Below, one piece after another: positions 1 to 64,000 of a stretch of DNA of 64,000 nucleotides. Source of the stretch: Streptomyces maremycinicus (GTDB lineage: Bacteria; Actinomycetota; Actinomycetes; Streptomycetales; Streptomycetaceae); the NCBI RefSeq assembly GCF_001184025.1, contig NZ_BBYG01000008.1:1-64000 (forward strand). Reading direction: 5' to 3'. The notes beneath the pieces were generated by a model. That model did not search any database, was not told the DNA's origin, and worked only from the letters and a program-made list of their open reading frames with translations. The number at the start of each line of letters is the position of its first letter. Positions within the stretch are counted from its first letter, which is position 1. Made by a program: the position numbers and the translations under genes.

Positions 1-13
1 GTTCGGGCTCGTT

Positions 14-19
14 TATGGT
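14..19 (+). promoter_or_regulatory. Possible -10 element of a leaderless transcript
   Basis: TATGGT lies six bases before the ATG at 26 and no Shine-Dalgarno sequence is visible between them. This is the spacing of a leaderless Streptomyces message. The -35 region would fall at the window edge and cannot be judged. Confidence 0.3.
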
Positions 20-25
20 CTAGTC

Positions 26-670
26 ATGCGCTACGACCTGGTGATTTTCGACAATGACGGTGTCCTGGTGGACAGTGAGCCGATCTCCAATCGGCTGCTG
101 GCCGCCTATCTGACCGAGATCGGGCACCCCACCTCGTACGAGGACTCCATCCGTGACTACATGGGGTCCGCGATGCATCGCATCCACGACCTGGTCCAGG
201 AGCGCACCGGGCGGTCGCTGCCGACGGACTTCGACGACACCTTCCACCGGCGGGTGTTCGCGGCCTTCGAGCAGGAGCTCGAGCCCGTGGCCGGCGCTGT
301 GGACGTGCTCGCGAAGCTGACCGCGGACGGTGTGGCGTACTGCGTGGCGTCGTCCGGGAGCCATGAGCGGATCCGGGTGGGGCATCGGAAGACCGGGCTG
401 GACCGGTGGTTCGAGGATGCGCGGATCTTCAGCTCGCAGGATGTCGGGAAGGGGAAGCCCGCGCCGGATCTCTTCCTGCACGCGGCCCGGCGGATGGGGG
501 TGGCGCCGGAGCGGTGTGTGGTGGTCGAGGACAGTCCGCTGGGGGTGCGGGCGGCGGTGGCGGCCGGGATGGACGTGTACGGCTTCACCGCGATGACGCC
601 CGCCGAGAAGCTCGCGGGGGCCACTCAACTCTTCGACGACCTGGGGCAGTTGCCTGACCTGCTGATCTGA
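26..670 (+). CDS. HAD-family sugar-phosphate-type phosphatase
   Basis: A 214-residue haloacid dehalogenase-superfamily hydrolase of the beta-phosphoglucomutase/phosphonatase subfamily. Motif I is the nucleophile region with D9 and D11 in FDNDGVLVDSE; motif II is the Ser pair at 109-110 in CVASSGS; motif III is K144 in GKGKPAPD; motif IV is E168-D169 in VVEDS. A helical cap domain fits between motifs I and II (about residues 18-90). Such enzymes dephosphorylate small cytoplasmic metabolites; the substrate cannot be read from sequence. It may be translated from a leaderless message. The following membrane protein is on the same strand 92 bases downstream. Confidence 0.85.
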   Translation: MRYDLVIFDNDGVLVDSEPISNRLLAAYLTEIGHPTSYEDSIRDYMGSAMHRIHDLVQERTGRSLPTDFDDTFHRRVFAAFEQELEPVAGAVDVLAKLTADGVAYCVASSGSHERIRVGHRKTGLDRWFEDARIFSSQDVGKGKPAPDLFLHAARRMGVAPERCVVVEDSPLGVRAAVAAGMDVYGFTAMTPAEKLAGATQLFDDLGQLPDLLI

Positions 671-762
671 CGGACGATCCGGTGCCGGGCTGACATTTGT
701 CATGCGTAGCTCCGGACGATCGTTTCTACTGGGGGACCCCCGCTCGCGGCGAAGCTGGGGGC

Positions 763-1473
763 ATGACGACGAACCAGCACAAGAAGCAGAACGCCTTCGC
801 CCCGCTCATCGTGGACGTGGCGGTGCCGCTCGGGTCGTACTACCTCTTCAAGGGCGCGTTCGGGATGAGCACCTTCGCCGCTCTCGCCTGGAGCAGCCTG
901 GTGCCGGCCGGGCGGACCGTGTGGAGCGCGGTCAGCGGGCGGACGGTCAACGGGCTCGCCGGGCTCATCCTCGTCGTCAACGTCGTGGGGCTCGCGCTCA
1001 GCCTGGTCTCCGGTGATCCGCGGCTGATGCTGGCCAAGGACAGTGGGGTGAGCAGCACGATCGGGATCGGGATCCTGGTCTCCGTCGCGCTGGGGAGGCC
1101 GATGATGACCGCCGCGGTCAAGCCGTTCCTGGTGAAGGGGGACGCGGTCCGGGAGGCTGCCTGGGAGCGGCTGGAGAGCGGTGTGTCGGTCGCGTCGGCG
1201 GACTTCCTCCGGCGGGAGCGGGCCTTCTCGGTCGTCTGGGGTGTGGTGCTGCTCGTCGAGTGCGTCGTGCGGGTCGTGGGGGCGTACACGGTGCCGGTGG
1301 ACACCATGGTGTGGCTCGGTTCCGTGGTCATGGTGGTGGCGATGGGGATCGGGTTCGTCGTCGGCGGGGCGCTGGGGGCCGGGCCGATGGCGGCGATGGT
1401 CGGCTTCGAGACGAGGGCCGGGGAGGCCGCGCCGACCGGTGCCGACGTGCCCGAGGTCGCTCTCGCCCGGTGA
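763..1473 (+). CDS. VC0807-family integral membrane protein
   Basis: A 236-residue hydrophobic protein with about five to six membrane segments (for example roughly residues 12-30, 60-80, 98-112, 155-175 and 185-210) separated by basic loops. It resembles the VC0807 family of uncharacterised membrane proteins, from the pattern of an N-terminal PLGSYYLFKGAFG segment and a following SGRT loop. An upstream in-frame GTG at 697 would add 22 residues with no membrane character, so the ATG at 763 behind a G-rich stretch is preferred. Function is unknown. Confidence 0.7.
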   Translation: MTTNQHKKQNAFAPLIVDVAVPLGSYYLFKGAFGMSTFAALAWSSLVPAGRTVWSAVSGRTVNGLAGLILVVNVVGLALSLVSGDPRLMLAKDSGVSSTIGIGILVSVALGRPMMTAAVKPFLVKGDAVREAAWERLESGVSVASADFLRRERAFSVVWGVVLLVECVVRVVGAYTVPVDTMVWLGSVVMVVAMGIGFVVGGALGAGPMAAMVGFETRAGEAAPTGADVPEVALAR

Positions 1474-1549
1474 AGTCCGGGAAAGCTGAGGAGAATTCAT
1501 CTTTGGCTGGATCTACCCACGAGTACGCAGGGGCCCTACGCTCGCCGCC

Positions 1550-2785
1550 ATGACAGAAGTGCTGCGGCGCGGTAGGGCCTCTTTGGCGTTCAGCTTTTTC
1601 GCGCAGGGCGCTGCCTTCGCTCTGCTGGTGACCAGGATCCCGGCCATCCAGGACAGGTACGAGGTCTCGGACGCGCTGCTGCCCGTCTTCCTGGCCGCGG
1701 TGCCGATCCTGGCCGGGGTGGGGAGCGTGTCGACCGAGCATCTGGTGAAGCGGATACCGCCCAGCCGGGTGCTGCGGTGGTCCCAGCCGGTGGTGCTGCT
1801 GGCGCTGCTCGGGGTCGGGGCCGGGCGGGGGATGGTCGAGCTGGGTGCCGCGCTGGGCGTCTTCGGTCTCGCCGTCGGCGCGCTGGACGCCTCGATGAAC
1901 ATGCTCGGGGTGAGTCTCCAGCGGGCGTACGGGCGCAGCATCATGCTCAGCTTCCATGCCGTGTTCAGTCTGGGCGGGATCGTGGGGGCCTCGCTGGCGT
2001 GGGTGGGGGCGCACTGGCATCTCGCGCTGTGGGTGTCGTACCTGCCGGTGGTGGCGGTGCTGCTGCCGGCCGCCCTGGTGGGGAGCCGTTGGTATGTGGA
2101 CGGCGACGGCGACGGGGGCGCTGAGGGCGACAAGGCGGGTGACGCCGAGGCGGGCGGCGGCGGTACGGGCGTCGTCTTCAAGCTGCTGCTGCCGCTGTGT
2201 CTGGTGATGAGCTTCGCCTATATCGGGGACTCGACGGTCTCCAACTGGAGCGCGAAGTACCTTCAGGACGTGCTGGGCAGCAGCGAGCAGCTGGCCACCG
2301 TCCCGTACAACGTCTACATGGTGACCACGCTGCTCGGGCGGGCCATCGGGGACTTCGGGGTGCGGCGGTTCGGGGCCGCGGCGGTGGTGCGGCTGGGGGC
2401 GCTGGTGGCGGCGGCCGGGTTCGCGGTGGTGGCCGTCGCGCCGGGTGCGTGGGTGGGCATGCTCGGGTTCACGCTCGTGGGGCTGGGGTTGTGTGTGCTG
2501 GTGCCGCAGACGTTCGCGGCGGCGGGGCGGCTGTTCCCGGGGGCTTCGGACGCTGCGATCGCCCGTCTCAACATCTTCAATTACGTCGGCTTCCTGATCG
2601 GTTCGCCGTTGGTGGGGGCGATCGGGGACGCCTGGAGCTACCGGGGCGCGATGGTGGTGCCGATGGTGTTGGTGCTGGTGACGTTGGTGTACGCCCGGTC
2701 GTTCGCCGCTCAACCGGACCGATACGGTGGCGGGCATGAGCGGCCGCGCACAGCTGATGTGGGACGAGGCAGTAACGGGCTATGA
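1550..2785 (+). CDS. MFS transporter
   Basis: A 411-residue major facilitator with about twelve predicted membrane helices and a charged, Gly/Asp-rich central loop (about residues 183-205) between the two six-helix halves. The N-terminus (GRASLAFSFFAQGAAFALLVTRIPAIQ) is typical of the YbjJ/fucose-permease-like branch of bacterial MFS proteins. Substrate unknown. Its last 50 bases overlap the start of the acuC-like gene in another frame, so the two are probably cotranscribed and translationally linked. The final 20 or so residues are hydrophilic and are encoded within that overlap. Confidence 0.8.
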   Translation: MTEVLRRGRASLAFSFFAQGAAFALLVTRIPAIQDRYEVSDALLPVFLAAVPILAGVGSVSTEHLVKRIPPSRVLRWSQPVVLLALLGVGAGRGMVELGAALGVFGLAVGALDASMNMLGVSLQRAYGRSIMLSFHAVFSLGGIVGASLAWVGAHWHLALWVSYLPVVAVLLPAALVGSRWYVDGDGDGGAEGDKAGDAEAGGGGTGVVFKLLLPLCLVMSFAYIGDSTVSNWSAKYLQDVLGSSEQLATVPYNVYMVTTLLGRAIGDFGVRRFGAAAVVRLGALVAAAGFAVVAVAPGAWVGMLGFTLVGLGLCVLVPQTFAAAGRLFPGASDAAIARLNIFNYVGFLIGSPLVGAIGDAWSYRGAMVVPMVLVLVTLVYARSFAAQPDRYGGGHERPRTADVGRGSNGL

Positions 2786-3908
2786 CTTCGGGCCCGAGCA
2801 TCCGATGGATCCGGTTCGGCTGGATCTGACCCGGAGGCTGGTCGGTGCCCTGGGGCTCGACCGGGAGGTCGACGTCGTCGCGGCGAAGCCCGCCGGGGAG
2901 TCGACGTTGCGGCTCGTGCATCGGGAGGACTACATCCGGGCCGTCAGGGCGGCGTCGGTGGAGCCGGGATCGGCGGACCAGTCGTACGGGCTCGGGACGA
3001 TGGACGATCCGGCCTTCGCGGGGATGCACGAGGTGTCCGCGCTCATCGCCGGGCTGTCCGTCGGGGCGGCGGAGGCCGTGTGGCGGGGGGAGGCGCTGCA
3101 CGCGGTGAACTTCGCGGGTGGGCTGCACCACGCGATGCCGGGCGGGGCGTCGGGGTTCTGTATCTACAACGACGCTTCGCTGGCGATCGCGCGGTTGCTG
3201 GAGCTGGGTGCCGAGCGGGTCGCGTATGTGGATGTGGACGTGCATCACGGGGACGGCGTGCAGGCGGCGTTCTGGGACGACCCGCGGGTGCTGACGATCT
3301 CCCTGCACGAGCATCCGCGCACCCTGTTCCCGCAGACCGGGTGGCCGGAGGAGACGGGTGGGGAGCGGGCGGTGGGGTCCGCGGTCAACGTGGCGCTGCC
3401 GGCGGGGACCGGGGACGCGGGGTGGCTGCGGGCGTTCCACTCGGTGGTGCCGGAGCTGATCGCCGATTTCCGGCCGGATGTGCTGGTGAGCCAGCACGGG
3501 GCCGACACACACTTCGAGGATCCGCTGGCTCATCTCGCGGTGTCGCTCGACGCGCAGCGGGCCGTGCAGGTCGCCTGTCATGAGCTGGCGCACGAGTACG
3601 CCGGGGGCAGGTGGGTCGCGCTCGGTGGGGGCGGGTACGCGGTGGTGGAGGTGGTGCCGAGGTCGTGGACGCATCTGGTGGGGGTGGCGGCGGGGGTGCC
3701 GGTGGCGCCGGAGACGGTGATTCCGGAGGGGTGGCGGCAGGAGGTGTTCGCTCGTACGCGGCAGTTGGGGCCGGTGCGGATGACCGACGGGCGGTGGCCG
3801 GTGGGGTGGGCCGGGTGGGAGTCGGGGTACGACCCCGCCGATCGGCTGGACCAGGCGGTGCTGGCCACGCGGCGGGCGGCGTTTCCGTTGCGGGGGTTGT
3901 TGCCGTAG
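2736..3908 (+). CDS. acuC: AcuC-like class I/II deacetylase (acetoin utilisation protein family)
   Basis: A 390-residue zinc-dependent arginase/deacetylase-fold enzyme related to histone deacetylases. The catalytic His pair is H131-H132 in GGLHHAMPGGASG; the zinc ligands are D168 and H170 in YVDVDVHHGDG and D257 in SQHGADTHFEDPL. Bacterial AcuC removes acetyl groups from acetyl-CoA synthetase and other lysine-acetylated proteins. An in-frame GTG lies three codons upstream at 2727, but the ATG at 2736 gives the usual MSG-type N-terminus. The gene overlaps the end of the MFS gene. Length is normal for the family. Confidence 0.85.
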   Translation: MSGRAQLMWDEAVTGYDFGPEHPMDPVRLDLTRRLVGALGLDREVDVVAAKPAGESTLRLVHREDYIRAVRAASVEPGSADQSYGLGTMDDPAFAGMHEVSALIAGLSVGAAEAVWRGEALHAVNFAGGLHHAMPGGASGFCIYNDASLAIARLLELGAERVAYVDVDVHHGDGVQAAFWDDPRVLTISLHEHPRTLFPQTGWPEETGGERAVGSAVNVALPAGTGDAGWLRAFHSVVPELIADFRPDVLVSQHGADTHFEDPLAHLAVSLDAQRAVQVACHELAHEYAGGRWVALGGGGYAVVEVVPRSWTHLVGVAAGVPVAPETVIPEGWRQEVFARTRQLGPVRMTDGRWPVGWAGWESGYDPADRLDQAVLATRRAAFPLRGLLP

Positions 3909-4020
3909 GTCGTGGCGGTGGTGGGCGGGACGTGGTGGGCGGGATGGGTTTCGCCCCCGCCGCCCTTACCCGCTCCCATCCCTCTCAGGGGGCTGCGCCT
4001 CCTGTGACCCCCGGTCGGCC

Positions 4021-4055
4021 TGGACGGCCTCGTCCTCGAGCGCCGGACGGGCTGA
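4021..4055. repeat. Dispersed Streptomyces intergenic repeat element
   Basis: The 35-base stretch containing CTCGTCCTCGAGCGCCGGAC and then GGGCTGA matches, from memory, a short element seen many times between genes in Streptomyces genomes (usually with TCAAACGCC instead of TCGAGCGCC). It lies in the 295-base gap after acuC. No other function is evident there. Confidence 0.5.
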
Positions 4056-4203
4056 GGGAGGGCGGGCCGGTGTTCGAGCTCTCGGTCTCCTCGGTTTCCT
4101 CGGTCGGCGGCGGGTGGGCTCGGGTGGGGTGTTGTTACGCCGACTGTGGGGTGTGGGGGCCGTTTTCGCCCCGGGGGTCGGTTCGTCCGTCAGCATCGGT
4201 TGC

Positions 4204-5019
4204 GTGTTGAGTTCCGGGGCGCTTCGGGCGCATCTGCTTGCCGCGCGGTTGGCCGGGGCGGTGGCGACCTCCCGGGAGGAGAGTCTGCGCAGTTACCGGC
4301 TCTTCGCCGCTCGTGATCCCCGAGTGCTGATCGGCCTTGATCCCGAGCGGAGTTGGGGGCAGCGGGAGCTGATCGCGCTGATGGCCGCCAAGTGTGGGGT
4401 TTCGGCCGATCCCGGCTGCGTTTCCGGGCATGATGTGATCGATCCTGAGCGCACGCTGGTCGCGCTGGACGCTTTCGCGGACCGGCTCGCATCGGTAGCC
4501 CAGCGTGGCGCGCCCGTGCTGCTGGGTACCGGGCATCCGCATCGGCTGCTGGGGTTCTACGCCGCGATCGCAGACGCTTTGTCGGCGGTGGGATGTGAAG
4601 TCCTCACCCCGGCGCAGGGTCGCTGTGTCGACATAACGACCCGGTTCGGTCTACGTACGCACAACCTCGACTACGTACGGGGCGTCGCGGTCGTCCGGGA
4701 GGCGGGTGTCGAACGCGCCGGTTGTGCGACCGGTGCGCACAGCCATTCACCGCTCCCGGTTCGGGTCGCGCTGGCGGCGGCCGCCGAGGGCGGGGGGCCG
4801 CTGCCCGAGCTGGTCGTCGGGGACCACGGCTGGGTCTGCGGGGCAGGTCAGCTGGGGTTCGAGGCCATCGGGCTGGCGGACACCGACGACCCCGCGCTGT
4901 TCGTGGGCGAGGCCGAGGGAGTCGTGTCCGTCGTCGTTCCACTTGATGACGCCGTGCGGTCCGCTTACTACAGGCCGCTGACCCGCTACGTACTCAATCG
5001 AGCGTGTCTGTCACAGTAG
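4204..5019 (+). CDS. Conserved actinobacterial protein, often labelled phosphatase
   Basis: About 271 residues, not assigned to a characterised enzyme. Visible conserved-looking segments are LLGTGHPHRLLGFY near residues 108-121, ARDPRV near the N-terminus, and a C-terminal block with VGDHGWVCGAGQLGFEAIG followed by DTDDPALFV. The His/Asp-rich motifs would suit metal-dependent phosphoryl or hydrolytic chemistry, but that is inference. The frame is open back to 4114; GTG at 4204 is chosen because the preceding 30 residues look like non-coding Gly/Val-rich translation. It lies just upstream of the BldC-like gene. Confidence 0.6.
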   Translation: MLSSGALRAHLLAARLAGAVATSREESLRSYRLFAARDPRVLIGLDPERSWGQRELIALMAAKCGVSADPGCVSGHDVIDPERTLVALDAFADRLASVAQRGAPVLLGTGHPHRLLGFYAAIADALSAVGCEVLTPAQGRCVDITTRFGLRTHNLDYVRGVAVVREAGVERAGCATGAHSHSPLPVRVALAAAAEGGGPLPELVVGDHGWVCGAGQLGFEAIGLADTDDPALFVGEAEGVVSVVVPLDDAVRSAYYRPLTRYVLNRACLSQ

Positions 5020-5153
5020 GCCGCTGATGGGTGCACCTCTTCCCCACTCGCATCACCCGCCCCTACATTGGGGAGTGAGCACGCAGCGACGAAGAGTCAC
5101 CGGAAGGGGAAGCCGGTGGCCGTCGAGTCGAGTGCGGAAGGTTCAGGTGTGTC

Positions 5154-5366
5154 ATGGGTGCAGCCGGCGAGAGGCCTCTGAACGAGGTTCAGTTCCTTAC
5201 CGTGGCGGAAGTCGCCTCGGTGATGCGAGTGTCGAAGATGACCGTGTACCGACTGGTGCACAGCGGTCATCTGCCCGCGATCCGGGTGGGGCGGTCCTTC
5301 CGCGTCCCCGAGCAAGCGGTGCACGAGTACCTCCGCGAGAGCTACGTGGGGGTGGAAACCGCCTGA
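5154..5366 (+). CDS. bdtA: BldC-like small DNA-binding protein (excisionase-family HTH)
   Basis: A 70-residue protein that is almost entirely one MerR/excisionase-type winged helix-turn-helix: FLTVAEVASVMRVSKMTVYR is the helix-turn-helix and the Arg-rich turn IRVGRSFRVPEQAV is the wing. It is a paralogue of the developmental regulator BldC; I recall an orthologue in S. coelicolor named BdtA in this same position, upstream of the bldN region. Such proteins bind DNA as cooperative head-to-tail oligomers. Start: ATG with AGGT five bases upstream. The 128-base leader contains an inverted repeat CACCGG/CCGGTG around 5099-5119. Confidence 0.75.
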   Translation: MGAAGERPLNEVQFLTVAEVASVMRVSKMTVYRLVHSGHLPAIRVGRSFRVPEQAVHEYLRESYVGVETA

Positions 5367-5543
5367 CGGCCAGGGTCTGTCCGACAGGGCAGCACCGGGG
5401 TGGGGCCCGGCCTCAGGGCCGTCTCGGGCCCCTCCCGCCCCTCGATTACGACCTCAGCGCTCGGGCGGGTAGGCTAGCCCCTCGTAGGTCGTATGGGCCC
5501 ATGGCGCCCAGCACCGAGTGATGAGAAGTGAGCGAGGGTAGTC

Positions 5544-5642
5544 GTGGGCTCTGTTATCAAGAAGCGGCGCAAGCGGATGGCCAAGAAGAAGCACCGCAAG
5601 CTGCTCAAGCGCACGCGCGTTCAGCGTCGCAACAAGAAGTAA
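5544..5642 (+). CDS. Ribosomal protein bS22 (AURKAIP1/COX24-type)
   Basis: A 32-residue, extremely basic peptide beginning [19 protein letters not shown] and ending RVQRRNKK. This is the tiny actinobacterial small-subunit ribosomal protein bS22, usually annotated as an AURKAIP1/COX24 domain protein. GTG start with a GAGGG Shine-Dalgarno six bases upstream, and a TAA stop. A strong terminator follows 58 bases after the stop, so it is probably a monocistronic, highly expressed gene. Confidence 0.9.
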
Positions 5643-5700
5643 GCGCCGGCAGGAGTAAGCGCAAGCACTTACTTCGCGCGACGCGAGCCGCGTAGGCGTG

Positions 5701-5738
5701 GTGTGGCCCCCCACCGTGTTATCGGTGGGGGGCCACAC
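5701..5738 (+). terminator. Strong intrinsic-type hairpin after bS22
   Basis: A perfect 16-base-pair stem (GTGTGGCCCCCCACCG pairing with its complement) around a six-base TGTTAT loop. The U-tract is poor, as is common for Streptomyces terminators. The 303-base interval 5643-5945 otherwise holds only this hairpin and the leader of the next operon. Confidence 0.85.
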
Positions 5739-5945
5739 GCATATCCGGGTGCCCGTACGGTCCGCTGAACACCGTGCGTACGTCTGGACGTGCACCATGG
5801 CTGATCTGGTCGTATGACCGAAGGGTTCTCGTCACTTCGAGCATCGGGTGGTCATCACAGCGCAACATCGACCCGCTAGGTTGGCCCGCAGACGGGAACT
5901 CGGCAGGGCAGCCGGCGGTTCCAGGACGGAAGGAAGGCGCGGATC

Positions 5946-7016
5946 TTGGGAAAGGTCGTGCTCGTTACCGGAGTGGCCCGTCAGCTGGGGGGCCGGTTCG
6001 TACGACGGATCCAGCGTGACCCACAGGTCGACCGCGTGGTCGCCGTGGACGCGGTGCGGCCCGAGCACCATCTCGGCGGCGCCGACTTCATCGAGGCCGA
6101 CATCCGGCAGCCCACCATCGCGCGGGTGCTCGCCGAGACCGGGGCCGACACGGTCGTCCACCTGGACGTGACGGCGACGGCGCTGGGCAGGGGCAGCCGG
6201 ACCACGGTCAAGGAGACCAACGTCATCGGGACCATGCAGCTGCTCGGCGCCTGTCAGAAGTCGCCTCATGTGAAGCGGCTGGTGGTCAAGTCCGCGACCA
6301 ACGTCTACGGGTCCGCGCCGCGTGATCCCGCAGTGTTCACCGAGACGACCCCGCCCAAGTCGCTGCCCAGCGGTGGCTTCGCCAAGGACGCCGTCGAGGT
6401 CGAGGGGTATGTGCGCGGGTTCGCCCGGCGGCGGCCCGATGTAGCCGTGTGCGTGCTGCGGTTCGCCAACATCCTGGGGCCGACCGCCGAGACGCCGCTC
6501 GCCTCGTACTTCTCGCTGCCGGTGCTGCCCACCGTGCTCGGCTACGACCCCCGGCTCCAGTTCGTGCACGAGGACGACGTGATCGAGGTGCTGCGGATCG
6601 CCTCGCACGAACCTCGGCGGGGCACCCTCAACAGCGGCACGTTCAACATCGCCGGGGACGGCGTGCTGTTGCTGTCGCAGTGTTCGCGACGGCTCGGGCG
6701 GCTCACCGTGCCCCTGCTGCTGCCCGCCGTCACCTGGGCCGGGTCGCTGGTGCGTACGCTGGGCATGACGGACTTCTCGCCCGAGCAGATCCGGCTGCTC
6801 ACCCACGGCCGGGTCGTGTCCACGGACCAGATGCGCGAGACGCTGGGGTTCCTGCCGCGGTACACCACGGCGGAGACCTTCGCGGACTTCGCGCGCAGTC
6901 ACGGACCCGGACTCCTGCCGCCCGAGGCCGTTGCCGGGGCCGTCGACCGGATCGCCGCGCTGTCCCTGGACGGCGGTCACCCCGCGGTTCACCTCCCGAC
7001 GCAGAGCGCCAACTGA
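5946..7016 (+). CDS. NAD-dependent epimerase/dehydratase-like SDR protein
   Basis: A 356-residue extended short-chain dehydrogenase-like protein. The N-terminal nucleotide-binding turn is VLVTGVARQLGGRFV. The usual catalytic YxxxK is not obvious: after SATNVYGSAP the expected position reads GGFAKDAVEVEGY, with Phe where Tyr is expected, so it may bind NAD(P) without classical redox chemistry. The TTG start is supported by a GGAAGGAAGG Shine-Dalgarno eight bases upstream. The acyltransferase gene follows after 14 bases, so the two probably form one operon acting on lipid or envelope metabolism; the substrate is unknown. Confidence 0.75.
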   Translation: MGKVVLVTGVARQLGGRFVRRIQRDPQVDRVVAVDAVRPEHHLGGADFIEADIRQPTIARVLAETGADTVVHLDVTATALGRGSRTTVKETNVIGTMQLLGACQKSPHVKRLVVKSATNVYGSAPRDPAVFTETTPPKSLPSGGFAKDAVEVEGYVRGFARRRPDVAVCVLRFANILGPTAETPLASYFSLPVLPTVLGYDPRLQFVHEDDVIEVLRIASHEPRRGTLNSGTFNIAGDGVLLLSQCSRRLGRLTVPLLLPAVTWAGSLVRTLGMTDFSPEQIRLLTHGRVVSTDQMRETLGFLPRYTTAETFADFARSHGPGLLPPEAVAGAVDRIAALSLDGGHPAVHLPTQSAN

Positions 7017-7030
7017 GGAGCGCATCAACG

Positions 7031-8101
7031 ATGGCGGATGCCAAGGTCATTCCGTTCGACGACGACCGGTCCCGGGGGAGCGCCGTGACGCGGCCGCCCC
7101 GGCGCCGGGGCGCGGTGAGCCGGCGCCGGAACGGCGAGCCCGCGCCGGTCCGGGAGATCGGTGAGGCCGAGGAGGTCGGTGAGGTCCAGCCCCTGCCCAC
7201 CAGGGCTGTTGGGCAGGATGATGTTCCTGTGACGGGTGAGCAACGGCTGGACACGGACGCGGGCGGCCTGGAGCGGCGGATCGCGGGTGGACTGTCCTTC
7301 CTGCGCCGGCGTCTCACGGGCGACTACGAGGTCGACGACTTCGGCTATGACGAGGAGCTGACCGACCAGGTCCTCATGTCCCTGCTGCGGCCGCTGTACG
7401 AGAAGTACTTCCGGGTCGAGGTGAAGGGTGTCGAGAACATCCCGGCGGAGGGCGGCGCGCTGATCGTCGCCAACCACTCCGGGACGCTTCCGCTGGACGG
7501 CCTGATGATGCAGGTCGCCGTCCACGACCATCACCCGGCGGGCCGTCACCTGCGGCTCCTGGCCGCCGATCTCGTCTTCGTGCTGCCGGTCGTCAACGAG
7601 TTGGCGCGCAAGCTCGGGCACACCCTCGCCTGCGCGGAGGACGCCGAACGGCTGCTCGCGCAGGGCGAGCTGGTCGGGGTGATGCCGGAGGGCTTCAAGG
7701 GCATCGGGAAGCCCTTCAGCGAGCGCTACAAGCTTCAGCGGTTCGGCCGGGGTGGCTTCGTCTCCACGGCACTGCGCCAGGGCGCGCCGATCATCCCCTG
7801 CTCGATCGTCGGGGCGGAGGAGATCTACCCGATGATCGGCAACGCGAAGACGCTGGCACGGGTGCTGGGCTTCCCGTACTTCCCGCTGACGCCGACCTTC
7901 CCGTGGCTGGGTCCCCTGGGTGGGATCCCGCTGCCGACGAAGTGGACGATCCAGTTCGGCGAGCCGATCCCGACGGACGGCTACCCGCCGGAGGCAGCGG
8001 AGGACCCGATGCTGATGTTCAACCTGACGGACCAGGTCCGCGAGCAGATCCAGCACACGCTGTACAAGCTGCTGGTGCAGCGGCGGTCGGTGTTCTTCTG
8101 A
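7031..8101 (+). CDS. PlsC-type lysophospholipid/glycerol acyltransferase
   Basis: A 356-residue protein with a disordered, Arg- and Glu-rich N-terminal 100 residues and a C-terminal PlsC acyltransferase domain. The acceptor motif reads NHSGTLPLDG with H149 and D156, a longer spacing than the classical HX4D. The second block is VMPEGFKG, corresponding to the FPEG motif. Such enzymes acylate lysophosphatidate or related lipids at the inner membrane face. It sits 14 bases behind the SDR gene. The last 34 bases of the gene are the start of a 148-base tandem duplication that continues downstream. Confidence 0.8.
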   Translation: MADAKVIPFDDDRSRGSAVTRPPRRRGAVSRRRNGEPAPVREIGEAEEVGEVQPLPTRAVGQDDVPVTGEQRLDTDAGGLERRIAGGLSFLRRRLTGDYEVDDFGYDEELTDQVLMSLLRPLYEKYFRVEVKGVENIPAEGGALIVANHSGTLPLDGLMMQVAVHDHHPAGRHLRLLAADLVFVLPVVNELARKLGHTLACAEDAERLLAQGELVGVMPEGFKGIGKPFSERYKLQRFGRGGFVSTALRQGAPIIPCSIVGAEEIYPMIGNAKTLARVLGFPYFPLTPTFPWLGPLGGIPLPTKWTIQFGEPIPTDGYPPEAAEDPMLMFNLTDQVREQIQHTLYKLLVQRRSVFF

Positions 8102-8404
8102 CGGGTGGCGATGGCCCGGGGTTCGTGGCCGGGGTTCGGTGGGCCGTCGGGCGGAGTCCGGCGCGGCCGTTCGAAGCCCGCGGAGCGGTGCGAGGGCGGC
8201 GGGGGGAGGGGCGGAGCTGCTGGTGCAGCGGCGGTCGGTGTTCTTCTGACGGGTGGTGATGGGCCGGGGTTCGTGGCCGGGGTTCGGTGGGCCGTCGGGC
8301 GGAGTCCGGCGCGGCCGTTCGAAGCCCGCGGAGCGGTGCGAGGGCGGTAGAGGGAGGGGCCGAGCTGCTGGTGCAGCGGCGGTCGGTGTTCTTCTGACGG
8401 GTGG
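8068..8404. repeat. 148-base tandem duplication spanning a gene end
   Basis: Copy 1 runs 8068-8215, copy 2 8216-8363, and a third partial copy of 41 bases 8364-8404. The unit starts inside the acyltransferase gene (GCTGCTGGTGCAGCGG), includes its TGA and continues into intergenic DNA. Copies differ at only a few positions. Together with the hairpin at 8436 it accounts for the whole 395-base gap before rsbN. Confidence 0.9.
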
Positions 8405-8435
8405 CCATGAGCCGGGCGGGTTGCTTCGGGTACGG

Positions 8436-8473
8436 CTGTGGGGGCGCTCCTCTTGAGAGGGGCGCCCCCACAG
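8436..8473. terminator. Bidirectional terminator between acyltransferase and rsbN
   Basis: An 18-base-pair stem (CTGTGGGGGCGCTCCTCT and its complement with one mismatch) around a two-base TG centre, placed between two convergent genes. Confidence 0.85.
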
Positions 8474-8496
8474 GTGTCGTGCGGGTCGGGTCCGGG

Positions 8497-9732
8497 CTAC
8501 TCCGCGTCCTCGCTGTCGATGCCCAGGCCCGGGAGGAGGCCGGGGAGGAGGGGCGGGAGGGTGACGTCCGGCTGGGTGGTGGGGACGAGGGGGGTCGGGG
8601 CGGTGCCGCCGGTCTCCTTCGGAGGGTCCAGCAGGCCGCCGGTGTTGCCGCCGAGCAGGCCGTCGTCGGTGGTGCCCGAGGTGGACGACTTGCTGGGGCT
8701 GTCGGTGCCGGCGCCGGTCCCGTCGGACGGGGCGTGGCCGGTGCCGGGGGTGGTCGCGTGGCGGCCCGTCTCCGAGGCGCCGGGGGAGGCCGGGTCGGAG
8801 CCCTCGCGGGTGCCGCTGCCGCCCGGGGCGGGGGGCCGCGGGAGCAGGGACTGGAGCGGGGCGACCTCTTCGTCTATGGCTTCGAAGACCGACGAGACCT
8901 GCTGACTGACGTCGCCGAGCTGGACCGGCAGGCGGTCGCGCAGGGCGCCCCAGACCTCGCGGTGCGAGCGGGAGAACGCGTCGAGGGCCTGGATGGGGCC
9001 CAGGGAGTTCGGGTCGCGTTCATACGCCTCGTGCAGGAGGCGGTGGCCTTCCGACGCGTCGTGCTGCATGCCGTTCAGGGCGCGTCGGATCTCGCCGAGC
9101 GACTCGTGGTCGAGGTCGCCGCTGCGGCCCCGCTCCATGAGCCGTCGGGCTTCGCTGAGCCGGGTGGAAGCCTGGTCGAGGTAGGTCCGACCGCGTTCGT
9201 CGTCCCCGTCGGCCAGGTAGTTGAGCTTGAAGTCCTCGATGCCGCGCTTCAGCCCGTAGAGCCCGTCGCCCGGGAGGGCGTCGGAACTCGCGGCCGCGAC
9301 GCCGCCGAAGGCGCCCGCCGCGACGCCGACGCTGAGGCCGCCCGCGGTGAGGCCCTTGGCGAGGCGGGATCGCGGCCGGAACTTGCCCAGTGGGCCGGCC
9401 CGGTGAGCGCCCCTGGCGCGGTGGGAGCGTTGCTCCGGCACCGAAGGGTCCGCCGTTTCGCCTTCGGCGGTGCCCGCTTGCAGCATGGCCTCCATGGCGG
9501 CGACCAACTGGGCCCGCTGGACGACCTTGACCTCGGGATCGAGCTCCGGTTTGGGCAGCTCGGCGAGACTCGTGGCGAGGGCCAGAAGTCGGCCCTGCCC
9601 GGTCTGGTCCGCAGCGGCCGGCGCCGGCGGTGATCCTTCGGTCTGCTCGGCCGCCGTGCCCTGGTCGGACTGCTCCTCCAGGGCCTGGGCGAAGGCGCTT
9701 GCCCGCCGGTGCGCCGATACGTTCGCGATCAC
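8497..9732 (-). CDS. rsbN: RsbN, membrane-bound anti-sigma factor of BldN
   Basis: A 411-residue protein starting VIANVSAHRRASAFAQALEE. The cytoplasmic N-terminal part (about 1-115) is the sigma-binding domain, one membrane helix follows near residues 120-145 (GLTAGGLSVGVAAGAFGGVAAASS), and the outer part is a DUF5667-type helical domain with a Ser/Thr/Gly-rich tail. Its position directly downstream of bldN is the known arrangement in Streptomyces, where RsbN sequesters sigma-BldN until development. Start: GTG at 9732 has AGGAGG eight bases upstream; the GTG at 9741 is too close to that site. Confidence 0.9.
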   Translation of the reverse strand: MIANVSAHRRASAFAQALEEQSDQGTAAEQTEGSPPAPAAADQTGQGRLLALATSLAELPKPELDPEVKVVQRAQLVAAMEAMLQAGTAEGETADPSVPEQRSHRARGAHRAGPLGKFRPRSRLAKGLTAGGLSVGVAAGAFGGVAAASSDALPGDGLYGLKRGIEDFKLNYLADGDDERGRTYLDQASTRLSEARRLMERGRSGDLDHESLGEIRRALNGMQHDASEGHRLLHEAYERDPNSLGPIQALDAFSRSHREVWGALRDRLPVQLGDVSQQVSSVFEAIDEEVAPLQSLLPRPPAPGGSGTREGSDPASPGASETGRHATTPGTGHAPSDGTGAGTDSPSKSSTSGTTDDGLLGGNTGGLLDPPKETGGTAPTPLVPTTQPDVTLPPLLPGLLPGLGIDSEDAE

Positions 9733-9862
9733 TGGCGGCACCTCCTCTCGTCATCACGGTCGACTCCCCTGGGGTCCTGACGGTTGCACGCCCTGGCCCG
9801 GATCCACACGATCGAGTGATCGGGGTCGGCCAGGACGTGACCACAGGGAGCCTGTATCCCGC

Positions 9863-9891
9863 ACAACGACTGGCGCGGCACTTGGGTTACG
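9863..9891 (-). promoter_or_regulatory. Candidate sigma-BldN promoter of rsbN
   Basis: On the minus strand CGTAAC (9891-9886) and CGTTGT (9868-9863) are 17 bases apart. This closely resembles the -35 CGTAAC / -10 CGTTGA pattern I recall for BldN-dependent promoters. It would give a leader of roughly 120 bases. In Streptomyces, rsbN is known to depend on BldN, which makes a feedback loop. Confidence 0.55.
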
Positions 9892-9987
9892 GACTGCGGA
9901 TGATCGGATCGGGAAGACAACGGACTTTCACTGAAGGTGAGTTGGCGTCACGGAAAGTGTGGCGTCGGTCGTGGACGGGGGACGGGC

Positions 9988-10767
9988 TCAGCGGGCGTCT
10001 TCCGGGAGCAGGCGGGCGAGGGTGCGGACGGCCCGGTACTGGAGCGTCTTGATGGCGCCCTCGTTCTTGCCCATGACGCGCGCGGTCTCGGCGACGGAGA
10101 GCCCCTGGAGGAACCGGAGTGTCACGCACTCCTGCTGCTGTGGGTTGAGTCGGCGTACGGCGTCCAGGAGTGCCGCGTTGGAGAGGGACTCCAGGACGGA
10201 GTCCTCGGGTGAGCGCTCGACCTCGTTGGCGTCGAGCATCTCGCCGGTCGTCACCTCGAGCCGGAAGCGGCTCGACTTGAAGTGGTCGGCGACGAGGTTG
10301 CGGGCGATGGTGACGAGCCAGGCACCGAAGTCGCGGCCCTGCCAGGTGAACGTCCCGATGCGGCGCAGGGCGCGCAGGAAGGTCTCGCTGGTGAGGTCCT
10401 CGGCGGTGGCCTTGCCGCCCACGCGGTAGTAGATGTAGCGGTAGACGGTGTCGCTGTACTGGTCGTACAGGCGCCCGAAAGCGTCGGCCTCGCCGGCCTG
10501 GGCGCGCTCGACGAGGTCCATCATCCGGGCGCTGTCACTGTCGGCGGCCGGCCGACGGGCGGTGGCCGCGCCGGACGGGCGTCCTCGTCTGCCCACCGCG
10601 GCGCCGCCGTCGGCCAGTGCGTAGCACGGGCCGAGCGGAGCGGTGGTGGCGAACGCGGGGACGGCGTACGCGGTGGGGACGACGCCGCGCAAGAGGTCAT
10701 GGACCGTAGCGACCGTTGCGCGCAGCGTAGCCAGGCCCGAGGTGTCAACCCCGACGTGTGGGTACAC
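9988..10767 (-). CDS. bldN: Pro-sigma factor BldN (ECF sigma factor for aerial development)
   Basis: 259 residues. The N-terminal ~86 residues (starting VYPHVGVDTSGLATLRAT) are the poorly structured extension for which BldN is known to be made as a proprotein and later processed. Sigma region 2 follows (LYDQYSDTVYRYIYYRVGGK, SETFLRALRRIGTFTWQGRD) and region 4 with its helix-turn-helix is near the end (LSVAETARVMGKNEGAIKTL). It directs transcription of bldM, chaplin/rodlin and related genes during aerial growth. GTG start with GGGAG five bases upstream. rsbN lies 255 bases downstream on the same strand. Confidence 0.93.
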   Translation of the reverse strand: MYPHVGVDTSGLATLRATVATVHDLLRGVVPTAYAVPAFATTAPLGPCYALADGGAAVGRRGRPSGAATARRPAADSDSARMMDLVERAQAGEADAFGRLYDQYSDTVYRYIYYRVGGKATAEDLTSETFLRALRRIGTFTWQGRDFGAWLVTIARNLVADHFKSSRFRLEVTTGEMLDANEVERSPEDSVLESLSNAALLDAVRRLNPQQQECVTLRFLQGLSVAETARVMGKNEGAIKTLQYRAVRTLARLLPEDAR

Positions 10768-11182
10768 GGGACTCCCAGAGGCAGAGCTTGCATCACGTGC
10801 AGTACGGAACCATTCACCCGTCGTAGCGACGGAAGGGGTACCGGATTGCGTCTGAGGAGAATAACGCTTCGTGCAGGCCCTGCTACACCGAGTTGCTCAA
10901 ATCATCGATTACGTCGCTTCTGTGGCCTATTGGCGCTCGATCAAGTTGCGTAGGGTGAGCGATTGTTGATCGAAATGGTTCGAGTTTCGGGTCGGTCCGG
11001 GGCGTGTTGTGGCTGTGCGCGGACAACAGGACTGGACGGAGCGTTATTCGGGTACGACCGTCGGATCGGCCGGGTTCGGTGTCCGCCGCGGGGTGTTGTC
11101 CGGTGGGACGCGACGGAGCGGCCGGGCTGTCGCGCCTCGGCCGCTCGTCCGTGAGGTGACCACGTCGTTGACGCCGTCGGCG
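10768..11182. other. Non-coding region upstream of bldN
   Basis: The 415-base gap between bldN and the HAD-IB phosphatase gene is relatively AT-rich for this genome between 10860 and 11000, which fits a regulated promoter region for bldN. TGCGTAGGGTGA at 10947-10958 matches one half of the BldD recognition pattern and is imperfect in the other; BldD repression of bldN is established in Streptomyces, but this site is only a guess. No open frame here looks coding. Confidence 0.4.
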
Positions 11183-12130
11183 TCATCGCCGTCGTCGGTG
11201 GAGGGCGATCGCGGCCGCCGTGCCGCCCGCCACCGCGCCGACGCCCGCCGCGGCCGGGATGCCGACCTTCGCCGCCTTGCGGCCGGTGCGGTAGTCGCGC
11301 AGCCGCCAGTCGAGGTTGTGCGCGTGCCGGCGGAGCTTGGCGTCGGGGTTGATGGCGTACGGGTGGCCGACGAGGGAGAGCATCGGGATGTCGTTGTGCG
11401 AGTCGCTGTAGGCGGCGCAGCGGGAGAGGTCCAGGTTCTCCGCCGCCGCCAGCGCGCGCACCGCCTCCGCCTTCGCGGGGCCGTGCAGCGGCTCGCCCAC
11501 CAGCTTGCCCGTGTAGACGCCGTCGACGGACTCCGCGACCGTGCCCAGCGCGCCGGTCAGGCCGAGGCGGCGGGCGATCACCTGGGCGATCTCCACCGGG
11601 GCCGCCGTGACCAGCCACACCCGCTGGCCCGCGTCCAGGTGGGCCTGGGCGAGGGCCCGGGTGCCCGGCCAGATGCGCTCGGCCATGTACTCGTCGTAGA
11701 TCTCCTCGCCGATCGACATCAGCTCGGCGACCCGGTGGCCCTGCACGATGGAGAGCGCCGAGTCGCGGGCCTCCTGCATGTGCTCGGGGTCCTCGACGCC
11801 GGCCAGTCGGAACCACGCCTGCTGCCAGGCGAAGCGGGCCAGGTCGCGGGTCTCGAAGAACTTGCGTTTGTACAGGCCTCGGCCGAAGTGGAAGAGCGCG
11901 GCGCCCTGCATCACGGTGTTGTCGAGGTCGAAGAAGGCGGCGGCCATCGCGTCGCCGTGCACCGGGAACTGCGGTTCCCGGTCGGCGGTGTCCAGGGGTG
12001 CCAGGGTCTCCTGCGAGCCCAGGGCTTCCTGGGTGGACTTGCGGGCTGCCTCCGCCGAGGCCTCGCCTGCCAACACGCTCCGCGCCGTGGCGGAACGCCT
12101 ACGGGGAGTGAGCCATCCTAGAGCGGCCAT
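11183..12130 (-). CDS. HAD-IB family (SerB-like) phosphatase
   Basis: 315 residues. A basic N-terminal ~60 residues precede a HAD-IB domain: nucleophile motif AAFFDLDNTVMQGA (about residues 64-77), a helical cap, and the acidic motif YSDSHNDIPML near residues 246-256. The C-terminus ends in a short Gly/Ala-rich hydrophobic stretch followed by HRRRR, suggesting membrane association. Related proteins act on phosphoserine-like or lipid phosphate substrates; the true substrate is unknown. It is divergent from the glutaredoxin gene, 102 bases apart. Confidence 0.8.
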   Translation of the reverse strand: MAALGWLTPRRRSATARSVLAGEASAEAARKSTQEALGSQETLAPLDTADREPQFPVHGDAMAAAFFDLDNTVMQGAALFHFGRGLYKRKFFETRDLARFAWQQAWFRLAGVEDPEHMQEARDSALSIVQGHRVAELMSIGEEIYDEYMAERIWPGTRALAQAHLDAGQRVWLVTAAPVEIAQVIARRLGLTGALGTVAESVDGVYTGKLVGEPLHGPAKAEAVRALAAAENLDLSRCAAYSDSHNDIPMLSLVGHPYAINPDAKLRRHAHNLDWRLRDYRTGRKAAKVGIPAAAGVGAVAGGTAAAIALHRRRR

Positions 12131-12232
12131 GGCGTGAGCATAGCCATTCGGGCCGGTGGTTCCGGAGCCGAGAGGTTCGAAGGGTGTGAACTCTCCGCGA
12201 CCGCGTCGTTAAAGAAGCGCGAGAATGGCGGT

Positions 12233-12505
12233 ATGACTCCTCTCTTTCGACGTAAGGCCGCCGCGGGCGAGCGGTCGGTCACCCTCATTCGTAAGTCCGG
12301 TTGTCATCTCTGCGACGACGCCGAGCGCGTGATCGAGAAGGTCTGCGGGGAACTCGGTGTGTCCTGGGAGCAGAAGGACATCGCCGACGACCGGGCGCTG
12401 TACGACCAGTACTGGGAGCAGATTCCGGTGGTGCTGGTCGACGGACGGCAGCACACGTTCTGGCGGGTGGACGAGAGTCGCCTGCGCAAAGAACTGGCCG
12501 GATGA
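12233..12505 (+). CDS. Glutaredoxin-family protein
   Basis: A 90-residue thioredoxin-fold protein with the redox motif C24-H-L-C27 (KSGCHLCDDAE) and the conserved cis-proline segment WEQIPVVLVDG. It belongs to the glutaredoxin-like family whose gene commonly precedes rex in Streptomyces, and probably reduces disulfides in the cytoplasm. The upstream in-frame start at 12134 would add a segment without family similarity, so ATG 12233 is used. Confidence 0.85.
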   Translation: MTPLFRRKAAAGERSVTLIRKSGCHLCDDAERVIEKVCGELGVSWEQKDIADDRALYDQYWEQIPVVLVDGRQHTFWRVDESRLRKELAG

Positions 12506-12662
12506 CGAACTGACCGAGTAGTACAAGGCTGTACGGAACATCGCTTAGGATCGATGGCGGTTTTGTCTCGGGGGCGGGATTCACGAGGAGAGTGGCGGTT
12601 TTGCCCCCTGGAATGTTGCGCGTGACCCCGGTCACGTTGGCCGGGCAAATCGGACACCATCT

Positions 12663-12691
12663 TTGTGCACGCGTTCACAAAGACATAGCCT
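12663..12691 (+). promoter_or_regulatory. Rex operator overlapping the rex-hemACD promoter
   Basis: TTGTGCACGCGTTCACAA (12663-12680) is an 18-base inverted repeat with one mismatch and matches the Rex operator core TGTGAAC-N-GTTCACA. TTGTGC at its left edge can serve as -35 and TAGCCT at 12686-12691 as -10 with a 17-base spacer, so bound Rex would block RNA polymerase. It lies 76 bases before the rex start. Confidence 0.85.
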
Positions 12692-12756
12692 GCTGTCGAC
12701 GGGGCGGTCTGGGTACGTGTGACCGCCTACAGCCCCGCTCTACCCGCAGGAGCACC

Positions 12757-13530
12757 GTGGCAACTGGCCGAACTCACCGACCGGCGACCCGTAGCCGAGG
12801 GATTCCCGAGGCCACCGTCGCCCGGCTTCCGCTGTACCTCCGCGCGCTGACCGCACTGTCGGAGCGTTCGGTCCCCACGGTCTCCTCCGAGGAGCTCGCG
12901 GCCGCGGCGGGGGTCAACTCCGCCAAGCTGCGCAAGGACTTCTCCTACCTGGGTTCCTACGGGACGCGGGGTGTCGGCTACGACGTCGAGTACCTCGTCT
13001 ACCAGATCTCCCGTGAGCTCGGGCTCACCCAGGACTGGCCGGTCGTGATCGTCGGGATCGGTAACCTCGGCGCGGCCCTGGCCAACTACGGCGGCTTCGC
13101 CTCGCGCGGCTTCCGGGTCGCGGCGCTCATCGACGCCGATCCCGCGATGGCCGGGAAGCAGGTCGCCGGGATCTCCGTCCAGCACAGCGACGGCCTGGAG
13201 AAGATCATCTCCGACAACGGCGTCTCCATCGGTGTCATCACCACCCCGCCGGGCGTCGCCCAGCAGGTCTGTGACCGGCTCGTGGCCGCAGGCGTCACCT
13301 CCATCCTGAACTTCGCGCCGACCGTGCTGACCGTCCCGGACGGCGTCGACGTGCGCAAGGTCGACCTCTCCATCGAGCTCCAGATCCTCGCCTTCCACGA
13401 GCAGCGCAAGGCGGGCGAGGCCGGCGAGGAGGCCGCGGCGAACGAGAGCGCCGTGCCGGCCCCCGTCGGTCCTGCCGACCCCACCGACCAGGGACCCGAC
13501 GGGGACGTACCCGCCGTGATGCCGGCATGA
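12757..13530 (+). CDS. rex: Redox-sensing repressor Rex
   Basis: 257 residues. N-terminal winged helix (SSEELAAAAGVNSAKLRKDFSYLG, about residues 43-66), a Rossmann fold for NAD(H) with G100-IGNLG-G105, and a C-terminal helix (ELQILAFHEQRK) used for domain swapping in the dimer, followed by an acidic tail. Rex releases its operator when NADH rises. The GTG at 12757 with GCAGGAG upstream matches the known Rex N-terminus VATGRTHRPATRSRGIPEAT. It overlaps hemA by four bases (ATGA). Autoregulated through the operator at 12663. Confidence 0.97.
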   Translation: MATGRTHRPATRSRGIPEATVARLPLYLRALTALSERSVPTVSSEELAAAAGVNSAKLRKDFSYLGSYGTRGVGYDVEYLVYQISRELGLTQDWPVVIVGIGNLGAALANYGGFASRGFRVAALIDADPAMAGKQVAGISVQHSDGLEKIISDNGVSIGVITTPPGVAQQVCDRLVAAGVTSILNFAPTVLTVPDGVDVRKVDLSIELQILAFHEQRKAGEAGEEAAANESAVPAPVGPADPTDQGPDGDVPAVMPA

Positions 13531-15245
13531 GTCTCCTCGTCGTCGGGCTGAGCCACCGCAGCGCCCCGGTCAGCGTGCTGGAGCGGGCCTCGCTGTCCAC
13601 GGACGCCCAGTTCAAGCTGCTCCAGGACACGGTCGCCGCCGAACCGGCCGCCGAGGCCGCGGTGCTCGCCACCTGCAACCGGATCGAGCTGTACGCCGAC
13701 GTGGACAAGTTCCACGCCGGTGTCGCCGAGCTGTCCACGCTGCTCGCCCAGCACAGCGGGGTCGGGCTCGAGGAGCTCACCCCGTACCTGTACGTGCACT
13801 ACGAGGACCGTGCCGTCCACCACTTCTTCTCGGTGGCCTGCGGGCTGGACTCCATGGTCGTCGGCGAGGGACAGATCCTCGGCCAGATCAAGGACGCCCT
13901 GGCCCGGGCGCAGGAGCTGCACACCGCGGGCCGGCTGCTGAACGACCTGTTCCAGCAGGCCCTGCGGGTCGGCAAGCGCGCCCACTCCGAGACCGGCATC
14001 GACCGTGCCGGGCAGTCCCTGGTCACCTTCGGCCTGGAACAGCTGGCCGCGGGCGGGGACGTGACCGCGTGGGCACGCGGCAAGAAGGCGCTGGTCATCG
14101 GCGCCGGCTCGATGTCCTCGCTGGCCGCCGCCACGCTCGCGCGGGCCGGGGTCGGCGAGATCGTCGTCGCCAACCGGACCCTGGACCGGGCCGAGCGGCT
14201 CGCGCAGATACTGACCGAGGCCGACGGCACGGACGTGTCGGCCCGCGCGGTACCGATGGAATCGGTGCCGGCCGAGCTGACACGTGCCGACGTGGCCGTC
14301 TCCTGTACCGGGGCGACGGGCCTGGTCCTGACGGCGGAGGCGGTCGCCGACGCCCTCGAGGGCCGCACCGGGGCACCCGTCGCCTTCGACGAGGAGGCCG
14401 CGGCGACGGACGTACGGCCGCTGCCGCCCACCTCGGTCGGCACCGACGAGAACTGCCCCCTCGACCTGGCCGCCGTACAGCAGCCCGCCGCGCAGCAGTC
14501 CGGGTTCTCCGTGCTGGGCGAGGCCGCCGTCGCCGGCATGGACGCGGCGACGCTCGAGCAGCACGCCGCCTGGGTCGACAACGCCACCGTGGACCGTCGG
14601 CAGGGCGCCCGCCGCAGCCCCGAGGCCGACGCCGAGCTGATCACCGCGCTCGCCGCGACCGCCGCGACCCTCGGCCGTATCCCCGAGCGCCGCCGGCCCG
14701 AGCCGGTCGCCACGCTCGCCCGGCCGGAGCCGGTGCTCTTCCTGCTCGACCTGGCGATGCCGCGGGACGTCGACGCGGCCGCGCACCGGCTGGCCGGAGT
14801 GCGGCTGGTGGACATCGAGTCGCTGGCCGAGGCCTCGGCCGACGCGCCGATGGCCGCCGACGTCGACCAGGTGCGGCGGATCGTCGCCGACGAGGTCGCC
14901 GCGTTCGGTGCCGCGCAGCGGGCCGCGCACATCACGCCGACCGTGGTCGCCCTGCGCACCATGGCCGCCGACGTCGTGGCCACGGAGATCGCCCGGCTCG
15001 ACGGGCGGCTGCCCGGCCTGGACGACAAGCACCGCGCCGAGATCACCCAGACCGTGAAGCGGGTCGTCGACAAGCTGCTGCACGCGCCGACCGTACGGGT
15101 CAAGCAGCTCGCGGCCGAGCCCGGCGGCGCCGGGTACGCGGACGCGCTGCGGACCCTGTTCGACCTCGACCCGGAGGCGGTGGCCGCCGTGTCCCGGGCC
15201 GAGGAAAGCACCGAGAAGAACGCAGAGAGCCGAGGGCCGGCATGA
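13527..15245 (+). CDS. hemA: Glutamyl-tRNA reductase
   Basis: 572 residues; reduces glutamyl-tRNA(Glu) to glutamate-1-semialdehyde with NADPH, the first committed step of the C5 tetrapyrrole pathway. The catalytic cysteine is C50 in LATCNRIELY; the NADPH-binding turn is KKALVIGAGSMSSLA near residue 190; the C-terminal dimerisation helix is intact. It is about 150 residues longer than enterobacterial HemA because of an Ala/Asp-rich insertion in the middle (roughly residues 270-390), as expected for streptomycetes. It starts on the rex stop and ends on the hemC start. Confidence 0.96.
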   Translation: MSLLVVGLSHRSAPVSVLERASLSTDAQFKLLQDTVAAEPAAEAAVLATCNRIELYADVDKFHAGVAELSTLLAQHSGVGLEELTPYLYVHYEDRAVHHFFSVACGLDSMVVGEGQILGQIKDALARAQELHTAGRLLNDLFQQALRVGKRAHSETGIDRAGQSLVTFGLEQLAAGGDVTAWARGKKALVIGAGSMSSLAAATLARAGVGEIVVANRTLDRAERLAQILTEADGTDVSARAVPMESVPAELTRADVAVSCTGATGLVLTAEAVADALEGRTGAPVAFDEEAAATDVRPLPPTSVGTDENCPLDLAAVQQPAAQQSGFSVLGEAAVAGMDAATLEQHAAWVDNATVDRRQGARRSPEADAELITALAATAATLGRIPERRRPEPVATLARPEPVLFLLDLAMPRDVDAAAHRLAGVRLVDIESLAEASADAPMAADVDQVRRIVADEVAAFGAAQRAAHITPTVVALRTMAADVVATEIARLDGRLPGLDDKHRAEITQTVKRVVDKLLHAPTVRVKQLAAEPGGAGYADALRTLFDLDPEAVAAVSRAEESTEKNAESRGPA

Positions 15246-16210
15246 GCGGCATGAGTACGAAGGCACTGAGACTGGGGACGAGGCGGAGCAAACTCGCCAT
15301 GGCCCAGTCCGGGCAGGTCGCGGAGGCCGTGAGCCAGGTGACCGGACGGCCCGTGGAGCTCGTCGAGATCACCACCTTCGGTGATGTCTCCCGCGAGCAC
15401 CTCGCGCAGATCGGCGGCACGGGTGTCTTCGTGACCGCGCTGCGCGACGCGCTGGCCAAGGGCGAGGTCGATTTCGCGGTTCACTCGCTGAAGGACCTGC
15501 CGACCACGCAGCCCGAGGACCTGGTCCTGGCCGCCGTACCGGTGCGCGAGGACCCCCGCGACGTGATCGTCGCCCGGGACGCGCTGAAGTTCACCGACCT
15601 GCCGCGCGGGGCACGCATCGGTACGGGTTCGCCGCGTCGCATGGCGCAGCTGAACGCGTACGCGCGCAGCCACGGGCTGGACATAGAGACCGTGCCGATC
15701 CGCGGGAACGTCGACACGCGGATCCGGTACGTGCACGACGGCGAGCTGGACGCGGTGGTGCTGGCGGCGGCCGGCCTCAGCCGCATCGGCCGCATCGACG
15801 AGGTCACCGACTTCCTGTCGATAGACACGGTTCTGCCCGCTCCCGGCCAGGGAGCACTGGCGATCGAGTGTGCCGCGGACAACGCGTCACTGATCGCCGC
15901 GCTCGGTGAGCTCGACGACCCCTTCACCCGGGTCGCCGTGACCGCCGAACGGTCCCTGCTCGCCGCCCTGGAGGCCGGCTGCTCCGCCCCTGTGGGCGCG
16001 CTGGCCGACCTTCTGGCCGACGGGCAGATTGTCAACGAAATGCGCCTGCGTGGCGTCGTCGGCACCACCGACGGCTCGCGCACGGTGCAGTTGTCCACCA
16101 CCGGTCCCGTGCCCGAGACGCACGACGGGGCAATGGCGCTCGGTCGCGAACTCGCAGCCGAGATGCTCGCCCAGGGCGCGGCCGGTCTGATGGGGGAGCG
16201 AGCACTGTGA
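15242..16210 (+). CDS. hemC: Porphobilinogen deaminase (hydroxymethylbilane synthase)
   Basis: 322 residues. The N-terminal LRLGTRRSKLAMAQSGQVAE motif and the central KDLPTTQPEDL and GTGSPRRMAQL segments are the substrate/cofactor-binding sites; the cysteine that carries the dipyrromethane cofactor is in ALEAGCSAPVGA. It polymerises four porphobilinogens to hydroxymethylbilane. ATG start at 15242 overlaps the hemA stop; the stop overlaps the GTG of hemD. Confidence 0.96.
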   Translation: MSGMSTKALRLGTRRSKLAMAQSGQVAEAVSQVTGRPVELVEITTFGDVSREHLAQIGGTGVFVTALRDALAKGEVDFAVHSLKDLPTTQPEDLVLAAVPVREDPRDVIVARDALKFTDLPRGARIGTGSPRRMAQLNAYARSHGLDIETVPIRGNVDTRIRYVHDGELDAVVLAAAGLSRIGRIDEVTDFLSIDTVLPAPGQGALAIECAADNASLIAALGELDDPFTRVAVTAERSLLAALEAGCSAPVGALADLLADGQIVNEMRLRGVVGTTDGSRTVQLSTTGPVPETHDGAMALGRELAAEMLAQGAAGLMGERAL

Positions 16211-17913
16211 GCCCCACCGCCCTTCCAGCCGCTGGTCCTGAACACGGGCACGTCACCTTCCTGGGTGCCGGACCCGGGGATCCGGGACTGCTGACTCTGC
16301 GCGCCGTGGAGGCGCTTGCGCACGCGGACGTCCTCGTCGCCGAGCACGAGGTGCTCGACGTCGTACGGACGCACGCGAGGCCGGGCGTCGCCGTCGTGAA
16401 CACGGAAGGGGGTCCGTCCTCGGATCCTCTTCCGGGCACGGGCGCGCCCCTCCCGACGGTTGTTGACGGCACGTCAACAACCGCTGAGGTACCCGCTGTG
16501 CGCGATGCCGCACATCTTGTCATGGAGGCCGCGCGGGGCGGCAGGCGGGTCGTCCGTGCGGTCACCGGGGACCCGGGACTTGATACGTACGCGGCGGCGG
16601 AAATGCTCGCCTGCGCGGCGGCCGGTGTTCCCTTCGAGGTCGTACCCGGTGTCGCGGCCGCCGTCGGCGTGCCCGCGTACGCCGGTGTGCCGCTGCGGGA
16701 CGCGCAGGGCGCCGACGTCCGGTTCGTCGACGCGCGCACGGCTTCGGACCGCTGCTGGACCGAGGTCGGGGCGTCCGACGGCACGGTCGTCGTGTCGACG
16801 ACGCTCGACTCGGTGGCCTCGGCCGCCGGCGAACTGGTCTCGGCGGGGCGCAAGCCCGATACGCCGATGACGGTCACGGTGGCCGGTACGACGACCCGGC
16901 AGCGGACCTGGACGGCGACCCTGGGCACCATCGCGCAGACGCTGAAGCAGGCGAAGGTGCTGCCCTCGCCCGAGGGCGGCCGCCCGGTCATAGTCGTGGT
17001 CGGTGAGCGTTCCGCCCCCGCCCAGCGCGACCAGTTGTCGTGGTTCGAGTCCAAGCCGCTGTTCGGCTGGAAGGTGCTCGTCCCGCGGACGAAGGAGCAG
17101 GCGGTCTCGCTCTCCGACCAGCTGCGGTCGTACGGGGCCGTGCCGCACGAGGTGCCGACGATCGCCGTCGAGCCGCCGCGCACCCCCCAGCAGATGGAGC
17201 GGGCGGTGAAGGGGCTCGTCACCGGACGGTACGAGTGGATCGCCTTCACGTCCGTCAACGCCGTCAAGGCGGTGCGCGAGAAGTTCGAGGAGTACGGCCT
17301 CGACGCGCGTGCCTTCGCGGGCATCAAGGTCGCCGCGGTGGGCGAGCAGACGGCGAAGGCGCTGATCGCCTTCGGTGTGAAGCCGGACCTCGTGCCGAGC
17401 GGCGAGCAGTCGGCCGCCGGGCTCCTGGAGGACTGGCCGCCCTACGACCCGGTCTTCGACCCGATCGACCGGGTGTTCCTGCCGCGCGCCGACATCGCCA
17501 CCGAGACCCTGGTCGCCGGGCTCATCGAGCTGGGCTGGGAGGTCGACGACGTCACCGCCTACCGGACCGTGCGCGCCTCGCCGCCGCCGGCGGAGACGCG
17601 GGAGGCCATCAAGGGCGGCGGGTTCGACGCGGTGATCTTCACCTCGTCGTCCACCGTGCGGAACCTGGTGGGCATCGCGGGCAAGCCGCACAACGTGACG
17701 GTCATCGCCTGCATCGGCCCCGCGACGGCCAAGACGGCCGAGGAGCACGGGCTGCGGGTCGACGTCATGGCGCCCGAGCCGTCCGTGCTCAAGCTGGCCG
17801 AGGCGCTGGCCGACTTCGGCCTGCGCCGGCGGGCGGCCGCGCGGGAGGCCGGAGACCCGGTCAGCCGGCCGAGCGAGCGGCGTCCGGGGGCGCGGCGGCG
17901 GCGGGCCACCTGA
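16207..17913 (+). CDS. hemD: Fused uroporphyrinogen-III C-methyltransferase / uroporphyrinogen-III synthase
   Basis: 568 residues with two domains. Residues ~12-255 are a SAM-dependent methyltransferase of the CobA/CysG type (HVTFLGAGPGDPGLLTLRAV; VEVVPGVAAAVGVPAYAGVP-like segment near 145-165). Residues ~275-555 are HemD (LFGWKVLVPRTKEQAVSL, VAAVGEQTAKAL, FTSSSTVRNL). HemD cyclises hydroxymethylbilane; the methylase diverts uroporphyrinogen III to precorrin-2 for sirohaem or cobalamin. The fusion is usual in actinobacteria. The methylase motif is less canonical than in CysG, so that activity is less certain. Confidence 0.92.
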   Translation: MSPTALPAAGPEHGHVTFLGAGPGDPGLLTLRAVEALAHADVLVAEHEVLDVVRTHARPGVAVVNTEGGPSSDPLPGTGAPLPTVVDGTSTTAEVPAVRDAAHLVMEAARGGRRVVRAVTGDPGLDTYAAAEMLACAAAGVPFEVVPGVAAAVGVPAYAGVPLRDAQGADVRFVDARTASDRCWTEVGASDGTVVVSTTLDSVASAAGELVSAGRKPDTPMTVTVAGTTTRQRTWTATLGTIAQTLKQAKVLPSPEGGRPVIVVVGERSAPAQRDQLSWFESKPLFGWKVLVPRTKEQAVSLSDQLRSYGAVPHEVPTIAVEPPRTPQQMERAVKGLVTGRYEWIAFTSVNAVKAVREKFEEYGLDARAFAGIKVAAVGEQTAKALIAFGVKPDLVPSGEQSAAGLLEDWPPYDPVFDPIDRVFLPRADIATETLVAGLIELGWEVDDVTAYRTVRASPPPAETREAIKGGGFDAVIFTSSSTVRNLVGIAGKPHNVTVIACIGPATAKTAEEHGLRVDVMAPEPSVLKLAEALADFGLRRRAAAREAGDPVSRPSERRPGARRRRAT

Positions 17914-17936
17914 CCCCGAGGCGCGGGAATCCCGGT

Positions 17937-17977
17937 GACAGGGCGGGGCACTCCTTGAAGGGGTGCCCCGCCCTGTC
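17937..17977. terminator. Terminator after the rex-hem operon
   Basis: GACAGGGCGGGGCA pairs with TGCCCCGCCCTGTC, with a short loop holding CTCCTTGAAGGGG. It lies between convergent hemD and the amidase gene and can serve both. Confidence 0.85.
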
Positions 17978-18009
17978 GGGTTCCGAGCCGTACGAGGGGC
18001 CCGAGGGGC

Positions 18010-20376
18010 CTACTTGATGTAGACCAGCCCGTCGGTGGTGATCGTGGGGCGTCCGCTGGTGCCGACGACGACGATCTTGATCGTGTGCTTGGCACTGCCG
18101 GTCCAGGTCCTGGTCCAGATCGCCTGGCGGTACAGCGTGGTGGCGGACTTCAGGTCGACGGTCGCGGCCTTCGTCCCGTCGACGTACACGTACGCCTGGC
18201 CGGAGGTGGCGGCGCGGGAGACCACCCAGGAGGCGGAACGGCCCGTGAAGGTCCAGGTCAGGCTCGCGCCCTTGGCGCCGCTGGAGTAGGACCTGCCGCC
18301 GAGGTAGCTCGAGGCGGAGCGGGCGGTCCAGCTGCCGGACCTGGTGGCGGAGGTCTCCTGGAGGATCACCGGGGTGGCGGCGGCCGAGGCCGTACGGGAG
18401 TTGCCGGCGTAGTCGGAGGCCCGCATCGACCAAGTGGTCGCGGTGCCGGGCTTGGCCGTGAGGCTCGAGCCGGTGACGGTCGGGCCGAAGGTGGCCGTGG
18501 TGGGTGCCAGCAGCTGCACGGAACGCAGGGCCTTGTCGTCCGTGGCCTTCCAGCCCAGGGTGACCGGGACGGCGGTGGTGCTGACCGGGCCCGTGCGCAG
18601 GGTGACCTTCGGCGCGTTGGTGAAGGCCGGGACCGTCGTGTCCGCCACGACGGCCAGTGCGGCGGTCGTGGTCGTCCTTCCGGACTGGTGCACCGCCCGG
18701 ACGGCGACGGTGTGGCCGCCCGGCGGGAGGGTGGCGCTCGCCGAGCCGGCGGTGCCGGCGGCGGTGGCCACGGGCTTGCCGTCGGCCAGCAGCTCGAACT
18801 TCGAGATCAGCGAACCGGGCGTGGTCGTCGACCAGTTCACGGTGACGGCGCCCTTGGTGTAGTAGGCCGAGCCCGACAAGGTCGCGCCACCGGCCACCGA
18901 GGTGACCTTCAGGCCCTGCACCGGGCCGGCCGCCAGGGTGCGTACGGTCGGCAGCTGGTCGTACAGGAGCCCGCCGGGGCACTCCGTGTTGAAGCCGTCG
19001 CGGTGGCCGGAGATCCGGTCGAAGGTGTACAGGCTGCCCGCGGTGAAGCTCCTGCCGGACAGGTTCTTCTGGGTGGCGCCCGCGGTGAGCTGGACGGTAC
19101 CCGCCGGGTCCGCGCCGTACTGGCCGAGCTTCCAGGCCGCGAGGCGGGCGACGGAGGTGAGCGCGGCGGTGCTCGCGGTCGTCTGCGTGTGGTCGCCGAT
19201 CACGGCGACGGCCGCGGACTCGCGGTTCCAGCCGTAGGTGTGGGCACCGAACACCGGCAGGTCCACGCCGCCCTTGCGGCCCTCGTAGAGGGTTCCGCAC
19301 TTGTCGACGAGGAAGTTGTAGCCGAGGTCCTTCCAGCCGCTGACCTGCACGTGGTACGCGTAGATGCTGCGGATGATCGCCGGGGTCTGATCGCAGGTGT
19401 AGTCGTTGGCGCCGTCCGTGTGGTGGACGAAGACCGCCTTGACGTCGTTGTTGTACTCCGGTGCCTCGGGGCTGATCGACTCGTCGGCGCCCCAGGCGGC
19501 GCGCGAGCGGATCGGCGGCTCGGGCGCGGTGGACGGCGGCGCGGTCGGCGTCGGCGCGGCGGTCTGCGTCGGGCTCGTCGTCGGGGACGCGGGGCTCGTC
19601 GGGGCCGTCTCGGTGGCCGCGGGCGTGGAGTCCGTCGGCGAGGCGGAGACGGTGTCGGTGTCGGTGGGATCGGCGGTGACCGTGTCGGTCGGCGGAGCCG
19701 GGACCGTGTCGGTCGGCTCACTGGCCGAGGCGGACGGATCGGCGGCCGAGGCGGACGGATCGGCGGACCCGGAGTCCGTCGTACCGGGGCTCGGGTCCGT
19801 GACGAAGCCGGCGGGCTCGGTGCCGGTGGTGGCGGTCTTCGTCTCGGCGGCGGTCACCACGCCCGGGTCGACCAGGTTCACCTCCAGCCCCTGGGGCAGT
19901 GCGGCGGTGGTGCCGTTCGCGCGGACGACCTGTACCTCGACGCCGTCGGACGGGCCGACCCAGACCGGCTCGGACGTGCCGCGTACCCTCGGGCCCGGCT
20001 CGTCCAGCGGGTCCATGTCCAGTTCCAGGTCGTGCCAGGCGCTCCACTCGCCGGTGGCGAGGGCGCGGGTCCGCACCTGCGCGGTGCCGGCGAGCCGCCG
20101 GGCGGCGCCGGTCCAGGTGACGCCCAGCAGCGAGAACTGCTCGGTGTCCGTGCGGGGCAGTTCCCGGCGGCCGGACGAGGCCCCCTTCAGCGTGAGGTCG
20201 TAGACCTTCACCGGCCGCTCGGCTCGGCCCTGCTGATCGGCGGACGGGCCGGCCATGGCGTAGGTCACCACGCCGCCGCTGCCCAGGACCACCGCCCCGA
20301 GCGTCAGCCAGGCCCTTCTGCGCATGCTCAGCGGTCTGTACGCCCGCGTCCCACCCCTGCGGCGACGTCTGCTCAC
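18010..20376 (-). CDS. Secreted N-acetylmuramoyl-L-alanine amidase (PGRP/amidase_2 type)
   Basis: 788 residues from GTG 20376. Basic start, then a signal segment (RAWLTLGAVVLGSGGVVTYAMA). A Ser/Thr/Pro/Asp-rich linker (about 195-295) precedes a peptidoglycan-recognition amidase domain with zinc-ligand-like His in VFVHHTDGAND, the AHTYGWNRESAAVAVIGDH segment and RISGHRDGFNTECPG. Behind it are Ig-like repeats and a C-terminal jelly-roll-like module (LTWTFTGRSASWVVSRAATS). It should cleave the lactyl-alanine bond in cell walls outside the cell. The frame is open 44 codons further upstream, but that part lacks signal character. Confidence 0.85.
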   Translation of the reverse strand: MSRRRRRGGTRAYRPLSMRRRAWLTLGAVVLGSGGVVTYAMAGPSADQQGRAERPVKVYDLTLKGASSGRRELPRTDTEQFSLLGVTWTGAARRLAGTAQVRTRALATGEWSAWHDLELDMDPLDEPGPRVRGTSEPVWVGPSDGVEVQVVRANGTTAALPQGLEVNLVDPGVVTAAETKTATTGTEPAGFVTDPSPGTTDSGSADPSASAADPSASASEPTDTVPAPPTDTVTADPTDTDTVSASPTDSTPAATETAPTSPASPTTSPTQTAAPTPTAPPSTAPEPPIRSRAAWGADESISPEAPEYNNDVKAVFVHHTDGANDYTCDQTPAIIRSIYAYHVQVSGWKDLGYNFLVDKCGTLYEGRKGGVDLPVFGAHTYGWNRESAAVAVIGDHTQTTASTAALTSVARLAAWKLGQYGADPAGTVQLTAGATQKNLSGRSFTAGSLYTFDRISGHRDGFNTECPGGLLYDQLPTVRTLAAGPVQGLKVTSVAGGATLSGSAYYTKGAVTVNWSTTTPGSLISKFELLADGKPVATAAGTAGSASATLPPGGHTVAVRAVHQSGRTTTTAALAVVADTTVPAFTNAPKVTLRTGPVSTTAVPVTLGWKATDDKALRSVQLLAPTTATFGPTVTGSSLTAKPGTATTWSMRASDYAGNSRTASAAATPVILQETSATRSGSWTARSASSYLGGRSYSSGAKGASLTWTFTGRSASWVVSRAATSGQAYVYVDGTKAATVDLKSATTLYRQAIWTRTWTGSAKHTIKIVVVGTSGRPTITTDGLVYIK

Positions 20377-20507
20377 GACGGAATCCCCCACCCCTGTACG
20401 TCCTCGACCATGGTCATGGGCCACCTGACATTCAGGCGGCCCATGTAAAGAAAGCGGTCTCCGGAGGGGAAACGTCACACCTGTGGGGATCTTGATGACG
20501 TGGATCA

Positions 20508-20519
20508 CTCACCGGTGAG
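20508..20519. promoter_or_regulatory. 12-base palindrome in the amidase/hemB intergenic region
   Basis: CTCACCGGTGAG is a perfect palindrome 63 bases before the hemB start and 131 bases before the divergent amidase start. It could be an operator; no known regulator consensus is matched. Confidence 0.3.
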
Positions 20520-20581
20520 GGGCGAGGAGGCCGACTGGGCGTCGGCAAAAGGGGGCGCGGGCCGGGCGTAGCGTAGGGCGT

Positions 20582-21574
20582 ATGACGAAGTACGGATCCT
20601 TTCCCGGTTCGCGTCCCCGGCGGCTGCGGACCACGCCCGTCATGCGGCGCATGGTCGCGGAGACCCGGCTGCATCCGGCCGACTTCATCCTGCCCGCGTT
20701 CGTGCGGGAGGGCGTGAGCGAGCCGGTGCCGATCCAGGCCATGCCCGGCGTCGTGCAGCACACGCGCGACAGCCTGAGGAAGGCCGCGCTCGAGGCCGTA
20801 CAGGCGGGGGTCTCCGGGATCATGCTCTTCGGCGTGCCGGAGGATGCGAAGAAGGACGCGCTCGGTACCCCCGGTACCGACCCGGACGGCATCCTCCAGG
20901 TCGCCATCCGGGACGTGCGGGCCGAGGTCGGGGACGACCTGCTCGTCATGTCCGACCTGTGCCTGGACGAGACGACCGACCACGGGCACTGCGGAGTGCT
21001 GGACGACGAAGGACGCGTCGACAACGACGCCACGCTGGAGCGGTACGCCGAGATGGCGCAGGTCCAGGCCGATGCCGGTGCCCATGTCGTCGGGCCCAGC
21101 GGGATGATGGACGGGCAGATCGGGGTCATCCGCGACGCGCTCGACCAGATCGGCCGCGACGACGTCTCGATTCTCGCCTACACCGCCAAGTACTCGTCGG
21201 CGTTCTACGGCCCCTTCCGGGAGGCCGTCGGGTCGTCCCTGAAGGGCGACCGGAAGACGTACCAGCAGGACCCGGCGAACCTCCGTGAGTCGCTGCGTGA
21301 GCTGGCGCTGGACCTGGAGGAGGGCGCCGACATGGTCATGGTGAAGCCGGCCGGGCCCTACCTCGACGTCCTGGCCCGGGTCGCCGACGCGGTGGACGTA
21401 CCGGTCGCCGCCTACCAGATCTCCGGCGAGTACTCGATGGTCGAGGCCGCCGCCGAGAAGGGCTGGGTCGACCGCGACCGGGCGATCCTCGAGACGCTGA
21501 CCGGCATCAAGCGGGCCGGGGCGCGGAACATCCTCACCTACTGGGCCACCGAAGTGGCCCAGAAGCTGCGGTAG
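20582..21574 (+). CDS. hemB: Delta-aminolevulinic acid dehydratase (porphobilinogen synthase)
   Basis: 330 residues. The two substrate lysines are K203 ([17 protein letters not shown]) and K255 ([12 protein letters not shown]). The metal-site segment [14 protein letters not shown] has C127 and C137 but D129 in place of the middle cysteine, so it is not the full three-cysteine zinc type. It condenses two ALA to porphobilinogen, between HemA/HemL and HemC. It lies separately from hemACD here, 2.7 kb downstream on the same strand. Confidence 0.96.
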
Positions 21575-21585
21575 TCCGCCCGTTC

Positions 21586-22314
21586 TCACCAGGACAGCGC
21601 GTCGTCCATGTCCCGCTGCCAGAACGTCACCGTCAGGGAGCTGTCGTAGTAGACGCCCTTGGCGGGCAGGGCCGGCGTCGCGGAGGCGCCGCCGTCGCTG
21701 TTCGGGGTGTAGCCCTGGAAGGCGACCGTGAGCTTTTCGGCCGTCTGTCCGCCGTCGCCGCTCCCGTCGGCGGCGGACAGCAGGACGCCCGCGTAGCCGG
21801 ACTCGCCGACCGCGAGGGTCGTCACCGCCTGCGGCTGCGTCTCCTTGGCCGCCTGCGGCACCCACTGCATCTCGTCGAAGCGCAGGACCGGGTAGTAGGT
21901 CAGGTCGCAGGTCCTGCTGCCGGTGTTGGTCACCGTGAGCAGCATGTGGTTGAGCGGGCGGGGGACCGGCTGCGCGGTGACCTTGGTGTTCGAGCCGTTG
22001 CACGGGACGCGGCCGTCGGAGGCGCTGTCGGCGTCCTTGCCGCCCGTGCCACCCGTTCCGCCGCCCGTGCCGGTGCCGCCCTCCGAGGTGCCGCTCGTCG
22101 TGCCGGACGATCCGGTGGAGCCCGCCGTGTCCTTCGCCGGGGCGGTGCCGGTGCCCTTGTCCGCGCCGGGCGTGGGCTGGGCCGCCGTGGCCGTCGACGA
22201 CGCCGCGTGCGAGGCGCCCTCGTCCTTCACGCCCGTCCCGTCCTCGCAGGCGGTGAGCGCGAGGGCGGTCAGGGCGGTGAGGGCGAGCAGGTGGCTGGTG
22301 CGGCGGATACGCAT
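21586..22314 (-). CDS. DUF4232-type lipoprotein
   Basis: 242 residues. Lipoprotein signal with lipobox ALTAC (cysteine near residue 23), then a Ser/Thr/Gly/Pro-rich linker (to ~95) and a globular C-terminal domain starting RVPCNGSNTKVTAQPVPRPL with VTNTGSRTCDLTYYPVLRF, the pattern of DUF4232. ATG 22314 is preferred over the longer frame because the signal peptide starts there. Function unknown; outer face of the membrane. Convergent with hemB, 11 bases apart. Confidence 0.75.
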   Translation of the reverse strand: MRIRRTSHLLALTALTALALTACEDGTGVKDEGASHAASSTATAAQPTPGADKGTGTAPAKDTAGSTGSSGTTSGTSEGGTGTGGGTGGTGGKDADSASDGRVPCNGSNTKVTAQPVPRPLNHMLLTVTNTGSRTCDLTYYPVLRFDEMQWVPQAAKETQPQAVTTLAVGESGYAGVLLSAADGSGDGGQTAEKLTVAFQGYTPNSDGGASATPALPAKGVYYDSSLTVTFWQRDMDDALSW

Positions 22315-22502
22315 CGTGAAGTCCTCTTCCGGAAAGCCGTGTTGAACCGGCGTGCTTGGATGACCAAAGCTTGTGCGGGCATCCGTCCCGGCCGCCACGG
22401 TCGGCGGACGATCAGGGACGCTGGAATGCCCGCAATGGTTCTGACCTGGGGAAACGGACCATCCCTGGAACGCCGGGATGGGACATGGGGAGTGGAGGAA
22501 CG

Positions 22503-23942
22503 GTGTCTGCGACCGAGTTCGCCGAGCTGCTGCGGGAGTTGAAGGAGCGGTCCGGGCTGAGCTACGGGATGCTCGCGAAACGGCTCCACATGAGTACGTC
22601 GACGCTGCACCGCTACTGCAACGGGGACGCCGTCCCCGCGGACTACGCGCCCGTGGAGCGGCTGGCGCGGCTCTGCAAGGCGTCGCCGCGGGAGCTCGTC
22701 GAGCTGCACCGGCGATGGGTGCTGGCGGACGCGGTGCGGGGGCGGAAGGGGAGCACGGCCGAGGCGGACGCCGTCGCGGGCGGGGGCGCGGGCGGTATCA
22801 GGGCCGGGGGCGCGGACGCCGTCGGCGATGCCGTCACGGAGGCGGCGGTCCCGGGAACCGTGGAGGCGGAGGCGGAGGCGGAGGCGGGCGCGGGGGGCGC
22901 GAGGACGGAGGCGGGGGCCGCGGGGGCGGCGGGTGTGGCGGGTGTGGCAACCGGGGGCACGGACGCGGTCGTCGAGGTCGTGGGGGACGAGCCGGCCCCC
23001 CGGACGCCTCGGACGCCTCTGGCCCCTCGCACTCGTCGGTCCCTGGTTCTCGCCGGGGTCGGTGTCGTGGCCGCCCTCGGCTCGGTCGCCCTGGCGCTCG
23101 CCCTGACGCTGCCGTCCGGCGGGTCCGACGGGTCCGGCGAGGGGGAAAGCGTCGGCGCGGCCGGTACGCCGTCCGTGCGAGGTCGGGGAACGGGGAGCAC
23201 GTCCTCCGCGTCCGCGTCGCCGTCCGTGTCCGCGTCGCCCTCGGCCTCCGCCTCGGGGTCCGCCTCCCCCTCGCACTCCGCCACCGCCGGTTCCTCGCAG
23301 GCGCAGGGCGCGGGGGCCGGCGACCGCGCCCCACTGACGGTCACCACCCGGCCGTACGCCTGGGAGAGCCCGTGCAGCCAGCGTTATCTGATCGAGCAGG
23401 GGCCGGACGAGGTGCGGCCGCCGCCCGTCGAGCAGGACGCTCCCGCGTGGGTGGCCCGGCACGGGGCCGTGTCGGCGGGGGAGCAGTATCTGGAGCTCAC
23501 CGTGCAGGGGACCGGCGACGAGACCGTCGTCGTGGACCGCCTGACGGTCCGGACCGTGGCCAAGGCCGCGCCGCTCGCCTGGAACGACTACGCCATGGGC
23601 TACCCGGGCGTCGGCTGCGGTGGCGGTGTGCCGACGCGCGCGTTCTCCGTCGCACTCGACGCGGCGCGGCCGGCGCTGGTGCCCGAGGCGGGGCACCAGA
23701 ACTTCCCGTTCAAGGTGAGCGAGTCGGACCCGGAGGTCTACTACGTCACCGCCGACGCCTCCGCGTACGACGTGCGCTGGTACCTGGAGCTTTCCTGGTC
23801 CAGCGGCGGACGGCACGGCACGCTGACGATCGACGACAAGGGGAGGCCCTTCCGCACGAGCGGCGAGAACGGGCGCCCCGACTACGAGTTTCCGCTCGGC
23901 GGCTCCGCGTGGGAGCGGGCGGGAGCCTCCGCGACGCCGTAG
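22503..23942 (+). CDS. Membrane-tethered helix-turn-helix protein with extracytoplasmic domain
   Basis: 479 residues. Residues 1-75 are a Cro/C1-like helix-turn-helix (LSYGMLAKRLHMSTSTLHRY). A long Ala/Glu/Gly-rich linker follows, then one membrane helix (LAGVGVVAALGSVALALALTL) and an outer Ser-rich stalk plus a globular domain with cysteines (ESPCSQRYLIEQG, YPGVGCGGG). This layout is of a one-component sensor or a RodZ-like scaffold. GTG start with GGAGG five bases upstream. It lies between two lipoprotein genes, divergent from the DUF4232 one. Confidence 0.7.
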   Translation: MSATEFAELLRELKERSGLSYGMLAKRLHMSTSTLHRYCNGDAVPADYAPVERLARLCKASPRELVELHRRWVLADAVRGRKGSTAEADAVAGGGAGGIRAGGADAVGDAVTEAAVPGTVEAEAEAEAGAGGARTEAGAAGAAGVAGVATGGTDAVVEVVGDEPAPRTPRTPLAPRTRRSLVLAGVGVVAALGSVALALALTLPSGGSDGSGEGESVGAAGTPSVRGRGTGSTSSASASPSVSASPSASASGSASPSHSATAGSSQAQGAGAGDRAPLTVTTRPYAWESPCSQRYLIEQGPDEVRPPPVEQDAPAWVARHGAVSAGEQYLELTVQGTGDETVVVDRLTVRTVAKAAPLAWNDYAMGYPGVGCGGGVPTRAFSVALDAARPALVPEAGHQNFPFKVSESDPEVYYVTADASAYDVRWYLELSWSSGGRHGTLTIDDKGRPFRTSGENGRPDYEFPLGGSAWERAGASATP

Positions 23943-24166
23943 GAACCGTTTACGGAGCCGTTCCCGTAGCGGGGACCGGAGCCGGAGTCGTGGCCTGAGC
24001 CTTGGTGGGGGCCGGAGCCGGTCAGGGTGCTGGAGCTCGACGGGCCCTCGTCGCGCAGGCCCTGGCCGTCGTGGCACGCGGTGAGGGTGAGCGCCGCGGC
24101 GGCGGTCAGCGCGACGGCGAGCGGACGGACCCGGCGGCGCGGCGGGGGAGTGGGGCGTGTGGGCAT
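23882..24166 (-). CDS. Small lipoprotein related to the DUF4232 lipoprotein N-terminus
   Basis: 94 residues: basic start, signal helix and lipobox LTLTAC followed by HDGQGLRDEGPSSSS, then a Gly/Ser/His-rich tail with no globular domain. The segment after the cysteine matches EDGTGVKDEGAS in the lipoprotein encoded at 21586-22314. It is either a short lipoprotein or a copy that lost its DUF4232 domain. It overlaps the end of the HTH protein gene on the other strand by 61 bases, so reality as a gene is moderately certain. Confidence 0.5.
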   Translation of the reverse strand: MPTRPTPPPRRRVRPLAVALTAAAALTLTACHDGQGLRDEGPSSSSTLTGSGPHQGSGHDSGSGPRYGNGSVNGSYGVAEAPARSHAEPPSGNS

Positions 24167-24454
24167 GGGGCAAGCCTGCGGCGTACGGCCTCCACGCTTC
24201 CACATCCACCGCGCAAGTCGGGACGCTGGTACGGTCCCATGGGCTCTGACCTGCGTGAACAGTGGCCCTCCGGGATGGGGTGTGGGACGCCCGCCGCCCG
24301 GGGAGAGCCCCTTCGGCCACCGAGTCCACGCCGTCCGCGGGAGCCCGGACCGTCCGAGCCGTCCGCCGCCGCCCCGGCCCTCGGCCCGTGTGGCCCGCTG
24401 TCCACATGGCAGAAACCCGTGTGTAGGCGGCATGTATCTCCCTAGGGTGCGGGC

Positions 24455-25756
24455 ATGACTGTCGCAGCCGAGTCGCCCAGTGCCCCCGCTCCCGCCCCCG
24501 GCCCCGCCGCCGTCGCTGTCCCCGGCCCCGCGTCCGGACCCAAGTCCGGCCCCGCGTCCGGTCCCGGGACCGGACGCGCCGCCGTGCCTCCGACGGCCGC
24601 CCGTGTCCGGTCGATCGGCGGCTCGCCCGTCCGGGACATCCTCGCCGTCACCGCCCGCCCCGAGGTGATCAACTTCGCGGGCGGGCTGCCCGCGCCCGAA
24701 CTGTTCGACCGCGAGGGGGTGGCCGCCGCTTTCCGGTACGCGCTGGAGGAGACCCCGGCGCAGGCCCTCCAGTACGCCACGACCGAGGGCGAGCCGGCCC
24801 TGCGGGAGCGGCTGGCGGCACGGACCACCGCCCGCGGACTGCCCACCACCGCCGACGACCTCCTCGTCACCACGGGTTCCCAGCAGGCCCTGTCGCTGCT
24901 GGCGACCGCTCTCCTCGACCCCGGCGACACGGTGCTCGTCGAGGCGCCCTGCTACCTGGCCGCCCTTCAGGTCTTCGGGCTGGCGGGAGCGCGGATCGTG
25001 GCGGTGCCCGGCGACGCGGACGGCCCGGACCCCGAGGTGCTCGCCGACCTGGTGATCCGCGAACGGCCGAAGCTCTTCTACACCGTCCCCACCTTCCAGA
25101 ACCCCACCGGCCGCACGGTCCCCGCCGGGCGCCGCGCCGCGATCGCGGCCGTCGCCGCCCGGCACGGTCTGTGGATCGTCGAGGACGACCCCTACGGCGA
25201 ACTCCGCTACGACGGCGAGCGCGTGCCCTGGATCGCCGCCCACCCCGACGCCCGTGACCGCACGGTGCTGCTCGGCTCCTTCTCCAAGGTCATGGCCCCC
25301 GGCATCCGGCTGGGCTGGCTGCGCGCGCCGGCCGAGCTGCGCCGGGCCTGCGCCGTCGCCAAGCAGGCCGCCGACCTGCACACCCCGACCGTCAACCAGC
25401 TCGCGGCGGCGCGCTATCTGGCCGCCTTCGACCTGGACGCGCACGTGGCCCGGGTGGCCGGCGTGTACCGGGACCGCCGCGACGCCATGCTCGCGGGCCT
25501 CGCGGACGCCCTCCCGGCGGGGTCGGTGTGGACCCGTCCCGAGGGCGGCATGTTCCTCTGGGTCCGCCTCCCCGAGTCGTACGACACCACGGCGCTTCTC
25601 CCCCGGGTCGTCGCCCAGGACGTGGCCTACGTCCCCGGCGCCCCCTTCTACGCAGGTGAGCCGGACCGTTCGACCCTGCGGCTGTGCTTCGTGACGCAGA
25701 CCCCGCAGGAGATCGGGGAGGGGCTGCGCAGGCTGCGGCGGGGGCTCACCGGGTAG
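24455..25756 (+). CDS. PLP-dependent aminotransferase (2-aminoadipate/LysN type)
   Basis: 433 residues, fold-type I class I/II aminotransferase. A Pro/Ala/Gly-rich N-terminus (~45 residues) precedes SIGGSPVRDILAVTARPEVINFAGGLP, the pattern of LysN/MocR-type aminotransferases without the GntR domain. The PLP lysine is in LLGSFSKVMAPGIRLGW; other landmarks are TVPTFQNPTGRT and VEDDPYGELRYDG. It probably transaminates an aromatic, branched or aminoadipate-type substrate. Monocistronic by position. Confidence 0.85.
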   Translation: MTVAAESPSAPAPAPGPAAVAVPGPASGPKSGPASGPGTGRAAVPPTAARVRSIGGSPVRDILAVTARPEVINFAGGLPAPELFDREGVAAAFRYALEETPAQALQYATTEGEPALRERLAARTTARGLPTTADDLLVTTGSQQALSLLATALLDPGDTVLVEAPCYLAALQVFGLAGARIVAVPGDADGPDPEVLADLVIRERPKLFYTVPTFQNPTGRTVPAGRRAAIAAVAARHGLWIVEDDPYGELRYDGERVPWIAAHPDARDRTVLLGSFSKVMAPGIRLGWLRAPAELRRACAVAKQAADLHTPTVNQLAAARYLAAFDLDAHVARVAGVYRDRRDAMLAGLADALPAGSVWTRPEGGMFLWVRLPESYDTTALLPRVVAQDVAYVPGAPFYAGEPDRSTLRLCFVTQTPQEIGEGLRRLRRGLTG

Positions 25757-25762
25757 TGCGGC

Positions 25763-26547
25763 TCAGTCCCACCAGAAGGTCCAGGTGGGCTCGCCGACGA
25801 GCTGCCGGGCGTAGGCCTCCGGGGTGCCCGGGCCCTGGAGGACGTTGTCCGGGCAGAACGCGAAGTGCTCGGCGGTGATCCGCTCCGCCTCCGCGAGGGT
25901 GCGGGGCGGAGCGGCGACGGACACCGCCTCACGTCGAAACCGAGGCCGACGACCCGTATGCCGAAGCGGTCCTCCCAGGAGCGCAGGACGGCGCACAGAC
26001 GCGCGGTGTCGTTCTCGTGATCGGCCGGGCCCGACCAGCCGACGGCCGCCGGGACGTCGGCGCTGCGGCGGGCCGGGACCAGGGCGACATGGGGCGACCT
26101 GAACCACGAAGCCCCTTGTTCCGCAAGGGTGTCGGCGATCTGCGCGGCGCGTGCGTCCGGGTCGGCCGTCAGGGTGCCGGGGGCGGCGAGACCGGGCCAC
26201 TCCTCGCCGTCCGCCGCGCACTCCTGCCAGTACTGCGCGAGGACCTCCTCCGCGTCGTGGTCCCCGGGGTAGGACATCTCGGCGGGCATCAACTCCCATT
26301 GCGACGGACCGCCCTGGGAGCCGCCGAGGTCGACCAGGACCGGAAGCAGCCCGGCCCGCCCAGCCGTCGCGCCGAGGGCCGTCCAGTTGCCGGAGGAGGC
26401 GGACTGCTCCGCGTGCCACAGCAACGGTTCGTGCCACGCCCCATCGTCCGTCGTGTCGATCAGCCGGCCCGGCGGGAGCCGGAGGCCGAGGGAGCGGCCG
26501 CTGGGATCGGAGGCCAGCTTGGGGAGCGGATTGGGAAGAGTCGCCAT
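25763..26547 (-). pseudogene. DUF4253 protein, disrupted by a frameshift
   Basis: From ATG 26547 the protein MATLPNPLPKLASDPSGRSL runs through WFRSPHVALVPARRS and FGIRVVGLGFD, then the reading frame changes near 25930-25940. The expected C-terminus (AVSVAAPPRTLAEAERITAE, ending WTFWWD at 25763) continues in the neighbouring minus-strand frame. The change equals a one-base loss. Read through, the product would be about 260 residues, normal for DUF4253. It could be a decayed gene or a sequencing error. Confidence 0.7.
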
Positions 26548-26617
26548 GCCGGTGACTGTAGGGGCAGGCACTGACAGCGGCCCGGGCCGGTGTGTCCCGT
26601 CCGGGCCGCGACGGCCG

Positions 26618-26782
26618 TCAGGCGGAGTGTCCCGCGCGCCGGCGGCGCCAGAGGTGCGTCAGCCAGATGCCCAGGCCGACGAGCGGGAGGACGACGAGGG
26701 CCGGGATGACCACCCCCGCGCCTCCGATCAGCACCAGGCCGATCAGTGCGTCGACGATCGACGGGTCGTCCGCGCCGCCCAA
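26618..26782 (-). CDS. Small membrane protein, TTG start
   Basis: 54 residues: GGADDPSIVDALIGLVLIGG, then a strongly hydrophobic segment to the PLVGLGIWLTHLWRRRRAGHSA end. One or two membrane passes with positive-inside tail. No ATG or GTG is available; TTG at 26782 has GAGGAG about six bases upstream, which is the reason for choosing it. It lies between the DUF4253 pseudogene and the HTH/DUF2690 gene, 24 bases after the latter. Not recognised as a family. Confidence 0.4.
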   Translation of the reverse strand: MGGADDPSIVDALIGLVLIGGAGVVIPALVVLPLVGLGIWLTHLWRRRRAGHSA

Positions 26783-26806
26783 CTGCCGCTCCTCGCGCTC
26801 GTGTTG

Positions 26807-27880
26807 TCAGGGTTTCGAGGGGTGGGACGTGCGGGGGCGCGGAGTTGGTTCCGGGGCCGGGACCACCCGGGCCTCGAAGCACTCCCGTGCGCCGTCCGCT
26901 GTCGGCAGGAAACAGGTCCGGACGAGCGTGCCGGGGCGGGTCGCCGTCATGGCGGTGTGGACATAGGTGTCCGCCTCGGCGCGGTCCCTGACCTCGGCCC
27001 GGTAGGTGCGGGAGCCACCCACGGCTCCCGACTCGATCCGGTCGCCGATCCGCGCACCCCACATCCGGGTCCAACTGGTCCCGCACTCCCTGCTGTAGCG
27101 CAGTTGGACCGACGCTCCGGTGGCGGTGACGTGCTCGGCGAGGGTCTCCGGCTCGGTGGCACACCGCAGGTCCATCGGGCTGCCGCCCTCGCAGGCTGTT
27201 CCCCGGCAGCCGGGGCCGGTGACGGACGTGGACGAGGAGACAGCCGCGGAAGCGGACGGGGAAGCCGCCGGGGACGCGGCCGGGTGCGGTGCGCCGTGCC
27301 GGCCCGGGAGGAGGAAGAGGGTCAGCGCGATGGCCCCGAACACCGCGGCGCACGCGGACGCGAGCACCGCCGCGGCCGTGGCTCCCCGGTGGCCGACCGG
27401 TGCGGCCCCGCTCCCCGTTGCGCCTGCGGTGGCGGCTGTCGTGCCGGTGGCCGTTGGAGTGGCCGTGGAGTCGGTGGGGCGTGTGGCGTTCGCGAGGGCT
27501 GGGGCTGGGGCTGTGGTTGGGGCGGTGGCAGTGGTGGGGGCAGTAGTGGTTGGGGCGGCCGCCGGGACGGGAGGTGCCGCGTTCGCCGCGGGGCGGGTCG
27601 GCCGGGGCGGCTCCGCCTCCTTGGACCGGCCGCCCCACTGGGACTCCGCGATCTCCCACAGGGCAAGACATCGACCGACCGGTTCGTCCGCGAGACGGCA
27701 CAGCTGTTCCACCGCGGTGCGCGGCGGCAGGGCCCTGCCGTTGAGGTAGCGCTCCCAGGACGACTTGCTGAACGCGGTCCTCGCCGCGAGGGCCGCCAGG
27801 CTCAGACCGGTCCGGCCCCTCAACTCCCGCAGAGCGGAGGTCAGTCGGGCACCCTCCGGCGACGGGGCGGGACCGGTCAT
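26807..27880 (-). CDS. Membrane-tethered HTH protein with outer DUF2690 domain
   Basis: 357 residues. An HTH of the XRE type (LSLAALAARTAFSKSSWERYLNGRALPP, residues ~25-52), a Thr/Ala/Pro-rich linker, a membrane helix (VLASACAAVFGAIALTLFLLP) and an outer domain with CRGTACEGGSPMDLRC and later CGTSWTRMWGARI, typical of DUF2690. The start ATG overlaps the stop of the upstream HTH/peptidoglycan-binding gene (ATGA), so the two are translationally coupled. Probably a sensor-like pair acting at the envelope; DNA targets unknown. Confidence 0.75.
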   Translation of the reverse strand: MTGPAPSPEGARLTSALRELRGRTGLSLAALAARTAFSKSSWERYLNGRALPPRTAVEQLCRLADEPVGRCLALWEIAESQWGGRSKEAEPPRPTRPAANAAPPVPAAAPTTTAPTTATAPTTAPAPALANATRPTDSTATPTATGTTAATAGATGSGAAPVGHRGATAAAVLASACAAVFGAIALTLFLLPGRHGAPHPAASPAASPSASAAVSSSTSVTGPGCRGTACEGGSPMDLRCATEPETLAEHVTATGASVQLRYSRECGTSWTRMWGARIGDRIESGAVGGSRTYRAEVRDRAEADTYVHTAMTATRPGTLVRTCFLPTADGARECFEARVVPAPEPTPRPRTSHPSKP

Positions 27881-28740
27881 CCGCGCAGTGCCTTCCAGGT
27901 GTGGGGTCCGACCGAGCCGTCCACGGCCAGCCCGGCCCGCGTCTGGAAGGCCTTGACCGCGCGCTGGGTCAGCGGGCCGAACATCCCGTCGATGCCACCG
28001 GGCGAGATCCCGGAGCGGCGCAGCAGGCACTGCGCCTCGGCCACCTCGGGCCCGACCGCGCCGTAGGCCAGTTCGGTGTCCAGGGTGCGGCTGAGGCCCG
28101 CGTGCCAGAGGCCGTCGGTCCGCTCGATCCGGCAGGTGTACGCGGGCGCCGACGACCGTGCCGGAGCGGTGGACACGGCGGGAAGTGCCGCCGCCGGTTC
28201 GCCGTCGCCGTCGTCGAGCCGCAGGACCAGGAGCGCCGCCGAGGACAGGGCCAGCACCAGGGCCACCGCCCCCGCCACCAGCGCCACGCGCAGCGACCGC
28301 CGGGCGGCCGTCACCCGTTCCGCCTCCGGGTCTGTCGCCGGTTCTGCCTCCGGTCCCGTTTCCGGCTCCGGACCCGCGGCCGGACCCACCGTGGGCGCGG
28401 GGGCGGGCGGCGCGAGGTCGGGCGCGCGTTCCGGCGCGGGCGCTTCCGGCACGGAGGCGGCGAGGTGTCTGCCGCCGCCCCAGGTGTCGGCGGCGACCTC
28501 GTGCAGCGCGAGCAGGCGGACCGGGTCGACGCCCCCGATCCGGGCCAGCGCCTCGACCGCCTCCCGGGGCGGCAGCGACCTGCCGCCCAGATACCGCTCC
28601 CACGACTTCTCGCTGTACCCCGTCTTCGCGGCCAGCTGACGCATGCTCAGCCCGCTGTGGTCCTTCAGCCGGCGCAGCTGTGTCAGCAACTGCCGTACGC
28701 GTGGATCCAGTTCGGTGGACAGCGCTCTCCAGCGCGACAT
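27877..28740 (-). CDS. Membrane-tethered HTH protein with peptidoglycan-binding domain
   Basis: 287 residues from ATG 28740 (GGGGGG four bases upstream; an ATG at 28761 has no such site). N-terminal XRE-type HTH (LSMRQLAAKTGYSEKSWERYLGGRSLPP), Pro/Glu-rich linker, membrane helix (VALVAGAVALVLALSSAALLVL), and an outer C-terminal PG_binding_1 domain (EAQCLLRRSGISPGGIDGMF, VKAFQTRAGLAVDGSVGPHT). The HTH is clearly paralogous to that of the coupled downstream gene. The architecture links a wall-binding module to a cytoplasmic DNA-binding module. Confidence 0.8.
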   Translation of the reverse strand: MSRWRALSTELDPRVRQLLTQLRRLKDHSGLSMRQLAAKTGYSEKSWERYLGGRSLPPREAVEALARIGGVDPVRLLALHEVAADTWGGGRHLAASVPEAPAPERAPDLAPPAPAPTVGPAAGPEPETGPEAEPATDPEAERVTAARRSLRVALVAGAVALVLALSSAALLVLRLDDGDGEPAAALPAVSTAPARSSAPAYTCRIERTDGLWHAGLSRTLDTELAYGAVGPEVAEAQCLLRRSGISPGGIDGMFGPLTQRAVKAFQTRAGLAVDGSVGPHTWKALRG

Positions 28741-29003
28741 GTTCCCCCCACTTGCGGTCATGGACCGTGGTCAGCGGCCCCCCGCTCGCTCGCATTCTGC
28801 ATGAGCATCTCAACACCCGCCACAGCCGTCCCGCGGGACCGTCCCGGCGGGCGGTTTCCTCGCAGGTCAGGGCGGGTGTCGTCCCAGGATTCCGTCACCT
28901 CGGCGGCAGCCGTGGCGGCCCCCGGCGGGCGCCCCGCACTCTCGTGTCGTCACCGGCCCGCCGTCCGGGCCGGGTGGCGACCCACGACCCGAAAGAGGAA
29001 CGC

Positions 29004-29444
29004 ATGCGACCCAACGCCTTGGCCAGGACCCTCGTCGGACTCACCGCCGTCGCCGGTCTCGCCGCCGGATCCCTGGCGACCGCGGGCACCAGCTTCGCCG
29101 CCTCCGCGCCGGCCACGCAGGTGGTGAGCGCTCCCGCCGCCACGCTGGCGACGGAGAACTTCGGCCTCACCACCGCCGAGGCCAAGAACGTCCAGACGTT
29201 CCTGGCGGGCGACTGGGACTACACCGGCAAGATCGACGGGCAGCTGGGCACCGAGAGCTGGAAGGCGTTCCAGCGCTGCTTCAAGAAGTACTGGGGCTAC
29301 ACCGACGCCATCGACGGCGACCCCGGCCCCAACACGATCATGGCGCTCCAGCGTCTCCTCAAGGACGACTACGGCTACACCGGCAAGATCGACGGCATCG
29401 CCGGTGCCGGTACCCGCGCGGCGTTCAAGCGGTTCGCCGCCTGA
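29004..29444 (+). CDS. Secreted peptidoglycan-binding protein
   Basis: 146 residues. Signal peptide (LARTLVGLTAVAGLAAGSLA ... SFAASA, cleavage near residue 33) and then one PG_binding_1-like domain with internal repetition (DYTGKIDGQLGTESWKAFQR; YTDAIDGDPGPNTIMALQRL; GYTGKIDGIAGAGTRAAFKR). Divergent from the HTH/peptidoglycan-binding gene, 263 bases apart, suggesting shared control. ATG has AAAGAGGAACGC upstream. Role: wall attachment or recognition; no catalytic domain is present. Confidence 0.8.
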   Translation: MRPNALARTLVGLTAVAGLAAGSLATAGTSFAASAPATQVVSAPAATLATENFGLTTAEAKNVQTFLAGDWDYTGKIDGQLGTESWKAFQRCFKKYWGYTDAIDGDPGPNTIMALQRLLKDDYGYTGKIDGIAGAGTRAAFKRFAA

Positions 29445-29462
29445 CGTACCCCGGCCATGACA

Positions 29463-29523
29463 GCGGCCCGCCCTCCCCGCACACCGGAAACCTTGGTCCG
29501 GAGCCGCGAGGAGGACGGGCCGC
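29463..29523. terminator. Branched hairpin between convergent genes
   Basis: GCGGCCCGCCCTCC pairs with GGAGGACGGGCCGC (one mismatch) and encloses an inner stem CCGGA/TCCGG. It separates the secreted protein gene from argS. Confidence 0.75.
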
Positions 29524-29557
29524 GGTGCGTCGAGCGCCCCTGAGTACCGCCGGTCGG

Positions 29558-31327
29558 TCAGAGCTTGTCCGGCGTCCTGATGCCCAGCAGGGCCATGCCC
29601 AGGTGGAGGGTGCGGGCCGTGAGGTCCACCAGGAACAGGCGGTTCTCGACGACCTCCGGCGAGTTGTCGGGGGACAGCACGTGGCACTGGTCGTAGAACG
29701 TCGTCAGGTGCGAGGCCAGCTGGTACAGGTACGCCGCCAGCTTGTGCGGCTCGTACGCCGCCGCCACCTCGTGCACCGTCTCGCCGAACTGGTCCAGGTG
29801 CAGGCCCAGCGCCCGCTCCGCCGGGGCCAGTTCCAGCTCCGGGTGCGCGGCCGGGCGGGCCTCGCCCGCCTTGCGCAGGATCGACTGGATACGGGCGTAC
29901 GCGTACTGGAGGTAGACGGACGTGTCGCCGTTCAGCGAGACCATCTGGTCCAGGTCGAACTTGTAGTCCCGCACCGCGGACGTCGACAGGTCGGCGTACT
30001 TCACCGCGCCGACGCCCACGTACCGGCCGTTCTCCACGATCTCCGGCTCGGACAGGCCGACCTTCGCGGCCTTCTCCCGGACCACCGCCGTGGCCCGCTC
30101 GACCGCTTCGTCGAGGAGGTCGACCAGCTTGACCGTCTCGCCCTCACGGGTCTTGAACGGCTTGCCGTCCTTGCCGAGGACCGTGCCGAACGCCAGCTGC
30201 TGCGCCTTGACGTCCTCGTTCAGCCAACCCGCCCTGCGCGCCGTCTCGAAGACCATCTTGAAGTGCAGCGACTGACGGGCGTCCACCACGTACAGCAGCG
30301 TGCTCGCCTTGAGCTGGAAGACGCGGTCGCGGATCGCCGACAGGTCGGTCGCCGCGTAGCCGTAGCCGCCGTCCGACTTCTGCACGATCAGCGGGACCGG
30401 ATTGCCGTCCGGACCCTTGACGTCGTCGAAGAAGACACAGAGGGCGCCCTCGGAGCGGACCGCGACCCCGGACTCCTCCAGGAGCCGGCAGGTCTCCGCC
30501 AGCATGTCGTTGTAACCCGACTCGCCGACGATGTCCTCGTCGCGGATCTCCATGTCGAGCTTCTCGAAGACCGAGAAGAAGTAGATCTTCGACTCGTCGA
30601 CGAACTTCTGCCAGGTCGCGAGGGTGTGCGGGTCGCCCGCCTGGAGGTCCACCACCCGGCGCCTGGCCCGGGTCTTGAACTCCTCGTCGGCGTCGAACAG
30701 CCTGCGCGCGGCCTTGTAGAGGCGGTCGAGGTTCGACATCGCCTCCTCGCCGCTCACCTGGGAGTCCTTGTGGTCCAGCTCGTGCGGGTGCTCGTCCAGG
30801 TACTGGATGAGCATGCCGAACTGGGTGCCCCAGTCGCCGATGTGGTGCCGGCGGACCACGCTCTCGCCGGTGAACTCCAGGATCTGCACCGTCGCGTCGC
30901 CGATGACCGCCGACCGCAGGTGACCGACGTGCATCTCCTTCGCCACGTTCGGCTGGGCGTAGTCGATGACCGTCGTGCCCGGCGCGGCGGAGTGCGGCAC
31001 GCCGAGGCGGTCCGGGTCCGCGTACCGTGCCGCGAGGTTCCGGGTGATCGCGCCGTCGGTGATCGTCACGTTGAGGAAGCCGGGGCCCGACACCTCGATC
31101 TCCCCGATCAGGTCACCCGTGACGACGTGCGACACGACCTGCGTCGCCAGCTCCCGGGGGTTCGCCTTCGCCTTCTTGGCCAGCGCCAGGATGCCGTTGG
31201 CCTGGAAGTCGGCCCGGTCGCTTCGTCGCAGCAGCGGGTCCGCGCCGGCGGCCTCCGGCAGGGTGGCCGAGAGGGCGGACGAGAGGTGCTGTTCGACGGA
31301 GTGGCTGAGGGACGTGACCGGGGCCAT
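29558..31327 (-). CDS. argS: Arginyl-tRNA synthetase
   Basis: 589 residues, class I synthetase. N-terminal Add-1 domain, ATP-binding HVGH at 133-136 ([20 protein letters not shown]), catalytic core to about residue 390, and the C-terminal helical anticodon-binding DALR domain ([16 protein letters not shown] ... [20 protein letters not shown]). Charges tRNA-Arg. Divergent from lysS with a 140-base shared promoter region. Confidence 0.97.
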
Positions 31328-31467
31328 AGGAGTGGGTGCCGTTCTCCTCGTGGGGATGGATAGACACGGTCAGTATCCCATGGGGGGTAAAGCGGTTTTC
31401 CCGGGCGCGGGGCTGTCTGGGACAATGGAACGCACTTCAAACCCGGAAGCCTTCAGAACAAGAGGAC

Positions 31468-33210
31468 GTGCCGATCGTGGCTCTGAGCACCGAGACCACC
31501 GACTGGGTCTCCCGTTTCGCGGATGAGGTCATCGAGGAGTCGGAGCGTCGGGCCCCCGGCAAACCTGTGGTCGTCGCGTCCGGACTCTCCCCCTCCGGAC
31601 CCATCCACCTTGGCAACCTCCGCGAGGTCATGACCCCGCACCTGGTCGCCGACGAGCTCCGCCGCCGCGGACACCAGGTCCGTCACCTGATCTCCTGGGA
31701 CGACTACGACCGCTACCGCAAGGTGCCGCAGGGCATCGACGGGATCGACGACTCCTGGGCCGAGCACATCGGCAAGCCGCTGACCTCCGTCCCGGCGCCG
31801 CGGGGCTCGGTGCACCCGAACTGGGCCGAGCACTTCAAGGCCGCGATGGTCGAGTCGCTGGCCGAGCTCGGTGTGGAGTTCGACGGGATCAGCCAGACCG
31901 CGCAGTACACCTCCGGTGTCTACCGCGAGCAGATCCTGCACGCGATCAGGCACCGTGCCGACATCGACGCGATCCTCGACCAGTACCGCACCAAGAAGGC
32001 CCCCGCGAAGAAGCAGCAGCAGAAGCCGCTCGACGAGGCCGAACTCGAGGCGGCGGAGGGGTCGGGCGCGGCGAACGAGGACGACGGTTCGTCCGGCTCG
32101 GCCGGCTACTTCCCGTACAAGCCCTACTGCGGCAACTGCGAGAAGGACCTCACCACGGTCACCTCGTACGTCGACGACACCACCGAGCTGTCCTACACCT
32201 GCACGGCCTGCGGGTTCGCCGAGACCGTCCGGCTGAACGAGTTCAACCGCGGCAAGCTGGTCTGGAAGGTCGACTGGCCGATGCGCTGGGCCTACGAGGG
32301 TGTGGTGTTCGAGCCGAGCGGCGTCGACCACTCGTCGCCCGGGTCCAGCTTCCAGGTCGGCGGGCAGATCGTCGGCATCTTCGGCGGCAAGCAGCCCATC
32401 GGGCCCATGTACGCCTTCGTCGGCATCAGCGGCATGGCGAAGATGTCGTCCTCGAAGGGCGGCGTCCCCACCGCCGCGGACGCGCTGAAGATCATGGAGC
32501 CGCAGCTCCTGCGCTGGCTCTACGCCCGCCGCCGCCCCAACCAGTCCTTCAAGATCGCCTTCGACCAGGAGATCCAGCGGCTCTACGACGAGTGGGACAA
32601 GCTGGACGCCAAGGTCGCCGAGGGCTCGGCGCTGCCGGCCGACATCGCCGCGCACTCCCGCGCGGTGGGCACGGCCGCCGGTGAGCTGCCGCGCACCGTC
32701 CGGCCGCTGCCGTACCGCACGCTGGCCTCGGTCGCCGACATCACCGCCGGACACCAGGACCAGGCCCTGCGGATCCTCGACGAGCTGGACCCGCAGAACC
32801 CGCTGGGCTCCCTGGACGAGGCCCGGCCGCGCTACGACAAGGCCGAGGCCTGGATCAACACCCATGTCCCCGCCGACCAGCGCACCGTGGTGCGCGCCGA
32901 GGCCGACGCCGAGCTGCTGAAGTCCCTCGACGAGGACTCCCGGCAGTCCCTGCGGCTCCTGCTCGACGGGCTCGCCGACCACTGGTCGCTGGACGGCCTG
33001 ACGCACCTCGTCTACGGCGTCCCCAAGGTCCAGGCCGGGTTCTCCGCCGACGCCACGCCCAAGGAGCTCCCGCCGGAGATCAAGACCGCCCAGCGGACGT
33101 TCTTCGCCCTGCTCTACCACCTGCTGGTGGGACGTGACACGGGACCGAGGCTGCCCACGCTGCTGCTGGCCGTGGGCCAGGAGCGGGTGCGGGCCCTGCT
33201 CGGGGAGTAG
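31468..33210 (+). CDS. lysS: Class I lysyl-tRNA synthetase
   Basis: 580 residues. This is the archaeal/class I type: HLGN signature at 47-50 (SGLSPSGPIHLGNLRE) and KMSSS in ISGMAKMSSSKGG. A four-cysteine zinc-type segment (YCGNCEKDL ... CTACGF) sits in an inserted subdomain after a Lys/Gln-rich stretch (KKAPAKKQQQKP). Two in-frame GTG codons (31468, 31477) compete; the first gives the 580-residue length and VPIVALSTETTDW start I recall for streptomycetes. Streptomyces may also carry a class II enzyme elsewhere. Confidence 0.95.
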   Translation: MPIVALSTETTDWVSRFADEVIEESERRAPGKPVVVASGLSPSGPIHLGNLREVMTPHLVADELRRRGHQVRHLISWDDYDRYRKVPQGIDGIDDSWAEHIGKPLTSVPAPRGSVHPNWAEHFKAAMVESLAELGVEFDGISQTAQYTSGVYREQILHAIRHRADIDAILDQYRTKKAPAKKQQQKPLDEAELEAAEGSGAANEDDGSSGSAGYFPYKPYCGNCEKDLTTVTSYVDDTTELSYTCTACGFAETVRLNEFNRGKLVWKVDWPMRWAYEGVVFEPSGVDHSSPGSSFQVGGQIVGIFGGKQPIGPMYAFVGISGMAKMSSSKGGVPTAADALKIMEPQLLRWLYARRRPNQSFKIAFDQEIQRLYDEWDKLDAKVAEGSALPADIAAHSRAVGTAAGELPRTVRPLPYRTLASVADITAGHQDQALRILDELDPQNPLGSLDEARPRYDKAEAWINTHVPADQRTVVRAEADAELLKSLDEDSRQSLRLLLDGLADHWSLDGLTHLVYGVPKVQAGFSADATPKELPPEIKTAQRTFFALLYHLLVGRDTGPRLPTLLLAVGQERVRALLGE

Positions 33211-33226
33211 GCGCCGCCTGCGCCGC

Positions 33227-33281
33227 GCACGACGAGGAGGGGGCGCCCGGTCCGGTACCGGGCGCCCCCTCCTCGTCGTGC
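33227..33281. terminator. Very strong bidirectional terminator
   Basis: A perfect 25-base-pair stem beginning GCACGACGAGGAGGGGGCGC around a five-base loop, between convergent lysS and the DUF2637 gene. Confidence 0.92.
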
Positions 33282-33308
33282 ATCCGCACATCGGGCGGTG
33301 TGGTCCTG

Positions 33309-34631
33309 TCAGGCGATGTGGTCCTCTTCCAGTTCCGTGTTGAAGCGGTGCTGGAAGCGCTCCGTGAGCGCCTTCAGAGCGCTGGGGCTCATGGTGGTGC
33401 CGTAGGTCGCCTGGATGTTGTCGCCGAGGACACCGGGCGTGGGGAAGCTGCCGTCTATCGACTGCCGGAACACCTGGTAGAACGCCTCCTCGTCCGGCTC
33501 GATCACCGGGGTGCCGCCGCCCTCGCCGAGTTCGCGCATGCGGCCGGGACCGACCGGGATCGGGAAGGAGCCGGTCTCCTCGGGGGAGGGCTCCTGCGCC
33601 GGGGGCTCCTCCTGGTACTGGTCCTGGTACTGCTCGGCCTGCCGCTGTTCCTCGACCCACTGGGCGTACTGCTCCGTGGGGTCGTACGTGGGGTCGTAGC
33701 CTCCCTGGTAGGCGACCTCGTGCGGCGCCTGGAACCAGGGGCTCGGCTCCTCCTCCTCGGGCGCGGGGGCGGGCGCCCGACCCACCTGCGGTGCCTGCTG
33801 CTGCGCGTGCGGTGCCTGCTGCGCCTGCTGGGGCGCGGGCGCCGCCTCGACGGCCCGGGGTCCCGCGTCGACCGGTGCGGCCGCCGTCAGCTCCTGCTGG
33901 GGCGCGGCCGCCGTCACCGGCGCCGGAGGGAGCAGGGCCGGCTCTATGCCCGCCGCCGCCAGACCCGCCGGGGCGGTCTCCGCCAGCGGGACGCCGTAGC
34001 GGGCGAGACGCAGCGGCATCAGCGACTCCACCGGGGCCTTGCGGCGCCAGGCACGGCCGAAGCGGGAGCGCAGCCTCGCCTGATAGACGAGACGTTCCTG
34101 CTCCAGCTTGATCACCTGCTCGTAGGAGCGCAGCTCCCACAGCTTCATCCGGCGCCACAGCAGGAAGGTGGGCAGCGGGGAGAGCATCCAGCGCGTGAGG
34201 CGCACGCCCTCCATGTGCTTGTCCGCCGTGATGTCCGCGATCCGGCCGATCGCGTGCCGGGCGGCCTCGACGGACACCACGAACAGGATCGGGATCACCG
34301 CGTGCATACCCGTGCCCAGCGGGTCAGGCCAGGCCGCCGCGCCGTTGAACGCGATCGTCGCCGCCGTCAGCAGCCATGCCGTCTGCCGCAGCAGCGGGAA
34401 GGGGATACGGATCCAGGTCAGCAGCAGGTCGAGGGCCAGCAGCACGCAGATGCCCGCGTCGATGCCGATCGGGAACACATAGGAGAAGTTCCCGAAACCC
34501 TTCTCCAGGGCCAGTTCACGGACGGCCGCGTACGAACCGGCGAAGCCGATACCGGCGATGACCACGGCTCCGGTCACGACCACGCCGATGAGAACGCGGT
34601 GCGTCCGGGTCAGCTGTATTGGCGCGGACAC
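33309..34631 (-). CDS. DUF2637 membrane protein
   Basis: 440 residues from GTG 34631 (GGGGAGGGGAG upstream). The first ~165 residues contain four membrane helices (VLIGVVVTGAVVIAGIGFAG; SYVFPIGIDAGICVLLALDL; TAWLLTAATIAFNGAAAWPD; AVIPILFVVSVEAARHAIG), the DUF2637 pattern also seen in SpdB-like plasmid spread proteins. A basic helical stretch follows, then a long Pro/Ala/Gln/Glu-rich disordered region and a conserved-looking C-terminal ~60 residues (DEEAFYQVFRQSIDGSF). Function unknown. Confidence 0.8.
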   Translation of the reverse strand: MSAPIQLTRTHRVLIGVVVTGAVVIAGIGFAGSYAAVRELALEKGFGNFSYVFPIGIDAGICVLLALDLLLTWIRIPFPLLRQTAWLLTAATIAFNGAAAWPDPLGTGMHAVIPILFVVSVEAARHAIGRIADITADKHMEGVRLTRWMLSPLPTFLLWRRMKLWELRSYEQVIKLEQERLVYQARLRSRFGRAWRRKAPVESLMPLRLARYGVPLAETAPAGLAAAGIEPALLPPAPVTAAAPQQELTAAAPVDAGPRAVEAAPAPQQAQQAPHAQQQAPQVGRAPAPAPEEEEPSPWFQAPHEVAYQGGYDPTYDPTEQYAQWVEEQRQAEQYQDQYQEEPPAQEPSPEETGSFPIPVGPGRMRELGEGGGTPVIEPDEEAFYQVFRQSIDGSFPTPGVLGDNIQATYGTTMSPSALKALTERFQHRFNTELEEDHIA

Positions 34632-34707
34632 CCGTACTCCCCTCCCCTTGCCTGTTCTTGCGCGCAACAGGGTGGCACATGTGTGCGGCGAACGCGTTGC
34701 CGGACCG

Positions 34708-35670
34708 TCAGCTCTTCGCGGAAGCGGAAGCCTTCGGTGCCGCCGCGGCCGCCTTGGACGCGGTCGCCTTCGGGGTCGCCGACGACGACTTGGAGGGCGT
34801 CGCCTTCGGGTCGGAGGAGGCCGACCCGGACGGGGACGGGCTCGTGGCCGTGTCCGAACCGCCGCTGTCGCCCTCGCCGTTGGCCGACCGCACGGCGGCC
34901 ACCGCCTCCTTGGCAGCCTTCTCCGCCGACTTCGTCAGGGTCTCCGCGCTCGGCGACTTGTCGCCCGCCAGACCGGCACCGTTGTAGTCGAGTGTGAGCA
35001 CCACGTTCTCGACGCGGACCACGACCGTCTGCTGCTTGAAGGCGCCCTCCGACTTCTTCAGGTCGTAGCGCACCGACGTCGCCTCGTCACCCGCCGACGC
35101 CAGGGGAGCCGACTTGACGTTCTTCGCGCCCGACACCGCCTGGGCGTCCTTGACCTGCTTCGCGTAGTACGTCTTCGCCTGCGACTCGCCGTCACCGGTC
35201 GTCGTGTCCGACTCGAAGCGCAGCAGCGAAACGTTCAGCCAGCGGAACTGCGAGCCCTTCACACCGTTGTTGGCCAGGCTGGACCAGGAGCAGCTGGCCC
35301 GGGCCGCGGTGTCGCTGGACGTTCCTTCCTTGCCCTTGGCCGCGCCCTTCGGTACCAGCTCCGTCAGGGTCTTCTTCGACACCACCGCGCACGCCTCGGG
35401 AAGCGTCTTGTACGCCGCGGCCTGCACGGTCGGCGCGGCACTCGCCGTCGAGTCGGTGCCGGTACCCGTGGAGGCGGCGGCGTCCTTCGCGTCGTCGCCC
35501 GAGCCGGAGTCCGAGGAGCAGCCCGCGGCGAGCAGCATCACCGGGACGGCGACCGCCGCGGCCAGGAGGCGGTTCAGTCCTCCGGCACGGTTCACTCGCT
35601 CGGCACGCTGCTCGCGCTGGTCAAACTGGCCGTCTCGCTGGGCTCGTCGCTGCATGGTTCCTTCACTCAT
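34708..35670 (-). CDS. DUF3558-type lipoprotein (first of two)
   Basis: 320 residues. A hydrophilic Arg/Gln-rich leader, then a signal helix with lipobox LLAAGC (cysteine near residue 51), a Ser/Asp/Gly linker and a DUF3558-like domain starting TLPEACAVVSKKTLTELVPK with CSWSSL. The C-terminus is Ser/Ala/Pro/Lys-rich. An internal ATG at 35655 behind GAAGGA is an alternative start. It is paralogous to the adjacent gene at 35789-36622 and probably in one transcript. Confidence 0.75.
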   Translation of the reverse strand: MSEGTMQRRAQRDGQFDQREQRAERVNRAGGLNRLLAAAVAVPVMLLAAGCSSDSGSGDDAKDAAASTGTGTDSTASAAPTVQAAAYKTLPEACAVVSKKTLTELVPKGAAKGKEGTSSDTAARASCSWSSLANNGVKGSQFRWLNVSLLRFESDTTTGDGESQAKTYYAKQVKDAQAVSGAKNVKSAPLASAGDEATSVRYDLKKSEGAFKQQTVVVRVENVVLTLDYNGAGLAGDKSPSAETLTKSAEKAAKEAVAAVRSANGEGDSGGSDTATSPSPSGSASSDPKATPSKSSSATPKATASKAAAAAPKASASAKS

Positions 35671-35788
35671 GACGCTCGTGGTTCCTGCGGTCGGATCGGG
35701 TCCGAGGGGCCACGGTAGTCGGTGAAGAAGCTGTGCGGTTCCGCTTCGAGGGCTTTGCGGACGGGGTGCGAAGCGGGCCGAAGTACCC

Positions 35789-36622
35789 TCAGCCGGCCAG
35801 CGAGTCGGCGAGCTGCGCGGCCAGTTTCCGGGCCTTGTCCTGCATTTCCTCGCTGTCCGGCACCGTGCCGACCGTCGCCGGCTGCTCCTCGTACTGGATG
35901 GTCACCATGACGTTGGACGTGCGGAACGCCACAGTCACGGTGCGCTGTTTGGCCGTCGAACCGGAGCTGCCGAGCGCGTCGTCGACGAACGCCTCGTCGC
36001 CCAGGTCGTCCAGGAGGCGGGGCTGGAGGTCGGCGGGAGCGACCGTGGAGGAGGCCGAGGGCGAGGCCGACGAGGAGGCGCCGACGGAGGGCGAGGTCGT
36101 CGTCGAGGGGGAGGGGCTCGGGCTCGTGGAGGGGGAGCCGGTCGCCGCGCCGGTGGTGCTGGAGGCGGTGGGTGCCGGGAGGTCGGCCGCGGTCACCTTC
36201 TGCGCGAAGAGGGCCTCGGCCTGGTTGTCGTCGCTCACGGCGTTGTCGTACGACACGACCCGCTCGAAGTCGACGAGGAGATGGTCGGTGGCGTCCGTCG
36301 ACTCCACCTTCCAACGGCAGCCCACCTTGCGGTCCGTGTCGAACGTCTGGGTCGCCTCACCCGCGTAGGCGGTGTCGCGCTGCGCCTCGTCGGCGAGCTG
36401 CTTGATACCGGGCAGCAGCGTGTCGAGGGTGGACCGGCTCACCACACCGCAGGCCTCGGGCAGCGTGTCGTACTTGCCGGGCTGCGCGACGGCGCTGGCC
36501 GTCCCCGCCGCGCCGGGGTTGGAGTTGTCCGTCGAGCCGCCTTCGTCCGAACCGCCGGTGCAGCCGGCCAGCAGCGCCGCGAGGAGCGCGACGACGCCGG
36601 GTACGTATGCCTTCCGCTGCAC
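35789..36622 (-). CDS. DUF3558-type lipoprotein (second of two)
   Basis: 277 residues. Signal helix and lipobox LLAGC at residue ~21, then a DUF3558-like domain starting TLPEACGVVSRSTLDTLLPG with GCRWKVEST. A Thr/Ser/Pro-rich insertion ([20 protein letters not shown]) interrupts the domain. It shares the TLPEAC(G/A)VVS core and the late VMVTIQYEEQP-type strand with its neighbour. Outer membrane-face location; role unknown. Upstream gene of the pair (118-base gap). Confidence 0.78.
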   Translation of the reverse strand: MQRKAYVPGVVALLAALLAGCTGGSDEGGSTDNSNPGAAGTASAVAQPGKYDTLPEACGVVSRSTLDTLLPGIKQLADEAQRDTAYAGEATQTFDTDRKVGCRWKVESTDATDHLLVDFERVVSYDNAVSDDNQAEALFAQKVTAADLPAPTASSTTGAATGSPSTSPSPSPSTTTSPSVGASSSASPSASSTVAPADLQPRLLDDLGDEAFVDDALGSSGSTAKQRTVTVAFRTSNVMVTIQYEEQPATVGTVPDSEEMQDKARKLAAQLADSLAG

Positions 36623-36825
36623 GGTCGGCTCCTCTCGACAGGCCAGGTGGTGGGGGCGTCCGGGTGTCCCCGCTGGTTATTCGCTTGCCGGACGGGGGCG
36701 GCCGCTGGAGACAATGTGTATCGCACGTGGAGCTGTCGATGCCGGTCCGCTGTCCTTTTCGTCGACCTTGGCACCAGTTTTGCGATGTAAGGCTTTTGTA
36801 TTTACTCCGGGGGAATGAGGACGAT

Positions 36826-38019
36826 ATGTCGTACGTGGAAATGCCGGGCGCGAAGGTACCCATCCGTATGTGGGCCGACCCGGCGTCGGTCGAGGAGGGC
36901 GCGCTCCAGCAGCTGCGGAACGTGGCGACCCTGCCGTGGATCAAGGGACTGGCGGTCATGCCGGACGTCCACTACGGCAAGGGCGCGACGGTCGGCTCGG
37001 TCATCGCGATGCAGGGCGCCGTCTGCCCCGCGGCGGTGGGCGTCGACATCGGCTGCGGAATGTCCGCGGTGAAGACCTCGCTCACGGCGAACGACCTCCC
37101 CGGCGATCTGTCCCGGCTCCGTTCGAAGATCGAGCAGGCGATCCCGGTGGGCCGGGGGATGCACGACACCGCCGTCGCGCCGGACCGCTTCCACGGGTTC
37201 GCCACGGCGGGATGGGACAACTTCTGGGGGCGCTTCGACGGGGTCGCGGAAGCGGTGAAGTTCCGTGAGGAGCGGGCCGTGAAGCAGATGGGTACCCTCG
37301 GTGGCGGCAACCACTTCGTGGAAGTCTGCACCGATACGACCGGTTCCGTATGGCTGATGCTGCACTCCGGTTCTCGGAACATCGGCAAGGAGCTCGCCGA
37401 GTTCCACATCGGGGTGGCGCAGAAGCTCCCGCACAACCAGGGCCTGATCGACCGCGATCTCGCCGTCTTCGTCGCGGACACCCCGCAGATGGCGGCCTAC
37501 CGCAACGACCTGTTCTGGGCGCAGGAGTACGCGAAGTACAACCGCACGCTCATGATGGCGCTCCTGAAGGACGTGATCCGCAAGGAGTTCAAGAAGGCGA
37601 AGCCGGCCTTCGAACAGGAGATCAGCGCGCACCACAACTACGTCGCCGAGGAGCGCTACGAGGGCATGGACCTGCTCGTGACCCGCAAGGGCGCGATCCG
37701 GGCCGGTTCCGGCGAGTACGGCATCATCCCGGGCTCGATGGGCACGGGTTCGTACATCGTGAAGGGCCTCGGCAACGAGAAGGCCTTCAACTCGGCGTCG
37801 CACGGGGCCGGTCGGCGGATGAGCCGCAACGCGGCGAAGCGGCGCTTCACGACCAAGGACCTGGAGGAGCAGACCCAGGGCGTGGAGTGCCGTAAGGACT
37901 CCGGCGTCGTGGACGAGATCCCGGGTGCCTACAAGCCGATCGAGCAGGTCATCGACCAGCAGCGGGACCTGGTGGAGGTCGTGGCGAAGCTGAAGCAGGT
38001 CGTGTGCGTCAAGGGCTGA
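36826..38019 (+). CDS. rtcB: RtcB-family RNA ligase
   Basis: 397 residues, the short RtcB form. Metal-site segments are GVDIGCGMSAV, GGGNHFVEV and LHSGSRNIG; HNYVAEERY and the guanylylated-histidine region HGAGRRMSRNAAKRRF are present. RtcB joins 2',3'-cyclic phosphate and 5'-OH RNA ends using GTP. ATG 36826 has GAGGA five bases upstream; a longer open frame begins at 36607 but lacks family similarity. Monocistronic, followed by a strong terminator. Confidence 0.93.
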   Translation: MSYVEMPGAKVPIRMWADPASVEEGALQQLRNVATLPWIKGLAVMPDVHYGKGATVGSVIAMQGAVCPAAVGVDIGCGMSAVKTSLTANDLPGDLSRLRSKIEQAIPVGRGMHDTAVAPDRFHGFATAGWDNFWGRFDGVAEAVKFREERAVKQMGTLGGGNHFVEVCTDTTGSVWLMLHSGSRNIGKELAEFHIGVAQKLPHNQGLIDRDLAVFVADTPQMAAYRNDLFWAQEYAKYNRTLMMALLKDVIRKEFKKAKPAFEQEISAHHNYVAEERYEGMDLLVTRKGAIRAGSGEYGIIPGSMGTGSYIVKGLGNEKAFNSASHGAGRRMSRNAAKRRFTTKDLEEQTQGVECRKDSGVVDEIPGAYKPIEQVIDQQRDLVEVVAKLKQVVCVKG

Positions 38020-38046
38020 CACCGCCGGCCGGCGGATGAAGCCCGC

Positions 38047-38093
38047 GCGGACGGAGGGGTCCGGGCCGGTTCGGCCCGGACCCCTCCGTCCGC
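38047..38093. terminator. Bidirectional terminator after rtcB
   Basis: A perfect 22-base-pair stem starting GCGGACGGAGGGGTCCGGGC around a three-base GTT loop, between convergent rtcB and the fusion gene. Confidence 0.92.
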
Positions 38094-38097
38094 TTCC

Positions 38098-39354
38098 TCA
38101 CCCGAGCCGCTTCTCCAGCAGGGTCACCGCGTACGGGCTTCCCGTTCCGCCCTCCTTCGCGCGCTGTTCGCCGACGACCGTGTAGCCCGCGGACTCGTAG
38201 TAGGCGCGCAGGCGGGGGTTGGCGGAGAGGCAGTCGAGACGGGCCCAGGGGCGGCCGGCCGCGGCGATGCGGGACTCGGCGTGGGCCAGCATCTTGCGGC
38301 CCGCGCCCGGTGGGGCCGTGTGCGGGGCCGTCATCAGACGGTGGATGTAGCCGGCCTCGGGCTGACGGGGGCCCCAGGCGGCCGGATCGTCCCACCAGAG
38401 CTCGTAGGCGCCCGCGACCGCGCCGTCCGCGTACGCGAGCCAGACCTCGCCCGCACGCATGCGGTCGAGGAAGTGGGCCTCGGACTTCTCGCCGGGCTGC
38501 CACTGCTCGATGCCCCGGGCCAGCTGCCACAGGGCCGCCGTGTCGCGCAGCCGGACCAGGAGAGGGGCGTCGAGCGGCTCCGCCCTGCGGTGGGTCAGCT
38601 CCGGCCAGGTGGTGGGGACCGGTTCCAAAAGGCGGGCGCGCAGGGTCGCCGACAAGGCTTCCGCGTCCATGCCGAGAGCCTGCGTCACATACGCCTCCAC
38701 CGAGCCGTAGCGGGCCCGCAGCGCCTCCAGGAACAGGCGCATCACCGACTCGGGGGCCCGGCCGAAGGACGGCCACACCGGGGACCGGCCGTCGTTCCTC
38801 GCGCGCCAGTCGGCGAGCAGGGCCGGGCTCGCCAGTTCGGTCAGGGAGAAGTCCTCGATGATCACCTCGTCCGGCACGCCCAGCAGACCCAGGACCAGGG
38901 CCGCCAGCTCTCCGGTGCGGTCCTTGCCCGAGGCACAGTGGAAGACCAGTCCCTCCCGCGCCTCGGCCACCAGCTCCAGGGCCGTCGCGATCTCCTTCGT
39001 GCCGTCCTCCGCCACCTCCATGAAGCGGGCGGCGAGATAGGGCCCGGGATCCACGTCCGGGGTCAACGCCGCCTGGTCGTAGGGGCGGTGCTCGATGCTG
39101 AGGTTGCGGTAGGTGAAGGAGTCGTCCTGCGGGATGCGGCCGCGCGCCTCGATCTCCCAGGGGTGGCGCAGGTCGATCACCGTGCGGACGCCGAGGGCGA
39201 GGAAACGGTCCCAGTCCGGCGTGTCCGGTCTGAGCTTGCCGAGCGAGTCCGCGCGGAACAGCAGGCCCGCGCGGACCCGGTGGCCGCTGCCGGTCGGGTA
39301 CCCGCCCAGGTCACGGAAGTTGTGCAGTGTCTCGAACGGTATGTGTCTGTCCAC
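38098..39354 (-). CDS. Fusion of tyrosine-type phosphatase and GNAT acetyltransferase
   Basis: 418 residues with two enzymes in one chain. Residues 1-~245 are an IphP/MptpB-like tyrosine phosphatase: NFRDLGG near 12-18 and the P-loop HCASGKDRTG at 139-148 with nucleophile C140 and R146. Residues ~255-418 are a GNAT acetyltransferase: GEVWLAYADGAVAGAYEL, the PPGAGRKMLAHAE acetyl-CoA loop, and LDCLSANPRLRAYYESAGY. There is no frame interruption or second start between them. The substrates are unknown; dephosphorylation and acetylation may be coupled. Confidence 0.88.
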   Translation of the reverse strand: MDRHIPFETLHNFRDLGGYPTGSGHRVRAGLLFRADSLGKLRPDTPDWDRFLALGVRTVIDLRHPWEIEARGRIPQDDSFTYRNLSIEHRPYDQAALTPDVDPGPYLAARFMEVAEDGTKEIATALELVAEAREGLVFHCASGKDRTGELAALVLGLLGVPDEVIIEDFSLTELASPALLADWRARNDGRSPVWPSFGRAPESVMRLFLEALRARYGSVEAYVTQALGMDAEALSATLRARLLEPVPTTWPELTHRRAEPLDAPLLVRLRDTAALWQLARGIEQWQPGEKSEAHFLDRMRAGEVWLAYADGAVAGAYELWWDDPAAWGPRQPEAGYIHRLMTAPHTAPPGAGRKMLAHAESRIAAAGRPWARLDCLSANPRLRAYYESAGYTVVGEQRAKEGGTGSPYAVTLLEKRLG

Positions 39355-39469
39355 GGTGAAGACCCTATGGCGAGGCGGCGCTCACTTCGCGTGGCGTACC
39401 GCGTAGATCATCACGCCGCATCGGCCGCCGCCGCCCCCTCCTCGTCCTCGGCCGGCCCCTCCTCGGCCG

Positions 39470-40246
39470 TCACAGCTCCCGGTGGACCTTCGTGTTGGAC
39501 GCCTGGGCGCGGGGGCGCAGGACGAGCAGGTCGACGTTGACATGGCTGGGGCGGGTGACCGCCCAGGTGATCGTCTCGGCCACGTCGGAGGCGGTGAGGG
39601 GCTCGGCGACACCCTCGTAGACCTTGGCCGCCCTGTCCGCGTCGCCGCCGAAGCGGGTGAGGGCGAACTCGTCGGTCCTGACCATGCCCGGGGCGATCTC
39701 GATGACGCGGACCGGCAGGCCGACGATCTCCAGGCGGAGCGTCTCGGCGAGGACGTGCGCGCCGTGCTTGGCGGCGACATAGCCGCCGCCGCCCTCGTAC
39801 GTCCCGTGACCGGCGGTCGAGGACACCACCACGACGGTTCCGTCCCCGCTCGCCACCAGCTTGGGCAGCAGCGCCTGGGTGACATGGAGGGTGCCGAGGA
39901 CGTTCGTCTCGTACATCGTGCGCCAGTCGGCCGGGTCGCCGGTGGCGACGGGGTCGGCGCCGAGCGCGCCGCCGGCGTTGTTGACGAGGACGCCGATGGT
40001 GGTGAAGGCGCTCGCGAACTCGTCGACCGCCGCGCGGTCCGTGACGTCCAGCTGGTACGCCGTCGCCGAGCCGCCCGACCGCGTGATCTCCTCGGCCAGC
40101 GCCTCGATGCGGTCCTTGCGGCGGGCGGTCAGGACCACCCGGTAACCGGCCGCGGCGAGCTGCCGGGCGGTGGCGGCGCCGATTCCGCTGCTCGCACCGG
40201 TGACGACGGCGATGCGGGAGGCGGCGGACGGGGCGGCGGTGGCCAT
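39470..40246 (-). CDS. Classical SDR oxidoreductase
   Basis: 258 residues. Cofactor motif VVTGASSGIGAA near residues 14-25, NNAGGALGAD, the Ser of VVVVSSTAGHGT and the catalytic YVAAK. NADP(H)-preferring features are possible from the RRKDRIE segment after strand 2. It resembles the YdfG/serine-3-dehydrogenase-type SDRs. ATG 40246 is chosen because GAGGAG lies six bases upstream; a second ATG at 40264 has none. Confidence 0.87.
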   Translation of the reverse strand: MATAAPSAASRIAVVTGASSGIGAATARQLAAAGYRVVLTARRKDRIEALAEEITRSGGSATAYQLDVTDRAAVDEFASAFTTIGVLVNNAGGALGADPVATGDPADWRTMYETNVLGTLHVTQALLPKLVASGDGTVVVVSSTAGHGTYEGGGGYVAAKHGAHVLAETLRLEIVGLPVRVIEIAPGMVRTDEFALTRFGGDADRAAKVYEGVAEPLTASDVAETITWAVTRPSHVNVDLLVLRPRAQASNTKVHREL

Positions 40247-40309
40247 GGGCTGCTCCTCGTGCACGGGGGTGTTCGTTCGTACGACCGACTGCCGCCCAGG
40301 GTATCGGGG

Positions 40310-40648
40310 TCAGCCGCCGTTCCTCGGGGCCCACATGATCACGGCCATCCCGGCGAGGCAGATCAGGGCGCCGGTCACGTCCCAGCGGTCGGGGCGGTAG
40401 CCGTCGGCGACCGCGCCCCAGAGCAGGGAGCCGGCCACGAAGACACCGCCGTACGCGGCGAGGACGCGGCCGAAGGGGGCGTCGGGCTGGAAGGTGGCGA
40501 CGAAGCCGTACGCGCCGAGGGCGAGGACACCGCCGGCCGCCCACAGCCAGCCGCGGTGCTCGCGGACGCCCTGCCAGACCAGCCACGCGCCGCCGATCTC
40601 GAACAGCGCGGCGACGACGAAGAGGGCGGCGGACCGGAGGATGAGCAT
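40310..40648 (-). CDS. YnfA-family small membrane protein
   Basis: 112 residues, four membrane helices, with the family landmarks [34 protein letters not shown] and [20 protein letters not shown]. It belongs to the small multidrug resistance-like fold; function unproven. Upstream of the SDR gene on the same strand, 63 bases apart. Confidence 0.9.
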
Positions 40649-40775
40649 GTCGGCAGCTTGGCACGGGCGGGCGCTGTCACCTGTTGGAGGGCGCCTGCCG
40701 GGCGCCGGGCGTGGGATACATCCCCTGCGTACCCGGCCCTTGGTACCCGGGTGGTTCCGATCGAGGAGTGGTGGC

Positions 40776-41369
40776 ATGCGCAGGATGCGGGTTCTCGCGG
40801 TGACGGGCGCGGTGCTGGGCGCGGCGCTGACGGTGGGGCCGGGGGCCGCGCCCGCGGGAGCGGCGGGAGCGACGGCGACGGAGAGCGCGGCGGTGACGGA
40901 GAGCGCGGCGGTGACGGAGATTGCGGCGGCGGTGGGCGCGGCGGCGGTGGGCGCGGCGGCGGTGGGCGCGGCGGGGGAGACGACCGAGGCCGATCTGTCG
41001 TACCACGGCTCCGCCGTCATGCACGGCGGCCGGGTCGACGTCGCGCTGACCCCGCGCAACCACGGTCCGGGGGACGTCTCGGACTCGACCGTGCGGCTGC
41101 GCTGGTCGGTGCCGCTGGCGGCCGGGGCGCACCGGCTGCCGCCCGGGTGCGCGCGGACGGGCCGCCAGGAGGTGGTGTGCCGGACGGGTGCGCTGGCCGC
41201 GGACGGGCTCGGGGAGCGCATCGCGCTGCGGGTCTGGCTGCGGGGGCGGCCCACGGAGGTGACGATGGCCGTCGACACGCTGTGGGGCGGCGGGGCGGTG
41301 GACCGCAACCGGTCCAACGACCGGCAGCAGGTGCTGGTCCTGGACACCGGGGACGCGTACTTCTTCTGA
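40776..41369 (+). CDS. Secreted protein with low-complexity Ala/Val/Glu region
   Basis: 197 residues. Signal peptide ([20 protein letters not shown] ... AGA), then an [20 protein letters not shown]-type repetitive stretch (about residues 34-66), then a beta-rich, DUF11-like domain ([20 protein letters not shown]; cysteines in PPGCARTG and EVVCRTG form a likely disulfide). ATG 40776 has GAGGAG nine bases upstream. Exported; role unknown. Confidence 0.7.
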
Positions 41370-41437
41370 CGTCCGCGGGAGCGGAGCGTCGTACGATCTG
41401 CGGACGGCGCCGACGGCGGTGCCGACGAAGGGGTGCG

Positions 41438-41911
41438 ATGTCCGGGAACGTGCGCTCGCGGCTGCTCGACGAGCTGGCCGTCGTGTCGCGCCGGTACGCG
41501 GCCGCGTACGCCCTGTTCAACCAGGCGCTCGCCGACCGTCTCGGACTGCATCCCACCGACCTCCAGTGCCTGAACCTGCTGATGCTGGAACGGGAGCCGG
41601 TGACGACGGGCCGGGTCGCCGAGCTGACGGGACTGACCACCGGGTCGGCGACGCGGCTGGTGGACCGGCTGGAGAAGACGGGTTACGTCGTCCGGGAGCG
41701 GGACGCGGCCGACCGGCGACGGGTCCTTGTGGCGACGGTGCCGGGGCGGATCACGGAGCTCACCCGGATGTGGGAGCGGCTGGGCGGCGACTGGATGCCG
41801 CTCTTCGAAGACCTGGACGACGGCGAACTCTCGGTGATCGTGCGCCACATGCGCCGCACGGTGGAGTTCGGCACGGCACAGGTCGCACGGTTGCGGGAAG
41901 GCCGGGTCTAG
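41438..41911 (+). CDS. MarR-family regulator
   Basis: 157 residues, winged-helix MarR fold: recognition helix in [20 protein letters not shown] and wing with [16 protein letters not shown]. The N-terminal helix [20 protein letters not shown] provides dimerisation. It ends six bases before the permease gene on the same strand, so it probably regulates itself and the permease pair. Confidence 0.87.
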
Positions 41912-41917
41912 GGCGGG

Positions 41918-42961
41918 ATGCGGGAGACGGACATACGTCCGGCCGCGGCGACGGCGGCGGCCGGCCGGGCACGAGCGGCGGGCGACGCCCGCCCGGCTCG
42001 GGAACTGCCGCGTCACTGGCCGCTGTTGCTGCTGGGCGCGGCGGTGGTGCCGGGTGTGCTGCTGGTGCTCGTCGGGCGGTCGCTGGACGCGCCGGCGATG
42101 CAGGCGTGGCGGACGGTGTGTCTGGCCGTGACCGTGCAGGCGCTGCCGTTCCTGCTGCTGGGCACCGCGCTGTCGGGGGCGATCAACGCGTTCGTGCCGG
42201 CCAGGGTCTTCAGCCGGCTGCTGCCGAAGCGGGCCGCGCTGGCCGTGCCGGTCGCGGGGATGGCGGGGGTGGTGCTGCCGGGGTGCGAGTGCGCGTCGGT
42301 GCCGGTGGCGAACAGCCTGATCGGACGGGGGGTCACCCCGGCCGCCGCGTTCGCGTTCCTGCTGTCGGCGCCGGCCGTGAACCCGGTGGTGCTCACCGCC
42401 ACGGCCGTCGCCTTTCCGGGCAGTCCGGAGATGGTGGTCGCCCGGCTGCTCGCCTCGTTGGTCACCGCCGCCGCGATGGGCTGGCTGTGGCTCTGGCTGG
42501 GGCGCGAGGAGTGGCTGAAGCCCACCGTCGTCCGGCACACCGGGCATGTGCCGGGGCAGAGCCGTCTCACGGAGTTCCGGCGCGGTTTCCAGCACGACTT
42601 CCTGCACGCGGGGGGTTTTCTGGTGGTGGGCGCGATGGCGGCGGCGACCTTCAATGTGGCGGTGCCGCGCACGTTGCTCGACACCTTCGCGGGTTCGCCG
42701 TGGCTGTCGGTGCTGTTCCTGGCGGGGCTGGCGATCGTGCTGGCGGTGTGCAGTGAGGCGGACGCATTCGTGGCGGCCTCGCTGAGCGGGTTCTCGCCGG
42801 TCGCGCGGCTGGCGTTCATGGTGGTGGGGCCGATGGTCGACCTCAAGTTGATCGCGCTTCAGGCGGGCACGTTCGGGCGGGCCTTCGCGGTGCGTTTCTC
42901 GGCGGCCACGGCTGTGGTGGCCGTGGTGTGCAGCGCGGTGATCGGAGGGGTGCTGCTGTGA
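41918..42961 (+). CDS. YraQ/DUF318-type permease
   Basis: 347 residues, about eight membrane helices. The family signature [17 protein letters not shown] (cysteines two apart) and the repeated [17 protein letters not shown] and [12 protein letters not shown] segments identify the UPF0718/DUF318 permeases, often linked to metal or metalloid export. The start (ATG 41918, or a nearby alternative) leaves a hydrophilic Ala/Arg-rich leader. The next gene begins on its stop codon (GTGA). Confidence 0.83.
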
Positions 42962-43782
42962 GGCGCTTCGCGCAGGTGGGGCTGCTGGTGCTGGGCGGGC
43001 TGGGCCTGTTGCACACCTCGCTGTTCACGGACGAGTACCTGCGGTACGTGAAGGAGGGGATGCGTCCGCTGCTGATCGCGTCGGGCGTGCTGCTGGTGGT
43101 GCTGGGCGTGGCGGAGGCCTGGGCCGGCCGACGGGAGGAGAACCCCGGCGGACACGGCGGGGCGGGGCGTGCGCACGAGGGGCACGGTCGCGAGGAACCC
43201 GAGGGGCATGAGGGGCATGAGGGGCATGAGGGGCACGGAGGGCATGCGGGCCACGGGCATGATCATTCTCGGGTCCCGCGGGTTGCCTGGCTGCTGTTCC
43301 TGCCCGTGCTGAGCCTGCTCTTCTACGCGCCGCCCGCGCTCGGCTCCTACACGGCCTCCCGCGAACCGGCGAAGGCCGTCGCCGTGCAGGAGGACGCCTT
43401 CGATCCGCTGCCCGCGACCTCCCCGCTGCCGATCACGCTCACCGAGTTCACCCAGCGGGTCCAGCAGGACCGGTCGAAGGCCCTGGGCGGTCGCGAGGTC
43501 GTGATGACCGGGTTCGTCACTCCGGCCCCGGCGAAGCTGGACGGCTGGTATCTGACCCGGATCATCGTCAGCTGCTGCGCGGCGGACGCGTCGTCCGTGA
43601 AGGTGCTGGTCCAGGGGATCGCGGCGCCGAAGGCCGACACCTGGGTGAACGTCACCGGGACCTGGCGGGGCAGCGGCACGCTGGGCACCTCGTCGGCGGC
43701 GGTCGCGTTGGACGCGCGGGCCGTGCTGAAGGTGCGCAAGCCGCCGAACGCGTACATGGACGCGCTGCCACTCCCGTCCTGA
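42958..43782 (+). CDS. TIGR03943-type membrane protein with His-rich loop
   Basis: 274 residues. Two N-terminal membrane helices, a His/Glu/Gly-rich loop ([20 protein letters not shown]) that should bind zinc or another soft metal, a third helix ([20 protein letters not shown]) and an outer domain with the REVVMTGFV and [17 protein letters not shown] strands, typical of TIGR03943. The double Cys may bind metal. GTG start overlaps the permease stop. The permease/TIGR03943 pairing is typical and is often zinc-controlled in actinobacteria; no Zur box was recognised here. Confidence 0.82.
43201..43245 (+). repeat. Nine-base tandem repeat encoding the His-rich loop
   Basis: GAGGGGCAT occurs three times in tandem followed by GAGGGGCAC and GGAGGGCAT. 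The unit is three codons long (Glu-Gly-His), so copy-number change would alter the number of metal-binding His triplets without breaking the frame. Confidence 0.85.
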
Positions 43783-43802
43783 ACGAAGCGCTCGGACGCC
43801 GC

Positions 43803-44252
43803 TCAGACGTCGGTGCGGTCCGGGTCCGCGCCGCCCGCGCCGCCCGTCCCGTTCCCTTCGTCCCCGTCGTAGCGTCGGCGGGCCGCCTGGACCTCGTCGA
43901 AGTGGGTCTCCGCCCAGTCCTTCACGGCCGTCAGCAGCAGGGCGAGGTTGCTGCCGAGGGGGGTCAGCTCGTAGTCGACGCGGACGGGTACGGACGGGGT
44001 GACCGTGCGGGTCAGGATGCCGTCGCGTTCCAGGGTGCGCAGGGTCTGGGTGAGCATCTTGGGGCTCACGCCGGCGATCCTGCGGGCCAGGTCGCTGTAG
44101 CGCTGGGCGCCGGGGGCGAGGGCGGAGACGACCAGGCTGACCCACTTGTCGCTGAGGCGGTCCAGGAGCTGGTTGGTCGGGCAGCTGCGGAGGAAGGCGT
44201 CGTACTCGCTCCGGGCCTGCTCGCGGCGCTGGGCGGCGGTCGTGGTGGCCAT
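43803..44252 (-). CDS. HxlR-family regulator
   Basis: 149 residues. Starts MATTTAAQRREQARSEYDAF; the HxlR landmarks CPTNQLLDRLSDKWVSLVVS and the winged helix GVSPKMLTQTLRTLERDGIL with RVDYELTPLG are present. One cysteine (near residue 24) sits just before the DNA-binding domain and could be a redox or electrophile sensor as in other HxlR proteins (inference). Divergent from the quinone-reductase-like gene. Confidence 0.88.
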   Translation of the reverse strand: MATTTAAQRREQARSEYDAFLRSCPTNQLLDRLSDKWVSLVVSALAPGAQRYSDLARRIAGVSPKMLTQTLRTLERDGILTRTVTPSVPVRVDYELTPLGSNLALLLTAVKDWAETHFDEVQAARRRYDGDEGNGTGGAGGADPDRTDV

Positions 44253-44287
44253 GGTGGCTCTCCTCCCGGTGACGTAGGCACCTTCAG

Positions 44288-44320
44288 GTAACTACTTCCT
44301 CCTGGATAGTAACTCTTCCT
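44288..44320. promoter_or_regulatory. Direct repeats, candidate HxlR operator
   Basis: GTAACTACTTCCT (44288-44300) and GTAACTCTTCCT (44309-44320) begin 21 bases apart, two turns of the helix, in the 216-base divergent region. They are among the most AT-rich bases nearby. Confidence 0.5.
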
Positions 44321-44468
44321 AGGGTTGTGACCACGGGAGGGCGGCGTGCAGCGGCCGGACAGCAGTCAGTGGCGGGGAGCGAGAGACGCGTGAGGCGCGT
44401 GGGCTTCCCGCAGCCGGTCCCGCGCCCGCAGGCCCCCCGATCCGACGAACCTGAGGGAGTGAGTTGTC

Positions 44469-45350
44469 ATGCGTGCAGCGGTGGTGCGGACGTTCGGCGG
44501 GCCCGAGGCGGTCGAGATCGTGGACGCGGAGCTGCCGGAGCCGGCCGCCCGGCAGGTGCGGATCAAGGTGGCTGCGGCCACGCTGAACCCGGTGGACGCC
44601 GGGGTGCGCTCGGGTGTCTTCGGCGGCGCGGGCAAGCAGATCGGACTCGGCTGGGACGTCGCCGGGACGGTGGACGCGGTGGGCGTGGCCACCGCGTGGA
44701 CGGTGGGGGAGGAGGTCGTGGCGCTGGACTACGGGATGGTCAAGCCGCTCGGCACGCACGCGGAGTACGTCGTCGTCGACGCGGACGCGGTGGCGCTCGC
44801 CCCGGCGTCCGTGGACGCGGTGCACGCGGCGACGCTGCCGCTGAACGCGCTGACCGCCGCGCAGGCACTGGAGCTGCTGGATCTGGCGCCGGGCCGCTCG
44901 CTGCTGGTCACGGGCGGTGCGGGGGCGGTCGGCGGGTACGCCGTCCAGCTGGCCGTACGGCGCGGGGTGGAGGTCGCCGCGCTGGTCCGGGCACAGGACG
45001 AGGAGTTCGTCCGATCGCTGGGGGCCACCCGTTTCGCCGGTGGGCAGGGGAGCTTCGACGCGGTGCTGGACGCGGCCGTGCTCGGCTCCGAGGCACTGGC
45101 CCTGGTGCGGGACGGGGGCGTGTACGTGGGGGTGATCCCGCAGGCCCAGCCCGCGCCGGAACGAGGGATACGGACCGACGCGGTCGAGGTGAGCCCGGAC
45201 GGCGCCCGGCTGGCGGAGCTGGCGCGGTCGGTGGACGCGGGCGAACTCACCCTCCGGGTGGCCGGGACCTACGCGCTGGACGACGCGGCGAAGGCCCATG
45301 CGCGGCTGGCGGAGAGCGGGGTGCGCGGCCGGGTGGTGCTGGTGCCCTAG
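44469..45350 (+). CDS. NADP-dependent quinone-type oxidoreductase (zinc-free MDR)
   Basis: 293 residues of the medium-chain dehydrogenase family: N-terminal GroES-like fold with FGGPEAVEIVDAELPEPAAR and AATLNPVDAGVRSG, cofactor motif LVTGGAGAVGGYAVQLA. No catalytic-zinc Cys/His pattern, as in QOR-type enzymes. It reduces quinones or enals. The divergent HxlR gene and the direct repeats between suggest inducible control by reactive electrophiles. Confidence 0.87.
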   Translation: MRAAVVRTFGGPEAVEIVDAELPEPAARQVRIKVAAATLNPVDAGVRSGVFGGAGKQIGLGWDVAGTVDAVGVATAWTVGEEVVALDYGMVKPLGTHAEYVVVDADAVALAPASVDAVHAATLPLNALTAAQALELLDLAPGRSLLVTGGAGAVGGYAVQLAVRRGVEVAALVRAQDEEFVRSLGATRFAGGQGSFDAVLDAAVLGSEALALVRDGGVYVGVIPQAQPAPERGIRTDAVEVSPDGARLAELARSVDAGELTLRVAGTYALDDAAKAHARLAESGVRGRVVLVP

Positions 45351-45418
45351 GTCGCGACACGGCCCGGGTCGGGGACGGCCCGGGTCCGGGACGGCGACAC
45401 CGGCAGCGCCAGGACGCT

Positions 45419-46216
45419 TCACGCGCCGCGGTGTCTGGCGTAGGTGGCAGGGGGGACGCCGATCGTGGTGGTGAAGTCGCGGACCAGGTGGGCCTGGTCC
45501 GCGTAGCCCAGGTCCGCGGCCAGGGCCGCCCAGTCCGCCGTCTCCCCGGCTTCCGCGCGGGCCAGGGCCTCGTGGATGCGGTAGCGCAGGATCACCCACT
45601 TGGGGCCCACGCCGACGTACGCGGCGAACAGGCGCTGGAGCAGGCGGACCGACAGCCCCTCGTTGCTCGCGAGGTCCGCCACCTTGCGGATCGTGCGGTC
45701 GGCGCGGATCCGTTCCACGAGGGTCATCGCGAGGTCGGCCTGGAGGTCCGGGCGCGGGACGCGGGCCGCCAGGAGGTGGGCGTCCAGGGCCGCGACCCGG
45801 GCCTCCTCGTCTGCGGGGTCGAGGACCGGGGCCGGGTCGGTGCCGATGAGGCGGACCCGGCGGCCCGTCCAGTGGGAGACCGGGTGCTCGGGGGCGAAGG
45901 GGCGGAAGCCGCCCGGGCGGAACTTCACGCCGCACACCCGCCCGCGGCCCTCCAGCTTCTGCGTGAAGAGCCCCTGCTGGACGCCGGCGATCTCGGCGAA
46001 GGGCTCCTGCCCCTCGAACCGCTGGAAGACGAGGTGGACCGCGGGGTGCGGGACCACGTGGGAGACGTACGGCTCGGTCAGGTCCCAGTCGATCAGCCAG
46101 TAGTGCTCGATGTAGGGCCGCAGCGGCGGGGCCGGCCGGGGGCGGCGGAAGCGCACGCGTGCGAGGAACTCCGCGGCGGCGACGATGCCTCGGGTGTCAC
46201 GGCGTGGGGTGGCCAT
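45419..46216 (-). CDS. AraC-family regulator
   Basis: 265 residues. N-terminal DUF6597-like sensor (LRPYIEHYWLIDWDLTEPYV, HPAVHLVFQRF, CGVKFRPGGFRPFAPEHPVS) and C-terminal AraC double HTH (SVRLLQRLFAAYVGVGPKWV; LAADLGYADQAHLVRDFTTT). ATG 46216 is the start that begins the family N-terminus; the frame continues 90 codons upstream without it. Divergent from the LLM monooxygenase gene, 115 bases apart, and a plausible regulator of it. Confidence 0.86.
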   Translation of the reverse strand: MATPRRDTRGIVAAAEFLARVRFRRPRPAPPLRPYIEHYWLIDWDLTEPYVSHVVPHPAVHLVFQRFEGQEPFAEIAGVQQGLFTQKLEGRGRVCGVKFRPGGFRPFAPEHPVSHWTGRRVRLIGTDPAPVLDPADEEARVAALDAHLLAARVPRPDLQADLAMTLVERIRADRTIRKVADLASNEGLSVRLLQRLFAAYVGVGPKWVILRYRIHEALARAEAGETADWAALAADLGYADQAHLVRDFTTTIGVPPATYARHRGA

Positions 46217-46292
46217 GACCGGATCGTAGGACGCGGCACCGACATCCATCCCGGCAGGCGGAATAGGGCGGGAGCGGGAGGCGTTCGGGAGG

Positions 46293-46298
46293 TATAGT
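46293..46298 (+). promoter_or_regulatory. -10 element for the flavin monooxygenase operon
   Basis: TATAGT, near consensus and in an unusually AT-rich stretch, 33 bases before the ATG. Between it and the ATG are TCAAC and GTTGA, which could pair around the Shine-Dalgarno GGAGG and limit translation. Confidence 0.45.
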
Positions 46299-46331
46299 TT
46301 AACGGTCAACAACTTTGGAGGTTGAGCGACC

Positions 46332-47432
46332 ATGCAGTTCGGGATCTTCAGCGTCGGCGATGTCACGCCGGACCCCACCACGGGCCGTACGCCGACCGAG
46401 CGCGAGCGGATCAAGGCCATGGTCGCCATCGCGCAGAAGGCCGAGGAGGTCGGCCTCGACGTCTTCGCCACCGGCGAGCACCACAACCCGCCGTTCGTGC
46501 CCTCGTCCCCGACGACGATGCTCGGCTACATAGCCGCGCGGACGGAGAAGCTGGTCCTCTCCACCTCCACCACCCTGATCACCACCAACGACCCGGTGAA
46601 GATCGCCGAGGACTTCGCGATGCTCCAGCATCTGGCCGACGGGCGCGTCGACCTCATGATGGGACGCGGGAACACCGGCCCGGTCTACCCCTGGTTCGGC
46701 CAGGACATCCGGCAGGGCATCAACCTCGCCATCGAGAACTACGCCCTGCTGCGCCGGCTGTGGCGCGAGGACGTGGTCGACTGGGAGGGCAAGTTCCGCA
46801 CGGCCCTCCAGGGCTTCACCTCGACGCCCCGCCCGCTGGACGACGTGCCGCCGTTCGTCTGGCACGGCTCGATCCGCTCGCCCGAGATCGCCGAGCAGGC
46901 CGCCTTCTACGGTGACGGCTTCTTCCACAACAACATCTTCTGGCCGGCCGACCACACCCGGCAGATGGTCGAGCTCTACCGCGAGCGGTACGCGCACTAC
47001 GGGCACGGCACGCCCGAGCAGGCCATCGTGGGGCTCGGCGGGCAGGTGTTCATGCGGAAGAACTCGCAGGACGCGGTGCGCGAGTTCCGTCCGTACTTCG
47101 ACAACGCGCCGGTCTACGGTCACGGGCCGTCCCTGGAGGACTTCACCGAGCAGACGCCGCTGACCGTCGGCACGCCGGAGCAGGTCATCGAGAAGACGCT
47201 CAAGTTCCGCGAGTACGCCGGCGACTACCAGCGCCAGCTGTTCCTCCTCGACCACGCCGGGCTGCCGCTGAAGACCGTGCTCGAGCAGCTCGACCTGCTC
47301 GGCGAGGAGGTCGTGCCGGTGCTGCGCAAGGAGTTCGCCGTCGGCCGCCCGGCCGAGGTGCCGGACGCCCCGACCCACGAGTCGCTGCTCAAGGCCGCCC
47401 GGGCCGCCCAGGAAGGGGTGAACGTCGCATGA
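46332..47432 (+). CDS. LLM-class flavin-dependent oxidoreductase (CE1758-type)
   Basis: 366 residues, bacterial luciferase-like TIM barrel: VGLDVFATGEHHNPPFVPSS, VLSTSTTLITTNDPVKIAED, DGRVDLMMGRGNTGPVYPWF. It is the monooxygenase half of the LLM-duo (CE1758/CE1759 families), using reduced FMN supplied by the partner reductase. It overlaps that reductase gene by four bases (ATGA). Confidence 0.9.
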   Translation: MQFGIFSVGDVTPDPTTGRTPTERERIKAMVAIAQKAEEVGLDVFATGEHHNPPFVPSSPTTMLGYIAARTEKLVLSTSTTLITTNDPVKIAEDFAMLQHLADGRVDLMMGRGNTGPVYPWFGQDIRQGINLAIENYALLRRLWREDVVDWEGKFRTALQGFTSTPRPLDDVPPFVWHGSIRSPEIAEQAAFYGDGFFHNNIFWPADHTRQMVELYRERYAHYGHGTPEQAIVGLGGQVFMRKNSQDAVREFRPYFDNAPVYGHGPSLEDFTEQTPLTVGTPEQVIEKTLKFREYAGDYQRQLFLLDHAGLPLKTVLEQLDLLGEEVVPVLRKEFAVGRPAEVPDAPTHESLLKAARAAQEGVNVA

Positions 47433-48067
47433 AGCTCGTCGTCGTCTCGGCGGGGCTGAGCGTCCCGTCGTCGACCCGGCTGCTGGCCGACCGGCTGGCG
47501 GCCGCGACCGCGGGGCGGAGCGCGGCGGAGGCGGAGGTGGACGTGGAGGTCGTGGAGCTGCGCGACCTCGCCGTCGAGATCGCCCACAACTTCACCAACG
47601 GTTTCCCCGGCCGGAAGCTGGCGGCCGCGCTGGCCGCGGTGACGGCGGCGGACGGGCTGATCGTCGTCACCCCGGTGTTCTCCGCGTCCTACAGCGGCCT
47701 GTTCAAGTCGTTCTTCGACGTGATCGACCCGGACGCGCTGGCGGGCAAGCCGGTGCTGATCGCCGCCACGGGCGGCTCCGCCCGGCACTCGCTGGTGCTC
47801 GAACACGCCCTGCGACCGCTCTTCTCGTACCTGCGTGCCGTCGTCGTCCCCACCGCCGTCTACGCCGCCTCGGAGGACTGGGGCGCGGAGGGCCTGCCCG
47901 AGCGGATCGAGCGGGCGGCGGCCGAACTGGCGACCCTGATGACGGGGCTGTCCACGCCCGCCACCCCGGTGGACGCGAAGCGGGCCGGACAGGCCGGGCA
48001 GGCCAAGAAGGACGCGTTCACGGTCGTCCCCTTCGCCGAGCAGCTGGCGGCCTTGGCCGCCCGGTGA
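47429..48067 (+). CDS. FMN reductase partner of the LLM oxidoreductase (CE1759-type)
   Basis: 212 residues, flavodoxin-like NADPH-dependent FMN reductase. VVVSAGLSVPSSTRLLADRL is the phosphate-binding start; VTPVFSASYSGLFKSFFDV and ATGGSARHSLVLEHALRPLF form the flavin site. It delivers FMNH2 to the monooxygenase upstream. The four-base overlap indicates a two-gene unit. Confidence 0.9.
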   Translation: MKLVVVSAGLSVPSSTRLLADRLAAATAGRSAAEAEVDVEVVELRDLAVEIAHNFTNGFPGRKLAAALAAVTAADGLIVVTPVFSASYSGLFKSFFDVIDPDALAGKPVLIAATGGSARHSLVLEHALRPLFSYLRAVVVPTAVYAASEDWGAEGLPERIERAAAELATLMTGLSTPATPVDAKRAGQAGQAKKDAFTVVPFAEQLAALAAR

Positions 48068-48082
48068 CCACCGACCGGCGCC

Positions 48083-48174
48083 GTGCCGATGAGTGGGTCT
48101 GCCGATGCAGGATCTGGCGATACAGGGGTCTGCCGATGCAGGGGGTCGGCGATGTGTGGGGCCGACGATGTGTG
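48083..48174. repeat. Six degenerate 16-base tandem repeats
   Basis: CGAT recurs at 48087, 48103, 48118, 48134, 48150 and 48166 (steps 16, 15, 16, 16, 16). Units resemble GGTCTGCCGATGCAGG, later changing to GGTCGGCGATGTGTGG. The array fills the start of the 235-base gap between the FMN reductase and the response regulator. Confidence 0.8.
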
Positions 48175-48302
48175 GGGGCTGTGGGCGGCAGCCCCGGCCG
48201 TCCCTGCGGCAGGTCCACCCGGACGGTGAGAGCCCAGTAAGAAGGGTGATCGTAGGACCGTCCCCACCGCCCAACCGCCGGAGGCCTTGGCAGACTGGCC
48301 TG

Positions 48303-49028
48303 GTGTCCCCCACCGTGCTGCTCGCCGAAGACGACCGTGCCATCCGCAACGCCCTGGAACGCGCCCTGACCCTGGAGGGTTACCGGGTGACCGCGGTCGC
48401 CGACGGCGTCGAGGCCCTGGCGCACGCCCACAAGAACCCGCCGGACGTGCTCGTCCTCGACGTGATGATGCCCGGCATCGACGGCCTCCAGGTCTGCCGG
48501 GTGCTGCGTGCCGAGGGCGACCGCACACCCATCCTGATGCTGACCGCGCTGGTCGAGACCGCCGACCGGATCGCCGGCCTGGACGCGGGCGCCGACGACT
48601 ACGTCGTGAAGCCGTTCGACGTCGAGGAGGTCTTCGCCCGGCTGCGCGCGCTGCTGCGCCGCACCAGCCCCGACGCCGCCCAGGAGGCCGCCGTGCCGGT
48701 ACCCGAGGTACCGAAGCCGGATACGGAGCGGCACGTGGAGGCGGCCGGGCTGCGGATGGACCCGCAGGCGCGACGGGCATGGCGGGGCGGCCGGGAACTG
48801 GAACTGACCCGGACCGAGTTCGAGCTGCTGGAACTGCTGGCGCGCAACGCCGGGATCGTCCTGGACCACTCCACGATCTACGACCGTATCTGGGGCTACG
48901 ACTTCGGCCCCGGCTCCAAGAACCTCGCCGTCTACGTCGGCTATCTGCGCCGCAAGCTCGACCAGCCGGGTGCCCCGCAGCTGATCCACACCGTGCGCGG
49001 AGTGGGTTACGTGCTGCGGGAGGACTGA
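48303..49028 (+). CDS. OmpR/PhoB-family response regulator
   Basis: 241 residues. Receiver domain with acidic pair at E9-D11, phospho-acceptor D53 (VLVLDVMMPGIDG), T/A switch region LMLTALVE and K in DYVVKPFDVEE; C-terminal winged helix (GRELELTRTEFELLELLARN ... VYVGYLRRKLD ... HTVRGVGYVLRE). GTG 48303 has no close Shine-Dalgarno, while CAGACT lies six bases upstream, so it may be leaderless. The sensor kinase follows directly. Confidence 0.93.
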   Translation: MSPTVLLAEDDRAIRNALERALTLEGYRVTAVADGVEALAHAHKNPPDVLVLDVMMPGIDGLQVCRVLRAEGDRTPILMLTALVETADRIAGLDAGADDYVVKPFDVEEVFARLRALLRRTSPDAAQEAAVPVPEVPKPDTERHVEAAGLRMDPQARRAWRGGRELELTRTEFELLELLARNAGIVLDHSTIYDRIWGYDFGPGSKNLAVYVGYLRRKLDQPGAPQLIHTVRGVGYVLRED

Positions 49029-50489
49029 GTGACGAAGGCGAAGGCGAAGGCGAAGACGAGGACGAGGACGTGGGCGGGCCGGCTGCGTCGGCTGCTGTCC
49101 CGGCCGCGACCGAAGCTGGTGTCGCTGCGCACCACCTTCGCGGTTTCCTTCGCCGCCGTGACGGCCGCGGTCACCGTACTCGTCGGCGTCCTGTCGTACT
49201 CGGCGGCCGCCCGTCTGGTCCGGGTCGACCAGGAGTCGGTGTTCGACGAGGTCGTGCAGGACCTGCGGGACGAGGTGCGCGACCACAGGATGGCGCCGGA
49301 GGACTTCTCCTCGTCCGCGCCGGGCCATGACATCGTGCGGCCCGCCCGCACGGACGTCCAGGTGCTGGGCGCGGACGGCTCGGTCGTGGACAGCGGCAGC
49401 CCCGGTCTGCCCGTCGTCTCCGCCGATCAGGTGATCGCGGCGGCCGCGGCGGCCGGACGGATCACCGAGCACAAGGACGTCGACGTCGGCAGCGACGTCT
49501 ACCGCGTCGCGACCGTCTCGCTGGGCGGCGGCCGGGGCGCCGTGCAGGTGGCGCAGGAGTTCAGCGACACCGAGGACCTGCTGCGGGCGCTCCAGCAGCG
49601 CACGCTGATCCTGATGATCGCGGTGGTGACGGCGGCGGGCTTGTTCGGCTGGTGGCTGGCCCGGCGCATCACCCACCGCCTGGTGATCCTGACCACCGCC
49701 GCCGAGGACGTCGCCCGCACCCGTCGGCTCGGCGTACAGGTGCCGGTCACCGGTCACGACGAGGTCGGACGGCTGGGCCGCGCCTTCGACCGGATGCTCG
49801 GCCGGCTCGCCCAGTCGGAGGAGGACCAGCGGCGGCTCGTCCAGGACGCGGGCCACGAACTGCGTACGCCGCTGACGTCACTGCGGACGAACATCTCGCT
49901 GCTGCGCCGCATCGACGAGCTGCCCCCGGACACCCGCGACGAACTCGTGGCGGACCTGACCCAGGAGGCCCGGGAGCTGACCGACCTGGTCAACGAACTC
50001 GTCGACCTCGCGGCCGGCCAGTCCGACGCTGAGCCGCCGCGCAGGCTGGACCTCGCCGACCTCGCGGAGGAGGTCGCCGGACTCGCCCGCCGCCGCACCG
50101 GCCGGCCGGTCCTGATCCGGACGAGCGGTGACACCACCCTCTACGGCCGGCCGGCCATGCTGCAGCGGGCCGTCTCCAACCTCGTCGAGAACGCCACCAA
50201 GTTCGACCGCGGGGGCGAGGCGCCCGTCGAGATCGCCGTCACCGGCCCGGCCCGGCCCGGGGTCGTCCGCATCGAGGTGCTCGACCGCGGGCCCGGCATC
50301 GCCGAGGCCGATCTGACCCGCGTCTTCGACCGCTTCTACCGCGCCGCCGACGCCCGCTCGCTGCCGGGCTCGGGGCTGGGCCTGTCGATCGTGCGGGAGG
50401 TGGCCCTGGCCCACGGCGGCGCGCCGTTCGCCCACCGGCGGGCGGGAGGCGGCTCGGTGATCGGGTTCACCGTGGGCGGGGGTGTGTGA
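49029..50489 (+). CDS. Sensor histidine kinase
   Basis: 486 residues. Very basic N-terminus (TKAKAKAKTRTRTWAGRLRR), first membrane helix ~35-58, an extracytoplasmic sensor of ~130 residues, second helix ~192-210, HAMP domain, HisKA with phospho-acceptor H276 (VQDAGHELRTPLTSLRTN), and an ATPase domain with VENATKF (N box) and DRGPGIAEADL and GSGLGLSIVREV (G boxes). MprB/PrrB-like. GTG directly follows the regulator stop, so translation is coupled. Signal unknown. Confidence 0.93.
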   Translation: MTKAKAKAKTRTRTWAGRLRRLLSRPRPKLVSLRTTFAVSFAAVTAAVTVLVGVLSYSAAARLVRVDQESVFDEVVQDLRDEVRDHRMAPEDFSSSAPGHDIVRPARTDVQVLGADGSVVDSGSPGLPVVSADQVIAAAAAAGRITEHKDVDVGSDVYRVATVSLGGGRGAVQVAQEFSDTEDLLRALQQRTLILMIAVVTAAGLFGWWLARRITHRLVILTTAAEDVARTRRLGVQVPVTGHDEVGRLGRAFDRMLGRLAQSEEDQRRLVQDAGHELRTPLTSLRTNISLLRRIDELPPDTRDELVADLTQEARELTDLVNELVDLAAGQSDAEPPRRLDLADLAEEVAGLARRRTGRPVLIRTSGDTTLYGRPAMLQRAVSNLVENATKFDRGGEAPVEIAVTGPARPGVVRIEVLDRGPGIAEADLTRVFDRFYRAADARSLPGSGLGLSIVREVALAHGGAPFAHRRAGGGSVIGFTVGGGV

Positions 50490-50573
50490 CGGGGCGGAGC
50501 CGGCCCCGGGGCGGAACATACCGATGGGCCGGGCGTCGCCGTGGCGAGTCCCGGGCCCACCGGCCGGAAGCGG

Positions 50574-50954
50574 TTACGGCTCGAGATTCTGCTTGCGCTT
50601 CACCGGGTCAGTGGAAGGCGAGCCCTTGAGGGGGAAGTTCTGCTTGTATGTTTCCTCGCTCTCGCAGGTCACGGTCGCCTTCGCTGTGACCGTGGCGTTC
50701 TTGGCAATCTTCTTGAACGTGACCGAATACGAATTACTGTTTCCGGCAAGCGAATTATCCGTCTTCGATTCAGCGCCCGCCTTGATCGTCACGGAGTCGG
50801 GGGAAGATCCGTCGTTGCAGTCTTCGACAGTTCCGCTGACCGTGACCGGCCCGATGGTGACGGCATGTGCCTGGCCTGCGACCGCGACCGACGCCGCCAC
50901 CCCTGATACGGGCAGCAGCGCTGCGACAGTGAGAATTGCGAGACGATTACGCAT
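50574..50954 (-). CDS. Small secreted protein of low G+C
   Basis: 126 residues. Signal peptide (ILTVAALLPVSGVAASVAVA ... QAHA), then a ~95-residue beta-rich domain with two cysteines (EDCNDGS and VTCESEE), likely one disulfide, ending in a Lys-rich tail. Codons such as AAT, GAT, TAT, TCT, ATT and the TAA stop make it clearly less G+C-biased than its neighbours, a sign of transfer or relaxed selection. No family recognised. On the same strand and downstream of the LuxR-type gene. Confidence 0.7.
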   Translation of the reverse strand: MRNRLAILTVAALLPVSGVAASVAVAGQAHAVTIGPVTVSGTVEDCNDGSSPDSVTIKAGAESKTDNSLAGNSNSYSVTFKKIAKNATVTAKATVTCESEETYKQNFPLKGSPSTDPVKRKQNLEP

Positions 50955-51000
50955 GAGCCTCTCCCAGCTGATTTACGGCGTGGCTGGTGATTCTCTGCCA

Positions 51001-51068
51001 AGGTCTCGCTTTTGCCGTGTGCGGGTCAAGGGGCACCCTTACCCAGGGCCGACGGGGTAGAACTACCC
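51001..51068 (-). promoter_or_regulatory. Promoter and upstream palindrome of the secreted-protein gene
   Basis: On the minus strand TTGACC (51029-51024) and AGACCT (51006-51001) are 17 bases apart. Upstream lies GGGTAGAACTACCC (51055-51068), a perfect inverted repeat about 26 bases before the -35, a position that suits an activator. It falls just after the LuxR gene stop. Confidence 0.5.
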
Positions 51069-51079
51069 ACATCGCGGGC

Positions 51080-51691
51080 TCATTCCGGGTCCATGAGCCC
51101 GTTTTCCACAGCGATCCGGGTCAGATCGGGGCGGCGTCGCGAACCTGTTTTCTCGCCGATCCGGTCGAGGTGCGAATGGACCGTGTGTTTGCTGATGCCC
51201 AATGCCGCGGCGATTTCGTGGTCCGTCGAACCGTTCGCGAGCAGCCGCAGGATTTCCTGTTCCCGGTCCGTGAATCGGGGAGAATTGCCCACCAGATGGA
51301 TCGCGGGTGCGGAGACATAGCTGCGGCCCGAGCCCACCGCCCGGATCGCCGTCAGCATCTCGTGTGCCTCCGCCTGCCGACTCAGATAGCCGCTCGCGCC
51401 CGCCCGGAGCGCCTGGACCGCGTCCAGATGCGGTGAGGACGACAGGACGAGGACGGCGTGCCCCCTCCTGCGCAGCTTCGTCACGGTCGCCGCGAGTCGA
51501 GGGGCGGGCTGCTGGAGGTCCATCAGGACGACCTGCGCGCCGCGCAGGGTGCGGTCCGCGCTCTCGATCGACGGCGCGGCCATGACCAGCTGGAGGTCGG
51601 GAGCGGCGCCGATCAGGTTCGAGATGCCGTGCCGGAAGACCGGGCAGTCCCCGATGACCGCGATCCGCACACGTTCGGCGCAGCCGCTCAC
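51080..51691 (-). CDS. LuxR/NarL-type response regulator, atypical receiver
   Basis: 203 residues from GTG 51691 (GGAGG five bases upstream; the longer frame adds a Pro/Arg-rich leader). The receiver has D15 and phospho-acceptor-like D58 (VVLMDLQQP), but the conserved lysine after GYL is replaced (GYLSRQ, Arg105), so phosphorylation control is doubtful. The C-terminal LuxR HTH reads FTDREQEILRLLANGSTDHE and ALGISKHTVHSHLDRIGEKT. No kinase gene is adjacent. A likely regulator of the secreted-protein gene downstream. Confidence 0.82.
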   Translation of the reverse strand: MSGCAERVRIAVIGDCPVFRHGISNLIGAAPDLQLVMAAPSIESADRTLRGAQVVLMDLQQPAPRLAATVTKLRRRGHAVLVLSSSPHLDAVQALRAGASGYLSRQAEAHEMLTAIRAVGSGRSYVSAPAIHLVGNSPRFTDREQEILRLLANGSTDHEIAAALGISKHTVHSHLDRIGEKTGSRRRPDLTRIAVENGLMDPE

Positions 51692-51941
51692 CGGCACCTC
51701 CGCTGCTCGATGGACGGGGCACGACGCACACGCCCCGTCCCAGAGTCGGCGGGGCGGGCGCCTCCGGCGCGGTGGACTGGACCCTTCGGGCGAACGCCGC
51801 GCCACGACCGTCCCGCTCAGGCGGGCCGGGGCGGGCCGGGGTGAGGTGAGGCAGGTCATACGGGGCGGATTGAGTTCCCGACCGGGGTGAATTCCGTACC
51901 CCCGTACGACGGGCGGTGTCCGGATGCAAGGATGAGGCGCC

Positions 51942-52655
51942 ATGACTGCTGGGCGGTGTACCCGCACGCTACGGGCCGCGCTGTTCGCGGCTGTCTGCGT
52001 GCTGCTCGCCGCCCTGGGTCACGTGACGATGTCCGGGGCCGAGGTGCCCGTCTGGGCGCTGGTCGCGGGTGTCGCCGTCACCGGCGCCGCCGGCTGGTGC
52101 CTGGCGGGCCGGGAGCGCGGGCTGCCGCTGATCGTGACGGTCGTGGTCGCCGCCCAGACGGCCCTGCACTCGGCGTTCTCGCTGGCCGGGTCGGAGCCCG
52201 GCGGCGCGGCGTCCGTGGGCATGGACGCCCTGGGGACCGGCTCGATGCGTATGGACTCCATGGACATGAGCATGGGCATCGGCATGGGCCACGTGAGCCA
52301 TATCGGCCCCATGGACCACATGCAGCACATCGGCCACATGGGTCATATGAGTCACATGGGGGAGGGCGCCGGAGTAGGGGGCTCCTCCTCGTTCGGCATG
52401 CTCGCCGCCCACCTGCTCGCCGCGCTGCTGTGCGGGCTGTGGCTGGCGCACGGCGAGAAGGCCGCGTTCCGGATCCTGCGGGCGGTGGCCGGACGGCTGG
52501 CCGCACCGCTGCGGCTGCTGCTCGCCCTGCCCGTCCCCCCGGACCGCCCGCGTGTCCGGTTCCGCCGGCGTGACTCGGCGCGAGCGCCCCGCCTGCTCCT
52601 CCTCACCCACGCGATCACCACTAGGGGTCCGCCCCTGGGGCCCGCTGCCGCCTGA
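51942..52655 (+). CDS. Met/His-rich integral membrane protein
   Basis: 237 residues, about four membrane helices. Between helices 3 and 4 (about residues 94-140) is a loop built of Met and His (SMRMDSMDMSMGIGMGHVSH, then HMQHIGHMGHMSHM), the ligand set expected for copper or silver. The C-terminus is Arg-rich and cytoplasmic. ATG start with GAGG five bases upstream. It lies between the divergent LuxR gene and an ECF sigma gene, and its TGA is the first triplet of a long heptanucleotide repeat. Confidence 0.75.
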   Translation: MTAGRCTRTLRAALFAAVCVLLAALGHVTMSGAEVPVWALVAGVAVTGAAGWCLAGRERGLPLIVTVVVAAQTALHSAFSLAGSEPGGAASVGMDALGTGSMRMDSMDMSMGIGMGHVSHIGPMDHMQHIGHMGHMSHMGEGAGVGGSSSFGMLAAHLLAALLCGLWLAHGEKAAFRILRAVAGRLAAPLRLLLALPVPPDRPRVRFRRRDSARAPRLLLLTHAITTRGPPLGPAAA

Positions 52656-52897
52656 CGACGTCCGTCCCGCGTCCGACGTCCGACCTTTGGCCTCTGGCCT
52701 CTGACCTCTGATTACGAGCGTCTGACAGCCAACGCGCGACGCCCGACGCCAGATGTCCGAAGTCCGGCATCTGATGCCGAGCGTCCGACGCCTGACGCCT
52801 GACGCCTGACGCCTGAAGCCTGAAGCCCGACGTTGGACGCCGATGTCCGGCGCCTGACGTCCGGCGCCTGACGTCCGGCGCCTGACGTCCGACGTCC
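52653..52897. repeat. 35-unit heptanucleotide tandem array
   Basis: 245 bases can be cut into 35 consecutive seven-base units, consensus (C/T)GACG(C/T)C, beginning with the stop codon TGA of the Met/His-rich gene. The best part (52786-52834) has TGACGCC three times and TGAAGCC twice in a row; the last 56 bases alternate GGCGCCT and GACGTCC. It fills most of the 375-base gap before the sigma factor gene. Confidence 0.9.
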
Positions 52898-53030
52898 GCC
52901 CGAAGGCCGGCAGCAGGCGACCCGGGGCTGCCCCTGTGCGCCCCGGGCCACGGCCGTACGCCCGCGCGGTCAGCCGGGCGTGGGCCGTCTCTCCCTCATG
53001 CCCTCGTGGATGATCCGAGAAGGACACCAG

Positions 53031-53687
53031 GTGATCACGTCTGCCCTGAAGGTGCCTCAGACACCCCGAACCTCCCAGGCACCCCGAACGCCCCAGCCCT
53101 CCCACCCGACACAGAACGCACTCGACGAGTCCATCACCGCATGGGCGCTGGCCGCCCGGGCCGGTGACGCGGACGCGGTCGAGCGCTTCGTACGCGCCCT
53201 GCACCGGGACGTCCTGCGCTACGTCTCCCATCTGTGCGCCGACCCCCAGGCGGTCGACGACCTCGCCCAGGACACCTTCCTGCGCGCCCTCGGCAGCCTG
53301 CACCGGTTCGAGGGCCGCTCCTCGGCCCGTTCCTGGCTGCTGTCCATCGCCCGCCGTGCGGTGATCGACAGCTACCGCTGCGCCGCCACCCGGCCCCGGC
53401 TGTCCGACGTGCCGGACTGGCAGCGCGCCGCCGAGCGCTCCCAGCCGCGCGACCTGCCGGGCTTCGACGACGGCGTCGTCCTGCTGGATCTGCTGGCCGC
53501 GCTTCCGGCCGAGCGGCGGGAGGCGTTCGTCCTCACACAACTGGCCGGTCTGCCTTACGCGGAGGCGGCGGAAGCGAGCAACTGCCCTGTGGGCACCGTG
53601 CGTTCACGCGTGGCGCGGGCCCGGGCGACCTTGGTGGACCTGCTGGAGGAGAACCCGCCGCACACCCCCGCCCCTCTGGTGGCCTGA
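53031..53687 (+). CDS. ECF-type sigma factor
   Basis: 218 residues. A Pro/Thr/Gln-rich leader of ~40 residues, sigma region 2 (FVRALHRDVLRYVSHLCADP, DDLAQDTFLRALGSLHRFEG) and region 4 (LPAERREAFVLTQLAGLPYA, CPVGTVRSRVARARATLVDL). SigJ-independent short ECF type; no anti-sigma gene is adjacent unless the Met/His-rich membrane protein plays that part. GTG 53031 with AAGGA seven bases upstream is preferred over the ATG-less longer frame from 52980. Confidence 0.85.
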   Translation: MITSALKVPQTPRTSQAPRTPQPSHPTQNALDESITAWALAARAGDADAVERFVRALHRDVLRYVSHLCADPQAVDDLAQDTFLRALGSLHRFEGRSSARSWLLSIARRAVIDSYRCAATRPRLSDVPDWQRAAERSQPRDLPGFDDGVVLLDLLAALPAERREAFVLTQLAGLPYAEAAEASNCPVGTVRSRVARARATLVDLLEENPPHTPAPLVA

Positions 53688-53764
53688 CGCCCACAGCCTC
53701 CGCGCCCCGTACGACCCCTAAGACTCCTACAACCGCTATAGACCGTACGACCCGTAAGGCCAAG

Positions 53765-53809
53765 GCGCGGGCGGGTCACCGCGCTCCGCCGGGGGGCGGT
53801 GGCCCGCGC
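53765..53809. terminator. Hairpin after the sigma factor gene
   Basis: GCGCGGGC pairs with GCCCGCGC, with an inner stem CACCGC/GCGGTG. Confidence 0.7.
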
Positions 53810-53836
53810 CGCCATGAGCCAATGTTGTGCACTTTA

Positions 53837-53865
53837 TTGACGGCGGTTACTTGAGGGCCTAACTT
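53837..53865 (+). promoter_or_regulatory. HrdB-type promoter of the MHS transporter operon
   Basis: TTGACG (53837-53842) and TAACTT (53860-53865) separated by 17 bases, close to the vegetative consensus, 35 bases before the ATG. Confidence 0.65.
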
Positions 53866-53900
53866 CGCGGTGTCCTTCCCCCCGGTCAAGGGAGACCGCG

Positions 53901-55280
53901 ATGTCCCCGTCCCCCATCGCATCACCGTCACCGCCCCCGTCCCCCTCCGCGACCGCCGGACGCACCCGGCAGTTGCGTATGGTCGCCGCCTCCGGACTCC
54001 TCGGCACCGCCGTGGAGTTCTACGACTTCCTCGTCTACGGAACCGTCGCCGCCCTCGTCTTCGGCGAGCTGTTCTTCCCCGGTGCCGACCCCGCCGTCGG
54101 CACCATCGCCGCGTTCGGCACCTTCGCCGCCGGCTATGTGGCCCGTCCGCTCGGTGGCGTGCTCTTCGGGCACTTCGGCGACCGGCTCGGCCGCAAGTCG
54201 ATGCTGCTGGTCACCATGGGCCTGATGGGCGGCGCGAGTTTCCTCGTCGGACTGCTGCCCACGTACGACACGATCGGCGTGTGGGCGCCGGTGCTGCTGA
54301 TCACCCTGCGGGTCGTGCAGGGCCTCGCCATCGGCGGTGAGTGGGGCGGCGCCACGCTCATGGTCGTCGAGCACGCGGGCGAGCGGCGGCGCGGACTGTG
54401 GTCCAGCTTCACGCAGATGGGAGCCCCGCTCGGCTCCCTGCTCTCCACCGCCGTCGTCGCACTCGTCGTCACGCTCCCCAAGGACGAGTTCGCGGCCTGG
54501 GGCTGGCGGGTGCCGTTCCTGCTGAGCGTGGTGCTGCTCGGCGTCGGGCTCTTCGTCCGCCTCAAGGTCGTCGAGAGTCCGCTGTTCGCCGAGGTGAAGC
54601 AGGACCGCGCCGAGTCGCGGCTGCCCATCCTCGACGTGCTGCGGCGGCCACGCCCGGTCCTGCTGGCCTGCTGCGTCGGCATCGGAGCCTTCACCGCGCA
54701 GTCCCTGCTCACCAGCTATCTGATCGCGTACGCCACCGGCATCGGCTACGCCCGGCAGCAGGTGCTCACCGCGCTCACGGTGTCCGCCGCCGTCGCCCTC
54801 GTCGTGCTGCCCTGCGCCTCCGCGCTCTCCGACCGGGTCGGCCGCCGTCCTGTCGTCCTCGCCGGAGCGCTCGCCTCGGCGGCGCTGGCCTTTCCCGTGC
54901 TCGCGCTGGTCGACTCCGGGTCGCCCGGACTGCTGATCCTCGCCGTCGTCCTCGGCCACGGCATCGCCCAGTCCACGATGTACGGGCCGCTGGGCGCCCT
55001 GCTCACCGAGATGTTCGGCACCCGGGTCCGCTACACCGGCGCCTCCCTCGGCTACCAGGGCGCCACCCTCATCGGCGCCGGCTTCTCCCCGATGATCGCC
55101 GGCAGCCTGGTGGCGGGAAGCGGCGACAGCACACCGGTGTCCCTGCTGCTCTGCGGCGGCGCCGCCGTCACCGCCGTGACCGTCCTCCTCGTCCGCGAGA
55201 CCAGCCGGACCTCCCTCGCCGGCACCGCGGACCCCGCCGAAGGCTCCGACGCCCCCCACACGCAGGAGATCTCCGCATGA
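53901..55280 (+). CDS. MHS-family (metabolite:H+ symporter) MFS transporter
   Basis: 459 residues, twelve helices. A Ser/Pro-rich start, then GLLGTAVEFYDFLVYGTVAA and GHFGDRLGRKSMLLVTMGLM, the hallmarks of ShiA/ProP/citrate-type MHS carriers, with RVVQGLAIGGEWGGATLMVV. It imports a small organic acid or osmolyte. It overlaps the secreted hydrolase gene by four bases (ATGA). Confidence 0.88.
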   Translation: MSPSPIASPSPPPSPSATAGRTRQLRMVAASGLLGTAVEFYDFLVYGTVAALVFGELFFPGADPAVGTIAAFGTFAAGYVARPLGGVLFGHFGDRLGRKSMLLVTMGLMGGASFLVGLLPTYDTIGVWAPVLLITLRVVQGLAIGGEWGGATLMVVEHAGERRRGLWSSFTQMGAPLGSLLSTAVVALVVTLPKDEFAAWGWRVPFLLSVVLLGVGLFVRLKVVESPLFAEVKQDRAESRLPILDVLRRPRPVLLACCVGIGAFTAQSLLTSYLIAYATGIGYARQQVLTALTVSAAVALVVLPCASALSDRVGRRPVVLAGALASAALAFPVLALVDSGSPGLLILAVVLGHGIAQSTMYGPLGALLTEMFGTRVRYTGASLGYQGATLIGAGFSPMIAGSLVAGSGDSTPVSLLLCGGAAVTAVTVLLVRETSRTSLAGTADPAEGSDAPHTQEISA

Positions 55281-56704
55281 CGCCCGCCACCCTCACCCCC
55301 GCCTCCCCCCGCGCCCGTACCCGCTCCCGTACGTGTACGCGCACCGCGTGGGCGGCCGCCGTGCTGCTCGCCGGCACCGCGCTCCCGGCCTCGACGGCGG
55401 TGGCGGCGGCGGACCCTGGCCATGTCGAGGGCCAACTCCCCTCCGGCGCCACGTACATGATGGACATGCCCGCCGACTGGAACGGCACCGTCCTGCTGTT
55501 CAGCCACGGCTACACACCCGGCCCCGCCAATCCCGCGCAGGACGCCCCGGGCGCCGCCACGAAGACCCTCCTCCTCGCGCAGGGCTACGCGCTCGTCGGC
55601 TCCTCGTACGCCACGACCGGCTGGGCCGTGACGGACGCGGTCCCCGACCAGCTCGCCGCCCTCGCCGTGTTCACCGGCCGCTACGGCGCGGCCGGCCGGA
55701 CCATCGCCTGGGGACAGTCGTACGGCGGGCTCGTCACCACGGCCATCGCCGAACGCCACCCGGACCGCATCGACGGCTCCGTCGCCCTGTGCGGCCTGGT
55801 CCAGGGCGGTGTCGCCAACTGGAACAACACCCTCGATCCCGCCTTCGCCGTCAAGACCCTCCTCACGTCCGGCTCCGGCGTCCCGCTGGTGGGCTTCGCG
55901 GACCAGGCGGCCGCCACCGACGCGGCGAACACCCTGACGGCCGCGGTCGACTCGGCGCAGTCGACGGCGGCCGGCCGGGCCCGGATCGCACTGGCCGCCG
56001 CCCTGCACAACATCCCGGTCTGGAACCAGCCGACGCAGCCCCGGCCCGCCGCGACCGACTGGGACGCGCAGCAGGCCAACCAGTACGACGCCGTCAAGGG
56101 GCTGCTGAAGGTCGCCGCCTTCGACTGGCGGCAGGAGGCCGAGGTCCGGGCCGGCGGCAACATGTCCTGGAACACCGGCGTCGACTACGCGAAGCTGCTG
56201 GGCCGGTCCTCCGTCCGCAAGGAGGTCACCGAGCTGTACCGGAAGGCCGGACTGTCCCTGGCGGCGGACCTGGCCACCCTGAACCACGCCCCGCGCATCG
56301 CCGCCGACCCGGCCGCGGTGGCCTGGATGAGCGGCACCAGCTCCTTCACCGGTGAGCTCACCAAGCCGCAGCTCTCCGTCCACACCGTCGGTGACGCGCT
56401 CGTCCCGGTCCAGACCGAGAGTGCCCTGCGCCGGGCCGTGACCGCCGCCGGTTCCTCCGCCCTGCTGCGCCAGGCGTACGTCGACAACGCCGGCCACTGC
56501 ACCTTCAGCCCCGCCGAACAGCTCGCCGCCCTGCACGCCCTGGAGAACCGCCTCACCACCGGCCACTGGCGGGGCAGCGACCCCACGGCTCTCAACTTCC
56601 TTGCCACGGAAGCCGATCCGACGACACCGGCCCGCTACGTCTCGTACCGTCCCACCGCCTACCTGCGCCCCTACGACCTGGCCCACCCGGGCGACCGCCG
56701 ATAG
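55277..56704 (+). CDS. Secreted alpha/beta hydrolase
   Basis: 475 residues. Twin-Arg/basic start and signal helix (TAWAAAVLLAGTALPASTAV), then an alpha/beta-hydrolase fold: LLFSHGYTPGPANPAQ near the oxyanion region, nucleophile elbow WGQSYGGLVTT, acid in HTVGDALVPVQTE and catalytic His in DNAGHCTFSP. Outside the cell it may release a small acid from an ester, which the cotranscribed MHS carrier then imports (inference from coupling). Its exact family was not recognised. Confidence 0.8.
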   Translation: MTPATLTPASPRARTRSRTCTRTAWAAAVLLAGTALPASTAVAAADPGHVEGQLPSGATYMMDMPADWNGTVLLFSHGYTPGPANPAQDAPGAATKTLLLAQGYALVGSSYATTGWAVTDAVPDQLAALAVFTGRYGAAGRTIAWGQSYGGLVTTAIAERHPDRIDGSVALCGLVQGGVANWNNTLDPAFAVKTLLTSGSGVPLVGFADQAAATDAANTLTAAVDSAQSTAAGRARIALAAALHNIPVWNQPTQPRPAATDWDAQQANQYDAVKGLLKVAAFDWRQEAEVRAGGNMSWNTGVDYAKLLGRSSVRKEVTELYRKAGLSLAADLATLNHAPRIAADPAAVAWMSGTSSFTGELTKPQLSVHTVGDALVPVQTESALRRAVTAAGSSALLRQAYVDNAGHCTFSPAEQLAALHALENRLTTGHWRGSDPTALNFLATEADPTTPARYVSYRPTAYLRPYDLAHPGDRR

Positions 56705-56760
56705 ACAGCCCCCACGACCGCCCGCCGCACCCGTCGGCGGGCGGTCGTACCCTTTCCCCC

Positions 56761-57633
56761 GTGGAGGACGACGACATCCCGGACACCATGCGGCACGACG
56801 TGCCGGACCCCTCGGACGACGGTGCCCCTCAACTGCGCCCGCAGTCCCTCATGCTCGCCTTCTTCGGCAACCACGTCCTGGAGGAGGGCGACCTGTGCGT
56901 CTACTCGGGCAGCATCATCGACGTGCTCGGCCGGGTCGGCGTCGGTGAACAGGCCGTACGGTCCACGCTGACCCGCATGGTCAGCCGGGGCCTGCTGCGA
57001 CGCCAGCGGGAGGGCCGCAAGATGTATTTCGGCCTGACCGAGCAGGCCACGCGCGTCCTGCGGGACGGCCGCACCCGCATCTGGCGCGAGGGCGCGGTCA
57101 ACGACGAGTGGGACGGCGACTGGACGCTGCTCGCCTTCTCCCTGCCCGAGTCCCGCCAGCGTGAGCGCCACGACCTGCGCTCGCGGCTCGCCTGGTCCGG
57201 TTTCGGCGCGCTGTACAGCGGGCTGTGGATCGCGCCGGGCAGGGTCGACGTGGCCTCCGTCGTCGCCGAACTCGGTCTGACCGCCCACGTGAAGATCTTC
57301 CACGCCTCGGCCGACGAGGCCACCGACATCGGCCTCATGGTCCGCGACACCTGGGACCTGGAGAGCGTCGCCGCCCGCTATGTCTCCTTCGACAAGCGCT
57401 GGACCGCCCACCTGGACGCGGACGCGGGCGAGGACCCGATCGGCACCCGCCTGCGCCTCGTCAGCGAATGGCTCTGGACGATCCGCACGGATCCCCGGCT
57501 CCCGGCCCGCCACCTCCCCCCGGACTGGCCGGCCGGACCCGCCCAGGAGACCTTCCGCCGCGTGGCCGACCGGACCGAAGCCCCGGCCCACCACGCGGCC
57601 CACAGCCTCCTGGAGACAACTCCCCTACGCTGA
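56761..57633 (+). CDS. PaaX-family repressor
   Basis: 290 residues. N-terminal winged helix (LMLAFFGNHVLEEGDLCVYS; GVGEQAVRSTLTRMVSRGLL), the central PaaX domain (DGDWTLLAFSLPESRQRERH, LYSGLWIAPG) and the C-terminal helical part. PaaX proteins sense CoA thioesters such as phenylacetyl-CoA. GTG start, 56 bases after the secreted hydrolase gene, so it may control that operon. Confidence 0.87.
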   Translation: MEDDDIPDTMRHDVPDPSDDGAPQLRPQSLMLAFFGNHVLEEGDLCVYSGSIIDVLGRVGVGEQAVRSTLTRMVSRGLLRRQREGRKMYFGLTEQATRVLRDGRTRIWREGAVNDEWDGDWTLLAFSLPESRQRERHDLRSRLAWSGFGALYSGLWIAPGRVDVASVVAELGLTAHVKIFHASADEATDIGLMVRDTWDLESVAARYVSFDKRWTAHLDADAGEDPIGTRLRLVSEWLWTIRTDPRLPARHLPPDWPAGPAQETFRRVADRTEAPAHHAAHSLLETTPLR

Positions 57634-57650
57634 CCGGCCGGTCCCGTCGG

Positions 57651-58508
57651 TCAGCCGTTCTTGCGGGCTACTCCGCCGTAGATGCCGATCGGTGGGGCGT
57701 CTCGCTGCGAGGGCTCCTCCGGGCGCCAGTCCGGGACCGGCACCAGGCCCGGGTCGAGGAGGGCGAAGTCGCCGAAGAGGTCCAGGACGCGGGCGTGGGG
57801 GCGCAGGTTCAGCGAGGCGCTGGCCTTCTTGTAGACGGAGGCCGCGTCCTCGCGCCGGTCCTCGTGGACGTCGCCCGTGGCGTGCGACAGGACCAGGTAG
57901 GAACCGGTGGGCAGCGCGTCCCGGAGTGTCGCGACGACCGCGTCCGGGTCGTCCGCGTCGGCGAGGAAGTGCACGACGGCCACCAGCAGCAGCGCCACGG
58001 GCTCGTCGAAGTCGATGATCTTGCGGACGTCGGGGTGGTCGAGGACGGCGCGGGGGTCCCGCAGGTCGGCCAGGACGACCGAGGTGTGCGCTTCGGTGCC
58101 CGGGTCGGCGTCGGCCATCAGGGCCATCGAGTGGGTGCTGACGATCGGGTCGTTGTCGACGTACGCGACCCGGGTCTCCGGGGCTATGGAGTGCGCGATC
58201 TGGTGCACGTTGGGCTCGGTGGGCAGGCCCGTACCGATGTCGAGGATCTGCCGGACACCGCCCTCCGCGACGACGTGCCGGACGGCGCGGTGCATGAAGT
58301 GCCGGTTGGCGCGGACCCCCTCCCGCACCTCGGGCGCCACCTTGATGAACTGCTCGGCGGCATCCCGGTCGACCTCGTAGTTGTCCTTCCCGCCGAGGAA
58401 GTAGTCGTACATCCGGGCGGGGTGCGGCTTGCTGGTGTCGATCTTCAAGAAGGGGCTGCCGGTGCCGCCGCTACCGGCGTCGCCGCTGCCGCTGAGGGGA
58501 GAGGTCAT
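57651..58508 (-). CDS. DUF574/SAV2177-type SAM-dependent methyltransferase
   Basis: 285 residues. Family landmarks are PHPARMYDYFLGGKDNYEVD, ANRHFMHRAVRHVVAEGGVR, the SAM loop LDIGTGLPTEPNVHQ and VAYVDNDPIVSTHSMALM. These are abundant in Streptomyces; substrates are unknown. ATG 58508 gives the usual MTSP start; the frame runs 41 codons further up without similarity. Convergent with PaaX, 17 bases apart. Confidence 0.87.
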   Translation of the reverse strand: MTSPLSGSGDAGSGGTGSPFLKIDTSKPHPARMYDYFLGGKDNYEVDRDAAEQFIKVAPEVREGVRANRHFMHRAVRHVVAEGGVRQILDIGTGLPTEPNVHQIAHSIAPETRVAYVDNDPIVSTHSMALMADADPGTEAHTSVVLADLRDPRAVLDHPDVRKIIDFDEPVALLLVAVVHFLADADDPDAVVATLRDALPTGSYLVLSHATGDVHEDRREDAASVYKKASASLNLRPHARVLDLFGDFALLDPGLVPVPDWRPEEPSQRDAPPIGIYGGVARKNG

Positions 58509-58984
58509 GCTGCCTGGCTCCGTCCTGGACTCGCGTCCACCACCGGATGGACCGCCGTGAGTGACTGTCGGATCATCATTCACCATGCGGGGTCGCTCGA
58601 TGACCAGCCCCGTCCTCGTGGCGGTCGACACGCTCCGAGAACCTGAACGACCGGACCCGCAACGGGAGTTCCCGCCGATCCGACCACGCCGGAAAGGATG
58701 CGGTGAAGGGAAGCCGGGAAGCGAAAAGGGCGAGGTCCGAAGACCCCGCCCGCTGTCACCGAAACCTCAGCTCACGGCCACACCAGGCAGTACGGCTGAT
58801 GCCCGGCCTCGTGCAGCCGGTGTGAGAAGTCCTGCCACTCGTGCAGCGATTGGCGGAAGCGGGGCGCTGACCTGGGGAATATCTGCGAAGAACGAGCTGA
58901 CCTGCGGAACCATGTCTCCGTAGTTCTCACCGGTCAACGCTGATTTCCAGGCTCATGTGCCCTGGATGTGCCCTCGCGCTGTCG
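58509..58984. other. 476-base interval without an intact gene
   Basis: Between the methyltransferase start and pncA. It contains the probable methyltransferase promoter (58509-58640), nothing recognisable around 58640-58770, and the gene remnant described separately. Base composition is slightly less biased than in the flanking genes. Confidence 0.6.
58772..58937 (-). pseudogene. Frameshifted remnant of a small gene
   Basis: The minus strand reads LTGENYGDMVPQVSSFFADI-PQVSA in one frame and FRQSLHEWQDFSHRLHEAGH-QPYCLVWP-stop in the next, both looking like protein. Removing one base from the GGGG run at 58861-58864 joins them into a single peptide ending in CLVWP. No start with a ribosome site is visible upstream. 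Identity unknown. Confidence 0.4.
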
Positions 58985-59581
58985 CTAAGCCTCTGCGACC
59001 ACCGGCGTGCCGGTCAGTTCGACCCCCGCTCGCCGGAGGTCGTCGCGGGCCTGCTCGATCGTGTCGTGGTTCACGCCGGCGGTCAGGTCCAGCAGGACTC
59101 GGGTGGTGAATCCCGCTGCGGTGGCGTCCAGGGCGGTGGCTTTCACGCAGTGGTCGGTGGCGATTCCGACGACGTCCACGGCGGTGACGCCCTGCTCCCG
59201 CAGCCACGCGGTCATCCCCGTCCCGTCTTCGGCGGCGCCTTCGAAACCGCTGTAGGCGGCCTCGTAGGCGCCCTTGTAGAAGACGGCATCGACGGCATCG
59301 GCATGTACGGCGGGGAGGAAGTCCGGGTGGAAGTCCGAGCCTTGGGTGCCGGCCACGCAGTGCACGGGCCAGGAGGTCTTGAAGTCGGGGGTGTCGGAGA
59401 AATGGTCCCCGGGGTCGATGTGGTGGTCGCGGGTTGCCACGACGTGCTGGTACCCGGCCTCCGCTGCGCGCTCGACCAGGTCACGCACCTTCACGGCGAT
59501 CTCGGCGCCACCTGCCACGGCGACACTGCCGCCCTCGCAGAAGTCGTTCTGCACGTCCACCACGATCAGTGCTCGTCCCAT
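58985..59581 (-). CDS. pncA: Nicotinamidase (isochorismatase-like)
   Basis: 198 residues. The cysteine-hydrolase triad is D9 (IVVDVQNDF), K103 (VFYKGAYEAAY) and C145 (GIATDHCVKATALDA); metal ligands are likely D52 and H54 in TRDHH. It converts nicotinamide to nicotinate plus ammonia in the NAD salvage path. ATG 59581 with AAGGACAGGA upstream. It follows ureD after 40 bases on the same strand, so it may be the last gene of the urease transcript. Confidence 0.92.
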   Translation of the reverse strand: MGRALIVVDVQNDFCEGGSVAVAGGAEIAVKVRDLVERAAEAGYQHVVATRDHHIDPGDHFSDTPDFKTSWPVHCVAGTQGSDFHPDFLPAVHADAVDAVFYKGAYEAAYSGFEGAAEDGTGMTAWLREQGVTAVDVVGIATDHCVKATALDATAAGFTTRVLLDLTAGVNHDTIEQARDDLRRAGVELTGTPVVAEA

Positions 59582-59621
59582 GTTCCTGTCCTTCGGTTCG
59601 GCGTTCACGTCGTTCACGGAT

Positions 59622-60530
59622 CTACTGCTCGCCTTCGGCTTCCGGCCGCGGTGTCTCGTAGACGTAGGCGAGGGCGGTGTCCAGGAGGTGGCGCAGCTGG
59701 GCCGGTGTGGGGGCGACGGCGGTGGCGATGAGGGCCTGGGGGTCGGCGAGAGGGGTCAGTACGGCGTGTCCCTCTGCCGGGTCGTCGCCGATGACGTGCG
59801 GTTCCTGGGGCGTGTCCAGCGTCGGGTCGATCAGGAGGAGTTGCCCGGTCGCCCGGTGGGGTCCGAGGACGGCGGGGCCGTCCCACGCCGGTGCCGGGTA
59901 GCCGTAGGCGGTGTGCTGGTCGAGGAGCGGTCGTCCGCCGCGGCGTACGGTCAGGCGGGTGGTGAGGTGGCCCGGCGCCTCGCCCGAGCGGCCCAGGAGC
60001 TGTTCCTCCCGCAGGAGCAGGCGGGAGGTGGGGGCGAGGTCGACGGCGAACGTCTGGTGCAGGGTGCTGCCCCGGGTACTGATCAGGGGCTCGGGCAGCC
60101 AGTGCAGGGACGCGTCGTCGTCCACCCTGATCCGTACGTCGTACGTCGCCGGTGCGGTGGTGGGGCCGCGCAGGGCGATGGTGGCGGCTGCGCCGGTCAC
60201 CTCCAGCCGGGCGCGTGTCTCGGCGGTGATGTCGAGGGCGAGCCGGTCTCCGCCGAGCGGCGCGCTCATCGCGCCGAGTACGCAGACACGCGCCTGCTCT
60301 TCGCGGGCCCGGAGCCGGCGCAGGTGGAAGGGACCGTCGCTGTGGAGGAGGGGGACCGTCGTGGCGCGGCCGTTGTGGGCGGCCCGGATGCGGGCGGTGG
60401 CGGTGACTCCGGACGGGTGTGCAGGGGAGGGTTCGGCGGAGCGCCGGCCGTGCGCTCCGCCGTCGGCGCGGAGGGGTGCGCCGGCCGGCGAACCGATCAC
60501 GGTCGGCGTCTGCACGGTGGTGATGTTCAC
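59622..60530 (-). CDS. ureD: Urease accessory protein UreD
   Basis: 302 residues. A Pro/Ala/Gly-rich ~40-residue leader, then the UreD beta-helix-like fold with [36 protein letters not shown] and [20 protein letters not shown]. UreD (UreH) with UreF and UreG forms the complex that loads nickel into apo-urease. ATG overlaps the ureG stop (ATGA). Confidence 0.9.
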
Positions 60531-61225
60531 CGGGTGGATCCGTCGGCGTGCCAGGCGGCGAGGCAGCCGGTGACCCAGTCGGCGACCGGCTGGACGCCGT
60601 CGGTGCTGGTGAGGCTGGTGAAGGCGTACGGCAGGTCCTTACGCTGCCTGCGGGTGTCTGCCCTCATGGTGTCCAGGTCGACGCCGACGTAGGGGGCCAG
60701 GTCGGTCTTGTTGACCACGAGGAGGTCGGCGGTGGTGATGCCGGGGCCGCCCTTACGGGGGATGTCGTCGCCGCTGGCCACGTCGATGACGAAGACCTGG
60801 GTGTCGACGAGTCCCCGGGAGAAGGTCGCGGTGAGGTTGTCTCCGCCGGACTCGATGAGGATCAGGTCGAGCGGGTGCAGGGTCTGCTCGAGTTCTTCGA
60901 CGGCTTCGAGGTTGGCGGAGATGTCGTCGCGGATGGCGGTGTGCGGGCAGGCTCCGGTCTCCACTGCGGTGATCCGCTCGGGCGGCAGGACGGCCTCGCG
61001 GCGCAGGAAGGCGGCGTCCTCCTGGGTGTAGATGTCGTTGGTGACCACGGCGATGGACAGCCGGTCGCGCAGGGTGCGGCACAGTGCGGCCACGGTCGCG
61101 GTCTTGCCCGAGCCGACGGGTCCGCCGAAGCCGATGCGCAGGGCGCGGCGGCTGCCGTCGGCGCGCAGTGGTTCGGCGCTGTGGGTGTGGCGGTGCGGCA
61201 TGGTCACGGGGTGGTCGAGATGCAC
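60527..61225 (-). CDS. ureG: Urease accessory GTPase UreG
   Basis: 232 residues. SIMIBI GTPase with P-loop GGPVGSGKT at 34-42, the Mg/switch segment [15 protein letters not shown] and guanine motif NKTD. The start is His-rich ([15 protein letters not shown]), suited to nickel binding. It supplies energy for nickel insertion into UreC. GTG 61225 with TGGAG seven bases upstream; 28 bases after ureF. Confidence 0.95.
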
Positions 61226-61253
61226 GGGATGCTCCAGGCAACGGTCGGTCTGG

Positions 61254-61928
61254 TCAGGAGGCGAAGAGCCGGACGGTCCAGGCGGCGTGCTGCTCACTGG
61301 TGATGTCCAGCAGGGGAGCGGAGGCGGCGGGAAGGGCGGTGAGCCCCTCGGTCATCGCCCGCCCCGCCGCGTCGGTCGCGGTGTCGGCGACGGTGTCGAG
61401 TTCGTCGGCGAGTCGCGCCAGTACGCCGGTGGCGTCGAAGGGGTCAAGGCTCAGCAGGCGTACCGCGGCGGTCGCCGGACCGCCCACGCTCTCGTAGGCG
61501 GCGGCCTGTGCGGCGTCGAGTGGAGTGAGTCCGGCGGCGCGTGCGGTGACGCCGAGCACGACCGGCTGGTGGGCGCCCTGGGGTCGGTGGCGGGCGAGGT
61601 GGTCGAGGTCGGTGCTGGGCCAGGTGGCCCGGGCCGCGCGCATCAGTTGCCGGCCCAGGCGGCGTGAGATGTGGCGCAGTGCCGGTACGGGGGTGCGGGT
61701 GTCGGCGGCCTCGTCCAGAGCGAGGGCGTCGTAGCCGTCGGCGGTGGCTGCGGCGAGGCCGGCCGCGACCAGTCCTGCGGTGTGCAGCCGCCCCCGGCAG
61801 AACGCCTCCAGGCTCGCGGTGTCATGGACCCGGCCGGAGGCGACGGCGGCCTCCATCCCGCCGGAGTGGGCGTGCCCGCCGGCGGGGAAGCGGCCGTCGG
61901 CCAGGAAGAGCAGGGCAGTGCGGCTCAT
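61254..61928 (-). CDS. ureF: Urease accessory protein UreF
   Basis: 224 residues, all-helical. Landmarks: [20 protein letters not shown] at the start, [20 protein letters not shown], and [20 protein letters not shown]. It bridges UreD and UreG in the activation complex and gates GTP hydrolysis. 96 bases downstream of ureC. Confidence 0.92.
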
Positions 61929-62024
61929 GGGGCGGCGGGACCGCCTTTCGCGAGGAGGTGCCGGAGTCGGTCGGGGGGCGTGACCGGCCCCGGCCGTGGT
62001 GGTCAGAATCAGAAGCTGGGGTGG

Positions 62025-63863
62025 TCAGAAGAGGAAGTACCGCTGTGCCAGGGGCAGCTCGGTGGCGTAGTTCCGTCCGACTTCCTGCCCGTCGACCGTG
62101 GTGCGGACGTCGGAGGTGGTGGCGCCTCCGATGGTGACGTCGAAGGTGTCGGGGTCGATGTCGATCTTCGGGACGCCGTTGTTGTGGACCATGTCGGCCT
62201 TAGTGACTTCCCGGGTGGAGCGGATCGCGCGCAGGGGCTTGAGCAGCCCGATCTCGGCGAGTTCACCATCCAAGGCGGCCTCGGCCACGAAGTTGAAGGA
62301 GTTCGCCGCCGGGGCGCGGCCCTCAAAACCCCAGACGGGGCGCGGAAGGTAGGGCTGCGGGGTGGGGATGGAGGCGTTGGCGTCGCCGATCTGGGCGTAG
62401 GAGATCTGGCCGCCCTTGATGACCACGTGCGGCTTGACGCCGAAGAACTTCGGCTCCCACAGCACCAGGTCGGCGAGTTTGCCGGTCTCGACGGAGCCGA
62501 CCTCGTGGTCGATGCCGTGGGTGATGGCCGGGTTGATCGTGTACTTGGCGACGTAGCGGCGGGCACGGAAGTTGTCCGCGTGCGCGTCGTCCTCGCGCAG
62601 GTGGCCGTAACGGGACTTCATGACGTGTGCCGTCTGCCAGGTCCGCATGATCATCTCGCCGATGCGGCCCATGGCCTGGGCGTCGGAGGACATCATCGAG
62701 ATGGCGCCCATGTCGTGCAGCAGGTCCTCGGCGGCCATGGTGGAGGGCCGGATCCGGGAGTCGGCGAACGCCATGTCCGCCTCGACCTCCGGATTGAGGT
62801 GATGGCACACGATCATCATGTCGACGTGCTCCTTGACGGTGTTGACCGTGAAGGGCCGGGTCGGGTTCGTCGACGCGGGCAGCACGTTGGGCTTGCCGGC
62901 GAGGCTGATCATGTCGGGGGCGTGGCCACCGCCGGCGCCCTCGATGTGGAAGATGTGCAGGCTGCGGTACTTGGCCTTCTTGGACTTACGGTCCTTCTTG
63001 GTCGCGGCGAAGGTGCTCTGCACGAAACCGGCCTCGTTCAGCGAGTCGGCGTGCAGCGCGACCTGGACACCGGTCTCCTCGCACACCGTCAGCGCGGCGT
63101 CGATCACCGCCGGGGTGGCACCCCAGTCCTCGTGGATCTTCAAGCCGAGCGCGCCGGCCGCGACCTGGTCGTGCAGAGCCTTCTTCGAGACGGTGCTGCC
63201 CTTGGCGAGCAGGCCGATGTTCACCGGGAAGGCGTCCAGCGCCTCGAAGGTCCGCTGGATGTGCCACTTGCCCGGCGTCACGGTGGTGGCCGTGCTGCCC
63301 TCGGCCGGGCCGGTTCCGCCACCGATCAGTGTCGTCACGCCCGACGCCACCGCCTCGTGGATCTGGTTCGGGCACAGGAAGTGCACGTGGGTGTCGACGC
63401 CACCCGCGGTCAGGATGCGCCCCTTGCCGGAGATCACCTCCGTCTCGGGACCCACGACGAAGTCCGAGGCCCGCGGGTCGTCGTTGGGACGCGGCGTCAT
63501 GGTCTCCGGGTTGTACGCCTTGCCGATGGCCCGGATACGGCCGTCACGCAGCCCGACGTCGGCCTTGACGACGCCCCAGTGATCCAGGATCAGCGCACCG
63601 GTGATCACGGTGTCCACCGGCTCGCGGGGGTCGTCGCGAGGGATGTGTGACTGGCCCATCGACTCACGGATCACCTTGCCGCCGCCGAAGACCATCTCGT
63701 CGCCGCTGCGCCCCGGCCCACCGCACCAGTCCGCTTCGATGCGCAGGACGAGATTGGTGTCGGCCAGCCGGACCCGGTCGCCCGCGGTCGGCCCGTACAG
63801 GTCGGCGTACCGGGAACGCAGCAGCGGGTCCCAGGGCTTGTCCTTCTCAGTCCCGTCCGGCAT
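62025..63863 (-). CDS. ureC: Urease alpha subunit, nickel enzyme
   Basis: 612 residues, about 40 longer than the usual 570. All catalytic residues are present: H159 and H161 ([12 protein letters not shown]), carbamylated K242 ([11 protein letters not shown]), H271 ([10 protein letters not shown]), H314 (GAGGGHAPD), flap C353 and H354 (IVCHHLNPE) and D394 (MSSDAQAMG). The extra length is an N-terminal extension, a loop near 120-135 and a Lys/Arg-rich insertion [13 protein letters not shown] at 289-301 just before the active-site strand. Hydrolyses urea to ammonia and carbamate. It overlaps the upstream ureB-like gene by 17 bases. Confidence 0.96.
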
Positions 63864-64000
63864 CGAGGTGCTTCTCCTCTTCGCTCTTGTCGGCCTGGAG
63901 CCCGTGGACGATCCGCTCGCCGGCGATCGGCACGAGCATTACGGTGCGCTTGTCACCGGGCTCGAACCGTTCGGAAGTGCCGGACGGGATGTGCAGCCGC
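63847..64000 (-). CDS. ureB: Urease beta subunit (or gamma-beta fusion), C-terminal part
   Basis: The last ~50 residues are visible: [20 protein letters not shown], then [20 protein letters not shown] and an acidic/basic tail to the TGA at 63847. The first half matches the end of UreB. The gene starts beyond the window, so whether it is a separate beta subunit or a fused gamma-beta subunit, as in many actinobacteria, cannot be seen. The tail after VHGL is longer than in classical UreB. Confidence 0.88.

Follow-up and report, generated by a model that had tools for sequence, protein, structure and literature searches.

The window analyzed here is the whole of a 64,000-nucleotide stretch of Streptomyces maremycinicus DNA, from a genome of 8.72 Mb in 33 contigs. 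On its plus strand, an open reading frame for a Met/His-rich protein of 237 residues (51942 to 52655 in the ORF list) ends with the stop codon TGA at 52653 to 52655 and is followed by an ECF sigma factor gene (53031 to 53687), whose product contains Sigma70_r2 and Sigma70_r4_2 domains. Between the two genes lies a plus-strand heptamer array (52653 to 52897) composed of 35 degenerate units with the consensus YGACGYC. The first base of the array is that of the stop codon, and its 3' end is located ~134 nucleotides upstream of the inferred start of the sigma gene. The array thus runs in a noncoding position, from the stop codon to before the sigma gene. The number of units, the start on the TGA that ends the Met/His-rich gene, and the location upstream of an ECF sigma gene are all as proposed in the original prediction.

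The Met/His-rich protein did not match any Pfam or NCBIfam family at an E value of 0.001. The best NCBIfam model for the sigma factor was SigC, with 165 bits for a cut-off of 219, and the protein is SigC-like by sequence, below the model cut-off, and is not assigned to SigC. The mechanically listed ORF for this protein begins at 52980; position 53031 (GTG) is the probable start, GAGAAGGA..GGTGATCA (ribosome site and start) being conserved in G086, the best-matching relative. SigC of Mycobacterium reportedly prevents copper starvation (PMC7924339). By analogy, a link to copper for the pair formed by the Met/His-rich and SigC-like proteins (51942 to 53687) is a plausible guess.

Segmentation of positions 52653 to 52898 against YGACGYC yielded 34 heptamers and one hexamer (GATGTC), confirming that the phase is never off by more than one base. 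The most frequent bases at the seven positions of the unit were Y, G, A, C, G, Y, and C. TRF with weights 2/3/5 returned a single array (52656 to 52898) of period 7 with 35.3 copies, 66% matches, and a score of 172. With weights 2/5/7, the array was broken into three pieces of period 7 (24.0 copies and a score of 73 for the best) and one of period 14 (7.3 copies, 81%). The lag-7 identity of the array was 0.622, in comparison to a mean of 0.286 (SD, 0.030) and a maximum of 0.403 in 2,000 dinucleotide shuffles. The tandem array is therefore real, and its 7-periodicity is the strongest of the 64 kb (245-nucleotide windows, step of 5 nucleotides). Near-perfect copies occupy the middle of the array, forming the core CGACGCC-TGACGCC(x3)-TGAAGCC(x2). 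A homogenized 14-nucleotide dimer block, (CGGCGCC TGACGTC) x3, lies at the 3' end; close to the 5' end, there is also a TGGCCTC block. These two blocks look to have been homogenized separately from the core. The idea that the array grows solely from its center is hence not supported, given the 3' dimer block and the 5' TGGCCTC block in addition to the near-perfect core.

The RNA spanning positions 52630 to 52960 was predicted to fold better than 100 shuffled sequences (z = -4.56), so the array may, as had been suggested, be a source of structured RNA. Searching Rfam with positions 52300 to 53300 revealed three matches of the microRNA type, all below the gathering scores, and no known RNA family. 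Parts of the array were matched at 76 to 78% by 2 of 72,556 plasmid records, one from a Streptomyces plasmid and one from a Paracoccus plasmid.

The array is inserted in a structure that the original prediction did not mention. The arms GCTGCCG (52644 to 52650) and CGGCAGC (52908 to 52914) can form a perfect 7-bp stem across the array; both are intact in the window, 257 nucleotides apart, and the array occupies the loop between them. A second, terminator-like hairpin without a U tract, CCCGGGGC...GCCCCGGG, follows at 52921 to 52947.

Among 392 genomes of the genus, the best match at the locus was found in G086, with 85% DNA identity in the sigma part and 79% in the Met/His-rich gene. In that genome, CGACAGCAGG is present directly 3' of the stop codon and is followed by the second hairpin, with nothing of the array. 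None of the 48 nonduplicate orthologous loci containing both genes had an array of heptamers where the Met/His-rich gene stops, as judged by eye over the 70 nucleotides past the stop and by the lag-7 score over the spacer. Lag-7 identities of 0.55 to 0.60 over 60 nucleotides were detected further down the spacer at three orthologous loci. Two of the signals (L014 and L027) were C-rich or had another period. The third (L058, in genome G260) was due to a run of three or four heptamer-like copies, GTCGGCA CTCCGCA CTCCGGT, located past the second hairpin, ~70 to 100 nucleotides after the Met/His stop, indicating that short runs of heptamers can also form at other places in this spacer. In a second search of the genus (353 genomes), the genome of origin was alone in spanning the site at an E value of 1e-40; the genomes that this search listed were all within the earlier 392, so that it probably added little. 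By sequence comparison, the array is lineage specific, and its presence and the length of the spacer differ between species. The proposal of a variable-length spacer holds to the extent that length differs between species and that the array is absent from the site in relatives, in collections containing one genome per species.

The hairpin that encloses the stop codon is older than the array in the sense that its stem is conserved in orthologs, the 3' arm being located a few nucleotides past the stop in relatives. In most of the 48 orthologs, as at 52641 to 52655 of the window, the second hairpin, which is also conserved, is preceded by a hairpin whose loop contains the stop codon. Perfect stems of 6 or more bp enclosed the stop in 39 of the 48 orthologs, in comparison to 44 of 1,017 genes sampled from three genomes. 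The commonest form of the arms was GCTGTC..GACAGC; GCTGCC was associated with GGCAG in six orthologs and with GACAGC in one, in which this position is unpaired. The replacement of U-A by C-G, with changes on both sides, was found in 6 of 40 sequences. Pairing of the first hairpin in the 48 orthologs involved 92.7% of the cells, versus 89.4% with shuffled arms (maximum of 1,000 shuffles, 91.3%). These counts, and those from the alignment below, come from related sequences and are supportive rather than proof.

The two hairpins were analyzed together in an alignment of 40 orthologs, from which 8 divergent ones of the 48 were left out, including seven with stems of less than 6 bp. In this alignment, 84.3% of the cells were paired, versus 81.6% after shuffling and 32 to 51% after sliding, and changes on both sides were found at 7 of 15 pairs. 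The covariation score was 0.119, versus 0.081 (SD, 0.008) for shuffled alignments, and none of 500 shuffles scored as high. These values include the sequence of G086 (L051), misaligned owing to a loop longer by 3 nucleotides, and the outermost pair of the first helix (columns 5 to 26), which is unpaired in 28 of the 40 sequences and is to be dropped. For the second hairpin, both-sided changes affected 5 of 8 pairs, and 80.4% of the cells were paired in the 40 orthologs. RNAalifold predicted the first hairpin (6 pairs) unaided on the orthologs; it did not predict the second. The pair of hairpins is by itself a candidate for a conserved RNA element and, located beside a sigma gene, is of separate interest. 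The palindrome GCTGTCGYCTGACGACAGC, with up to one mismatch, was found in 7 of 61 related genomes, with a single match in each, at the stop of the Met/His-rich gene in six cases and elsewhere in one (G026). In the genome of origin, no other match with a central TGA was found with up to two mismatches. The palindrome occurs once per genome where present and thus does not resemble a multisite operator of a regulon.

These observations lead us to consider that the array is probably a lineage-specific heptanucleotide minisatellite that grew by slippage from the stop-codon heptamer. The array, its exact start at the stop, its absence in the relatives examined, the hairpin with its paired changes, and the surviving arms were observed directly. 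The ancestral site would have been a small hairpin with the stop codon in the loop, about CGCTGCCGCC-TGA-CGGCAGC. Slipped-strand replication would have duplicated the heptamer TGACG.C, which starts at the stop codon; further rounds of slippage, together with local homogenization and point mutation, would then have led to 35 units. Slippage as the mechanism is inferred from the sequence, and the locally homogenized blocks fit with it. Retention of the stop by the first copy would leave the protein unchanged, so that extra copies would be tolerated. Slippage at the stop-codon heptamer would thus be retained and growth would proceed downstream. The exact start at the stop would be accounted for because duplication of a unit starting on the stop leaves the protein as it was, whereas duplication of a unit within the gene does not. 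The absence of the array in relatives suggests that it is probably near-neutral, although the predicted fold (z = -4.56) and the survival of both arms leave room for selection on the RNA. By stalling the polymerase, the hairpin may, as a conjecture, have aided the growth of the array. The hairpin was rejected as a general seed of arrays: among 57 other arrays starting on a stop, drawn from a set whose duplicate filter removed long perfect arrays, 54 had flanking stems of only 2 to 5 bp and 3 had stems of at least 6 bp.

Arrays of TGACGCC (3.7 units, up to two mismatches) were found in 83 of the 392 genus genomes, including the genome of origin, and arrays of the stop-free control unit GCAGTCC were found in 38. 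When 84,980 species were scanned for four exact units, at least 117 stretches were obtained, with several phyla among the 80 titles listed. The genome of origin contains at least two further TGACGCC or TGACGGC arrays (at 470.6k of contig C15 and 388.0k of contig C9). TGACGCC arrays are scattered and follow genes with differing last residues. We analyzed 51 loci of the genus, namely, one further array of the genome of origin, 30 retrieved loci, and 20 others from among the places listed, the window array not being included; 48 were parsed, and three had no core. In 28 of the 48 arrays, an upstream gene in the sense orientation had its stop codon within the array, as the first (24 arrays), second (1 array), or third (3 arrays) TGA. 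The 20 others were between genes, with an upstream gene on the TGA strand (15 arrays) or on the other strand (5 arrays), so that 43 of the 48 arrays had an upstream gene on the TGA strand. None was within a coding sequence, versus 295 of 378 single copies of TGACGCC. For the control unit, 30 loci gave 28 arrays, 4 of which had a stop at their start (Fisher P = 2e-4). The species-wide set comprised 109 usable arrays, left from 117 loci once two duplicates, as well as six arrays located too close to an end of their locus, had been removed. The stop was inside 59 of these arrays: it was the first TGA in 39, the second in 8, and the third in 3, and in 9 it preceded the first counted unit or was off phase. 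A further 35 arrays were between genes, and no upstream gene was called for 15.

Starts at stop codons are therefore common for TGACGCC arrays, which, like the insertion between the hairpin arms, goes beyond the original prediction. Single noncoding copies provided the reference for this bias. In the genus, the stop was the first TGA in 24 of 48 arrays and 23 of 83 single noncoding copies were on a stop codon (Fisher P = 0.014). The count of single copies excluded seven that belonged to arrays and one that overlapped the end of a gene. The species-wide values were 39 of 109 arrays and 16 of 97 single noncoding heptamers (Fisher P = 0.0025); the two sets overlap, and their P values are not independent. 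Much of the placement of arrays on stops is expected, because single copies frequently coincide with a stop codon and arrays do not occur within genes. The residual excess is estimated at about 2-fold. Gene ends were located by a custom codon-usage caller trained on seven genes of the window, by which 82% of the sample was called coding; noncoding counts are thus probably inflated, and the 2-fold value is an estimate. TGA-bearing heptamer arrays begin on stops far more often than arrays of the stop-free control unit, largely because of where duplication is tolerated. A general excess of period 7 was rejected, since the counts in 1.12 Mb of sequence not selected for arrays were no higher than those of other short periods. 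Noncoding arrays with at least 2.8 copies numbered 3, 3, 10, and 5 for periods 7, 8, 9, and 10, respectively, and those with at least 3.8 copies numbered 3, 2, 4, and 2.

The array could instead be a functional RNA of tunable length, a long structured 3' untranslated region or leader setting read-through into the ECF sigma gene and adjusted by slippage. Several features favor such an element: the array is flanked by the arms of a conserved hairpin, a second conserved hairpin follows closely, the sigma gene lies downstream, and the original arms pair in a predicted fold better than 100 shuffles. We nonetheless consider this unlikely, since the array is lacking in relatives that have the same two genes, palindromic units (GACGTC, GGCGCC) fold well even without selection, and TGACGCC arrays follow many other genes. 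The more specific proposal that the conserved hairpin cradling the stop is a read-through switch, made length-adjustable by the array in its loop so that the repeat number would tune sigma expression, is very unlikely. We regard as similarly improbable that the array is a safety net of stops in three frames, kept past the end of the gene to catch read-through or frameshifted ribosomes. The frequency of stops as the first TGA (24/48 in the genus and 39/109 species-wide), higher than for single noncoding heptamers (23/83 and 16/97), is in its favor, but three units would suffice and 35 are unnecessary, the excess at stop codons is only about 2-fold, and arrays of the stop-free GCAGTCC exist too (38 of 392 genomes).

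Many units fit the near-palindrome GRCGYC, which occurs 16 times in the array in comparison to a window average of 1.2 per 245 nucleotides, and the array could accordingly be a multisite target for protein binding or methylation. Such richness is, however, expected of any such consensus drifting by transitions, the array contains no -10 box (TANNNT), and its units have a spacing of 0, unlike the 4 or 15 nucleotides given for SARP-type sites (PMC8780764). A role as a binding or methylation array is hence highly improbable, and the lack of a -10 box within the array also led us to reject a promoter array of -35 boxes. Finally, the original prediction held that the repeat is noncoding since seven is not divisible by three. 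This argument fails, because three units make up 21 nucleotides and a minus-strand ORF of 523 codons (51969 to 53540) is open across the whole array; a 79-codon ORF (52712 to 52951) also overlaps it. A minus-strand coding repeat with a heptapeptide of the type ASGVRRQ is still almost certainly not the explanation, because the 523-codon ORF lies antisense to a pair of conserved genes and the array is missing from relatives. The codon-usage caller, whose seven training genes included this sigma gene, also picked the two plus-strand genes and none on the minus strand at this locus.

The slippage minisatellite thus remains the preferred reading, and the array has the features of a heptanucleotide simple sequence repeat or minisatellite: copies above chance, a noncoding position, and presence differing between relatives. 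The cyanobacterial STRR heptanucleotide repeats are also tandem heptamers; their units and hosts differ from those of the array. Among the top-ranked titles of the open-access literature, none dealt with TGACGCC or Streptomyces heptanucleotide arrays, which is weak evidence of absence. Rehm et al. (2015, PMC4692102) describe simple sequence repeats with heptameric units in Xanthomonas and Nostoc (GGGAATC and GGGGA(C/T)T), mention Calothrix heptamers, and note that heptamers are over-represented in many bacterial genomes, with polymerase slippage cited as a hypothesis, and that Xanthomonas repeats are near or overlap stop codons. As portrayed there, these repeats share with the array the period of 7, degenerate and intergenic units, and variation in length and sequence between relatives. 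In contrast to the array, with its 35 YGACGYC units between hairpin arms, the Xanthomonas and Nostoc unit is G-rich and quadruplex-forming and prefers four units. YGACGYC has no run of three or more Gs on either strand, and CCC appears at some unit junctions only.

MacGregor (2015, PMC4679880) reports TAACTGA direct repeats in Beggiatoaceae, Cyanobacteria, and Bacteroidetes. They provide stop codons in all three frames, reach 43 copies in some species, and have a suggested role in translational regulation; in 13 sets, there is overlap with the stop of an upstream gene, and stop-overlapping arrays occur in Beggiatoaceae. On that description, the present array is also built of a stop-bearing heptamer overlapping the stop of an upstream gene. 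It differs from TAACTGA in unit and position, since it is made of YGACGYC and starts on the stop codon, whereas TAACTGA repeats are mostly within several nucleotides upstream of a start codon. Heptameric operators of SARP regulators occur in the same genus and, according to PMC8780764, were sought at a spacing of 4 or 15 nucleotides upstream of transcription starts. The array is not of that type, being contiguous, located after a stop codon, and devoid of TANNNT.

The kind of repeat is thus known, including near stop codons, and its ancestral state is unusually clear here. The array has the appearance of an expansion that is recent, specific to this lineage, and located within a predicted hairpin that is conserved. 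The ancestral loop is known from relatives, the arms are still present, and the first copy is fixed by the stop codon, offering a clear before-and-after view of the birth of a long bacterial minisatellite.

Other tandem repeats were detected. The genome of origin contains a GGCTGCG array of 23 copies, called noncoding, in contig C14 (388663 to 388831; positions 8663 to 8831 of locus L293). Within the window, TRF reported a 148-nucleotide unit present in 2.4 copies with 95% matches (8067 to 8416) and a tandem run of the 9-nucleotide unit GAGGGGCAT in 5.6 copies (43201 to 43250).
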